A program made the translations under genes and the position numbers. From an uncultured Oscillospiraceae bacterium (GTDB lineage: Bacteria; Bacillota; Clostridia; Oscillospirales; Oscillospiraceae), in contig CATABD010000015.1 of the NCBI GenBank assembly GCA_949494735.1, positions 1-41,010 of the forward strand: a stretch of 41,010 nucleotides of DNA. The letters are read 5' to 3'. Positions within the stretch are counted from its first letter, which is position 1; each line of letters starts with the position of its first letter. This document shows positions 1 to 41,010 of the stretch, piece by piece. The notes beneath the pieces are model-generated. The model was not told the origin of the DNA and did not search any database. It worked only from the letters and a program-made list of their open reading frames with translations.

Positions 1-559
1 ACTGATCGCCCAGCTCCGCCTCCAAGTCCCGGATTTTCGCGTAGCAGGAAAATTCTCCGTCTTTCAGACGCAGGACTACCTTATGATTGCTGCTTTCAAT
101 GTAATAAATGCTGTCCAGCGGTACGGTTCGGCTGGTTCCAGCAGATTGAAGCGTGAGCGCATGGGAAAGCTGCGGCTGAACACGGCCCGCCTCGATCCGT
201 TCCACGGCGCGGGCAAAGACCTGGGCAAACTTTTCCTCGTCCACTGGCTTCAGCAGATATTGGAACGCACCCACGTCAAAGGCGTCGAACACATACCGCT
301 CATAGCCGGTCACAAAGATGATGACCGGCTGGGCGGCAGAATTGCTCTCCCTGATCTGGCGGGCCAGCGCCATACCATCTGGGCCGGTGGCGTTCAGCTC
401 AACGTCCAGAAAGAGCAGGTCAATTCCCCGGTTGTCTGCGAGACAGTCCCCGGCAGAAGCGTACTCCACGACCTCACAGGGACAGTCCTGCGCCCGGATC
501 AGAGACGTGAGGTAGGCGCGGATCGGGGCTTCATCATCACAAATTGCTATTCTTATCAT
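1..559 (-). CDS. LytTR-family response regulator (3' end beyond window)
   Basis: The 186 visible codons form a CheY-like receiver followed by the beginning of a LytTR DNA-binding domain, the AgrA/LytR architecture. Receiver landmarks are all present: acidic pair D8-D9, phospho-acceptor D52 in LFLDVEL, T84 and K104 in LLKP. From about residue 125 the sequence (SIYYIESSNHKVVLRLKDG) matches the start of a LytTR domain, which is cut by the window edge. The ATG at 559 has GAGG about 9 bases upstream. It would normally act with a membrane histidine kinase, which may lie to the left. A pair of LytTR-type repeats lies 59-88 bp upstream, which suggests autoregulation. Family call firm; the signal it senses is unknown. 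Confidence 0.92.
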   Translation of the reverse strand, partial: MIRIAICDDEAPIRAYLTSLIRAQDCPCEVVEYASAGDCLADNRGIDLLFLDVELNATGPDGMALARQIRESNSAAQPVIIFVTGYERYVFDAFDVGAFQYLLKPVDEEKFAQVFARAVERIEAGRVQPQLSHALTLQSAGTSRTVPLDSIYYIESSNHKVVLRLKDGEFSCYAKIRDLEAELGDQ

Positions 560-617
560 GGCGATATTCCTCTACCTGTTTATTCGTTCAAATGGCCGTC
601 AGGATAAACCCGGTTGA

Positions 618-647
618 CGTGACTGGACGGTTTGATAGCGTAACTGG
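618..647 (-). promoter_or_regulatory. Candidate LytTR binding site (9-12-9 direct repeats)
   Basis: Read on the minus strand, CCAGTTACG (639-647) and CCAGTCACG (618-626) are direct repeats separated by exactly 12 bases, a 21-bp period. This matches the spacing and the CAGTTA core of AgrA/LytTR sites. The site is just upstream of a LytTR regulator, between its probable promoter and start codon. Confidence 0.6.
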
Positions 648-668
648 ACAGCACAGCTTGTCTCTGGC

Positions 669-698
669 ATTATATCATAAATCATTACGCCGTCCCAA
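669..698 (-). promoter_or_regulatory. Probable promoter of the LytTR regulator
   Basis: TATAAT (669-674) is preceded 18 bases upstream by TTGGGA (693-698), reading on the minus strand. The -35 lies inside the inverted repeat at 685-714, so that repeat could act as an operator. The -10 is perfect, the -35 is only fair. Confidence 0.45.
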
Positions 699-714
699 AC
701 CTGGAACGGCGTAA
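685..714. repeat. Inverted repeat overlapping a promoter
   Basis: TTACGCCGT (685-693) pairs perfectly with ACGGCGTAA (706-714), and two more pairs follow past one mismatch. There is no T tract on either side, so an operator is more likely than an intrinsic terminator. It could still be a weak terminator for the truncated regulator gene upstream. Confidence 0.5.
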
Positions 715-777
715 CGATAGGAAATTTCCCAAAAAGCGAAAAAATAGAAGCCGCTCTACGTTCTCGCAAAGCGACCT

Positions 778-999
778 CTATTTGCTTTCGATAGCCCCGT
801 CTAATGCTCCCTCAATGACCGGCAGATGTTCTTCTGGACACATCATCACCTTGCGGCTGATGCGCTGGCGCTGGTCGTGTTCCTCCCCTGCGGCAAGCTG
901 GTTGAAATACTTTGCGGCGGGAAGATTGAAAATTTGAATGAGCTGTATTATGACTGGCAGCGCCGGTATGATGTGGTTATTCTCAATGTTGATAAGATA
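778..999 (-). pseudogene. C-terminal fragment of an HTH (XRE-like) regulator
   Basis: Minus-strand frame with no start codon: it opens after an in-frame TGA (1000-1002) and ends at TAG (778-780), 73 codons. The first residues, NIENNHIIPALPVIIQLIQ, followed by IFNLPAAKYF, resemble the recognition-helix end of an XRE/Cro helix-turn-helix (usual form: NIExGxxxPSLPxLxxL). A charged tail follows that I do not recognise. The N-terminal half is missing, cut exactly where the alcohol dehydrogenase fragment begins on the other strand. Such regulators are common in clostridial integrative elements. The frame looks real because it stays protein-like over 70 codons, but the family call is moderate. Confidence 0.5.
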
Positions 1000-1627
1000 T
1001 CAGACGGAATCCGGCTGCGTGGACATCATGATGCACACGATGGAGCGGTATTTCACCAACGGCGGCAGCATGGAGATCACGGACGCCCTTGCGGAGGGGC
1101 TGCTCCGCACCGTTATGAAAAATGCCATAAAGCTGCACCAAGAGCCGGGGGATTATGACGCTCGGGCGGAAATTATGTGGGCCGGAAGTTTGGCCCATAA
1201 CGACCTGACCGGCTGCGGGAACGATGGCGGCGACTTTATGTCCCACAAGCTGGAGCATGAGCTGGGCGGTATGTTTGACGTGACCCACGGCGCAGGGCTT
1301 GCGGCGGTTTGGCCCAGCTGGGCGCGGTATGTCTATAAGGAGTGCCTGCCCCGCTTTGTCCGCTACGCCAGAAATGTGATGGGAATCTCCATCAAGGGTA
1401 CGGACGAAGAGATTGCCGAGGCCGGTATCCGGGCGATGGAAGATTTTTATCACAGCATTGGAATGCCCGTGAACCTGGACGAGCTGGGCATACATCCCAC
1501 GGATGAACAGGTCGAGGAAATGGCGGAGCGGTGTGTTGTGGCCAGTGGGAACCATACCGGGTCTGCGAAGAAGCTGAGCCGGGACGATATGATTCGCATT
1601 TATACAAGCGCCCGCAAAGCCAAATAA
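998..1627 (+). pseudogene. Truncated iron-containing alcohol dehydrogenase (C-terminal half)
   Basis: About 209 codons match the C-terminal helical domain of group III, NADH/NADPH-dependent butanol-type alcohol dehydrogenases (BdhA/YqhD relatives, normally about 385-390 residues). Metal-binding landmarks are visible: HTMERYF near the beginning, then DFMSHKLEHELGGMFDVTHG, with the histidines that bind iron or zinc. The whole N-terminal nucleotide-binding domain is absent. Homology starts abruptly at YQTESGC (998), where an unrelated regulator fragment begins on the opposite strand. A Met at 938 opens the frame, but the residues between 938 and 997 do not fit the family. No ribosome binding site is seen. 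Non-functional as an enzyme; a rearrangement scar. Confidence 0.85.
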
Positions 1628-1737
1628 CCCTAACAATCAGAGTTGGTTTCAATGCTATTGTTTTAAATGATGATCTGAAATTAACAAATGACTTCAAAGT
1701 TCAATCTCCAGGTAAGTTGATAAGTAGCGGCAAGCAA

Positions 1738-1775
1738 TGAGCGGCGATATCCTTTTGGATTTCGCCGCTCGCTTG
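1738..1775. repeat. Hairpin in remnant region
   Basis: GAGCGGCGA and its complement TCGCCGCTC are separated by a short A/T-rich stretch that continues the pairing (ATC/GAT). There is no following T run. Function unknown. Confidence 0.5.
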
Positions 1776-2119
1776 TTGGGATTCCCCCAAACCCCGGGCT
1801 GGCCGCTCCCGCGCCCAATCGAACACGCCTGCGGCGTGGCTCCATGCTTCGCATGACCAGCAGGGAAGGAGTGACACAGCGGCGTCACAAGAAGATAGCC
1901 GCAGAGCGGCGCAAGCGGTCTGAAGCAGTGACAAGTCAGCGATCCAGGCGCGGCCTCGCAGAGCACACGGATACATTGCCGCAAGAAGTACGCCGTTCCC
2001 CGCTGACGCTCGGAATGAAACAGCTTAATCGGGCACATAAGGCGCACTGGCTAACCCGCATCGGTCTATCTGAACATTTCCCACGGCAACCATCGGTACA
2101 AGGTCCGCCGACCTGTCCC

Positions 2120-2202
2120 CTGCTGGTAATCATAACCACCGGCCGTGCCGGTGGTTTGGACAGGCCCTCTTGGGGCCTATTACCAGCAGAGCCTATAGGC
2201 TC
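2120..2202. repeat. Nested hairpin cluster (three-way-junction fold)
   Basis: A perfect 11-bp outer stem, CTGCTGGTAAT (2120-2130) with ATTACCAGCAG (2179-2189), encloses two perfect hairpins. These are AACCACCGGC/GCCGGTGGTT (2134-2143/2147-2156) and AGGCCC/GGGCCT (2162-2167/2173-2178). A 14-bp palindrome, GAGCCTATAGGCTC, follows at 2189-2202. As single-stranded DNA or RNA this would fold into a junction with two arms. Origin or transfer-related structure is possible but not shown. Confidence 0.7.
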
Positions 2203-2230
2203 ATCAAATTTCTTTCGCTTGCATGAGATG

Positions 2231-2258
2231 CCCTACTGCTATTGAAATAGCAGTGGGG
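2231..2258. repeat. Hairpin CCCTACTGCTATT / AATAGCAGTGGGG
   Basis: The arms 2231-2243 and 2246-2258 pair over 13 positions with one G-T pair. The loop is very tight, so a few inner A-T pairs would open. It lies 29 bases beyond the nested hairpins. No T tract follows, so it is not an ordinary terminator. Confidence 0.6.
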
Positions 2259-2365
2259 TACCTCTATTTCTCTCTGCTCATATTTTCGGCGTTTCCTTCT
2301 ATCGCTTTTAATAGTGATTCCTCGCTTCGCTCGGATATTTTTTCTGGGCATAGCTAAAGCTTTTG

Positions 2366-2396
2366 AAACCACCAGCACTGCTGGTGGTTTTCTTTT
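2366..2396 (+). terminator. Intrinsic terminator
   Basis: A perfect 11-bp stem, AAACCACCAGC (2366-2376) with GCTGGTGGTTT (2380-2390), is followed by TTTCTTTTT. No intact plus-strand gene ends here now, so it probably served a lost gene. Confidence 0.75.
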
Positions 2397-2404
2397 TACA
2401 AAAA

Positions 2405-2439
2405 AAGCACCCATCCGGGGCGCTTAACACCCCGGATGG
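2405..2439 (-). terminator. Intrinsic terminator, minus strand
   Basis: CCATCCGGGG (2411-2420) pairs with CCCCGGATGG (2430-2439). Read on the minus strand the hairpin is followed by GTGC and a run of Ts at about 2400-2406. It faces the plus-strand terminator next to it; no intact minus-strand gene is left upstream. Confidence 0.7.
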
Positions 2440-2596
2440 ATAATATGTATTCTTTTGTCGCTAATATCACACCTCGCTTTTTGGCAGCCCTCATTATGTC
2501 TGTTTTTGCGGGGCAAATAGATGGAAAAAGAATAAGGGCAAACCCGAAACTCGTTGCGCTGCAACGGTTTTCCAATTTGTCTTTATTATAACGTAA

Positions 2597-2767
2597 GGGC
2601 ACACCTATGCGGTTTTATCGCTGCAAAATGGCGATGACATCAAAACCGTGCAAGGCAATCTGGGCCACGCCACCGCCGCCTTTACCCTGGACGTATACGG
2701 CCACGTTTCAGAGCGCATGAAAGAGGACAGCGCCAACCGAATGCAGCAGTATATTGAAAACCTCTAA
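2597..2767 (+). pseudogene. C-terminal remnant of a tyrosine recombinase (integrase)
   Basis: The last 56 codons of a phage/ICE-type integrase remain, opening after a TAA at 2594-2596 and ending at TAA 2765-2767. The HTYAVLSL segment corresponds to the second catalytic box, whose arginine is lost at the truncation. LGHAT is the third box, and the nucleophile tyrosine is in LDVYGHV. The rest of the ~380-residue protein, including the first arginine and the DNA-arm domain, is gone. It lies 77 bp from the 3' end of tRNA-Gln, the typical position of an integrase at its attachment site. Clear remnant, not functional. Confidence 0.92.
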
Positions 2768-2804
2768 AAATCCAGTAAGAGTCAGCGTAAGGGTCAAATG
2801 GACA

Positions 2805-2837
2805 TAAAAAACCCTTGGAACTGTGTAGTTCCAAGGG
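2805..2837 (-). terminator. Terminator of tRNA-Gln
   Basis: CCCTTGGAAC (2812-2821) and GTTCCAAGGG (2828-2837) form a perfect 10-bp stem. Reading on the minus strand it is followed by T6 (2806-2811). It begins 8 bases after the tRNA's CCA end. It could also work in the plus direction, with GTTTTG. Confidence 0.88.
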
Positions 2838-2844
2838 TTTTGGG

Positions 2845-2918
2845 TGGCAGCGGATGAAGGATTCGAACCCTCACAAACAGAGTCAGAGTCTGGTGTGCTA
2901 CCATTACACTAATCCGCT
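2845..2918 (-). tRNA. tRNA-Gln (anticodon CUG)
   Basis: The minus strand folds as a cloverleaf with acceptor AGCGGAT/ATCCGCT, D stem GTGT/GCAC, anticodon loop CTCTGAC (anticodon CTG), T arm GAGGG-TTCGAAT-CCTTC, discriminator G and an encoded CCA. The anticodon stem has one C-T mismatch at its outer pair. It has its own promoter and terminator. The 3' end faces the integrase remnant, so it is probably an attachment site. Confidence 0.93.
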
Positions 2919-2948
2919 ATGTGGCATTTCCTTGAATGACCGTAGATT

Positions 2949-2976
2949 ATTATACCAGAACAATGATATTTGTCAA
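2949..2976 (-). promoter_or_regulatory. Promoter of tRNA-Gln
   Basis: TTGACA (2971-2976) and TATAAT (2949-2954) on the minus strand, with a 16-base spacer. Both boxes match the housekeeping sigma consensus perfectly and lie about 31 bases upstream of the mature tRNA. Confidence 0.88.
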
Positions 2977-2999
2977 CCCTTTTTCCGCAAGTTTTTCAG

Positions 3000-3029
3000 C
3001 AAAACCCGGCGGGCCGTCTGGCCCGCCGG
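3000..3029 (-). terminator. Terminator after the FAH-family gene
   Basis: CCGGCGGGCC (3006-3015) and GGCCCGCCGG (3020-3029) form a perfect 10-bp stem with a 4-base loop. On the minus strand GTTTTG follows. It closes the tig-to-FAH operon 9 bases after the last stop codon. Confidence 0.85.
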
Positions 3030-3037
3030 AAGATTAC

Positions 3038-3790
3038 TCAAATCACCTGGTTTTTCAGTACACCAATTCCTTCAATATCCACCTCCACGCTGTCTCCGGG
3101 AATCATCGGTCCGATGCCGGAAGGCGTGCCTGTGGCCACCACATCACCAGGTTCCAGTGTCATAGCGGCAGTTATGAATTCCAACAGTTGGGAAACCGGC
3201 GTAATCAAATCCACCGTATGACCCTGCTGCACCGGCTTTCCATTAAGGCGGGTCGTAAGCGCCAGCGCCATCGGATCCACCTCATCCGTCACCAATGGCC
3301 CCACAGGGCAAAACCCATCCATGGACTTTCCCCTCGTCCACTGGCCATCCAACTGCTGTATATCCCGTGCAGTGACGTCGTTCAGGCACGTATAGCCTAG
3401 CACATATGCTGAATAGTCTTTCCCCTTTATGGCCGTTGCACGCCGCCGGATCACAATTGCCAATTCTCCCTCATAATCCAGCCGTCCTACAAATCCAGGC
3501 GCGTGGATAGCTCCGTCAGGCCGATTGAGAGTATTGGGCCCCTTCAGAAAAAGGATCGGAAAGCCCGGCGGCTCACTACCCATCTCTCTTGCGTGTTCCG
3601 CATAATTTTTCCCCACGCACACGATTTTGGTGGGCTCGCAAGGTGCCAGCAGCCTGCATTGCTTCAGGGCCAGCCTGCCGCCGTCATACTCCAACCCTTC
3701 ATACGGCGGTTTCAGCAGGGTGAACACATCCTCGCCTTTAACAACGCCCCATCGGGGGCCGTCGGGGCGGTCTATCCGCACGTACCTCAT
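3038..3790 (-). CDS. Fumarylacetoacetate hydrolase (FAH) family protein
   Basis: A 250-residue member of the FAH / 2-hydroxyhepta-2,4-diene-1,7-dioate isomerase superfamily. These are metal-dependent enzymes that cleave C-C bonds or decarboxylate beta-diketo acids. The short N-terminal domain ends near residue 60, then the core begins with VGKNYAEHA. The metal-binding acidic residues are in GRLDYEGELAIVI and the NDVTARDIQ segment follows. GDVVATGTPSGIG is a family signature. Members with this short form often act as oxaloacetate decarboxylase/acylpyruvase; the true substrate cannot be told. The ATG directly follows the engB stop (TGA-ATG), with GGAGG inside engB, so translation is coupled. 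Last gene of the quality-control operon. Confidence 0.9.
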   Translation of the reverse strand: MRYVRIDRPDGPRWGVVKGEDVFTLLKPPYEGLEYDGGRLALKQCRLLAPCEPTKIVCVGKNYAEHAREMGSEPPGFPILFLKGPNTLNRPDGAIHAPGFVGRLDYEGELAIVIRRRATAIKGKDYSAYVLGYTCLNDVTARDIQQLDGQWTRGKSMDGFCPVGPLVTDEVDPMALALTTRLNGKPVQQGHTVDLITPVSQLLEFITAAMTLEPGDVVATGTPSGIGPMIPGDSVEVDIEGIGVLKNQVI

Positions 3791-4384
3791 TCATACCTCC
3801 AAATGGTGCATAATTTTCCCCAAAAGTTCATCTCTTCCATTCCCTTTTTCCGCAGAAAACAGAATTAGGGACACGGTATCCGGCAGGGCCAGCGTCTCGC
3901 GGATCAACTGTGCATTTCCGGCAATTTCGCTCTTTTTCAATTTATCCAGCTTATTTGCAGCCACTAAAAACGGTTTGCCTGAACTTAAAAAAACCTGCGC
4001 CATCGTGCAGTCGTCCATTGTGGGTTTATGACGGGCGTCCACCACCAAGATTCCCAGCGCCATGCGCTCCGCATCGGCAAACCACGCCTCAATCAGCTTT
4101 CCCCAGCGGTCCCGCTCTTGCTTAGACACTTTGGCATAACCATAACCGGGCAAGTCTACCAAGTAGAGCTTTTCATCTACAGAGAAATAGTTGATATGGG
4201 TAGTTTTGCCCGGCGCCGACCCCACCCGCGCAAAGTTTTTGCGGTTGAGCAGACGGTTAATCACCGAGGACTTACCCACGTTTGAGCGCCCCGCAAACAC
4301 CACCTGGGGCAGTCCATCCCGGGGAAAGTCAGCGGGTTTTGCCGCAGAACGGATAAACTGTGCCAAATTCCAATTCACTGTCAT
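3791..4384 (-). CDS. engB: Ribosome biogenesis GTP-binding protein EngB (YsxC/YihA)
   Basis: A 197-residue TRAFAC GTPase needed for assembly of the large ribosomal subunit. Motifs appear in order: G1 GRSNVGKSS (about 32-40), G2 GKTTHINYF, G3 DLPGYGYAKV, G4 NKLDK (about 143). The characteristic KPADFPRDGLPQVVFAGRSN lead-in is present. Length is normal for the family. It starts 10 bp after lon, with GAGG before the ATG, and is coupled to the downstream FAH gene. The lon-engB order is the same as in many Firmicutes. Confidence 0.97.
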   Translation of the reverse strand: MTVNWNLAQFIRSAAKPADFPRDGLPQVVFAGRSNVGKSSVINRLLNRKNFARVGSAPGKTTHINYFSVDEKLYLVDLPGYGYAKVSKQERDRWGKLIEAWFADAERMALGILVVDARHKPTMDDCTMAQVFLSSGKPFLVAANKLDKLKKSEIAGNAQLIRETLALPDTVSLILFSAEKGNGRDELLGKIMHHLEV

Positions 4385-4394
4385 GGCATTTCCT

Positions 4395-6803
4395 CTAATG
4401 GCGCAGATTTACGCCGTGACCAACGGTTCTCGGGGCCTCCGGGGGCTTCCGGGCCGTACCGGCCAACGTCACAGGCAATGCGCTGGTCAGCGCCTGGAGC
4501 AATACCTCGTCCACTTGGCGCACCGGCACAAAATTGAGCAAACCACGCACGGTCTGGTCAATTTCCTCTAAATCCTTCACGTTATCTGCCGGAATGATGA
4601 CAGTCCCCACGCTGTTTCGAAGCGCCGCCATGCTTTTTTCCCGCAGCCCGCCAATGGCCAAAACCCGTCCCCGAAGGGTAACTTCCCCGGTCATGGCTAT
4701 ATCCCTGCGCACTGGAATACCGGTAAGGGCTGATACCATGGCAGTGGTGATGGCAATTCCGGCGGACGGGCCGTCTTTTGGAACCGCACCTTCCGGAAAA
4801 TGGACATAAATATCCTTTGCACTGTAAAAGTCAGGGTCTACTCCAAGCTGGGGCGCCCGGCTGCGAACATAAGACAGCGCAGCCTTGGCGGACTCCTTCA
4901 TCACGTCACCTAAATTTCCAGTGAGGGAAATCTTCCCTGTTCCGGGCACAACGTTGACCTCCACCTCCAAAATCTCGCCTCCAACAGAGGTCCACGCCAG
5001 GCCATTGACCACGCCTACCAATGCCTCGCGGTCACGCACCTCATCCAAGTATTTTTTTTGCCCAAGAAATTCATGCAAATTGCTTTCTGTTATATGAATT
5101 TGCTTTACACTCTTATTCACGATCTGCATGGCGCATTTCCGGCAGAGTGCGGCCAGCTTCTGCTCCAGCAAACGCACGCCAGACTCCCTTGTATACCCGG
5201 CAATCAGCGTCTCAATCCCACAGTCATTGATTTTCAGCTGTGCCCTGCTCAAACCATGACGCTTGAGCTGCCGGGGAAGCAGATGGCGTTTGGCAATTTG
5301 CAATTTTTCCTTATCCGTATAGCTGGGCAGCTCAATGACCTCCATACGGTCCAACAGGGGTTTGGGAATGGTATCGGTGGTATTGGCGGTGGTAATGAAC
5401 ATCACATCGGATAGATCATACGGCACCTCCAAATAATGGTCACGGAAAGCGCTGTTCTGTTCGCTGTCCAATACCTCCAGCAAAGCTGCGGCCGGGTCCC
5501 CCCGCTGGTCACTACCCACCTTGTCTATTTCATCCAGCAAAAGCATAGGGTTGCTGCTTCCTGCCTGCCGGATGCCAGCAATAATTCTGCCGGGCATAGC
5601 CCCCACATAGGTCTTTCGGTGGCCCCGTATGTCGGCCTCATCCCGAATGCCACCCAGTGAAATTCGGGCCAATTTTCGGTTCATCGCCTTGGCCACGCTC
5701 ATGGCAATGGATGTTTTGCCCACCCCCGGAGGGCCTACCAGACAGATGATTTGTCCCTTCAGATTGGGAGAAAGCTGTTTTACCGCAACAAATTCCAGAA
5801 TACGCTCCTTCACCTTAGCCAAACCATAGTGGTCCGCTTCCAGCACCTTGGATACTGCCGCCACATTGATCCGCTCCCGAGTTTTAGACCGCCACGGAAG
5901 CTCCAGGCAGGTGTCCAGATATGTGCGGATTACCGCCGCCTCTGAGGAACCATAGGGCTGCTTCTCCAGGTGCTTAACCTCCTTGAGCAGCTTTTCCTCC
6001 ACTTCGCCAGGCAGCTTTGCCCGCTCAATTCGGCGGCAGTAGTCGGCAATCTCACCGTCTTCCTCCCCTTCGCCCAGTTCCCGCTGGATAACCCGCAGCT
6101 GCTCCCGGAGGAAGTAGTCCCGCTGGCTGGACGCCACCTGCTCGTGTATTTTGGAAGCCAGCTCACTCTCCACTTCCAGTATCTCCACTTCCCTGCCTAA
6201 AATGCGGCACAGCCTATCCAGCCGCCGGGAAGGACGCAGCTCTTCCAACACAGCCTGTTTATCCTCAACCCGCAAGGGCAGGTTTTGCGCGGCGTAATCC
6301 GCGATATAGCCCGGGTCATCGCTGGCAAGGAGCCTCAGGTAGATCTCTGGAGCAACCCGGTCAGACAGCTCAGTATACCGCTCCATTTGATTATAGACCT
6401 GACGGATGGCAGCCTCTATCCGGGGCGAATTCCCCTTCACGGGGGACTCGGATAGATACTCTACCTCCGCAGTCAAATAGGGCTCCACCCCGGCCAACCG
6501 TAGCAGGCGGCCCCGGCGGCGGCCCTCCACCATCACCCGGACGCCGTTTTCCGGCAGGCGCAGAATCTGCTTCACGTCTGCCACAGTTCCAATGGCATAC
6601 AGGTCGCCCTGGGTGGGGTTTTCCACCGTGAGCTCCTTTTGTGTAACCAGGAATATCTCCCGGTTTTCTCCCATGGCCTCTTCCAGGGCCTGAATGGAAG
6701 CGGCGCGCCCCACGTCAAAGTGAAGCGTGAGCTGAGGAAATACCGTAAGTCCCCGAAGGGCCAACACAGGGATGGTCACCGGCGCAGATTTGGTTGCAGT
6801 CAT
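4395..6803 (-). CDS. lon: ATP-dependent Lon protease (LonA)
   Basis: A full-length 802-residue LonA. It has an N-terminal substrate-binding LON domain (about 10-200), a coiled-coil (about 200-280), and an AAA+ module with Walker A GPPGVGKTS near 356 and Walker B MLLLDEIDK. The C-terminal peptidase has catalytic Ser680 in DGPSAG and Lys723 in REKSMAA. It degrades misfolded and short-lived regulatory proteins in the cytoplasm. A good ribosome binding site (AAGGAG) precedes the ATG. The upstream 141-bp gap after clpX holds a G/C hairpin but no CIRCE or CtsR box that I can see. The tail past about residue 775 is variable and rich in Pro/Arg. Confidence 0.97.
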   Translation of the reverse strand: MTATKSAPVTIPVLALRGLTVFPQLTLHFDVGRAASIQALEEAMGENREIFLVTQKELTVENPTQGDLYAIGTVADVKQILRLPENGVRVMVEGRRRGRLLRLAGVEPYLTAEVEYLSESPVKGNSPRIEAAIRQVYNQMERYTELSDRVAPEIYLRLLASDDPGYIADYAAQNLPLRVEDKQAVLEELRPSRRLDRLCRILGREVEILEVESELASKIHEQVASSQRDYFLREQLRVIQRELGEGEEDGEIADYCRRIERAKLPGEVEEKLLKEVKHLEKQPYGSSEAAVIRTYLDTCLELPWRSKTRERINVAAVSKVLEADHYGLAKVKERILEFVAVKQLSPNLKGQIICLVGPPGVGKTSIAMSVAKAMNRKLARISLGGIRDEADIRGHRKTYVGAMPGRIIAGIRQAGSSNPMLLLDEIDKVGSDQRGDPAAALLEVLDSEQNSAFRDHYLEVPYDLSDVMFITTANTTDTIPKPLLDRMEVIELPSYTDKEKLQIAKRHLLPRQLKRHGLSRAQLKINDCGIETLIAGYTRESGVRLLEQKLAALCRKCAMQIVNKSVKQIHITESNLHEFLGQKKYLDEVRDREALVGVVNGLAWTSVGGEILEVEVNVVPGTGKISLTGNLGDVMKESAKAALSYVRSRAPQLGVDPDFYSAKDIYVHFPEGAVPKDGPSAGIAITTAMVSALTGIPVRRDIAMTGEVTLRGRVLAIGGLREKSMAALRNSVGTVIIPADNVKDLEEIDQTVRGLLNFVPVRQVDEVLLQALTSALPVTLAGTARKPPEAPRTVGHGVNLRH

Positions 6804-6875
6804 TTCGGATCACTCCTTCCTGTAAAAATACCCGTAATCAGGTAGATCTGTTACTTCCAGGAAACCGTTGCGAAG

Positions 6876-6902
6876 GGGGCGGACTGCCGCCCGCCCCCCA
6901 CA
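6876..6902 (-). terminator. G/C-rich hairpin after clpX
   Basis: GGGGGCGG (from 6876) pairs with CCGCCCCC (to about 6899) in the gap between clpX and lon. No T run follows on the minus strand, so any termination would be partial. It may set different levels for clpPX and lon. Confidence 0.4.
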
Positions 6903-6944
6903 ACACAGTTTATATTCGGACCCGGATTCACCGGCAATCCCTTT

Positions 6945-8258
6945 TTAAGACGCATTTCCCCTGGGGGGCGCCTGCCCGCCTTTTTCTGCCCGCAACGCCG
7001 CAGCGCCCAGCCGGGGCCGTGCGGGGCGGCCCTCCTGACGCACAATCTCCGCCCCGCCCTCGCCCCGGATTGCCTGGGCCGTAACCGTTACCTTCGCAAT
7101 GCTCTGATCGGAGGGCGCGTCATACATCACAGGGGTCATAACCTCCTCCAGTACCGCGCGCAACCCGCGGGCGCCAATTTTGCGCTCCAGCGCCTTGTCG
7201 GCGGCGGCGTCCAGCGCCCCGGGCGTGAACTCCAGTTCCACATTGTCGTAGTCCAACAGGCACTTGTACTGCTTCACCAAGGCATTTTTCGGCTCGGTGA
7301 GGATGCGCACCAGTTGCTCCCGATCCAGCGCCTTCAAGGTAGTGATAATCGGCAGGCGTCCCACCAGTTCTGGAATGATTCCGAACTTCAGCAGATCATG
7401 GGGCTGAACCGCCTTGAGCACGTCTGCCCTCTCACGTTCCGCCGCAGTCTTGACATCGGAACCAAAACCGATGGTCTTCTGATCCAGCCGGCGCTCGATA
7501 ATCTTCTCCAGGCCATCAAAGGCGCCGCCGCAGATAAACAGGATGTTCTTGGTGTCGATCTGCAAAAATTCCTGGTGGGGATGCTTGCGCCCGCCCTGGG
7601 GCGGCACATTGGCAACGGTGCCCTCCAGAATTTTCAGCAGGGCCTGCTGTACCCCCTCGCCGGATACATCCCGGGTAATGGAGGTATTCTCACTCTTGCG
7701 GGCAATCTTGTCAATCTCATCCACATAGATGATGCCCCGCTGCGCCAGCTCAATATCGTAGTCGGCGGCCTGAACCAGCCGAAGCAGAATATTTTCCACA
7801 TCGTCGCCCACATAGCCCGCCTCAGTGAGGGTGGTGGCGTCGGCAATGGCAAAGGGCACCTTCAAGATTCGCGCCAGCGTCTGGGCAAACAAGGTTTTGC
7901 CGCAGCCGGTGGGCCCCACCATGAGGATGTTGGACTTTTGCAGCTCCACATTGTCTCCGCCGCCAAAATAAATACGCTTGTAGTGGTTGTATACCGCTAC
8001 CGACAGGGCCACCTTGGCGCTGTCCTGGCCGATGATATATTCGTCCAGCACCGACACCATCTCTTTTGGGGTGGGAATCACGTCGGGGATGTCCGGCGTA
8101 ACAGGGGTATCGTCCTGCTCATCCCCTAAAATACTCATGCACAGGTGAACGCACTCATTGCAGATATAGGCGCCGGGACCGGCGATAATCCGCTCCACCT
8201 GCTCCTGATGCTTGCCGCAAAAAGAGCAGCGCACCGATTTGTAGTCGTCTCTTGCCAT
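6945..8258 (-). CDS. clpX: ATP-dependent Clp protease ATP-binding subunit ClpX
   Basis: A 437-residue AAA+ unfoldase that recognises substrates and feeds them into ClpP. The N-terminal zinc-binding domain has C11, C14, C33 and C36. Walker A is GPTGCGKT at 115-122, and Walker [10 protein letters not shown] follows. The IGF-type loop that docks on ClpP is KTIGFGSDV. Sensor 2 [12 protein letters not shown] lies near the end. The last ~35 residues form an unusual Gly/Pro/Arg-rich extension beyond the usual ClpX end. Start fixed by AAGGAAG upstream of the ATG. clpP lies 66 bp upstream in the same operon. Confidence 0.97.
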
Positions 8259-8324
8259 ATTCTGGTCTTCCTTTCAGGAAAGCACCAAAGAGCGGAGAGA
8301 AAGCCCTCCGCTCTTTGGCTATAC

Positions 8325-8906
8325 TCAGCGATTGGTAATGATTTTGTCAATCAGGCCGTAATCCAAGGCCTCCTGGGCAGTCATGAAATTATCCCGCTCA
8401 CAGTCTGCGGTCACCTGCGCCAAATCCCTGCCGCAGTTGTCAGCCAAAATCTGGGTCACACGCTTTTTGATGGTCTCCAGCCGTTTCAGATGGAGGGCCA
8501 TGTCGGTAATCTGCCCCTGGGTTCCGGCAGAGGGTTGGTGGATCATAATTTCCGCGTTGGGCAGAGCCATCCGCTTCCCCTTTGTTCCCGAGGACAGCAG
8601 AAATGCCCCCATGGAGGCGCCCATGCCCACGCAGATGGTGGACACATCACACTTGATGTACTGCATCGTGTCGTAGATGGCCATGCCGTCGGGGATAGAA
8701 CCGCCGGGACTGTTGATATAGAACTGGATGTCCTTGTCCGGATCCTGGGCCTCCAGGTAGAGCAGCTGTGCTACCACCAGAGAGGCAGTAGTGGCGTTGA
8801 CCTCCTCACCCAAAAACACGATGCGGTCATTCAGCAGCCTGGAGAAAATATCATAGGAACGTTCGCCCCGGCTGGTCTGTTCTACAACATAAGGAACTAA
8901 ACTCAT
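8325..8906 (-). CDS. clpP: ATP-dependent Clp protease proteolytic subunit ClpP
   Basis: A 193-residue serine protease that forms the tetradecameric chamber served by ClpX. The catalytic triad is complete: Ser98 in GMGASMGA, His123 in IMIHQP and Asp172 in ERDNFM. The N-terminal loop begins [23 protein letters not shown], typical of the family. I chose the ATG at 8906 because GGAAAGGAGAAT lies just upstream. An open frame extends to 8999 but its residues do not fit the family. The 108-bp gap after tig contains a TATAAT on the minus strand, so a secondary promoter is possible. Confidence 0.97.
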
Positions 8907-9014
8907 TGGTATTCTCCTTTCCGAGGGGGATACGCATTCCCCGCCAGCGCTGGCTATTATACCCACACCCCGGCGTGCGTTATTCCCTCCTGCGCTCAAA
9001 AAGGTTTCGGCCTA

Positions 9015-10379
9015 TTATTCCTCAGCTTTCTTCGCTTTGGGTGCGGCCTTCTTCCTGGGGGCGGCCTTCTCCTCCCCGTCCTCCTCCGCCTTCTTGGCAG
9101 CCTTCTTAGCAGTCTTTTTCGCAGAAGACTTTACCAAATCCAGTGCCCCGCGCATGGTCAAATCCCGGCGGATATCGTCCACATTGACAATGGAGCGGAC
9201 CTTGTCCTCTTCCATCTTATACTGCTCCGCCAGTCTGGCAATCTCCTCGTCCACCGCAGCGTCCGAAACCTCAATTCCCTCGGCGGCAGCCACAGCCTCC
9301 AAGGCAAGGTCGCTGCGCACAGTCCGGGCGGCGGCAGTCTTGGATTGCTCGCGCATATCGTCCATGGACATGCCCATCATCCGCAGGTAGTCCTCGAATT
9401 TAATGCCTTGGCTTTGGACGCGGTTCGCATAATCGTCCAGCATCTTGTCTGCCTGATAGTCGACCATGGCCTGGGGTACGTCGCACTCCAGCTTTTCGAT
9501 TAAGGCGTCAATCACGGCGGTTTCAAACTCCCGGTCGGCCTGCTCCTGGCGGCGGGCCTTCAACTTTTCGCCCAGATCCTTTTTGAATTCGTCCAGCGTC
9601 TCAAACTCAGACACATCCTTGGCAAACTCGTCGTCCAGCTCGGGCTCCTGCTTCTCCTTTACCTCGTGAACCTTGACTTTGAACACCACTTGGGCGCCCG
9701 CCAGCTCCGGGGCATAGTCCTCGGGAAAGGTGATGTCCAGCTCTTTTTCCTCTCCGGCTTTCATACCGATGACTTGATCCTCAAAGCCGGGAACAAAGGA
9801 ACCGGAACCCAACTCCAAGCTGTAGTTTTCCCCTTTACCGCCCTGGAACGGCACACCGTCCTTAAAGCCCTCGAAGTCGATAACCGCAGTGTCACCCTTC
9901 TTGGCCTTACGCTCCACACTCACCAGGCGGGAGGCCCGGTCGATGTACGGCTTGAGCTCGCCCTTGATGTCGGCGGCAGACACCTTCACGTCCGGTCTTG
10001 CCACGCTCAGGCCCTTGTAATCCTTTATAGATGCCTCCGGCTTGACGGTGACGGTGGCCTTGAAGGTAAAGCCATCGGCGCTGACATCCAGCACCTCCAA
10101 CTGGGGGTAGGCCACGGGATCAACCCCCGCCTCCTTCAGCGCAGCCTCATAAGCGTCGGGGTATGCCAGGGAAATGGCGTCCTCAAAGAAAATTTCCGCG
10201 CCATACATTTTCTCCACCATCTTGCGGGGAGCCTTCCCCTTTCGGAAGCCCGGAACATTAATACTCTTCTTCTGGCGGTTGTAAACCTTGTCGATAGCGG
10301 CCTGGAACTCGGCGGCGCCGACCTCAATCACCAGCTCATAGGTGCTGTTCTCTTTTTTTTCGTTGCTCTTGATGTTCAT
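9015..10379 (-). CDS. tig: Trigger factor, ribosome-associated chaperone and prolyl isomerase
   Basis: A 454-residue protein. The N-terminal ribosome-binding domain carries the signature GFRKGKAPRKMVE. The middle FKBP-type prolyl isomerase domain is about 145-240 (GDTAVIDFEGFKDGVPFQGG). The C-terminal chaperone domain is helical. It binds nascent chains at the exit tunnel of the large subunit. The last ~40 residues are an extra Lys/Ala/Glu-rich low-complexity tail, likely disordered and basic. The ATG at 10379 has GGAGG 8 bases upstream; an in-frame TTG 15 bases earlier overlaps that site and is rejected. First gene of the tig-clpP-clpX-lon-engB operon. Confidence 0.97.
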   Translation of the reverse strand: MNIKSNEKKENSTYELVIEVGAAEFQAAIDKVYNRQKKSINVPGFRKGKAPRKMVEKMYGAEIFFEDAISLAYPDAYEAALKEAGVDPVAYPQLEVLDVSADGFTFKATVTVKPEASIKDYKGLSVARPDVKVSAADIKGELKPYIDRASRLVSVERKAKKGDTAVIDFEGFKDGVPFQGGKGENYSLELGSGSFVPGFEDQVIGMKAGEEKELDITFPEDYAPELAGAQVVFKVKVHEVKEKQEPELDDEFAKDVSEFETLDEFKKDLGEKLKARRQEQADREFETAVIDALIEKLECDVPQAMVDYQADKMLDDYANRVQSQGIKFEDYLRMMGMSMDDMREQSKTAAARTVRSDLALEAVAAAEGIEVSDAAVDEEIARLAEQYKMEEDKVRSIVNVDDIRRDLTMRGALDLVKSSAKKTAKKAAKKAEEDGEEKAAPRKKAAPKAKKAEE

Positions 10380-10484
10380 GGTGTGTTCCTCCAAGCTCGG
10401 CCGGGCACATGCCCCTGGGCCTTCTTTCTAAATAATCCAACCTATTCTATCAGATAGGCGCAGAGATTTCCACTGTTTTTTTGT

Positions 10485-11174
10485 CTAATCCAAAATTTTT
10501 TTTGGCCGGAATCCGATGAAGTCCGCAGAGACCAGGCGGTATTCCACCGCCCCCTGAAACCCCTCAATGGCCAAACGGTGGCTGGGTCCATGAAGATGTC
10601 CATAATAGCACGCCTTTACCTGATATTGCTCCAGCAAATCAATGATTTCCTGGCATCGGTAGCCCCGGTATAAGGGCGGATAGTGGAGAAAGCACAGCTT
10701 TACCCTCTCCCCTGCCGCTTTCAACGACGCCTCCAGCCGAATCAGCTCCCGCTTGAATACCTTCTCCCACTGGGGCGCGCCGTTTTCCTCAAAAAACCAG
10801 CCCCGGGTGCCGCACAGGGCAGTTTCGCCGTAAATGGCGCAGTTGTTGTGGAGAATATGCAGCCGGGTAAAGCCATTGGCCTGAAAAAAGGAGTTCATTT
10901 TTGAGGCGGTGGTCCACCAGTAGTCGTGATTGCCTTTCAGCAGCCACTTCTCTCCCGGCAGCTGGTGGTTGAGGAAGGCAAAATCAGCCTTGGCCTCCTC
11001 CAGGCCCATGCCCCAGGACAAATCGCCGCACAGCACCACGGTATCGCTGTCCTCCACCGGAGCGAAGCCTTCCCGAAGCTTGTCCACATAGCCTTCCCAG
11101 CCCCCGCCAAACACATCCATGGGCTTGTTCGACCCCAGGGACAGGTGGGTATCGCCGATGGCATAGAGGGCCAT
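10485..11174 (-). CDS. Metallophosphoesterase (calcineurin-like)
   Basis: A 229-residue calcineurin-type phosphoesterase with the full set of metal-binding motifs: GDTHLS (residues 7-12), GDLSWG, GNHDYWW and GHLHG, which provide the Asp, Asn and His ligands of a two-metal centre. It resembles the stand-alone clostridial phosphoesterases with no accessory domain. The substrate is unknown. It has no signal peptide, so it should be cytoplasmic. The ATG is preceded by AGGGGTG. It is the last gene after thrC in this cluster, 12 bp downstream. Confidence 0.92.
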   Translation of the reverse strand: MALYAIGDTHLSLGSNKPMDVFGGGWEGYVDKLREGFAPVEDSDTVVLCGDLSWGMGLEEAKADFAFLNHQLPGEKWLLKGNHDYWWTTASKMNSFFQANGFTRLHILHNNCAIYGETALCGTRGWFFEENGAPQWEKVFKRELIRLEASLKAAGERVKLCFLHYPPLYRGYRCQEIIDLLEQYQVKACYYGHLHGPSHRLAIEGFQGAVEYRLVSADFIGFRPKKILD

Positions 11175-11186
11175 CCTATCACCCCT

Positions 11187-12680
11187 TTATTTCAGGAAAT
11201 CCAGCACACAATCCTTCATGGCATCCTTTTTGACCACGCCCTCAAAACGGCGGCGGCGGTTCTTCAACCTGGCCAGAGGCATTGGAACCGGCTCGCCGGT
11301 AACCTCAGCCAGCTGATCCAAAATATCCAGTCCCCCCTTGTGTTCCTTTATGCCCAGCGCATCCAGCACACTGTCGCAGAATTTGAAGGGACTGGCGGTG
11401 GACACCACCACAGTGGGGGTGTCGTCCCCTGTCTGCACCCGGTACTCGTCCAGCACATGGAACGCCACGGCGGTGTGGGGATCGATGAGATAACCGCACT
11501 CACCCCACATTTTGGCAATCATTGCCTTGGTCTGCTCATCGCTGCAACAACCCGCGCTGAACTCTTTTTTCAGCTTGGTACGGATAGAGCTGTCTACCCG
11601 GTAGCTGCCGTACTGTGCCAGCTGGGACATATACTCCCGCACCAGCCGGTCATCCCGCCCCGACAGCTCAAAAACCATCCGCTCCAGATTGCTTGACACC
11701 AGGATGTCCATGGATGGGGACAGGGTATTATAGAAGGTACGGTTCCGATCATAGGAACCGGTGTGGATAAAGTCGGTGAGCACATTGTTCTGGTTGGAGG
11801 CGCAAATCAGCCGGCCAATGGGGATGCCCATGGCCTTGGCATAATAGGCCGCCAGGATATTGCCGAAATTGCCGGTAGGGACGCACACGTTGACCTGCTG
11901 CCCCTTGGCAATGGCGCCCTCCTTCAGCAAATCACAGTAGGCGGAAGCGTAGTACACAATCTGAGGCAGCACCCGGCCCCAGTTAATAGAGTTGGCAGAG
12001 GACAGGAAATAGCCCCGCTCTCTCAGCTCAGCCGCCAGCTTTTCGTCGGCGAAAAGCTTTTTCACCCCGGTTTGGGCATCGTCAAAATTGCCCACCACCG
12101 AGCTTACACCCACGTTTCCACCCTCCTGGGTCACCATCTGTAACTCCTGAATTTCAGAAACGCCGTCCTTGGGATAGAACACCAGGATTTTTGTGTTCTC
12201 CACGTTACGGAAACCTTCCAGTGCCGCCTTACCCGTGTCGCCGGAGGTGGCCACCAAAATACACACCGTCTTCTTCTCATCGTTTTTATCCAGGGAAGCG
12301 GTGAGCAGGTGGGGCAGTATTTGCAGGGCCATATCCTTGAACGCGCAGGTCGGACCATGCCAAAGCTCCAGACAGTAGGTGCTTTCATCCAACTTACGCA
12401 CCGGGGCTACGTCTTCATGGGAGAACTTCCCTCCGCCATAGGCCTCGGAGGCATAGCTGTTCAGCTCAGAAGCCGCAAACCCTTCCAGAAAGCTGTTCAT
12501 AATGTAGACCACACGCTGCTGGTAGGACATCTCCCGCATGGTCTCCACTGCGGAGGAGGGCAGCCTGGGCAGCACCGCCGGGGTCAGCAGCCCGCCGTCA
12601 GGGGCCAACCCCTTGGCGATGGCTTGGGGAGCGCTCAGACGCAAATCTTTATTTCTCGTGCTCAGATAGTTCATGGTCAT
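11187..12680 (-). CDS. thrC: Threonine synthase
   Basis: A 497-residue PLP enzyme converting O-phospho-L-homoserine to threonine. The PLP lysine is K115 in TCAFKDMALQ, and the fold-type II phosphate-binding loop is VPTGNFGN. The length and the STRNKDLRLSAPQAI beginning fit the long (fungal/E. coli-like) class. The ATG at 12680 overlaps the stop of the dipeptidase gene (ATGA). A second ATG at 12674 (MNYLST) is an equally good start. No hom or thrB gene is visible here. Cytoplasmic, aspartate-family amino acid pathway. Confidence 0.95.
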   Translation of the reverse strand: MTMNYLSTRNKDLRLSAPQAIAKGLAPDGGLLTPAVLPRLPSSAVETMREMSYQQRVVYIMNSFLEGFAASELNSYASEAYGGGKFSHEDVAPVRKLDESTYCLELWHGPTCAFKDMALQILPHLLTASLDKNDEKKTVCILVATSGDTGKAALEGFRNVENTKILVFYPKDGVSEIQELQMVTQEGGNVGVSSVVGNFDDAQTGVKKLFADEKLAAELRERGYFLSSANSINWGRVLPQIVYYASAYCDLLKEGAIAKGQQVNVCVPTGNFGNILAAYYAKAMGIPIGRLICASNQNNVLTDFIHTGSYDRNRTFYNTLSPSMDILVSSNLERMVFELSGRDDRLVREYMSQLAQYGSYRVDSSIRTKLKKEFSAGCCSDEQTKAMIAKMWGECGYLIDPHTAVAFHVLDEYRVQTGDDTPTVVVSTASPFKFCDSVLDALGIKEHKGGLDILDQLAEVTGEPVPMPLARLKNRRRRFEGVVKKDAMKDCVLDFLK

Positions 12681-13591
12681 CTCACTACTCTCATTAAATT
12701 GTTGTAAAACAGGTCTTGGACAACCGCTTCATCATATCCGTGGAGCAAAAGGTACTCATACAGCCGGGGCAAACTGTCGATGGCCGGCAGGTCGGTAATG
12801 AGGTCACAGCCGTCCCAGTCGCCCCCCAGGGCCACATTTCTGGCTCCGCCCAGCTCCAGAATACAATCCAAATGGGCCCGAACCATGTCCAGATCCCGGC
12901 TCCCTCCCACGAACCCCTCGTAGAAGTTGAGACCGATCACTCCTTGATTCCCTATTATCGCAGTTATTTGTTCATTCGTCAAGTTCCTTGTGTGATTCCA
13001 TACAGATTTTGCGTTGGAATGGCTTGCGATAAAGGGACGGGACGCCATTTCCGCCACGTCCCAGAACCCGGCCTCCGACAGGTGGGACACATCCACCAGA
13101 ATGCGCAGCTCCTCCATTTTTTTCACAAAAAGCCGCCCTGCTGCGGACAATCCCTGCTCAGGACGGTCTGCATGGGCTCCGGACAGGGCGTTGGCATGGT
13201 TCCAGGTCAGGTTGATGGCGACAACGCCGTCCCTCGCCGCCTGGGGCAGCCGGTCCGGGTCACAGTCCAGCAGCTCCGCCCCCTCCACCGTGAGGAAGGC
13301 CGCTGCTCTCCCCTGCCGGTTGGCCTGTTCCGCCTCGGCGGCAGTGCGGCACTGGATGACGCAGCCCGGATTTTGCTCCATCTGCTCCTGAAAGCACTTC
13401 AACAGCTGCTGGTAGGCGCTCCAGCCGCTGTAGCCCTCCGCTGTCCATAGGGCAAACATCTGGCAGTACCGGGCAAAACCCGCCGTCCGCTCCAAAGACA
13501 CCTCCCCAGTATTGTCCGCCAGCCCCTCTTCCAAGGCCCAGCAGCGGGAAATGGTATCGCAGTGGGCATCAAATACGCAGATCGGCACCAC
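12677..13591 (-). CDS. Membrane dipeptidase (peptidase family M19)
   Basis: A 304-residue zinc dipeptidase of the renal dipeptidase family, which cleaves L-Xaa-D/L-Xaa dipeptides. The zinc-binding start DAHCDT (residues 8-13) is present, as are TVEGAELL with the bridging glutamate, VDVSHLSEAGFWD and ASHSNAKSVWNHTRN with the histidines. GGDWDGCD closes the active site. The start is GTG at 13591 with AGGGGG upstream. It has no leader peptide, so it is a cytoplasmic relative. Ends by overlapping thrC by 4 bases. Confidence 0.93.
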   Translation of the reverse strand: MVPICVFDAHCDTISRCWALEEGLADNTGEVSLERTAGFARYCQMFALWTAEGYSGWSAYQQLLKCFQEQMEQNPGCVIQCRTAAEAEQANRQGRAAAFLTVEGAELLDCDPDRLPQAARDGVVAINLTWNHANALSGAHADRPEQGLSAAGRLFVKKMEELRILVDVSHLSEAGFWDVAEMASRPFIASHSNAKSVWNHTRNLTNEQITAIIGNQGVIGLNFYEGFVGGSRDLDMVRAHLDCILELGGARNVALGGDWDGCDLITDLPAIDSLPRLYEYLLLHGYDEAVVQDLFYNNLMRVVR

Positions 13592-13600
13592 AATTACCCC

Positions 13601-13972
13601 CTAAAAGGCGTTTTCAATATAATATATGTCCGGCTGTTCCGTGTGCGCCCCCCGAGGGGCGTACACCTCCGCCACATCGAACCGGGGCTGGAGATCCGTA
13701 GGATGGCCCGAAAGGTAAATCTGGGCAGTTAGGCGGAGCTTGCGCTGCTTGGAAGGGGTCACCGCCTCACACGCCGCGCCAAAGCGGCCATTTTTCCGCA
13801 GCTTGACCTCCACAAAGGCCAGATACCGCCCATTTCCCGCAATGATGTCTATCTCGCCCATACGGCATCGGAAATTGGTGGTAATTACTGTCCAACCTCT
13901 TTGCCGTAAGTCCTCCGCCACCAGCGCCTCGCCCCATTGCCCAAGCCGCCGGGCATCTCCCCCGCCGCTCAC
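13601..13972 (-). CDS. YraN family protein (UPF0102)
   Basis: A 123-residue protein with a restriction-endonuclease-like fold. The core motif is MGEIDIIAGNGRYLAFVEVK, with the conserved E, D and E-x-K residues of the PD-(D/E)XK type. Its biological role is not settled in any organism. rnhB-yraN adjacency is conserved in many bacteria. I prefer the GTG at 13972, which overlaps the rnhB stop (GTGA) and gives the usual family length. A GTG at 14008 with GGAAG upstream would add 12 residues. Confidence 0.9.
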   Translation of the reverse strand: MSGGGDARRLGQWGEALVAEDLRQRGWTVITTNFRCRMGEIDIIAGNGRYLAFVEVKLRKNGRFGAACEAVTPSKQRKLRLTAQIYLSGHPTDLQPRFDVAEVYAPRGAHTEQPDIYYIENAF

Positions 13973-14574
13973 AGCCTTTTCAAAAAGCTGCGCCGGTGGA
14001 TCGGGCACGGCCCAAACTTCCGCAGCAGCTCATAGTGGCGCTTCGTGCCATACCCTTTATGGCGCTCAAACTCGTACTGGGGATAGCAACCGGCCATCCC
14101 CACCATATACTGGTCTCGGCTCACCTTGGCCATAATGGATGCCGCTGCAATAGACATTGACAGGCTATCTCCCTTTACAATCAGCATGTGTGGCACAGTG
14201 ATGGCACATTGGTTTCCATGATCCCGGTTGCCGTCCACAAGGGCAAACTCCGCCCGGGGCTTCAGCGCGTCTATGGCCATCTGCATGGCCTTAATGCGGC
14301 TGTTCAAGATGTTAATTCGGTCAATTTCCTCCGGCTCCACCCAAGCTGCCGCCCAAGATACAGCCTGGTCCGCAATCTGGTCGTACAAGGCCTCCCGTTG
14401 CTTTTCCGATAACTTTTTGGAGTCATCCAGCCCGGTCAGTTTCAGACCGTTCGGCAAAATCACTGCCGCCGCATATACCCGTCCGGCCAGCGGCCCAGCT
14501 CCCGCCTCGTCGCACCCACACACGGTGCCAAACCCCTGTCCTCCCGCCCCAAACTCTAAATCCCAGCTGGGCAT
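13969..14574 (-). CDS. rnhB: Ribonuclease HII
   Basis: A 201-residue enzyme that cuts RNA in RNA-DNA hybrids and single ribonucleotides embedded in DNA. The active site DEAG (usual DExG; CDEAGAGPLAG near residues 21-31) gives the first Asp and Glu. The other acidic residues are in LDDSKKLSE, ALVDGN and SIMAKVSRDQ. The C-terminal GYGTKRHYELLRKFGPCPIHR is typical. ATG at 14574 with a purine-rich GGGGGA / AGGGA leader. It lies 17 bp after rbgA and overlaps yraN. Confidence 0.97.
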   Translation of the reverse strand: MPSWDLEFGAGGQGFGTVCGCDEAGAGPLAGRVYAAAVILPNGLKLTGLDDSKKLSEKQREALYDQIADQAVSWAAAWVEPEEIDRINILNSRIKAMQMAIDALKPRAEFALVDGNRDHGNQCAITVPHMLIVKGDSLSMSIAAASIMAKVSRDQYMVGMAGCYPQYEFERHKGYGTKRHYELLRKFGPCPIHRRSFLKRL

Positions 14575-14591
14575 ATCCCTATCATCCCCCG

Positions 14592-15446
14592 TTAAACATC
14601 CTCTGGATCCTCAAGTGTAAAGCGTCCTAACTTTCCGCTACGGAACTCATCCAACAGAACATTGGCCATACGTTCCGTATTTGCCTCACCTCCGACGACC
14701 AGCATCCCCCGCTTCCGGGCGCACCGTTCCAGCATCTCCCAACCCTGCAGTTCAGTTGCCTCCGTCAGCTTATAGCGCCCCTCCAGTGTCTGGGGATACC
14801 GATCCCGCAGCAACACCAACAGGGCGCAGGCCAGTCCCTCCATATCAGTGACTTCGTCCCTTACCGCACCCGTGAACGCCAAATGCAGCCCGGTGGTCTT
14901 ATCCTCAAACTTAGGCCAGAGGATGCCTGGTGTGTCCAGCAGCTCCAAGCCGGTGTCCACGCGCACCCATTGCTTACCCCGGGTGACACCCGGCCGATCG
15001 CCGGCCTTAACTGATTTGCGCCCAGCTACTTTGTTTATAAAAGTGGATTTCCCCACATTTGGCACCCCAACCACCATGACGCGGATGGGTCGGCCCACCT
15101 GTCCCCTAGCCCTCCATACCTCCAGCCTGTCTTTGAGGACCCGTTTCGCAACTGCTGAAAACTGCCCTACTCCCTTGCCGCTTTTGGCATCCGTCTCCAG
15201 CACGCCGAAATCTCTTTTCCTGTAATAAGTTGTCCAACGCTCTGTCATGGCCGGATCCGCCTGATCTGCGCGGTTAAAGATAATCAGCCTGGGCCTATCT
15301 CCTACGATGGCGTCAATATCCGGGTTTCGGCTGGAAATCGGAATGCGGGCATCCACAACTTCCGCCACCATATCAACCAGTTTCACATTGTTTTCCATCT
15401 GGCGGCGGGTTTTAGTCATATGCCCGGGATACCACTGGATATTCAT
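14592..15446 (-). CDS. rbgA: Ribosome biogenesis GTPase RbgA (YlqF)
   Basis: A 284-residue circularly permuted GTPase required for late assembly of the 50S subunit. The motif order is permuted as expected: G4 FNRAD (about 56-60), then G1 GVPNVGKST (about 128-136), G2 GVTRG and G3 DTPGILWP. The beginning IQWYPGHMTKTRR is characteristic. It follows rplS and precedes rnhB, the same order as in B. subtilis. A strong terminator stands between rplS and rbgA, so expression needs readthrough or a promoter I cannot see. Confidence 0.97.
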   Translation of the reverse strand: MNIQWYPGHMTKTRRQMENNVKLVDMVAEVVDARIPISSRNPDIDAIVGDRPRLIIFNRADQADPAMTERWTTYYRKRDFGVLETDAKSGKGVGQFSAVAKRVLKDRLEVWRARGQVGRPIRVMVVGVPNVGKSTFINKVAGRKSVKAGDRPGVTRGKQWVRVDTGLELLDTPGILWPKFEDKTTGLHLAFTGAVRDEVTDMEGLACALLVLLRDRYPQTLEGRYKLTEATELQGWEMLERCARKRGMLVVGGEANTERMANVLLDEFRSGKLGRFTLEDPEDV

Positions 15447-15484
15447 CAGACCGGCCTCTTTCTGCCCATAGGCGATAGTTGAAT

Positions 15485-15514
15485 AAAAAAGGAGCGGTTG
15501 CCCGCTCCTTTTTT
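15485..15514 (-). terminator. Terminator of rplS
   Basis: GGAGCGG (15491-15497) and CCGCTCC (15502-15508) are flanked by A6 and T6, giving an excellent intrinsic terminator that works on both strands. It lies 11 bases after the rplS stop. Confidence 0.9.
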
Positions 15515-15524
15515 ATGACACAGC

Positions 15525-15866
15525 TTACAGGTCCTCTTTGACCTTGGCGGCCTTGCCCACGCGGTCACGCAGGTAGTACAGCTTGGCGCGGCGCACCTTG
15601 CCCCGGCGGATGGTCTCCACCTTCTCAATGGTGGGGGCATGCAAGGGGAACACCTTCTCCACGCCCACACCATAAGAAATACGGCGGACGGTGAAGCTCT
15701 CCTCCACACCGCCATGCTTCTTGGCGATGACGGTGCCCTCGAACACCTGGATGCGCTCGCGGCTGCCTTCCTTGACCCGGATGTGCACCCGAACCGTGTC
15801 GCCTACACTGACGGAAGGCACCTCGTCCTTCATGTACTTCTCACTGAATTGCTTCAACAGTTCCAT
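15525..15866 (-). CDS. rplS: 50S ribosomal protein L19
   Basis: A 113-residue L19, near the family's normal length. Family blocks are visible: [26 protein letters not shown], then [20 protein letters not shown] and the basic end [18 protein letters not shown]19 sits at the interface of the two ribosomal subunits. A good promoter, a conserved-looking leader and a strong terminator make it a single-gene transcript. The ATG has AGGAGGAG upstream. Upstream genes are divergent in function (sporulation protease pair). Confidence 0.98.
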
Positions 15867-15869
15867 TTG

Positions 15870-15943
15870 TATGCTCCTCCTAGATTCAGGCGTTCATGCA
15901 TCCAAGCCATCTGGCTGCGCAGAGGACCACCCTATTTCAGACT
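15870..15943 (-). ncRNA. Probable L19 leader RNA
   Basis: The ~75-base untranslated leader of rplS contains TGGTCCTCTGCGC, GCCAGATGGCT and TGGATGCATGAACGCC, which I recognise as features of the Firmicutes L19 leader. The L19 leader is thought to bind L19 and control its own operon. A covariance-model search would decide. Confidence 0.55.
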
Positions 15944-15948
15944 AAAAT

Positions 15949-15977
15949 AGTTTACCACAGCTCAATGGGATTTGCAA
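15949..15977 (-). promoter_or_regulatory. Promoter of rplS
   Basis: TTGCAA (15972-15977), 17-base spacer, TAAACT (15949-15954) on the minus strand. Start of transcription would be about 75 bases before the rplS ATG. Confidence 0.7.
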
Positions 15978-16004
15978 GTACTTTTTCTGTTTTCTGCGCA
16001 AGAA

Positions 16005-16577
16005 TTACGCCTTCCCGCTTCCCCGGCGCAATACCCCTGCCAAAAGCCACAGAGCTGTAAGCAACAGGGTCGCGTTGCCATAGTGGGCGGCAGCCATGGC
16101 CCCAACACCAACCAGTGCGCCCACCAGGCAGCCGGACATGGCCGTCATCAGCCGCTCAGCCCAGTCTGTATCCAGCCGGATTGCCAGCAAGCCATACACC
16201 ACCCTTCCCCCATCCAGGGGCGGGATGGGCAGCAGGTTAAACGCCCCTATGGTCAGGCTCACCACCGCAGCAAGTTCCCAGTCAAGACCGAGCGCCAGCA
16301 AACCAAACAGCAGGTTTGCCCCCGGACCGGCCAGCGCTACCAGACTGTCCTGTCCATACCGCAGCGGGACATCGTAGTCCATGCGCAGCTCCGCGCCCAC
16401 CACCGTCAATGACAAACTACGAACATGCCCCCCGCACACTGTGGCAGCCACAACATGTCCCAGCTCATGGAAAAAACAGGCCAGCAGCCCCCAGGGCAGC
16501 AACCCCACCCCTTCGTCCAGCCAGAACAAAGCGCCCAACACAACCAAAAAGCCGGGGCTTACCTCTACCCTGGGCAT
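16005..16577 (-). CDS. Site-2 metalloprotease, SpoIVFB-like (peptidase M50)
   Basis: A 190-residue, very hydrophobic intramembrane zinc protease. HExxH is FFHELGHVV (H37, E38, H41), and the third ligand motif is NLLPIPPLDGGR near 130. It lies directly behind an M23 protein, the layout of spoIVFA-spoIVFB. In B. subtilis SpoIVFB cuts pro-sigma-K in the mother cell and SpoIVFA holds it inactive. No C-terminal CBS domain is present, unlike B. subtilis SpoIVFB. The ATG at 16577 is 1 base past the upstream TGA with GGAG before it. A longer frame to 16631 overlaps that gene and is less likely. Protease call firm, SpoIVFB role by context. Confidence 0.85.
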   Translation of the reverse strand: MPRVEVSPGFLVVLGALFWLDEGVGLLPWGLLACFFHELGHVVAATVCGGHVRSLSLTVVGAELRMDYDVPLRYGQDSLVALAGPGANLLFGLLALGLDWELAAVVSLTIGAFNLLPIPPLDGGRVVYGLLAIRLDTDWAERLMTAMSGCLVGALVGVGAMAAAHYGNATLLLTALWLLAGVLRRGSGKA

Positions 16578-16578
16578 A

Positions 16579-17577
16579 TCATGGCAGCTCCACATAGTAT
16601 GCTGGATCCAAGCGGATATTGTCCTTTTCAATGGTCAAATGGAGGTGTGAACCGGTAGCATTGCCGGTATGCCCCACCAGAGCCACAGTCTGGCCGCAGG
16701 CTACCTCGTCCCCTTTGTGCACCAGCAACTTGCTGCAATGGGCATAGAAACTGCTGACATTGTTTTCGTGACGGATCTTCAGGTAATTGCCAAATTCATC
16801 ACTCTCCCCAATGTATTCCACCACGCCGGAGGAAAACGCGCCGATCTCAGCCCCCTCCTCCGCCCCAATGTCCAGAGCCAAATGAAACTCGTTTTCACCG
16901 TCAATGGGGCTGTCCCGGTAGCCGAAGCCGGATGTAGCAGTCCCCATCACCGGCACTGCCGTCTCGCTCAGCCCTAACTCATAAAACGCCATGCTCACAT
17001 TCCGCGGCAGCTTGACCCCATCCTCCGTGTATTCCTGCGCCACCGCCGTCTCCAAAACCGGCTGGGCGGTCTCCGGTTGGCTGGATGCCGGAGCGCTTTC
17101 CACCGGCTCGTCCCCTTTTTCTTCGGGCCTGGTCCCAGCCAGAATACCGTGGCTGTTCAGATAGCTCAGCCCCCCTCCCGGCGTATTGCTCAGCAGTCCC
17201 ACGGGATATTCCGGGGTATCGTCTGTTGGCTGGGTGGGCGCAGGCGGCTCCTCAGCCACCTCCACGCCCAGCAGCATATGGCACAGGGTCTCCAAGGCCC
17301 CTTTTACCGGCTCGCCTTGGGTAAGGGCCGATCCAAAACGCTGGAAGGCGGCCCTAAAATCCACATTAGCCGCAGCCGCAGCCTTCCATGCCTCCAGCTG
17401 GACAGGAAATACTCCCCGGCCGATGTACACCAGCAGAAACAGTGCCAAACTGACCGCCAGCTGGATCAGCCTGAGCCGGTTTCGGTCGACGTCACCGCCC
17501 TGTGCCTGCCGCCTCCCTCTCTGGCCAGGCCGCCGTCCGCCCCCTGACGTCCTGGGCCTTTCTGTTCTGCCGCCCAT
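16579..17577 (-). CDS. Membrane-anchored M23 peptidase, SpoIVFA-like
   Basis: A 332-residue protein with a basic Arg/Gly-rich cytoplasmic head, one membrane segment at about 36-53 (LIQLAVSLALFLLVYIG), a variable Pro/Glu-rich spacer and a C-terminal LytM/M23 domain. In the LytM domain the ligands of HxxxD (FHLALDIG) and HxH (SHLHLTI) are intact. SpoIVFA has this build and sits in the outer forespore membrane next to SpoIVFB. The start at 17577 has AAGGAGG 8 bases upstream. A sigma-E-type promoter lies about 33-62 bases before it. It could instead be a forespore or vegetative endopeptidase (SpoIIQ-like), but the M50 partner argues for SpoIVFA. Confidence 0.8.
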   Translation of the reverse strand: MGGRTERPRTSGGGRRPGQRGRRQAQGGDVDRNRLRLIQLAVSLALFLLVYIGRGVFPVQLEAWKAAAAANVDFRAAFQRFGSALTQGEPVKGALETLCHMLLGVEVAEEPPAPTQPTDDTPEYPVGLLSNTPGGGLSYLNSHGILAGTRPEEKGDEPVESAPASSQPETAQPVLETAVAQEYTEDGVKLPRNVSMAFYELGLSETAVPVMGTATSGFGYRDSPIDGENEFHLALDIGAEEGAEIGAFSSGVVEYIGESDEFGNYLKIRHENNVSSFYAHCSKLLVHKGDEVACGQTVALVGHTGNATGSHLHLTIEKDNIRLDPAYYVELP

Positions 17578-17609
17578 ACCATATCCCTCCTTGTCCACAC
17601 AGCCTGCAT

Positions 17610-17639
17610 TACTGTATGACCTAAGCAGGGATTTTATGC
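17610..17639 (-). promoter_or_regulatory. Sigma-E-type promoter of the SpoIVFA/FB-like pair
   Basis: On the minus strand GCATAAA (17633-17639), 14 bases, then CATACAGTA (17610-17618). The -35 shape, the exact 14-base spacer and the CATACA -10 core match the mother-cell sigma-E consensus known from B. subtilis. In that species spoIVF is sigma-E dependent. Confidence 0.7.
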
Positions 17640-17692
17640 AAACCATCCTGGGTTTTTAGGCGAAGGAACGGCTGGTCGTTCGATGTAAAACG

Positions 17693-18403
17693 TTAGGGGT
17701 TGGAGAAGAAAAAGGGATTTTTCAAGCAGTTCGATCCAAAGGTTTTGACCGCCATCCGATACATAGCCCTTGCGTGAATGCGGTCATGCCACAAAAACCG
17801 CCGAAGCACTTTCCGCACTGACCACAGCTCGTCATAGCTGCCTGTTACAGCCGGGGCGCTTAGAAATCCGGGCGAGTGCTCCAGCAGCTCAAAGCCCCTC
17901 ATCCGGCAATGGATGATCGTCCCCTCGTTGTCCGCGTCCACACCGATCTCTCCGAAATAATAGGAGTTGACATTTTTCGTGTGTTGGTACATCTCACGGG
18001 CCGTCCGGGGAACCGGGCCATAAAACGTCCTCCGCTCCGGCAGGCAGCTCGCATCCTTATCCGGCACAGAGCGGTACAGAGCATAAAAATCCTCTGCGGA
18101 TTTCAGGGCCAGCAGTTTCAGCCGCTGGTACTCCTGCTTTGTCAGCGGTATCTGCTCCTTCTCAAAAATGATATCCGAGTCGGCATCGGCAATCTGAAGC
18201 TCGCTGGCTTTTTCTTGTACAATCTCAACTTCAAAGGTGTCGGGACATCTCTCACCGCTCCAACGCAGGTAAGACATGAGTTCTTCCCGCATTTTTTCCA
18301 CTGCCGGCGCTCTGCCCGCCCCTCGTGCATATGCCCCCGGATAGTCCACCGCATGCAGCAGGGTATCGTCCCCATTATGCTCCCAAGCACACCGAATTGT
18401 CAT
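17693..18403 (-). CDS. Uncharacterised protein with DinB-like C-terminal part
   Basis: A 236-residue protein I cannot assign firmly. The first ~45 residues form a small alpha/beta-looking domain (TIRCAWEHNGDDTLLHAVDY). From about 110 on the sequence resembles the four-helix DinB/YfiT fold: ARTAREM-like helix start (RTAREMYQHTKNVNSYY), and WSVRKVLRRFLWHDRIHARAMYRM near the end, with a histidine pair (HDRIH) where DinB proteins bind metal. DinB-fold proteins include thiol-dependent transferases. It starts with AAGGGGGG before the ATG, 27 bp downstream of a methyltransferase gene, so the two probably share a transcript. No signal peptide or membrane segment. Confidence 0.6.
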   Translation of the reverse strand: MTIRCAWEHNGDDTLLHAVDYPGAYARGAGRAPAVEKMREELMSYLRWSGERCPDTFEVEIVQEKASELQIADADSDIIFEKEQIPLTKQEYQRLKLLALKSAEDFYALYRSVPDKDASCLPERRTFYGPVPRTAREMYQHTKNVNSYYFGEIGVDADNEGTIIHCRMRGFELLEHSPGFLSAPAVTGSYDELWSVRKVLRRFLWHDRIHARAMYRMAVKTFGSNCLKNPFFFSNP

Positions 18404-18430
18404 ATTCTACCCCCCTTAGCGCCCGTTTTT

Positions 18431-19228
18431 CTAGTTCTCCCCCACGAAAAGCAGGTGGTTTGTCATGCCCAGGAATTCCGGCTTTTCGCAGATATAAAAA
18501 TGATACCTCAGGTACTGCCGGTAGCTCTCCTCATCCATGGCATCAATCTGTTTCTCCATCAGTTCGCTTGCGCCGTCCGCCGCAACCTCGTGAACCACAT
18601 GCACGCCGCCCTCCCGGAGCATCCGGCGGCATTCGTCCACCGTATGAAAGACAAAGGGGAAGTCCATCAGCTTGAAGGTCTCTTTGTTATATTCTCCCGC
18701 CGCGAAATAGTCCGTCCGATAGGAAAATTCCGTCAAAATCACAAAATCATTGGAGATAAACGCAAAAAAGAGTTTGCCCCCCGGCTTGCACACCCGTCTG
18801 GCCTCCGCAATACACCGCTGTTTGTCCCCCTCCCCATGCAGATGGTAAAGCGGGCCAAGGAGCAGCACCACATCAAAGCTGCCGTCCTCATAACGGCTCA
18901 AATCCATGGCGTTTCCTTGAACCAGACGAACATTGTCCTCGGGCGTGAGCTTTGCCTCAAACGCCTTCAGGTTGTGCTCTGCCAATTCCAGCGCGCACAC
19001 TTCATGTCCCTTCCGGGCAAAATAGAGACTGTACTCCCCCGCCCCGGCCCCCACGTCCAGAATCCTGTCTCCAGGCTTTAAATAGCGTTCAATATACCGG
19101 GTCGTGGTCAAAAACTCGACCCGCGCGGACTTAGAGCGGTTCAGGCGGCTGTTTTCATCAAATACCTCGTAAATTTTCTGAACCTGCTCCGCTTCAACCG
19201 CAATGTTCCGAATTTCGTCAAGTTTCAT
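18431..19228 (-). CDS. Class I SAM-dependent methyltransferase
   Basis: A 265-residue methyltransferase. Motif I is ILDVGAGAGEYSLYFA (about residues 56-71), the acidic end of strand 2 is CALELAEHNLK, motif III is SFDVVLLLGPLYHL, and the cofactor fold closes with CKPGGKLFFAFIS. It resembles small-molecule methyltransferases; the substrate cannot be read from sequence. I place the start at 19228 because GGAGGGATTGAG precedes that ATG. The open frame to 19360 runs into the tRNA and its residues are unrelated. Downstream is the DinB-like gene. The tRNA-Gly transcript could read into it. Confidence 0.9.
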   Translation of the reverse strand: MKLDEIRNIAVEAEQVQKIYEVFDENSRLNRSKSARVEFLTTTRYIERYLKPGDRILDVGAGAGEYSLYFARKGHEVCALELAEHNLKAFEAKLTPEDNVRLVQGNAMDLSRYEDGSFDVVLLLGPLYHLHGEGDKQRCIAEARRVCKPGGKLFFAFISNDFVILTEFSYRTDYFAAGEYNKETFKLMDFPFVFHTVDECRRMLREGGVHVVHEVAADGASELMEKQIDAMDEESYRQYLRYHFYICEKPEFLGMTNHLLFVGEN

Positions 19229-19261
19229 CTCAATCCCTCCAAATTTCATGTAAAACAAAAC

Positions 19262-19305
19262 TGGACATCCATCTTGATACCTCAGTATCAAAACAGATGC
19301 CCAGC
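19262..19305 (-). terminator. Probable terminator of tRNA-Gly
   Basis: Minus strand: GGGCATC ... GATGTCC arms enclose an inner hairpin TGATAC/GTATCA, then AGTTTTGTTTT. The hairpin starts about 8 bases past the tRNA CCA. The outer stem is imperfect, so leak into the methyltransferase gene is likely. Confidence 0.6.
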
Positions 19306-19308
19306 TTC

Positions 19309-19382
19309 TGGAGCGGGTGAGGGGAATCGAACCCCCGTGTTCAGCTTGGGAAGCTGACATTCTGCCATTGAACTACACCCGC
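19309..19382 (-). tRNA. tRNA-Gly (anticodon CCC)
   Basis: Cloverleaf on the minus strand: acceptor GCGGGTG/CACCCGC, anticodon stem TCAGC/GCTGA with loop TTCCCAA (anticodon CCC), T arm GGGGG-TTCGATT-CCCCT, discriminator T and encoded CCA. Promoter and terminator are both present. Confidence 0.95.
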
Positions 19383-19394
19383 ATCTGTTTTTGC

Positions 19395-19423
19395 ATTATA
19401 TCAGACGGCGGCCAAAAATGCAA
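19395..19423 (-). promoter_or_regulatory. Promoter of tRNA-Gly
   Basis: TTGCAT (19418-19423), 17 bases, TATAAT (19395-19400) on the minus strand, 12 bases before the mature tRNA. Confidence 0.82.
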
Positions 19424-19480
19424 GCATTTTTTTAGAGAAACTTACAGGATATGGAATTTCAAATTTTTCACAAAAACCCC

Positions 19481-19509
19481 TTTACAAACCGAATATTTAT
19501 TGCTATAAT
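19481..19509 (+). promoter_or_regulatory. Promoter of the 27-codon gene
   Basis: TTTACA (19481-19486), exactly 17 bases, TATAAT (19504-19509). One of the best housekeeping-type promoters in the window. Transcription should start about 25 bases before the ATG. Confidence 0.85.
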
Positions 19510-19540
19510 ACACAACAACAAAGCTAAGGAGGTGATGACA

Positions 19541-19624
19541 ATGAAGGTCCTCTTTCAGAATGTGCCCGTTGATATCGACGAGTTGATCTTCGCCGGAGAG
19601 ACTACCGTTCCCAGCGACCGCTGA
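19541..19624 (+). CDS. Small protein of 27 residues, family not recognised
   Basis: ATG at 19541 to TGA at 19622-19624. The peptide starts MKVLFQNVPVDIDELIF and ends AGETTVPSDR. It is acidic and mildly amphipathic, with no Cys, no signal peptide and no membrane segment. Evidence that it is real is in the signals: a consensus promoter, then AAGGAGGTGAT, an 11-base match to the 3' end of 16S rRNA, with 8 bases between GGAGG and the ATG, and an intrinsic terminator 34 bases after the stop. It stands alone on the plus strand between minus-strand genes. So it is not a leader peptide for a downstream gene. Function unknown; a peptide regulator, a substrate for modification or a dual-function RNA are possible. 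Confidence 0.75.
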   Translation: MKVLFQNVPVDIDELIFAGETTVPSDR

Positions 19625-19657
19625 ACGTACGGAATTTCAAAGGTTATAAGGTTTAAC

Positions 19658-19686
19658 TCGTCCTTAAAAGGGACGATTTTTATTTT
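19658..19686 (+). terminator. Terminator of the 27-codon gene
   Basis: TCGTCC (19658-19663) pairs with GGACGA (19671-19676), followed by TTTTTATTTT. The stem is short but the T tract is strong. Confidence 0.75.
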
Positions 19687-19693
19687 GCCTGAA

Positions 19694-19727
19694 GAAGGGG
19701 CGCCGCTTTTTTGAGCGGCGCCCCTTC
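19694..19727 (-). terminator. Terminator hairpin at the end of the his operon
   Basis: A perfect 14-bp stem GAAGGGGCGCCGCT / AGCGGCGCCCCTTC lies 13 bases after the BI-1 stop codon. The T run on the minus strand is weak (TTC then mixed), so the strength of the stem must do most of the work. Confidence 0.7.
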
Positions 19728-19740
19728 CATATTGCGGCTT

Positions 19741-20463
19741 TTACCTGCTGCTCCTGCCCCGCCCCAAAAAGCGAAGCAGGTAGAGAAACAGGTTAATGAA
19801 GTCCAGGTATAGCTGCAACGCGGAATAGATGGACGCTTTTTGCAACGTCGCCGCATCGCCGTAGAAGTACTCATAATTTGCCTTGATTTTCTGCACATCA
19901 TAGGCGGTAAAGCAGAGAAACACGACAATGCCCACCATGCAGATGATCCGCTCCAACGCGCTCAGATTAAGGAACATGGTCAGCAGTCCCGCAACGAGCA
20001 GGAAAATCAGGCCGCCGATGAGCAGGGGGCGAAGCTTGGACAGGTCGGTCTTGGTATAACGCCCATATAGGGCAAACGCGCCGAAAAACAGGGCGGTCAG
20101 GCCAAAAATCACAACCAGGTTGGCCACGTCATAGATCACGAAGTATGCGGAAAACACCACGCCGTTAAGGATGGAGTAAACAGCGAACAGCATCCGGGTA
20201 ACGCCCACTGGCCGTTTCAAAATACCCACAGACAAAATGAGTACCACCGCAACCTCGGCAATGAGCAGTACCACAGGGATATAGGGATTTACAAAGAGGT
20301 AAATCACCGCGCCGGTCATGGCCAAAGCCGCCGCAAGCAAAAAGGTAATCATCAGGCCCACAAACATCCAGCCAAAAGTACGGGCCACGTACTGGTTCAG
20401 TGTCAACCCCGCCTGGGCATAGCTGCTGTCGAAGTCGTATTGGTTCATATTGCGTTCTTCCAT
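19741..20463 (-). CDS. Bax inhibitor-1 (BI-1/YccA) family membrane protein
   Basis: A 240-residue protein with seven predicted membrane segments between about residues 25 and 230. It is of the transmembrane BAX inhibitor motif family, which includes B. subtilis YetJ, a pH-sensitive calcium leak channel. The conserved aspartate pair appears as FTAYDVQKI and QLYLDFINLFLYLLR. The N-terminus FDSSYAQAGLTLNQYVARTFGWMF fits bacterial members. Its ribosome binding site AAGGAG lies inside the end of hisE, 2 bases before which that gene stops. So it is the last gene of the histidine operon transcript, a role with no obvious link to histidine. Confidence 0.93.
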   Translation of the reverse strand: MEERNMNQYDFDSSYAQAGLTLNQYVARTFGWMFVGLMITFLLAAALAMTGAVIYLFVNPYIPVVLLIAEVAVVLILSVGILKRPVGVTRMLFAVYSILNGVVFSAYFVIYDVANLVVIFGLTALFFGAFALYGRYTKTDLSKLRPLLIGGLIFLLVAGLLTMFLNLSALERIICMVGIVVFLCFTAYDVQKIKANYEYFYGDAATLQKASIYSALQLYLDFINLFLYLLRFLGRGRSSR

Positions 20464-20465
20464 AA

Positions 20466-20792
20466 TCAGCTCTCCTTATCCACTTGTTTCATCTGCTTCA
20501 GGTTTCCGATTTTCTGCGCCCGGCGGTCCAGCTCAGCCAGCACATCACCCAAGGGGATCTCCTTTTCCGCCAGCATCACCATCAAATGATAGATGAGGTC
20601 GGAGACCTCCCCCACCGTATCGGCAGACACATCGTTTTTTGCCGCGATGATGGTCTCAGCGCACTCCTCCCCCACCTTTTTCAGAATCTTATCCAGCCCC
20701 TTGTCAAACAGGTAGCAGGTATATGATCCCTCCTGGGGGTGGGCCCGGCGGTCCAAAACCACCTGGTATAACGCCTCCAATGTGCTGTCCAT
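20466..20792 (-). CDS. hisE: Phosphoribosyl-ATP pyrophosphatase
   Basis: A 108-residue all-helical MazG-like pyrophosphohydrolase, step 2 of histidine biosynthesis. The metal-binding signature is GEECAETIIAAKN and EVSDLIYHLMVML. The usual SYT-YLFDKG-DKILKKVGEE run is present. The start at 20792 has CAGGAGGGA upstream; the open frame to 20867 enters the hisI gene and is rejected. Here HisE is a separate protein, not fused to HisI. Confidence 0.96.
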   Translation of the reverse strand: MDSTLEALYQVVLDRRAHPQEGSYTCYLFDKGLDKILKKVGEECAETIIAAKNDVSADTVGEVSDLIYHLMVMLAEKEIPLGDVLAELDRRAQKIGNLKQMKQVDKES

Positions 20793-20818
20793 AGCATATC
20801 CCTCCTGAACATTTTTCA

Positions 20819-21139
20819 TTATAGCGCAATTCGGTTGAAAAAGCAACTCCTTGCTCCCGTGTGGCACACCGGCCCATCAGGAACGCACAGATACAGCAGC
20901 GTATCCGTATCGCAGTCGGCAAAGACTTCTTTGACATGGAGGTAATTTCCACTGGTCGCTCCCTTATTCCACAGCTCGCCCCGGCTCCTGCTCCAGAACC
21001 AGGCGGTTTTTGTTTGAACAGTAAGCCTTACCGCCTCCCGGTTTGTGAATCCCAGCATAAGCACCTCCCGGCTGTCCGCGTGCTGGACAATTACCGGAAT
21101 CAGCTCTGATTTTTGAAATAGCAGGTCAAGATCAAACAT
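20819..21139 (-). CDS. hisI: Phosphoribosyl-AMP cyclohydrolase
   Basis: A 106-residue enzyme opening the purine ring in step 3 of histidine biosynthesis. Family motifs are [19 protein letters not shown], the metal-binding DCDTDTLL and the late Cys pair region [16 protein letters not shown] at 21139 follows AGGTGAGG. A GTG at 21148 overlapping the hisF stop is an alternative. It sits directly behind hisF, followed after 26 bp by hisE. Confidence 0.96.
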
Positions 21140-21144
21140 TTTCC

Positions 21145-21900
21145 TCACCTCACAGGAATATTCCTGCCCCGCAGGAACTCCTTGACCTGGGGCACGGTCA
21201 GCTCCCCGAAGTGGAACAACGATGCCGCCAGCGCCGCGTCGCAGCCTGTCTCCTCAAACACCTGGGCAAAATGCTCCAAACTGCCGCAGCCGCCGGATGC
21301 AATCACCGGGATGGACACGGCATTGGCCACCGCCCTTGTCATTTCAAGGTCAAAGCCCGCTTTGGTGCCGTCGGCATCCATGGAGGTGAGTAAGATCTCC
21401 CCCGCCCCCAGCTCCTGGCCCCGGCGGGCCCACTCCACGGCATCCACGCCGGTGGGCGTCCTCCCCCCTGCCACCACCACCTCGTACCACCCCTCGGGAC
21501 TGCGGCGGGCGTCGATGGCAAGCACCACGCACTGGGAGCCAAACCGTTGAGCAGCACGGGCAATCAAGGTTTGGTCCTTAACAGCAGAGGAGTTCACGGA
21601 AATTTTGTCCGCCCCTGCCCGCAGAAGCCGTTGGAAGTCTTCCAGGGTTCGGATTCCGCCCCCCACGGTTAGGGGAACAAACACCTGGGCGGCAGTGCGT
21701 TCCACCACATCGGCCACGGTATCCCGGGCGTCACTGGTAGCCGTGATATCCAGAAAAACGATTTCGTCCGCCCCCTGGTCGGAGTAAAACCTGGCCAGCT
21801 CCACCGGGTCGCCTGCGTCTCGGATATTCACAAAATTAACCCCTTTGACTACGCGGCCATCCCGCACATCCAGGCAAGGGATGATTCGTTTGGCTAACAT
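21145..21900 (-). CDS. hisF: Imidazole glycerol phosphate synthase, cyclase subunit
   Basis: A 251-residue (beta/alpha)8 barrel that uses ammonia from HisH to form imidazole glycerol phosphate and AICAR. The catalytic aspartates are in [15 protein letters not shown] (residue 11) and [14 protein letters not shown] (about residue 129). Phosphate-binding loops VGGGI and ASGGCG are in place. Its first bases overlap the end of the small kinase gene by 7 bp, with TTGGAGG just upstream. Works with hisH, found 1.2 kb upstream. Confidence 0.98.
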
Positions 21901-22403
21901 GAAAGTCCCTCCAAATACCGGTCAATATCCCGTTGCCTCTTTAATACGACCGTTTTTTCATGATAACGCTCCAATACCTTTTGAAACTTTTCCTTCTTCC
22001 TCCGGGTACGGCCCTCCCAGAGAATCCACCACATGAATGCCCAATCCATCTTCTCACAGCAGCCATCCGCCATATCTGGCCGGGATTTTCCATGAAATTG
22101 GAAATATCGCTTCCATGCGCGCCAGAAGCAGGCGAGGCGCGGAAAATTTAAGAAAATAATGGAATCTGCCTCATTCAAACGGCGCTCATACTCAAAATTT
22201 GAGTATGTGCCATCAATGACCCAGGTAGGATTCTCCATAAATTCATGAACCATTTGATGGGCCTCCGCCCGATCCCGCTCCTCCCAATTTGGCGTGAACT
22301 GTACCTTGTCAAAGTGGAGCACCGGCGCACCGTACCGCTCCCCCAGCGCCCGGGCCAGCGTGGACTTCCCCGCCCCACTGTACCCGATCACGGCAATCTT
22401 CAT
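21894..22403 (-). CDS. Small P-loop kinase, FlaR/topology-modulation-like
   Basis: A 169-residue P-loop protein with Walker [10 protein letters not shown] (about residues 7-15). It then has [15 protein letters not shown] (LD-type second motif), [15 protein letters not shown] and [20 protein letters not shown]. These match the adenylate-kinase-like family annotated as DNA topology modulation protein FlaR. Those names are historical; the substrate is unknown. It overlaps hisA by 4 bp (ATGA) and hisF by 7 bp. So it is translated as an internal part of the histidine operon. No lid domain of true adenylate kinase is seen. A nucleotide or small-molecule kinase linked to the operon is the reasonable inference. 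Confidence 0.88.
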
Positions 22404-23122
22404 TGCTGCGGCCCCGCTTCCCGAACCGCCTGCGCCAAGTCCAACATCCCGGAATAGTACGCCTTTCCAATAATCGCCCCGTACAGCCCCATATCCCGGA
22501 GCCGCCTCACGTCGTCCAAGGTGGTCACTCCGCCGGAGGCTACGATATCACATTTTACCGCCCTTTGCAGCTCAGCCAGCTGCCCGAAATTGGGTCCGGA
22601 TAACATCCCATCTGTAGCAATATCCGTAAAGATTATTACCTTTACGCCTTTTTTCTCCATTTCCCGGGCAAGCTCTACGCCGCTGAGCCTGGAGTCCTGT
22701 TCCCAGCCCGAGGTGCGCACCCGGCCGTTCAGACAGTCGATGCCCACCGCCACCCGGTCTCCACACCGTCCCAGTGCGTAGTCTACCACCGCCGGGTTTG
22801 TGACGGCTGCGGAACCGATAATCAGCCGGGCAACCCCTGTTCCGGCAACCGCATCCACATCTTCCCTGGTCTTAATCCCGCCGCCCAGCTCCACCTGTAA
22901 TCCGGCCCCCCGGACCACCTCATCGATGGCGGGGAAATTCTGCCGGATCCCATCCCTGGCGCCGTTCAAGTCCACCATATGTATCCACCTCGCCCCAGCG
23001 GCGGCAAACGCCCGGGCGGTTTCCAGCGCATTGTCCGCCACCTGGCTTGCGGTGGAAAATTCTCCTTTTTGCAGACGGACACACCGTCCGTCCTTCATGT
23101 CAATGGCAGGCAAAATAATCAT
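22400..23122 (-). CDS. hisA: ProFAR isomerase (HisA)
   Basis: A 240-residue (beta/alpha)8 barrel that isomerises ProFAR to PRFAR in step 4. The catalytic Asp is in PAIDMKDGRCVRLQKG (D8), and its partner is in FTDIATDGMLSGPN. The repeated phosphate-binding half-barrel motifs LGGGIKT and ASGGVTT show the family's internal duplication. Start overlaps the hisH stop (ATGA), end overlaps the kinase gene. PriA-type dual function (tryptophan) cannot be judged. Confidence 0.98.
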   Translation of the reverse strand: MIILPAIDMKDGRCVRLQKGEFSTASQVADNALETARAFAAAGARWIHMVDLNGARDGIRQNFPAIDEVVRGAGLQVELGGGIKTREDVDAVAGTGVARLIIGSAAVTNPAVVDYALGRCGDRVAVGIDCLNGRVRTSGWEQDSRLSGVELAREMEKKGVKVIIFTDIATDGMLSGPNFGQLAELQRAVKCDIVASGGVTTLDDVRRLRDMGLYGAIIGKAYYSGMLDLAQAVREAGPQQ

Positions 23123-23727
23123 CCGATCAATTCTCCAAAATTCCTCAAAATTTGCAGCCCTGCCTCCCCGCTTTTTTCCGGGTGAAACTGGCAGCCGTAT
23201 ACCCCATTGCGGCCCACCGCCGCCACCAGGGACGGCCCATACTGCGTCCGGGCAATTACATCTCCCTCATGGGCGGCGCAGCCGCAATAGGAGTGGACAA
23301 AATACACATAAGCCCCGTCGCTCAAACCGCGAAGCAGTGGTGAATCATGCCGAATCTCCAGGCTGTTCCATCCAATATGAGGCAGCTTGAATCTGGTTTG
23401 AATCAGCTCGACGCGCCCTTGGACAAGCCCAAGCCCTTTACAGCTTCTTCCCTCTTCTCCCTGGTCGAACAGCAGCTGCATTCCAAGGCAGATCCCCAAT
23501 ATCGGCTTGCGCCCTGCCTGAGCCAACAGGGCCCTGTCCAATCCCTTCCGCCGCAGCTTATGGGCGGCGTCCGGGAAAGCCCCAACCCCGGGAAGGATAA
23601 TGGCATCCGCCTGTTCCAAATCCGCCGCCTCACCGGTCACCAGGGTTTTCTGTCCGATATAGGACATGGCGTTGGACACGCTTTTCAAGTTGCCCACATC
23701 ATAATCAACAATGGCGGTATACCCCAT
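23119..23727 (-). CDS. hisH: Imidazole glycerol phosphate synthase, glutaminase subunit
   Basis: A 202-residue class I glutamine amidotransferase supplying ammonia to HisF. The nucleophile Cys is in GICLGMQLL (about residue 80), and the His-x-Glu pair is in CQFHPEKSG near 183. The start VDYDVGNLKSV fits. I chose the ATG at 23727, which overlaps the hisB stop and has AGGGGG 7 bases upstream; a GTG one codon earlier is the alternative. Confidence 0.98.
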   Translation of the reverse strand: MGYTAIVDYDVGNLKSVSNAMSYIGQKTLVTGEAADLEQADAIILPGVGAFPDAAHKLRRKGLDRALLAQAGRKPILGICLGMQLLFDQGEEGRSCKGLGLVQGRVELIQTRFKLPHIGWNSLEIRHDSPLLRGLSDGAYVYFVHSYCGCAAHEGDVIARTQYGPSLVAAVGRNGVYGCQFHPEKSGEAGLQILRNFGELIG

Positions 23728-24302
23728 CACAGCGCCCCCTTGGTGGAGGTAATGTCTCCGCCCTCTATCCGCACAGCTTCCTTCAGCGCCCGTCCCAAAG
23801 ACTTGAACAGTGCCTCAGTAATATGGTGTGCATTGTCCCCATACTCGCACTTTTGATGTAAAGTAATCCTACTATTCATAGCCAGCGCCCGCATGAATTC
23901 CACGGTTAGACAGCTGTCATAGCCGCCGGTCATGGACTGGGGCATGGGCGCGTCAAACACCAGATAGGGCCGGTCGGAAAGATCCAGCACTGTGCGGCAC
24001 AGTGCCTCGTCCATGGGGATCATAGCCGTCCCGTAGCGCCGGATGCCCCGCTTGTCCCCCAGCGCCTCCCGGAGGGCTTGCCCCAGAACGATTCCCACAT
24101 CCTCAACCGTGTGATGGCCGTCCACATGCAGGTCGCCAAGGGCGGCCACCTCCAAACCAAATCCGGCGTAATAGGCAAGCGCGGTGAGCATATGGTCAAA
24201 AAACCCAATCCCAGTAGATACGTTCACCTCTCCCCCTTCCAAGCAAAGAGTAATGCTTACATCTGTCTCTTTTGTGGTGCGTTGTATGGACGCCTGCCGC
24301 AT
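23727..24302 (-). CDS. hisB: Imidazoleglycerol-phosphate dehydratase
   Basis: A 191-residue, monofunctional HisB (step 6), manganese dependent. The metal-binding repeats are FFDHMLTALAYY, VDGHHTVEDVGIVLG and the second-half copies ALNS-like MRALAMNSRITLH and GDNAHHITEALFKSLGRAL. The start at 24302 follows AAGGGGGAG. No phosphatase domain is fused, so a separate histidinol-phosphatase must exist elsewhere. An 85-bp gap separates it from the Phd-like gene upstream. Confidence 0.98.
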   Translation of the reverse strand: MRQASIQRTTKETDVSITLCLEGGEVNVSTGIGFFDHMLTALAYYAGFGLEVAALGDLHVDGHHTVEDVGIVLGQALREALGDKRGIRRYGTAMIPMDEALCRTVLDLSDRPYLVFDAPMPQSMTGGYDSCLTVEFMRALAMNSRITLHQKCEYGDNAHHITEALFKSLGRALKEAVRIEGGDITSTKGAL

Positions 24303-24387
24303 GGACAACTCCCCCTTATCCATTCAATTGATAAGCGGCAATTCCGGCCTTTCAGCCGAACAGCCGCCCTGTTTTCGCATGCTGCCC

Positions 24388-24795
24388 TCATTCTGTTCCC
24401 TGGGAAAACAGCTCCTCTACCAAATTTTTCGCGTCCGCCATGCAGGATTGGGGAACAAAGAAGCGTATGCGCTCCGACAGGCCGCCCGTCTTGATGGCCA
24501 GCCCGGCCCCCAGTGAGCTCTCTTTGAAAAAGGGCACGCCGTGCTGCTGCAACACATCAGCCAGCATCCCCGCCCAGACAGGGCTTTGCTCCGTCAGATA
24601 GCACATCTCCTCCGGCCTCTCGGCGGTACGCGCGGCCTTAGGTCCCTCTGTCAGCTCCTCGTACGCCTCTGCGCTCATAATAACCAGGTCACTGTATCCA
24701 TTTTTCGTAATAAACACCGGCTCGTTTTTCTCATGGCAAAGCTCAGAAATTTTTGTCGTGTTCCGCAAATCCGTAATCGGTATAATTTTCGGCAT
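24388..24795 (-). CDS. Phd/YefM-like domain fused to a DUF2007-like domain
   Basis: A 135-residue two-part protein. Residues 1-55 match Phd/YefM antitoxin DNA-binding domains: IPITDLRNTTKISELCHEKNEPVFITKNGYSDLVIMSAEAYEEL. Residues about 70-130 resemble DUF2007 (putative signal-transducing domain): AGMLADVLQQHGVPFF then a VPQSCMADAKNLVEELF ending. No toxin gene is adjacent, so it is probably not an ordinary antitoxin. The usual toxin-binding C-terminal helix is replaced by a folded domain. It has its own promoter with an inverted repeat across it and AAGGAGG before the ATG. It lies inside the his operon between hisD and hisB. A histidine- or stress-responsive regulator is possible. Confidence 0.78.
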   Translation of the reverse strand: MPKIIPITDLRNTTKISELCHEKNEPVFITKNGYSDLVIMSAEAYEELTEGPKAARTAERPEEMCYLTEQSPVWAGMLADVLQQHGVPFFKESSLGAGLAIKTGGLSERIRFFVPQSCMADAKNLVEELFSQGTE

Positions 24796-24810
24796 ATAGC
24801 GCCCTCCTTT

Positions 24811-24850
24811 CTATGCTCACAATTATAGCATAATTACGAGCATAGCGCAA
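24811..24850 (-). promoter_or_regulatory. Internal promoter with operator for the Phd-like gene
   Basis: On the minus strand TTGCGC (24845-24850), 17 bases, TATAAT (24822-24827). An inverted repeat CTATGCTC/GAGCATAG (24838-24845 and 24811-24818) brackets the -10 and touches the -35. That is a typical layout for autorepression by a Phd-type protein. Confidence 0.72.
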
Positions 24851-24872
24851 GGCTTTTTATGCCTTTCTCACC

Positions 24873-26147
24873 TCACTCAAATCGGACCTGAACAGAATTG
24901 GCATGGGCGGTGAGCTTCTCCGCCTGGGCAAGCGCAATGATTTCCCGGGACATGGGTTCCAGCGCCTCCCGGCCGAACTCCAATATGCTCATCGACTTCA
25001 AGAAGCTGTCCACACTCAAGGGTGAGAAGAATCGGGCGGTGCCGCTGGTGGGCAGCACATGGTCCGGCCCCGCCAGGTAATCCCCGAGAGGCTCCGGCGT
25101 ATACGCACCCAGGAACACCGCTCCCGCATTTTTTACCGCAGGCAGCAGTTTCCTGGGCGCTCGGGTTACGATCTCCAAATGCTCCGGCGCAATTTCATTG
25201 GCCAACTCCACGCAGCCATCCAGTCCGCCGCACACAATGGCACACCCAAAATCCCGCAGGGAGGCCTCCATAATTTCAGAACGGCTCAGATATCCGGTCT
25301 GCCGGACAATTTCCCCGTCCACCGCCTGGGCCAGTTCCATGGAATCGGTGAGCAGCACCGCCGAGGCCAGCTTGTCGTGCTCGGCCTGGCTGAGCAGGTC
25401 GGCGGCGACGAATTTCGGGTCGGCTGTCTCGTCGGCAATGACCAGCACCTCCGACGGCCCGGCCACCATGTCGATGTCCAGCGTCCCGTAGGCCAGCCGC
25501 TTGGCCGCAGCCACATAGGCATTCCCCGGCCCCACCAGCTTATCCACCCTGGGGATGAAGCCCGCCCCGTAGGTGACGGCCGCCACCGCCTGGGCCCCTC
25601 CCACTGCGATAACCCGGTCCACCCCCGCAATTTTAGCCGCCGCCAACACCCCGTGGCTGAGGTTTTCCGTCGGCGGGGTGAGCATGACAATCTCCTCCAC
25701 CCCCGCCACTTTAGCGGGGACGGCATTCATCAGCACGGAGCTGGGATATGCGGCGGTGCCGCCGGGGACATAGATTCCCACCCGGCTCATCCCCCGGATG
25801 ATCCGTCCCACCCGTCCCCCATCGGGGGAGGTCCACTCCATAGACCGGGCCAGCAGCTTTTCGTTGTAGTCCCAGATATTCCTGGCAGCGTGTTCCAGCG
25901 CGGCGGCCAGCTCCGGCGGGCAGAGGGAATACGCCTCGTCCAGCTGCTCCTTTGACAGCTCATAGGGCGCACTGTGGTCAAATTGAAGGGAATACCGCTC
26001 CACCGCCGGGAATCCCTCCATCCGCACATGGTCCATGATGTCCTTGACCGCCAGTTCAATATCCGCATTTTTCTCCGCCGCCCGCGCCCGCATGGCGTCC
26101 AACTGGCGGCGCTCGGCGGTACCGTCCGCCCTGATGATGGCAATCAT
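24873..26147 (-). CDS. hisD: Histidinol dehydrogenase
   Basis: A 424-residue zinc enzyme oxidising histidinol to histidine in the last two steps. The NAD-side motif VGGAQAVAAVTYG and GPGNAYV are present. Also present are the zinc ligands in SQAEHDKLASAVLLTD (Gln/His) and IAPEHLEI (Glu-His base), plus DHVLPTSGTARFFSPLSV with the late Asp/His. The start overlaps the hisG stop by 4 bp. The next gene downstream has its own promoter, so hisD may mark the end of a first expression block. Confidence 0.98.
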   Translation of the reverse strand: MIAIIRADGTAERRQLDAMRARAAEKNADIELAVKDIMDHVRMEGFPAVERYSLQFDHSAPYELSKEQLDEAYSLCPPELAAALEHAARNIWDYNEKLLARSMEWTSPDGGRVGRIIRGMSRVGIYVPGGTAAYPSSVLMNAVPAKVAGVEEIVMLTPPTENLSHGVLAAAKIAGVDRVIAVGGAQAVAAVTYGAGFIPRVDKLVGPGNAYVAAAKRLAYGTLDIDMVAGPSEVLVIADETADPKFVAADLLSQAEHDKLASAVLLTDSMELAQAVDGEIVRQTGYLSRSEIMEASLRDFGCAIVCGGLDGCVELANEIAPEHLEIVTRAPRKLLPAVKNAGAVFLGAYTPEPLGDYLAGPDHVLPTSGTARFFSPLSVDSFLKSMSILEFGREALEPMSREIIALAQAEKLTAHANSVQVRFE

Positions 26148-26785
26148 GCCTCTCCCTCCAGTTCCCGCTCCATGCGGGATAAAAAGTCGGTAATTTCATT
26201 CTTATACAGCTTCATGGACGCGGTGTTTACGATGAGCCGTGCTGACACCTGGGCCACGTCCTCAATGGGCTCCAGGCCATTCTCTTTTAACGTCGCCCCC
26301 GTCTCCACAATATCCACAATGCCGTCGGCCAGATTCAGTATAGGGGCCAGCTCCACGCTGCCCTCAATCTTGATGATATCCACGTCCATCCCCTTGCCCT
26401 CGAAAAAGGTCCGCGTGACATTTGGATATTTGGAGGCCACCCGGCGTGTCTTGTAGGTCCCGTAGAAACTGCTGTCCTTTTTCACCGCCAGGGCAAACCG
26501 GCAGCGGCCAAAGCCCAGATCCAGCACCTCGTAAAAGGCCCCACCCTTTTCCAAAATCGTGTCCTTACCCACTACACCCAAATCGCATACCCCGTGCTCC
26601 ACATAGGTGATAACGTCCGGCGCCTTGGCCAGCACCACGTCCAACGGGTAGTTGGGCAGCTCGTGAATGAGCCGCCGCCCAGGGCTGCACACCGGGGCGC
26701 AGTCCAGACCCATGGCCTCAAACAGCTCCACCGACTTATTTTGCAAACGCCCTTTGGTCAGGGCAATCCTCAACCGGCCGCTCAT
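26144..26785 (-). CDS. hisG: ATP phosphoribosyltransferase, short form (HisG-S)
   Basis: A 213-residue catalytic subunit for step 1 of the pathway. It begins LRIALTKGRLQNKSVELF, and the PRPP-binding loop is DGIVDIVETGATLKENGL. The C-terminal histidine-sensing ACT-like domain of long HisG is absent. That fits with hisZ directly upstream supplying the regulatory subunit. The ATG at 26785 overlaps the hisZ stop (ATGA); the longer open frame to 26998 lies inside hisZ and is rejected. Confidence 0.97.
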   Translation of the reverse strand: MSGRLRIALTKGRLQNKSVELFEAMGLDCAPVCSPGRRLIHELPNYPLDVVLAKAPDVITYVEHGVCDLGVVGKDTILEKGGAFYEVLDLGFGRCRFALAVKKDSSFYGTYKTRRVASKYPNVTRTFFEGKGMDVDIIKIEGSVELAPILNLADGIVDIVETGATLKENGLEPIEDVAQVSARLIVNTASMKLYKNEITDFLSRMERELEGEA

Positions 26786-27948
26786 ACCGTCAGCCACCTC
26801 TCTCCCTCGGCATCCAGCAGCAATACCCCGGCCGCCCCCTTTTCCCTGGCCAGATTCATGGTACTGTCCAGGGTTCGGCAGGGGGACAGTTCGCAGCTTC
26901 CGGCGGGGCGGCTGTCCACCACCGCCAGCGCCTGGGCCAGCAGCCCGGAACCGTAGTGGATGACAGTTTCCAGCCTGGGCGCCTCCACGGCCATACATCC
27001 TCCCACCGCGTCCACGTCCACAGCAAAGCCGATGGCCTCTGCCCTGCGGCCAAACTGCTCCATCAGTCCGTCGTACCGGCCTCCGGACAGTACGGGCCCC
27101 CCTGCCCCCTCGGCATATCCCCGGAATACCAGCCCGGTGTAGTAATCCAACTGATGAACCAGCCCCAGGTCAAAGCGGATATAATCTCCATATCCGGCGG
27201 CGCACAATTCGCCGTACAGCCGCCGCAGGTGATCCAGGCTTTCGCAGGGTCCGGCCAGCGCCTGAGCCTGGTCCAACACCTCCACCCCGCCGAACAGGTA
27301 GGGCAGCCGCCGCAGGGCGGCGCAGGCGTCCTCCCCCCGGTAGGGCTCCAGCAGGTCGTTGAGCAGCGCGAAATTTTTACCCTCAATGGCCCCGCGCAGC
27401 CGCTCCAACCCGTCGCAAGGCATGTTCATCCGCCCGGCCAAGGCCCGGTAAAACCCGGCATGGCCCAGCTCAATGTGGAACTGGGCCAGACCGCAGGAGC
27501 GCAGGGCGTCCACAGCCATGGCCACCATCTCCAAGTCGGCTTTGACGCCCACCGCGCCAATCATCTCCACGCCGCACTGGGCGATTTCGCTGCTGCCTCC
27601 CTGGTGGGCCTGGCCGGAGCGGAACACCGTCTGGTCATAATACAGCCGTTGAGGCAGCGCCAAGTGCTTCAGCTTGGTAGCCGCCACCCTGGCGATAGGG
27701 GCGGTGCAGTCCGGCCGCATAACCATGATCTTTCCGGAGCGGTCGATGATTTTCAGCATCGCCTCCTGGGGAATCGGGTTGCCGGACTGGATGAACAGGT
27801 CGTAAAATTCCACCTCCGGGGTAATCACCTCAGTGTACCCCCGGCGGCGGAACAGCTCCACCAGGGCGGATTGCACCTGGCGGCGCTCCAGGCACTCGGC
27901 AAACAGCCGGTCCCGGGTGCCCTCGGGGGTGTTAATGCGGATGTTCAT
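26782..27948 (-). CDS. hisZ: ATP phosphoribosyltransferase regulatory subunit
   Basis: A 388-residue paralogue of histidyl-tRNA synthetase without aminoacylation. The class II motif 2 region reads RPDCTAPIARVAATK and FRSGQAHQGGSSEIAQCGVEMIG. The motif 3 area is LSGGRYDGLMEQFG. The C-terminal anticodon-binding domain of HisRS is missing and a shorter tail takes its place. It pairs with short HisG to form the octameric enzyme under histidine feedback. First gene of the operon, with TTGGAGG before the ATG and a good promoter. Confidence 0.95.
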   Translation of the reverse strand: MNIRINTPEGTRDRLFAECLERRQVQSALVELFRRRGYTEVITPEVEFYDLFIQSGNPIPQEAMLKIIDRSGKIMVMRPDCTAPIARVAATKLKHLALPQRLYYDQTVFRSGQAHQGGSSEIAQCGVEMIGAVGVKADLEMVAMAVDALRSCGLAQFHIELGHAGFYRALAGRMNMPCDGLERLRGAIEGKNFALLNDLLEPYRGEDACAALRRLPYLFGGVEVLDQAQALAGPCESLDHLRRLYGELCAAGYGDYIRFDLGLVHQLDYYTGLVFRGYAEGAGGPVLSGGRYDGLMEQFGRRAEAIGFAVDVDAVGGCMAVEAPRLETVIHYGSGLLAQALAVVDSRPAGSCELSPCRTLDSTMNLAREKGAAGVLLLDAEGERWLTV

Positions 27949-27987
27949 GAGATTGCCTCCAATCTCTTTAGTTCGCTAATGTAATAA

Positions 27988-28016
27988 ATGATAGCATATC
28001 TGTCCTTTTCTGTCAA
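27988..28016 (-). promoter_or_regulatory. hisZ: Promoter of the his operon
   Basis: TTGACA (28011-28016), 17 bases, TATCAT (27988-27993) on the minus strand. The leader is only about 35-40 bases. That leaves no room for a T-box or a histidine leader-peptide attenuator. Confidence 0.85.
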
Positions 28017-28032
28017 CCCCAGGCCGGCTCTC

Positions 28033-28061
28033 TTGCCAAAAGCATATTTTCAATGTATAAT
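28033..28061 (+). promoter_or_regulatory. Promoter of the plus-strand P-loop kinase
   Basis: TTGCCA (28033-28038), 17 bases, TATAAT (28056-28061). Divergent from the his promoter, with the two -35 boxes 16 bases apart. Confidence 0.78.
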
Positions 28062-28095
28062 GTTTTTAATCATCTGAATTTTGGAGGAGAAACCA

Positions 28096-28545
28096 ATGCT
28101 GATTGCGATTTTTGGTGAGAGCTGCACCGGCAAAACCACGCTGGCGGAGCGTATCAACGCCGCCGCCCACGGAAAAATTTACAGCGGTAAAGACTATTTG
28201 CGGCTGGCAAAAAGCGAAAGCGAGGCCGTCCAGCTGTTTCAAATACTGCTGGCCGGCGCCGTTCACGGGGAAAACGTGATTTACGTCATCACCGAGCGGG
28301 AGCATCTGGCGCTGCTCCCCGGAGGCGCCATCCGTATTCTTGTCACCGCGGAGCTCGACACCATCAAGGAGCGCTTTTCCGCCCGGACGCACGGCCACCT
28401 TCCCGCCCCGGTGGCCGCCATGCTGGAGAAAAAGCACGGCTGCTTCGATGAAGACCCCCATGATTTCCATGTCCACAACGGATACCCGGACGCTGGGGAG
28501 ATATGCCAAAGCATTTTTAAACTGCAAGAGGCCGCTCAAGCCTGA
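28096..28545 (+). CDS. Small AAA/P-loop kinase-like protein
   Basis: A 149-residue protein with Walker A IFGESCTGKTTLAE near the start (residues 5-18). The middle NVIYVITEREHLALLPGG gives a hydrophobic Walker-B-like strand, and an arginine-rich helix ERFSARTHGHLPAP follows. It looks like a compact cytidylate/shikimate-kinase type protein without an obvious lid. The substrate is unknown. ATG at 28096 has GGAGGAG upstream; an in-frame TTG 15 bases earlier is part of that ribosome binding site. Single-gene transcript with its own promoter and terminator. Its stop codon lies within the terminator stem. Confidence 0.85.
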   Translation: MLIAIFGESCTGKTTLAERINAAAHGKIYSGKDYLRLAKSESEAVQLFQILLAGAVHGENVIYVITEREHLALLPGGAIRILVTAELDTIKERFSARTHGHLPAPVAAMLEKKHGCFDEDPHDFHVHNGYPDAGEICQSIFKLQEAAQA

Positions 28546-28557
28546 GCGGCCTCTTTT
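28528..28557 (+). terminator. Terminator of the P-loop kinase
   Basis: GAGGCCGCTCA (28528-28538) and TGAGCGGCCTC (28543-28553), an 11-bp perfect stem with a 4-base loop, then TTTT. The stop codon TGA (28543-28545) is part of the stem. polC ends 8 bases further on from the other side. Confidence 0.9.
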
Positions 28558-28564
28558 TACCGGC

Positions 28565-31500
28565 TTAAAACAGTGAAAACTGGCTGCTGTCCGGCAGATC
28601 CCCAAAGGCCCCCGCCTCTTTGAGCTGTTCCAGGTGGGTGGAGGATACCTTGGTGCATGCAAGGGAAAACTCCTCAATCGACAAGAAGTCCCTCCCCTGC
28701 CGTTTGTCCATAATGTCCCAGCCCACCGTCTCCCCCAGCCCGGCCACAGAGGTAAAGGGCGGGATAAGGGCGCCTCTATCTTCATCAACCAGAAAATTGA
28801 CGGCGTGGGACCTGCAAATGTCCATCCGGGTAAAGCTGAGTCCCCGGAGGTAAAACTCATAACATACCTCCAGCGTGGTGAGCATGTCCTCCTCCACCGC
28901 CGAGGGCCTGTCTTTTTTCTCTTTCGCGTTCTTTTTTGCGTTGATCTCCGCCATTTTGCCCTTGACCACATCCATTCCCCGGCACATATATTTTTCATCA
29001 AAGGCCTTTGCCCGGATGGAAAAATAGGCGGCGTAAAAGGCCAGCGGCCTGTGCACCTTAAACCAGGCTATGCGGAACGCCATCATCACATAGGCCACCG
29101 CATGGGCCTTGGGAAACAGGTAAGCGATCTTTTTGCAGGACTCGATGTACCATTCAGGAACGCCGTGCTCTTTCATCTCGTCCTCCGCCCCATCGGGCAG
29201 GCCCCGGCCTTTGCGCACCGCTTCCATAATCTTAAAGGCCCTGGTATCCTTAAATCCCTTGGAGATGAGGAAAAGCATGATATCATCCCGGCAGCCGATG
29301 GCCTCGTTGACTTGAGCCGTGCCGGAGGTGATGAGGTCCTTGGCATTGCCCAGCCACACGTCGGTGCCATGGGAGAAGCCGGACAGGCGGATAAGAATGT
29401 CGAACTGGTTGGGGTGGGTGTCCTCCAGCATTCCCCGGACGAAAGAGGTTCCAAACTCCGGAATGGCCACCGCCCCCGTGGGGCCTAAAATTGGGTCGTC
29501 GGTAAAGCCCAACTCCTCCGAGGTGGTAAACAGGCTCATGGTTTTGGGGTCGTCCAGAGGGATTTTTTTCGCGTCCTCCCCGGTAATGTCCTCCAACATC
29601 CGGATCATGGACGGGTCGTCGTGGCCCAGCATGTCCAGCTTCAAGAGGTTGGACTCCATGGAGTGGTATTCAAAGTGGGTGGTGATGATATCCGAATCCT
29701 TGTCGTCCGCCGGATGCTGGGCCGGGCAGAAATCGTAAATTTCCTTGTCCTGGGGAATGACCACCATGCCGCCTGGGTGCTGGCCGGTGGTTCGCTTAAC
29801 CCCCTCGCAGCCCTTGGCCAGCCGCAGCACCTCGGCAAATGGGGCGTCCGTTCTGCCCACCAGCTCCAGATACTTTTTTGCGTAGCCGATGGCGGTCTTT
29901 TCCGCCACCGTACCGATGGTGCCCGCCCGAAACACGTGGTCCTTGCCGAACAGTTCAAAGGTGTATTTATGGGCGCTGGACTGGTACTCGCCGGAGAAAT
30001 TCAGATCAATATCGGGCACTTTGTCGCCGCCAAAGCCCAAAAATGTCTCAAACGGGATGTTAAAGCCGTCCTTTTCATAGTCCGCGCCGCAAACGGGGCA
30101 TTTCATATCCGGCATATCCGCCCCGCAGCCGTAGGGGTGGGCGGGATCCCGGGCATAGTCAAAGTCAGCGTGCTTGCAGTTGGGGCAGCGGTAGTGGGCG
30201 GGCAGGGAGTTTACCTCGGTAATCCCCGACATGAACGCCACCAGCGACGACCCCACCGACCCCCGCGAGCCCACCAGATAGCCGTTCTCCAGCGAATTCT
30301 GCACCAGCTTCTGGGCGGACATATAGATCACGTCGTATTTGCAGCGGATGATGTCCACCAGCTCCGCGTTGATGCGGTCCACCACAATCTGGGGCGGCTC
30401 ATCGCCGTAAAGTCTGTGAGCTTTACCCCATACCAAATCCTTGAGTTCCCCATCGGAATTTTCCAGCTTTGGAGCAAACAGCCCATCGGGCAGCGGCCGC
30501 ACATTGTCGCACCAATCCGCAATGAGCCTGGGGTTGTCCACCACCACTTCATGGGCCTTTTCCACGCCCAGGTAGGAAAATTCCTCCATCATCTCATCGG
30601 TGGTGCGGAAGTAGAGGGGATTGGGCTGGTCGGCATCCTCGTACTCCTTGGCGGCCAGCAGCACGTGGCGGTACACCTCATCCGTGGGCTCCATGAAGTG
30701 GACGTCCCCGGTGGCACACACAGGCTTGCCAAGCCGCTCCCCCAGCCCCACCACCCGGCGGTTAAAGGCACGCAGATCCTCCCAGTCCCGGGCAATAGAC
30801 CGGCCCTCTTTATTGGGCCGGAGCATGTAGGCGTTGTTGGACAGGGGCTGGATTTCCAGGTAATCGTACCAGGAAGCAATGCGCTCCAGCTCCCGGTCCT
30901 CCCGCCCTGCCGCCACCGCCTGGAACAGTTCCCCCGCCTCACAGGCAGAGCCGATGATGAGTCCCTCCCTGTTCTCATCAATCAGGGATTTAGGCATGAT
31001 GGGGAAACGGTTGAAGTGCTCCAGATGGGCTTTGGACACCAGCTTGTACAGGTTCCGCAGCCCGGTCTGGTTTTTCGCCAGCACAATCAGGTGGAACGCG
31101 GACCGCCTTCCCCGTCCACCCCTCTTTTTCCCGGCAAACACCCGGTTAATTTGCGCCGCCCGCTCCACCCCCTGCCCGCGGAGCATGGGCGCCATTGCCG
31201 CCAAAATACGCCCACAGGTCTCTGCGTCATCGTAGGCCCGGTGGTGCTGGAATGGGGGCAGGCCCAGGGCGCTGGCCACCGTGTCCAGCTTGTGGTTGGG
31301 CAGCTTGGGGCACAGGTACTGTGCCAATATCAGGGTATCAAAGTACAATGGGTCAAATTTCCGGCCTGAACGGGCGCAGTATTCCCGGATGAAGCCGGTG
31401 TCAAAGGCGGCGTTGTGGGCGCAAAGCGCCGCGTCCCCCGCCCAATCCAGAAACAAATCCACCGCATCCCCTGGAGTTGGCGCACCCCGCAGCATTTCAT

Positions 31501-32752
31501 CCGTAATGCCGGTGAGGGATACCGTCTTGGCGCTCAGCGGCTGCCCCGGTTGGGCAAAGGAGGCAAATTTGTCCACCACCTCCCCCCCCCGGATGCGCAC
31601 CGCGCCAATCTCAATGATGGCGTCTGTCCGGGCATCCAGGCCGGTGGTCTCCAAGTCAAAGGCTACAAACTCCCCGTCAAGCGGCATATCCCCCGGTCCA
31701 TGAACTGCCGCCTGTTCATCCACATCGTTCTGATAGTACGCCTCCACCCCGTAAAGAACCTTGATCTTTTCCCCCCGTCCGGAGGCGTTGTAGGCGTCCG
31801 GGAAGGATTGCACCACCCCGTGGTCTGTAATGGCGATGGCGGGATGCCCCCACTCAATGGCCCGCTTCACCACCGTTTTGGTGTCGCACAGCGCGTCCAT
31901 GGTGGACATTTTGGTGTGCAGGTGGAGCTCCACCCGCTTGTCCGGGGCAGTGTCCTCCCTGCCCGGCTGCTTAGGCACCTCATTGATTCCATAGGGTTCC
32001 AGCACAAGGTCGTTGTTGTCAAACCGCCCCAGGGTAAGCCTCCCTTGAACCTGAAGCCGCTGCCCCTTCTTCACCTGAGCGATAATGGGCTTGGCCTCCT
32101 CCCCCTCCATAAACCGGGTAATCCGAATGGAACCGGTGAGGTCGGTGATATCAAAGCACACCACCCAAGCCTTGCGGCGGGTGAGCTCCCGGTGCTCTAC
32201 GTTGAATACCTCGCCCTCCACCAGCACGCTGCCCATGTCCAGCGCCAGTTCGTTCATGGGTACGGGCTTCTTCTTCCCGCTGATCTTGCCGTATATCTGT
32301 TTAACCCTCTTATTTCCCTTTCCGGGCGCTGGGGCATCCGAGCGCAGCAGTTTGCGCCGCATCGCCTCCATCTGTGTCTCCAGATCGCCGGCAGGTTCCT
32401 GAACAGGGGGAGGCGACGGCGCATGTTCGGACTGCCCCGGTTCCACTGCCGGCTCCCTGTTCCGCTTCGCCAAGGGCGGCTCATCCGCATCCGCCGGCGC
32501 CGGATCAGCCCCGGCGGGGTTATCCTTTCCCGGCCCCTTCACAGTGATTGCGGCGGAATTGAGGCCAAAGGTCCGTTTCAGACAATCCTCCGCCTGGGCA
32601 AGCGTTTCACGTGAAACGCTTGTTCCTGTCACAGCCACTTCCATAGCCCGCCGGGCCTTGACCACCCGCACCTGTGCGGGATAGTCCCCCAAAACAGCCA
32701 AAACCCCCTCCGGGAAGGGGCAGTTGGCAAAGGTCTGTTCAAATGTAGGCAT
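28565..32752 (-). CDS. polC: DNA polymerase III alpha subunit, gram-positive type PolC
   Basis: A 1,395-residue replicative polymerase. Domains in order: N-terminal domain (1-75), a Pro/Ala-rich linker (75-130), OB fold (about 170-265), a PHP domain split by the exonuclease (VELHLHTKMSTMDAL near 275), and the DEDDh 3'-5' exonuclease (FDLETTG with D366 and E368). Then come the polymerase palm with PDIDLNFSGEYQ and a zinc-binding knuckle of CPNC and CPVCGADY type, and the C-terminal helix-hairpin-helix region. The intrinsic proofreading and the N-terminal layout separate it from DnaE. The start at 32752 has AAGGAG about 12 bases upstream. A palindromic parS-like site lies in codons 44-51. Last gene of the pyrH-to-polC cluster. 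Confidence 0.98.
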   Translation of the reverse strand: MPTFEQTFANCPFPEGVLAVLGDYPAQVRVVKARRAMEVAVTGTSVSRETLAQAEDCLKRTFGLNSAAITVKGPGKDNPAGADPAPADADEPPLAKRNREPAVEPGQSEHAPSPPPVQEPAGDLETQMEAMRRKLLRSDAPAPGKGNKRVKQIYGKISGKKKPVPMNELALDMGSVLVEGEVFNVEHRELTRRKAWVVCFDITDLTGSIRITRFMEGEEAKPIIAQVKKGQRLQVQGRLTLGRFDNNDLVLEPYGINEVPKQPGREDTAPDKRVELHLHTKMSTMDALCDTKTVVKRAIEWGHPAIAITDHGVVQSFPDAYNASGRGEKIKVLYGVEAYYQNDVDEQAAVHGPGDMPLDGEFVAFDLETTGLDARTDAIIEIGAVRIRGGEVVDKFASFAQPGQPLSAKTVSLTGITDEMLRGAPTPGDAVDLFLDWAGDAALCAHNAAFDTGFIREYCARSGRKFDPLYFDTLILAQYLCPKLPNHKLDTVASALGLPPFQHHRAYDDAETCGRILAAMAPMLRGQGVERAAQINRVFAGKKRGGRGRRSAFHLIVLAKNQTGLRNLYKLVSKAHLEHFNRFPIMPKSLIDENREGLIIGSACEAGELFQAVAAGREDRELERIASWYDYLEIQPLSNNAYMLRPNKEGRSIARDWEDLRAFNRRVVGLGERLGKPVCATGDVHFMEPTDEVYRHVLLAAKEYEDADQPNPLYFRTTDEMMEEFSYLGVEKAHEVVVDNPRLIADWCDNVRPLPDGLFAPKLENSDGELKDLVWGKAHRLYGDEPPQIVVDRINAELVDIIRCKYDVIYMSAQKLVQNSLENGYLVGSRGSVGSSLVAFMSGITEVNSLPAHYRCPNCKHADFDYARDPAHPYGCGADMPDMKCPVCGADYEKDGFNIPFETFLGFGGDKVPDIDLNFSGEYQSSAHKYTFELFGKDHVFRAGTIGTVAEKTAIGYAKKYLELVGRTDAPFAEVLRLAKGCEGVKRTTGQHPGGMVVIPQDKEIYDFCPAQHPADDKDSDIITTHFEYHSMESNLLKLDMLGHDDPSMIRMLEDITGEDAKKIPLDDPKTMSLFTTSEELGFTDDPILGPTGAVAIPEFGTSFVRGMLEDTHPNQFDILIRLSGFSHGTDVWLGNAKDLITSGTAQVNEAIGCRDDIMLFLISKGFKDTRAFKIMEAVRKGRGLPDGAEDEMKEHGVPEWYIESCKKIAYLFPKAHAVAYVMMAFRIAWFKVHRPLAFYAAYFSIRAKAFDEKYMCRGMDVVKGKMAEINAKKNAKEKKDRPSAVEEDMLTTLEVCYEFYLRGLSFTRMDICRSHAVNFLVDEDRGALIPPFTSVAGLGETVGWDIMDKRQGRDFLSIEEFSLACTKVSSTHLEQLKEAGAFGDLPDSSQFSLF
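32599..32622. promoter_or_regulatory. parS-like ParB binding site inside polC
   Basis: A 24-bp perfect palindrome centred at 32610/32611 with the core GTTTCACGTGAAAC (32604-32617). The consensus parS is TGTTTCACGTGAAACA, so 14 of 16 positions match; the two outer bases are C and G instead of T and A. It encodes ordinary residues of PolC. Confidence 0.75.
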
Positions 32753-32768
32753 ATCTACGTTTCGCTCC

Positions 32769-33293
32769 TTATCTCTCGCCGTGCCCAATCGCGTAGCAAC
32801 AAGCCCAATCCTTGGTTATCTCATATTTCATGCCGCATTTTTCGATAACTGCCTGAGAGGCATGATTTTCTTGATCGCAATAGGCTTCTATCCGAGCAAC
32901 TCCCACCCGGTCAAGCAGATAGTCAATCACCGTCCCCAGCGCTTCTGTCATGATTCCCTGATTCCACCACCGCCTACCAAGGCAGCAGCCCAAATTGGGC
33001 GCGCCAGTGATCTCACCCCAGCAAAACACAATCACTTGTCCAATGGCTTCAAAACCATTTTCTTTCAAAACAATGGCCCAGTTATAGCAGTCCAAATCGG
33101 AATATTGACTAATCCACCTGTCCAAAATCTCTTCCACCATCGGAACCGTGCAGTTTTCAGGCCATCCAGCCAGGAATTTCGTCACTTCATCATCGGCTGC
33201 GATGTTGTCAGGAAAAGACTGAGCGTCGGATCGTTCCAATTTCCGCAGAACCAGCCGGTCCGTTTCCATGTACTGTGTTCCAAGATGTGTCAT
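32769..33293 (-). CDS. GNAT family N-acetyltransferase (RimJ/RimL type)
   Basis: A 174-residue acetyltransferase. The beginning METDRLVLRKLERSDAQSF is typical of the ribosomal-protein / small-molecule RimJ-RimL-like branch. The acetyl-CoA motif region is LGCCLGRRWWNQGIMTEALGTVIDYLL, and ARIEAYCDQENHASQAVIEKCGMKYE follows. The substrate is unknown. It lies between ispG (11 bp upstream) and polC, not normally part of this cluster. Codon choice looks a little more A/T-rich than its neighbours, so it may be a later insertion. ATG with AAAGGGG upstream. Confidence 0.92.
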   Translation of the reverse strand: MTHLGTQYMETDRLVLRKLERSDAQSFPDNIAADDEVTKFLAGWPENCTVPMVEEILDRWISQYSDLDCYNWAIVLKENGFEAIGQVIVFCWGEITGAPNLGCCLGRRWWNQGIMTEALGTVIDYLLDRVGVARIEAYCDQENHASQAVIEKCGMKYEITKDWACCYAIGHGER

Positions 33294-33304
33294 ATTTTTC
33301 CCCT

Positions 33305-34342
33305 TTACAGGTCCGCAATCAGCTTCATCAGCCCGGGAACCAACTGGTCCTCGGGCACCCTGGCCACAATCTCCCCGCGCCTGAACAATACACCCTCGCC
33401 CTTTCCCCCGGCCAATCCCACGTCCGCGTGGCGGGCCTCGCCGGGTCCGTTGACCACGCAGCCCATCACAGCCACGGTGATGGGCTTGTCCACACCTTTC
33501 AGCAGCTCCTCCACCTGCAGGGCCATCGGGATCAGCTCGATCTGTGTCCGCCCGCAGGTAGGGCAGGCGATGACCTCCGGCCCCTCCCGCCGCAGGCCGA
33601 TGGCCTTTAAAATCCGGCGGGCGGCATAGACCTCCTCCACCGGGTCGGCGGTGAGGGACACCCGCAAGGTATCCCCAATGCCTAAAGCAAGCAGCCCGCC
33701 GATCCCCGCCGCCGCTTTCAGTTCCCCGATTTCCCGGGTGCCCGCCTCGGTAACCCCCAGGTGCAGGGGATAGTCGTACCGTTCCGCCATGAGCCGGTAG
33801 GCTTTCATGGTAACAGGCACACGGGACGCTTTCAACGATACGCAGATGTCTTCAAAGCCGTACCGCTCCAGCAGGCGGATATGCCCCAGGGCGCTTTCCA
33901 CCATCGCCTCCGGGGTGGGGCCGCCGTATTTGGCCAACAGCTCCTTTTCCAGCGAGCCGCCGTTTACCCCCACCCGGATGGGGATATGCCGTTCCTTACA
34001 GACACTTGCCACCGCCTCTACCCGGCCAGGGGAGCCGATATTGCCGGGGTTGATGCGGATCTTGTCAATCCCCTGCTCCGCCGCCTCCAGCGCCAAACGG
34101 TAGTCAAAATGGATATCCGCCACCAGGGGCACCGGGCTACCCGCCTTCAGGGCTCCCACAGCCTTCGCCGCCGCCATGTCGGGTACCGCCACCCGGACGA
34201 TCTGGCACCCAGCCGCCGCAAGCTCCCTGATTTGTGCCAGCGTAGCCTCCACATCATGGGTTGGGGTATTCGTCATGGACTGGATGGACACAGGGGCGCC
34301 CCCGCCCATGGGGACGCCGCCCACATTAAACTTTCTGGTCAT
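33305..34342 (-). CDS. ispG: 4-hydroxy-3-methylbut-2-enyl diphosphate synthase
   Basis: A 345-residue iron-sulfur enzyme for the sixth step of the MEP isoprenoid pathway. The TIM barrel begins TRKFNVGGVPMGGGAPVSIQSMTNT. The [4Fe-4S] cysteines lie in CPTCGR and VMGCVVNGPGEARHADVG. Catalytic E in the late domain is in GPGEA. I placed the start at 34342 (AGGTG upstream); the longer frame to 34381 would overlap rseP. Works with dxr two genes upstream. Cytoplasmic, oxygen-sensitive, needs ferredoxin or flavodoxin. Confidence 0.97.
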   Translation of the reverse strand: MTRKFNVGGVPMGGGAPVSIQSMTNTPTHDVEATLAQIRELAAAGCQIVRVAVPDMAAAKAVGALKAGSPVPLVADIHFDYRLALEAAEQGIDKIRINPGNIGSPGRVEAVASVCKERHIPIRVGVNGGSLEKELLAKYGGPTPEAMVESALGHIRLLERYGFEDICVSLKASRVPVTMKAYRLMAERYDYPLHLGVTEAGTREIGELKAAAGIGGLLALGIGDTLRVSLTADPVEEVYAARRILKAIGLRREGPEVIACPTCGRTQIELIPMALQVEELLKGVDKPITVAVMGCVVNGPGEARHADVGLAGGKGEGVLFRRGEIVARVPEDQLVPGLMKLIADL

Positions 34343-34355
34343 TTCAAGCACCTGC

Positions 34356-35432
34356 CTAGGCAAAAATCTTCCACACGTCATGGAAGGCCACCACCGCCAT
34401 TAACGCCAGCAGCACCACAAAAGCCCCGGCGTGGACGTAGCCCTCGTACTTCTCCGGGATGCGCCGCCGGGCCACCGCATAGAGAAGCCCGTTGAGCAGC
34501 ACAAAAAAGATCCGCCCGCCGTCCAGCGCCGGGATGGGCAGCAGGTTCATCACCGCCAGGTTGACGGCGATCAGGGCCATCATGCTCACCACGTTCACGA
34601 TTCCAACCGCCGCCGTCTGGGCCTTGGCCCCCTCCTCGGATACCACGTCCACCACTCCGATAACGCCGGACAGCTCGGACACCGCCACCCGGCCCGTCAC
34701 CAAATCTCCCAGGCTCATCCAGACAATCCGGACAAAATCCACCGACTGCAAAAAACCATATTTTACCCTGCCGCCCAAGGACAATTGTTCTGTCTGCGTA
34801 AAGCTCAGGCCAAACTTTTTAACCGTCCTCCCGTTCTCCTCCACCTCAATGGACCGCGTCAGGGGAAAATCGTTCAGCACAACCTGCTCCCCATCCCGCT
34901 CCACCACCAGGTCAATCCCGCTCACACCATCGTTTCGGTCCAGATAAACCAGCGCGTCCGAATACAGCCAAACAGCATGGCCGTCAACCCTGACGATGCG
35001 GTCCCCAACCATCAGGCCGCCGTCCCCTTCCAGGGCAAAACCGTCCATGAACGAGGAGATAACAGGAACGCTGACCTCCGTCACGCCAAGGGACAATGCC
35101 ACCATAATGACAAGGCCCAGCAAAAAGTTCATGAATGATCCCGCACACAGGATGATGATTTTTTTCCAGCCCTTCTGCCGGGAGAAGGCACGGGGATCGC
35201 CCGTGTCCTCATCCTCTCCCTCCATGGCACAGTAGCCGCCAACCGGGAAAGCCCGCAGGGCGTAAAGGGTTTCCCCCTTCCTCCTGGACCACAGGGCGGG
35301 GCCCATGCCGATGGCAAACTCATTCACCTTCACCCCCAGCAGCTTGGCGGTGATAAAGTGGCCAAACTCGTGTATGGCGATGAGCACGCCAAACAGCACA
35401 ATAACCAGCAGGACATACAGGAATCTCGCCAA
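34356..35432 (-). CDS. rseP: RIP metalloprotease RseP (peptidase M50)
   Basis: A 358-residue intramembrane zinc protease. HExxH is IHEFGHF (H21, E22, H25) in the first membrane segment, a PDZ domain runs about 115-200, and the third ligand motif is NLLPIPALDGGR near 300. It has about four membrane segments. It cuts membrane-anchored anti-sigma factors or remnant signal peptides. The start is TTG at 35432 with GAGGTGACC upstream. Distinct from the SpoIVFB-like M50 protease in this window, which lacks a PDZ domain. It lies between dxr and ispG, as usual in Firmicutes. Confidence 0.95.
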   Translation of the reverse strand: MARFLYVLLVIVLFGVLIAIHEFGHFITAKLLGVKVNEFAIGMGPALWSRRKGETLYALRAFPVGGYCAMEGEDEDTGDPRAFSRQKGWKKIIILCAGSFMNFLLGLVIMVALSLGVTEVSVPVISSFMDGFALEGDGGLMVGDRIVRVDGHAVWLYSDALVYLDRNDGVSGIDLVVERDGEQVVLNDFPLTRSIEVEENGRTVKKFGLSFTQTEQLSLGGRVKYGFLQSVDFVRIVWMSLGDLVTGRVAVSELSGVIGVVDVVSEEGAKAQTAAVGIVNVVSMMALIAVNLAVMNLLPIPALDGGRIFFVLLNGLLYAVARRRIPEKYEGYVHAGAFVVLLALMAVVAFHDVWKIFA

Positions 35433-35438
35433 AACAGG

Positions 35439-36587
35439 TCACCTCACAGATTGATAAACCGCCTCACGGGCAGCGCGGTCCGCCTCAAAAACATCGTCCA
35501 GGCCCGGCGTGTCCACCACAGGCACCCGGCCTAGTGCAGATTCCACCAGCCGGGGGATATCCAAAAAATTTATCCTATCCGCCAGGAACAAAGCAACCGC
35601 TGCCTCATTGGCCCCATTGAGAATTGCGGTGGCCGTACCGCCCCGTTCTGCGCATTCCAGGGCCAGCCCCAGGCAGCGGAAGGTATCCGGGTCGGGCGTC
35701 TGGAAGGTAAGCGGCGGGCAGGACAGCAGATCCAGCGGCTTAGCCGGCCCCGGCGTCCGCTCCGGCCATGTCAAGGCATATTGGATGGGCAGGCACATGT
35801 CGGCGCTGCCCAGCTGGGCCAGGATAGCCCCGTCCTCAAACTCCACTAGGGAGTGGACAATGCTCTCCCGGTGGACCACAATTTGAATTTTTTCCGGCGG
35901 CATGGCATAGAGCCGCATGGCCTCAATGAACTCCAGCCCCTTATTCATCAGGGTGGCCGAGTCAATAGTTATTTTTGCGCCCATGGCCCAGTTGGGATGT
36001 TTCAGTGCCTGCTCTTTTGTGACAAGGGAAAGCTCTTCACAGCTTTTCCCATAAAACGGCCCGCCGGAAGCGGTGATGATGAGACGCCGGAGCTCACCCC
36101 TGTTTTTACACCCCTGCAGGCATTGAAAGATTGCGGAGTGCTCCGAGTCCACCGGGACAATTTCCGCGCCCTTCTCCTCCGCCCGCGCCATCACCAGCTC
36201 CCCGGCGCACACCAGGGTCTCCTTGTTGGCCAACGCGATGCGCTTGCCGCAATCAATGGCGGCCAAAGTGGGGCGCAGCCCCGCCACACCCACGATGGCA
36301 GTGACCACCGTGTCCGCTTCAGGCAGCGAGGCCGCCTCCAGAAGCCCCTCCTGGCCGGACAGCACTTTTGCGCCGGTGTCCGCAAGCCGCACCCGCAGCT
36401 CGGCGGCGGCGGCTTCATCCACCGCCACCGCCAGCCCCGGCTTAAATTTCCTGACTTGGGCCTCGGCCAGCCCCACGCTGCGGTTTACCGCGATGGCGGC
36501 CACCCTGTGGCCGCAGGCCTCCGCCACCTTCAGCGTTTGCCGCCCGATGGAACCGCTGGAGCCCAAAATAGAAAGCGTTCTTTTCAT
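35439..36587 (-). CDS. dxr: 1-deoxy-D-xylulose 5-phosphate reductoisomerase
   Basis: A 382-residue NADPH enzyme, second step of the MEP pathway. The NADPH loop is LGSSGSIGRQTLKV (about 8-21). The metal-binding acidic residues are in PVDSEHSAIFQCL, and the substrate loop is TASGGPFYG. The region KITIDSATLMNKGLEFIEA is a family block. Start at 36587 follows GAGGAG. 12 bp from cdsA, 7 bp before rseP. Its presence with ispG shows the MEP route is used. Confidence 0.98.
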   Translation of the reverse strand: MKRTLSILGSSGSIGRQTLKVAEACGHRVAAIAVNRSVGLAEAQVRKFKPGLAVAVDEAAAAELRVRLADTGAKVLSGQEGLLEAASLPEADTVVTAIVGVAGLRPTLAAIDCGKRIALANKETLVCAGELVMARAEEKGAEIVPVDSEHSAIFQCLQGCKNRGELRRLIITASGGPFYGKSCEELSLVTKEQALKHPNWAMGAKITIDSATLMNKGLEFIEAMRLYAMPPEKIQIVVHRESIVHSLVEFEDGAILAQLGSADMCLPIQYALTWPERTPGPAKPLDLLSCPPLTFQTPDPDTFRCLGLALECAERGGTATAILNGANEAAVALFLADRINFLDIPRLVESALGRVPVVDTPGLDDVFEADRAAREAVYQSVR

Positions 36588-36598
36588 CGTCCCGCTCC

Positions 36599-37423
36599 TC
36601 AAAATACCGGCAGGCACTGCACAATGAACAGCACCACCGGCCCGCAGAACATCATGCTGTCAAACCGATCCAGCATCCCGCCGTGACCAGGCAGAAGGTG
36701 CCCGTAGTCCTTCACGCCGTACTGCCGCTTGATGAAGGAAAACGCCAGATCGCCTACTTCGGTGGCCAGGGCCCCAAACAGCCCGCACAGCGCCAGGGGG
36801 AGGAGATTGACATCCGCATTCGCGATTTTGCTGGCAACAATACCATAGGCAATGGCAAATACCACTCCGGACACAAACCCGCCGATGTACCCCTCTACGC
36901 TTTTATTGGGGCTGACCCTGGTGACCCCCTTGTGCCTGCCCAGGGATACCCCTGCAAAGTAGGCCCCCGCATCGGTGGCAAAGGTGAGCAGCACCGCCAG
37001 CAGCACCAGGTACTTCCCATGGTCCATCCGCCGCAGCTCCACCAGGGCGGACAGGGCCAGTGGGATGATAATCCCGCCAAACAGGCAGGCCAGGACATGG
37101 GAAAAGCCAATTTTGACCCCTCCCTCGTCATAGGCACGGATGGCGCACCAGAAGCACCCCGCCGTCACCACAAAGGACAGCAGGTTCACGTAGGCCGTCC
37201 CCAGCCCCGCCCAGCTCCCGAAGGGCAGCAGGGCGGCGGCGGCAATGGTGACCACCCGCATGGGCAGGGTGGTCTTTCCATCCCCCACCGCCCGGAGCAG
37301 TTCAAAGGCCGCCATGGCCGAGATGAAGCATACCAGCGCCGTCCACGCCAGCGGCGGGGGCACCAGCATAATCCACAGCATGGCAGGCATTAAAACCACT
37401 GCCACAATGATCCGTTTCGCCAT
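36599..37423 (-). CDS. cdsA: Phosphatidate cytidylyltransferase
   Basis: A 274-residue multi-pass membrane enzyme making CDP-diacylglycerol from CTP and phosphatidate. The family signature is KDYGHLLPGHGGMLDRFDSM near the C-terminus. SPNKSVEGYIGGFVSG is the preceding conserved block, and at least seven hydrophobic segments are seen. ATG at 37423 starts 1 base after the uppS stop, with GGAGGTG inside uppS, so they are coupled. The longer frame to 37636 lies in uppS and is rejected. Confidence 0.97.
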   Translation of the reverse strand: MAKRIIVAVVLMPAMLWIMLVPPPLAWTALVCFISAMAAFELLRAVGDGKTTLPMRVVTIAAAALLPFGSWAGLGTAYVNLLSFVVTAGCFWCAIRAYDEGGVKIGFSHVLACLFGGIIIPLALSALVELRRMDHGKYLVLLAVLLTFATDAGAYFAGVSLGRHKGVTRVSPNKSVEGYIGGFVSGVVFAIAYGIVASKIANADVNLLPLALCGLFGALATEVGDLAFSFIKRQYGVKDYGHLLPGHGGMLDRFDSMMFCGPVVLFIVQCLPVF

Positions 37424-37424
37424 C

Positions 37425-38171
37425 TCACACACCTCCATACCGCCGGGAGCGGTGCTGATAGGCCGCCAGGGCCCGCAGCAGCTCCTCCTCGGTAAAGTCA
37501 GGCCAGAGCACATCAGTAAAGTAAAATTCCGCATAGGCGGACTGCCAGACCAGAAAATTGGATGTGCGCACCTCCCCGCTGGGCCGAATGATGAGATCCG
37601 GATCAGGCACCCCGGCGGAGTATAGGTACTTGCCAAAGGCGTCCTCCGTCAGGTGCCCCGGGTCAGCCCTGCCCTCCACGCAGTCCAAAGCAAAGGCTTT
37701 GGCAGCCCGGACCAGCTCGTCCCGCCCGCCGTAGTTCAGGCAAATATTCACCTGGCAGCCGTCGTAGCCCTTGGATATCTCCTCCGTTTCCCGGCACAAG
37801 GCCTGGAGATGGGGGGCTAATGGGGACAAATCGCCGAAAAAGGCCATTTTCACCTTGTCCCTGGCCATGGTCTCAATGGCCTCATGAAGATACCTCTCCA
37901 GCAGCTTCATGATGGCCGCCACCTCGTCGGCGGGGCGCTTCCAGTTCTCGGTGGAAAAGGCGTACACCGTCAGGTACTCCAGCCCCAGCTTCTTGGCATA
38001 GGTGGCGATGGTCCGAAAGGTCTCCGCTCCGGCTGCGTGCCCCGCCTTCCGGGGCAGGCCGCGGCTTTTGGCCCAGCGGCCGTTGCCATCCATGATGATG
38101 GCCACATGGCGGGGCAGGTGGTCCATATCCACCTGGGGTTTCTCCGCATGACCGCGGCGAAGGAAAGCCAT
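37425..38171 (-). CDS. uppS: Isoprenyl (undecaprenyl) diphosphate synthase
   Basis: A 248-residue cis-prenyltransferase making the lipid carrier for cell wall synthesis. The catalytic aspartate is D28 in AIIMDGNGRWAK; the helix block LGLEYLTVYAFSTENWKRP and the RPSGEVRTSNFLVWQSAYAE region (broken here for length) with the late Glu are present. Start at 38171 with AGGATGG upstream. The 111-bp gap after frr contains a 22-bp G/C palindrome. Confidence 0.96.
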   Translation of the reverse strand: MAFLRRGHAEKPQVDMDHLPRHVAIIMDGNGRWAKSRGLPRKAGHAAGAETFRTIATYAKKLGLEYLTVYAFSTENWKRPADEVAAIMKLLERYLHEAIETMARDKVKMAFFGDLSPLAPHLQALCRETEEISKGYDGCQVNICLNYGGRDELVRAAKAFALDCVEGRADPGHLTEDAFGKYLYSAGVPDPDLIIRPSGEVRTSNFLVWQSAYAEFYFTDVLWPDFTEEELLRALAAYQHRSRRYGGV

Positions 38172-38241
38172 ACACACCCATCCTAACTTTATTGATAGTA
38201 TTGGCAAAAAAGAACCGGGCCATAAGCCTCTGAACAGCACA

Positions 38242-38263
38242 CAAGGGGGGCGCGCCCCCCTTG
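38242..38263. repeat. 22-bp G/C palindrome between frr and uppS
   Basis: CAAGGGGGGCG followed directly by CGCCCCCCTTG. It would form a very stable stem after frr. There is no T run on either side, so it may slow or stabilise the transcript more than end it. Confidence 0.55.
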
Positions 38264-38282
38264 CTATGCGCTCAGCCGCAGC

Positions 38283-38837
38283 TCACACCGCCATCAGTTC
38301 CTTTTCCTTGGCGGCCGTGAGGGCGTCGATCTCCTTACACCGTTTGTCCGTCAACTCCTGGAGCTCTTTTTCGCTCTCCTTACGGTCGTCCTCCGTGATC
38401 TCCGACTTTTTTTCCAGCGCTTTCAGGGTATCCATAGCGTCCCGGCGGATGTTGCGGATGGCTACCTTGCCGTTTTCCCCATACTTGCGCACCTGCTTGG
38501 TGAGCTCCACGCGGCGCTCCTCGGTGAGCTGCGGGAAGGCCAGACGGATCACCCGCCCGTCGTTCTGGGGATTGATGCCCAAATCGGAGGTCTGGATCGC
38601 CTTTTCAATTGCCTTGAGGATGCTGCCGTCCCAGGGCTGAATCTGGAGGGTGCGGGGGTCCGGGGTGGAGATGCTGGCCACCTGCTGAATGGGGGTGGGC
38701 GTGCCGTAGTAGGAGACCTGGATGCGGTCCAGCACACCGGCATTGGCCCGGCCCGCCCGGACGCTGGCAAAGTCCCCCTTCACCGACTCGATGGTCTTGC
38801 CCATTTTCACATCGTAGGTTTTGCAGAAATCAGTCAT
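38283..38837 (-). CDS. frr: Ribosome recycling factor
   Basis: A 184-residue three-helix bundle plus beta domain that splits post-termination ribosomes with EF-G. Family blocks are [30 protein letters not shown] and [22 protein letters not shown]. Length is normal. Its ATG lies 8 bp inside the end of pyrH, with GGAGG in pyrH, so the two are coupled. pyrH-frr adjacency is conserved in most bacteria. Confidence 0.98.
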
Positions 38838-39567
38838 GATCCTTTCCTCCTATGTCTTTCACTATTGTTCCTATTCTCTCCCCGTGCACCACACGGAGGA
38901 TGTTCTCCGGGTCCTTCAGGGCAAACAAAACGATAGGGATATTGTTGTCCATGCACAGCGATGTGGCGGTGGAGTCCATCACCCCCAGATGGCGGGCCAG
39001 CACATCGTCATAGGTGATGCTGTCGTATTTTACCGCCTCCGGGTCCTTCAGGGGGTCGGCACTGTATACCCCATCCACATTCTTGGCAAGCAGAATGATA
39101 TCCGCGTTGATCTCCGCCGCCCGGAGCACCGCCGCCGTATCGGTGGAGAAGAAGGGGCTGCCGGTGCCGCAGCCGAAGATGACCACCCTGCCCTTCTCCA
39201 AGTGCCGGACGGCCCGGGAGCGGATGTAGGGCTCGGCAATGGATTTCATCTCAATAGCCGTCTGCACCCGCACATCCACGCCCTTGTTTTCCAGTACATC
39301 GGCCAGCGCCAGGCAGTTGATGGCGGTGGCCAGCATCCCCATGTGGTCGGCCCGGGTGCGGTTGCTCATCCCCCGGCCGTCCTTCAGGCCCCGCCAGAAG
39401 TTGCCGCCGCCCACCACAATGCCTACCTGCACACCCTCGCCGGCACAGCGGGCTACCACGTCGCACACCCTTTCGATGACATCAAAGTCCAAGCCCCGGC
39501 CCGCTTCGCCGCCCAGCGCCTCGCCGCTGACCTTCAACAGCACGCGCTTGTATTTCAATTCATCCAT
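38830..39567 (-). CDS. pyrH: Uridylate (UMP) kinase
   Basis: A 245-residue hexameric bacterial UMP kinase of the amino acid kinase fold, not P-loop. The N-terminus [13 protein letters not shown] is typical, and [27 protein letters not shown] (phosphate and GTP-site glycines) and [11 protein letters not shown] appear in order. Start at 39567 with GAGAGGG upstream. First gene of the minus-strand cluster. rpsB-tsf normally lies just upstream of pyrH, but here rpsB is divergent. Confidence 0.98.
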
Positions 39568-39619
39568 GGCACACACCCTCTCCCGTTTCAAATTTACGGC
39601 TCATCTGTACTTAAGTAAT

Positions 39620-39648
39620 ATTATACTGGAAAATACTCCTTTTGCATA
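39620..39648 (-). promoter_or_regulatory. Probable promoter of pyrH
   Basis: TATAAT (39620-39625) on the minus strand about 55 bases before the ATG. The -35 candidate ATGCAA, 17 bases upstream, is poor. Confidence 0.45.
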
Positions 39649-39744
39649 GGGGGCAAATGAAAATTTTCCGTGTATTTTTCCCCACATGGATTGACGGGCC
39701 TCTTTCCTCATACATTGATGGCAAAGGAAAAAGGAGGGCATACT

Positions 39745-40011
39745 ATGATTTGCCGCATCGCCGACCTGCAATACAAGGAAGTCATCGACATTGCCGACGG
39801 CACACGGTACGGATTCGTGGGCGACGTAGAGCTGGACCCGGAGCGCGGCGTCATCCAGAGCATCGTTGTGCGGGGGCAGCCCCGCCTGCTGGGGCTGCTG
39901 GGCCGTGAGGCGGACGCAGTTTTCCCCTGGTCGGCCGTCAAGCGCTTTGGCACGGACATTATTTTGGTAGACGGAAACGCCGCAGGCACCCGGAGCCGCA
40001 GAAAAAACTGA
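39745..40011 (+). CDS. YlmC/YmxH family PRC-barrel protein
   Basis: An 88-residue protein with a single PRC-barrel domain: [20 protein letters not shown], then [16 protein letters not shown], and late [17 protein letters not shown]. Members in Firmicutes are called YlmC/YmxH and are linked to sporulation, though the mechanism is unknown. AAAAAGGAGG lies 8 bases before the ATG at 39745. The upstream sequence has CATACATT (39709-39716), like a mother-cell -10, and TTGACG (39691-39696), but no convincing pair. It ends with a basic Arg/Lys tail. Confidence 0.9.
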
Positions 40012-40094
40012 GCCGCCATACAAACAGCCTGGGCACACAAATTAGCCATTCGGTACAGCTTCTAACTTTTTCCCAAGAAATTGGAGAAAAACAC

Positions 40095-40123
40095 TTGCGT
40101 TCCCCTATAGCTTGTGGTAAAAT
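40095..40123 (+). promoter_or_regulatory. Promoter of rpsB
   Basis: TTGCGT (40095-40100), 17 bases, TAAAAT (40118-40123). Gives a leader of about 100 bases before the rpsB ATG. Confidence 0.75.
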
Positions 40124-40148
40124 ATCCAGGCATTCCGCACGAGAGCTG

Positions 40149-40190
40149 ATTTTTCGCCCGGTGCTTTCCGTGAAAGTGGGCGGGAAAAAT
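40149..40190 (+). promoter_or_regulatory. Structured leader hairpin of rpsB
   Basis: ATTTTTC-GCCC (40149-40159) pairs with GGGC-GAAAAAT (40178-40181 and 40184-40190, two-base bulge). An inner stem CTTTC/GAAAG lies at 40164-40168 and 40172-40176. No T run follows. It could be a binding site for S2 that mimics its rRNA target. Confidence 0.5.
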
Positions 40191-40232
40191 GAGGCTTTCG
40201 GAGGTAAAAACAAAAAACAGGAGGAAAAAACA

Positions 40233-40964
40233 ATGGCAGTCGTATCTATGAAGCAGCTGCTGGAGGCTGGCGTGCACTTCGGCCACCAGACCCGCCGGTG
40301 GAACCCCAAAATGGCCACCTACATCTACACGGAGCGCAACGGCATCTATATCATCGACCTGCAGAAAACCGTGAAGAAGCTGGAGGAGGCCTATAACTTC
40401 GTCAAGGATTTGTCCGGCAACGGCCAGTCCCTGCTGTTCGTGGGCACCAAGAAGCAGGCCCAGGACGCCATCCGGGAGGAGGCCACTCGCTGCGGCATGT
40501 TCTATGTCAACGCCCGGTGGCTGGGCGGTATGATGACCAACTTCAAGACCATGCGCACCCGTGTGGACCGCCTGAACCAGCTCAAGAAGATGCAGGAGGA
40601 CGGCACCTTCGATATGCTCCCCAAGAAGGAAGTCATGAAGCTGCTGGGCGAGATCTCCAAGCTGGAAAAGTACCTGGGCGGCGTGGTGGAGATGCGCAAG
40701 CTCCCCGGCGCCCTGTTTGTTGTTGACCCCCGCAAGGAGCGCAACGCCATCAACGAGGCCCGCAAGCTGAATATCCCCATCGTGGCCATCGTAGACACCA
40801 ACTGCGACCCCGATGAGATCGACTACGTCATCCCCGGCAACGACGACGCCATCCGCGCCATCAAGCTCATCTCCTCCGTCATGGCCAACGCCGTGCAGGA
40901 GGGCCGCCAGGGTGTGGACGCCGCCCCCGCCCCCGAGAAGGCCGAGGAGTCCGCGGCTGAGTAA
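40233..40964 (+). CDS. rpsB: 30S ribosomal protein S2
   Basis: A 243-residue S2. Family blocks are present: [73 protein letters not shown] and [20 protein letters not shown]. It needs S1 or an S1-like partner in assembly. The ATG at 40233 has CAGGAGG upstream; a longer open frame to 40095 runs through the promoter and leader. The C-terminal tail is short and Ala/Glu-rich. tsf usually follows and would lie to the right. Confidence 0.98.
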
Positions 40965-40995
40965 GCCTGCTTTTTTGACCAGTGGTTCTACAGCG

Positions 40996-41010
40996 CCCGC
41001 CCGAGGCGGG
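40996..41010 (+). terminator. Possible terminator or attenuator after rpsB, cut by the window
   Basis: CCCGCC (40996-41001) pairs with GGCGGG (41005-41010) over a 3-base loop. The bases that would show a T run are outside the window. Confidence 0.4.

Follow-up and report, generated by a model that had tools for sequence, protein, structure and literature searches.

Regulatory micro-proteins of bacteria are known in which a short segment docks on a partner protein, as with MciZ on FtsZ and Sda on KinA. The C-terminal tail of SSB is of the DDDIPF type, and SgrS/SgrT and SR1/SR1P are dual-function RNAs. Conserved small-protein families have reportedly been predicted from metagenomes by Sberro et al. 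in 2019. GMSC is a small-protein catalogue (PMC11364881), alongside which stands a further small-protein paper (PMC13376575).

We compared with these systems a 27-codon gene in the window, the whole analysed stretch of 41,010 nucleotides from an uncultured Oscillospiraceae bacterium. The encoded peptide resembles MciZ and Sda in being a tiny soluble cytosolic protein that would dock on a partner, a likeness of docking mode for which we claim no sequence relation; its gene differs in promoters that look sigma-A-like and not sporulation-linked. With the SSB tail it shares a short linear motif in which acidic residues are followed by hydrophobic ones, whereas the small protein lacks an SSB domain and continues for ~10 more residues up to S-[EDQ]-R. 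As in SgrS/SgrT and SR1/SR1P, a short ORF carries RNA-level constraint in the clade of the window copy, which in this case falls on the coding core and its own terminator and is seen in one clade only. The metagenome catalogues of Sberro et al. and GMSC likewise comprise short, conserved, unannotated genes of microbiome bacteria, and may hold the motif family as an unnamed cluster. In the literature searched, we found no name or function for the motif, the one string match coming from an unrelated database paper; searches linking prfB in Clostridia to a small ORF, or a conserved small protein to Oscillospir-, returned nothing. Judged from sequence, we consider it reasonably probable that the locus stands on its own and encodes a soluble acidic micro-protein with a C-terminal docking motif, and that in the window clade the mRNA can in addition fold so as to compete with the terminator.

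The small gene in the window

The signals described in the sequence-only reading (promoter, 11-base Shine-Dalgarno, 27-codon frame and terminator) are all present on the plus strand at 19481–19686. The sigma-A-type promoter (19481–19509) matches the consensus at 11/12 positions, comprising a −35 element TTTACA (19481–19486), a 17-nt spacer and a −10 element TATAAT (19504–19509) extended by an upstream TG, with similar hexamers at the corresponding position in close relatives. A scan of 3 kb yielded three promoter-like sites of at least 9/12 compared to 2.4 expected, rendering the promoter by itself weak evidence, and it was the sole 11/12 site. The Shine-Dalgarno AAGGAGGTGAT (19526–19536) precedes the frame MKVLFQNVPVDIDELIFAGETTVPSDR (19541–19624), a member of the first family type (ending -PS[ED]R) as indicated by the frame and its relatives, with an ATG at 19541 and a TGA stop at 19622–19624. 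A longer frame opens at ATG 19451, ahead of the promoter, so that translation probably starts at the ATG behind the Shine-Dalgarno (19541). The conserved 17-residue C-terminal motif DIDELIFAGETTVPSDR occupies 19571–19621. The intrinsic terminator (19658–19686) consists of a TCGTCC-loop-GGGACGA stem (19658–19676) followed by a T-rich tract; relatives retain the stem with U-G changes, and locus L100 has it as CGCCCC/GGGGCG by eye. The 3′UTR between stop codon and terminator (19625–19657) is itself conserved in close relatives as a ACGGAATTTCAAAGGT-like sequence.

The gene is flanked upstream by a divergent tRNA-Gly(CCC) (19309–19382, minus strand), which stays with it in part of the clade, and downstream by a convergent BI-1 gene (Bax1-I, PF01027 by Pfam; 19741–20463, minus strand). 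One or both of these neighbours also flank the gene in close relatives, synteny to tRNA-Gly having been proposed earlier as a check. No plus-strand gene follows, as had been stated, the short mechanical ORFs found there lying within BI-1. A perfect inverted repeat of 14 bp, enclosing a 6-nt loop (19694–19727), lies between the small-gene terminator and the end of BI-1 and may terminate convergent transcripts.

The window peptide is acidic, without hydrophobic segment or signal, in line with the earlier view that it is not hydrophobic and unlike a type I toxin, an identity rejected on the peptide letters and on the median net charge of −4 among 149 family loci. The reported absence of cysteine holds for the window copy and not for the family, where 19/149 members contain one.

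A family with a conserved C-terminal motif

Members share a C-terminal motif of ~17 residues, D-[IVL]-D-[DE]-[LMFW]-I-[FY]-x6-P-S-[EDQ]-R-stop, which holds most of the constraint at a nearly fixed distance to the C-terminus and reaches the stop codon in nearly all members, with short extensions in a few (L006, L016, L038). The N-terminal part is variable in both length and sequence, and at minimum consists of just the start methionine. A second family type ends -[VI]S[QES]R, and the window genome carries one copy per type, the second one (G000:C148:4545-4616, minus strand) sitting just upstream of prfB. The family table comprised 177 loci, corresponding to 155 distinct genes after merging identical ones (many named contigs being the same DNA as loci with a G handle), and the expression signals were assessed in 149 non-redundant loci with flanks, all three counts including the doubtful L095. 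In these 149 loci, with start codons picked by Shine-Dalgarno and by eye, members were 18–52 residues long, the commonest lengths being 20 (31 loci), 26 (19) and 27 (17). Discarded as false were L028, L093, L094, L096 and nine phylum-level genomes outside the genus, and the gene-calling script rejected L073 and L074.

Profile searches gave no convincing match for the family in Pfam, NCBIfam (26/28 members of the first profile scanned), PHROG or PDB, the best values being 0.025 for PHROGs and 0.054 for Pfam (each with 1/61 members) and 0.43 for PDB (Max protein). In Rfam, nothing above threshold other than tRNAs was obtained at the window locus.

A single-sequence search of 400 genomes of the taxonomic family gave matches in 58 at E≤1, and 29 of 30 retrieved loci had a short frame whose end region carries the motif, L028 being the false one. 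A first profile of 28 members (L019 and L028 left out) matched 124/295 genomes of the order at E≤1, many of them weakly; the motif family is common in this order. With a second profile of 61 members (L006, L016, L017 and L029 left out), matches at E≤0.05, not every one of them inspected, were obtained in 100/148 good family genomes and 55/72 genera; in the remaining 48 genomes the gene is either dispensable or missed. Within the genus, 41/42 genomes matched, including 24/24 good ones, with two copies in 28, one in 11, three in one, four in one and none in one. At class level 18/391 genomes matched, of which four lie within the order, four are internal or doubtful matches and ten carry the family outside the order (eight in f43 and one each in f33 and f93). 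Members outside the order (L083, L084, L089, L090, L092) have a basic Lys/Arg-rich N-terminal part before the same acidic C-terminal motif. The phylum sample yielded 11/299 matches, namely the window genome itself, another from the same genus and nine more, all nine being internal segments of large proteins; five of these loci were looked at, four appearing UbiD-like and one P-type-ATPase-like by eye, with L192 alone confirmed by Pfam. A degenerate DNA pattern of the motif retrieved 87 stretches from GTDB genomes, 78 of Clostridia type and nine labelled uncultured bacterium, Firmicutes or Bacillota; 84 of the 87 are in the gene table, whereas L109, L137 and L179 carry the motif and were dropped for want of an accepted start or on score. 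A phage or plasmid origin is unsupported, as one 20-residue member gave no phage match and the window peptide one chance match to plasmids, each at E≤10.

Expression signals as strong as those of the window copy typify only part of the family. Upstream, 23/149 loci had a promoter matching at 11/12 or better, compared to 1/447 shuffles, and 60/149 had one at 9/12 or better, compared to 63/447, with a distance of 30–34 nt from −10 to start in 39 of these 60 loci. Strong terminators were detected in 71/149 loci versus 17/447 shuffles. A Shine-Dalgarno match of at least 6 nt occurred in 105/149 loci, a count biased upward because starts were chosen partly by this signal.

To characterise the coding constraint, we compared the 17-codon core in 91 distinct DNA copies, derived from 117 members. 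The third codon position was the variable one, with a mean majority fraction of 0.55 versus 0.80 and 0.83 for the other two. Synonymous changes made up 43% of the codon differences in frame versus 8.5% in each shifted plus frame, and the reverse frames gave 0.372 where third positions coincide and 0.053 and 0.066 in the other two. A subset of 60 copies had a synonymous fraction of 0.445 compared to 0.162 for column shuffles (n=100, sd 0.041, highest 0.312). These fractions are biased upward because members were picked by protein motif; the frame contrast is large despite this bias, and family-wide the frame shows the evolution of a coding sequence. The proposal of an unrecognised, self-contained small-protein gene is thus upheld by a frame conserved in relatives.

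A probable nucleotide-level constraint in the window clade

Comparison of the window copy with its close relative L002 revealed three amino-acid and no synonymous changes over 23 shared codons, unlike plain coding constraint, which points to an extra nucleotide-level constraint in the clade. The substitution check suggested earlier gives coding-type changes across the family, while synonymous change is scarce at this closest range. The low synonymous divergence coincides with the motif stretch 19571–19621. In the 244 of 300 pairs with a BI-1 synonymous divergence of 0.35–0.55, the pooled BI-1 values were 0.414 and 0.475, and those of the small gene 0.157 and 0.203; the bin of 0.2–0.35 gave 0.309 versus 0.176, and the two pairs above 0.55 gave 0.569 versus 0.385. 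For a comparison with neighbour-gene windows from BI-1, hisE, hisI and hisF (his names by eye), 22 loci were entered, 15 to 22 of which had each neighbour gene. The small gene showed 0.16–0.18 against medians of 0.40–0.43, and 0/652 overlapping 17-codon windows were as low (lowest 0.27). In contrast, the effect is absent or slight in loci linked to a metallophosphoesterase or prfB, where small gene and neighbour had values of 0.545 versus 0.508 and 0.556 versus 0.608 (metallophosphoesterase, two largest bins) and of 0.558 versus 0.397, 0.516 versus 0.502 and 0.550 versus 0.631 (prfB, three bins).

Codon usage was judged against three str-operon ORFs, by eye S12, EF-G and EF-Tu. Of the 17 window codons, eleven are in frequent or preferred use there (share at least 0.5), so codon preference may account for part of the low divergence. 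As its whole cause it is ruled out by six codons that are rare in these ORFs yet kept among loci with the same residue: TTG (3%; kept in 15/21), GGA (1%; 15/19), ACT (5%; 11/11), and GTT (18/22), AGC (22/22) and GAT (17/22) at 11% each.

Within the motif, the anti-terminator-like coding arm GACGAGTT (19577–19584, plus strand) is complementary to the 3′UTR arm AACTCGTC (19655–19662), the pairing being longer in the minimum-energy fold. The latter arm overlaps the 5′ arm of the terminator, and because both structures use it, pairing and terminator are mutually exclusive. We assessed this complementarity in 24 hand-chosen clade loci, related and not independent, from which near-duplicates (e.g. 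L178, L184, L119, L173, L031) had been dropped. When the arm was truncated at the terminator, p was ≤0.03 in 23/24 loci against whole-arm shuffles (0.065 in the other); with CTCGTC held fixed, p ranged from 0 to 0.195 and was ≤0.05 in 14/24. The 130 controls of this design included near-duplicates of clade loci and had a different arm length. A uniform design, taking 48 nt after the stop for all loci and setting five aside from the controls, weakened the clade result from 23/24 at p≤0.03 to 14/24 at p≤0.05 (median 0.035), compared to 8/125 controls (median 0.51); at p≤0.1 the counts were 21/24 and 16/125. Four of the five set-aside loci, near-duplicates of clade loci, gave p≤0.005, and L161 gave 0.82. 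Complementarity of the ORF core to the 3′UTR and one arm of the terminator is thus commoner in the window clade than elsewhere in the family. Compared with synonymously recoded ORFs, the natural pairing beat the mean in 22/24 loci, often modestly, and was worse in 2/24. Taken by itself, the window transcript shows no unusual stability (z −0.57). RNAalifold returned no compensatory double change and preferred other ORF helices over this pairing, although mutually exclusive structures, as required for a ribosome-gated terminator, are present in the sequence.

In the clade mRNA, the coding core would pair with the 3′UTR including the terminator 5′ arm, and the terminator should form mainly when a ribosome occupies the ORF, a coupling of translation to termination that sequence and thermodynamics suggest; against it, there is no plus-strand gene downstream for read-through to control. 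The extra constraint agrees with the dual-function RNA offered as an alternative in the sequence-only reading, where high expression and a regulatory role were likewise put forward as predictions. A stronger version would have the same ~51 bases act as docking motif and anti-terminator arm, with translation deciding between termination and antisense read-through into BI-1. We hold this version tentatively and as rather unlikely; if true, the small gene would be a self-gated, dual-coded micro-gene.

Neighbourhoods, alternatives and a proposed function

Among the 155 distinct genes, with neighbour Pfam names resting on one example each, we found a metallophosphoesterase upstream in 35, a same-strand prfB downstream in 25 and both in 10, a convergent BI-1 in 19, tRNA-Gly upstream in 16 and none of these four kinds in 80. 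Smaller recurrent clusters within four ORFs were foldase-like (17 loci), NYN (15) and ABC-transporter-like (13), assigned by eye except for NYN. As neighbourhoods differ, the small gene is not tied to one operon, and their shifting argues for a trans-acting product.

The prfB linkage, which includes the second copy of the window genome, would suit a leader peptide or attenuator with prfB (release factor 2) as ancestral target and the window copy as a displaced duplicate. We consider this unlikely, since 130/155 genes have no prfB within 350 bp downstream (some loci ending at contig edges), the window copy faces a convergent gene, and promoter-like hexamers precede prfB itself, by eye, in L036 and L062 at a minimum. 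An RF2-specific stop is ruled out by the mixture of TAA (73), TGA (69) and TAG (7) among 149 loci, so none has been kept overall (prfB-linked loci compared by eye). That the gene heads no single operon agrees with the earlier statement that it is unlike a leader peptide. A programmed frameshift in prfB is known in other bacteria. The prfB next to the second paralogue is uninterrupted (L201 3306–4502, minus strand; L202 3106–4227, plus strand), and prfB of the genus apparently lacks the autoregulatory frameshift.

Alternatively, the locus could mainly encode a small RNA, the peptide being secondary and the core conserved for self- or target pairing. The very low synonymous divergence in the clade, falling partly on str-operon-rare codons, and the ORF-3′UTR complementarity favour such an RNA; family-wide, however, the protein is conserved while codons vary, metallophosphoesterase- and prfB-linked loci diverge synonymously like their neighbours, and the window locus lacks an Rfam match beyond tRNAs, making it quite unlikely. 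Equally, a RiPP-like or pheromone-like precursor, from which a modified or secreted signalling peptide is released, would fit a short stand-alone gene with two paralogues, a conserved C-terminal end and the ABC-transporter-like cluster of 13 loci. We give it a slim chance, as the window peptide has no signal or hydrophobic segment, no family match was obtained, and the other recurrent clusters (foldase-like, NYN and smaller ones, their neighbours partly named) do not resemble modifying enzymes by eye. Finally, UbiD-like proteins outside the class (L188, L190, L192, L194) contain an internal DIDE[LM]IFAG near-identical to the peptide core, a likeness that is probably chance; that the gene is a relic or chance echo of such an internal decarboxylase segment (LPKDIDELIFAG), as nine identical residues (DIDELIFAG) and the Pfam assignment of L192 might suggest, is highly improbable and disfavoured by the family alignment, since other members diverge (e.g. 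DVDDMIYGS), the UbiD segments shown lack the PS[ED]R end, and the small gene has its own start, Shine-Dalgarno, promoter and terminator.

For the free-standing micro-protein that we favour, the C-terminal motif would dock on one conserved cytosolic partner and alter its activity or location, with the free carboxyl end S-[EDQ]-R probably taking part in the contact. Expression may well be constitutive, to judge from the sigma-A-type promoters. The motif is short enough for direct use as a bait for the partner, and the clade-specific second layer would be a compact example of the same bases being constrained at both protein and RNA level. A gene that is 18 to ~50 codons long, present in most sampled genomes of the taxonomic family, usually in two copies in the genus and without a name in the family libraries searched, probably has a basic function that annotation pipelines miss.
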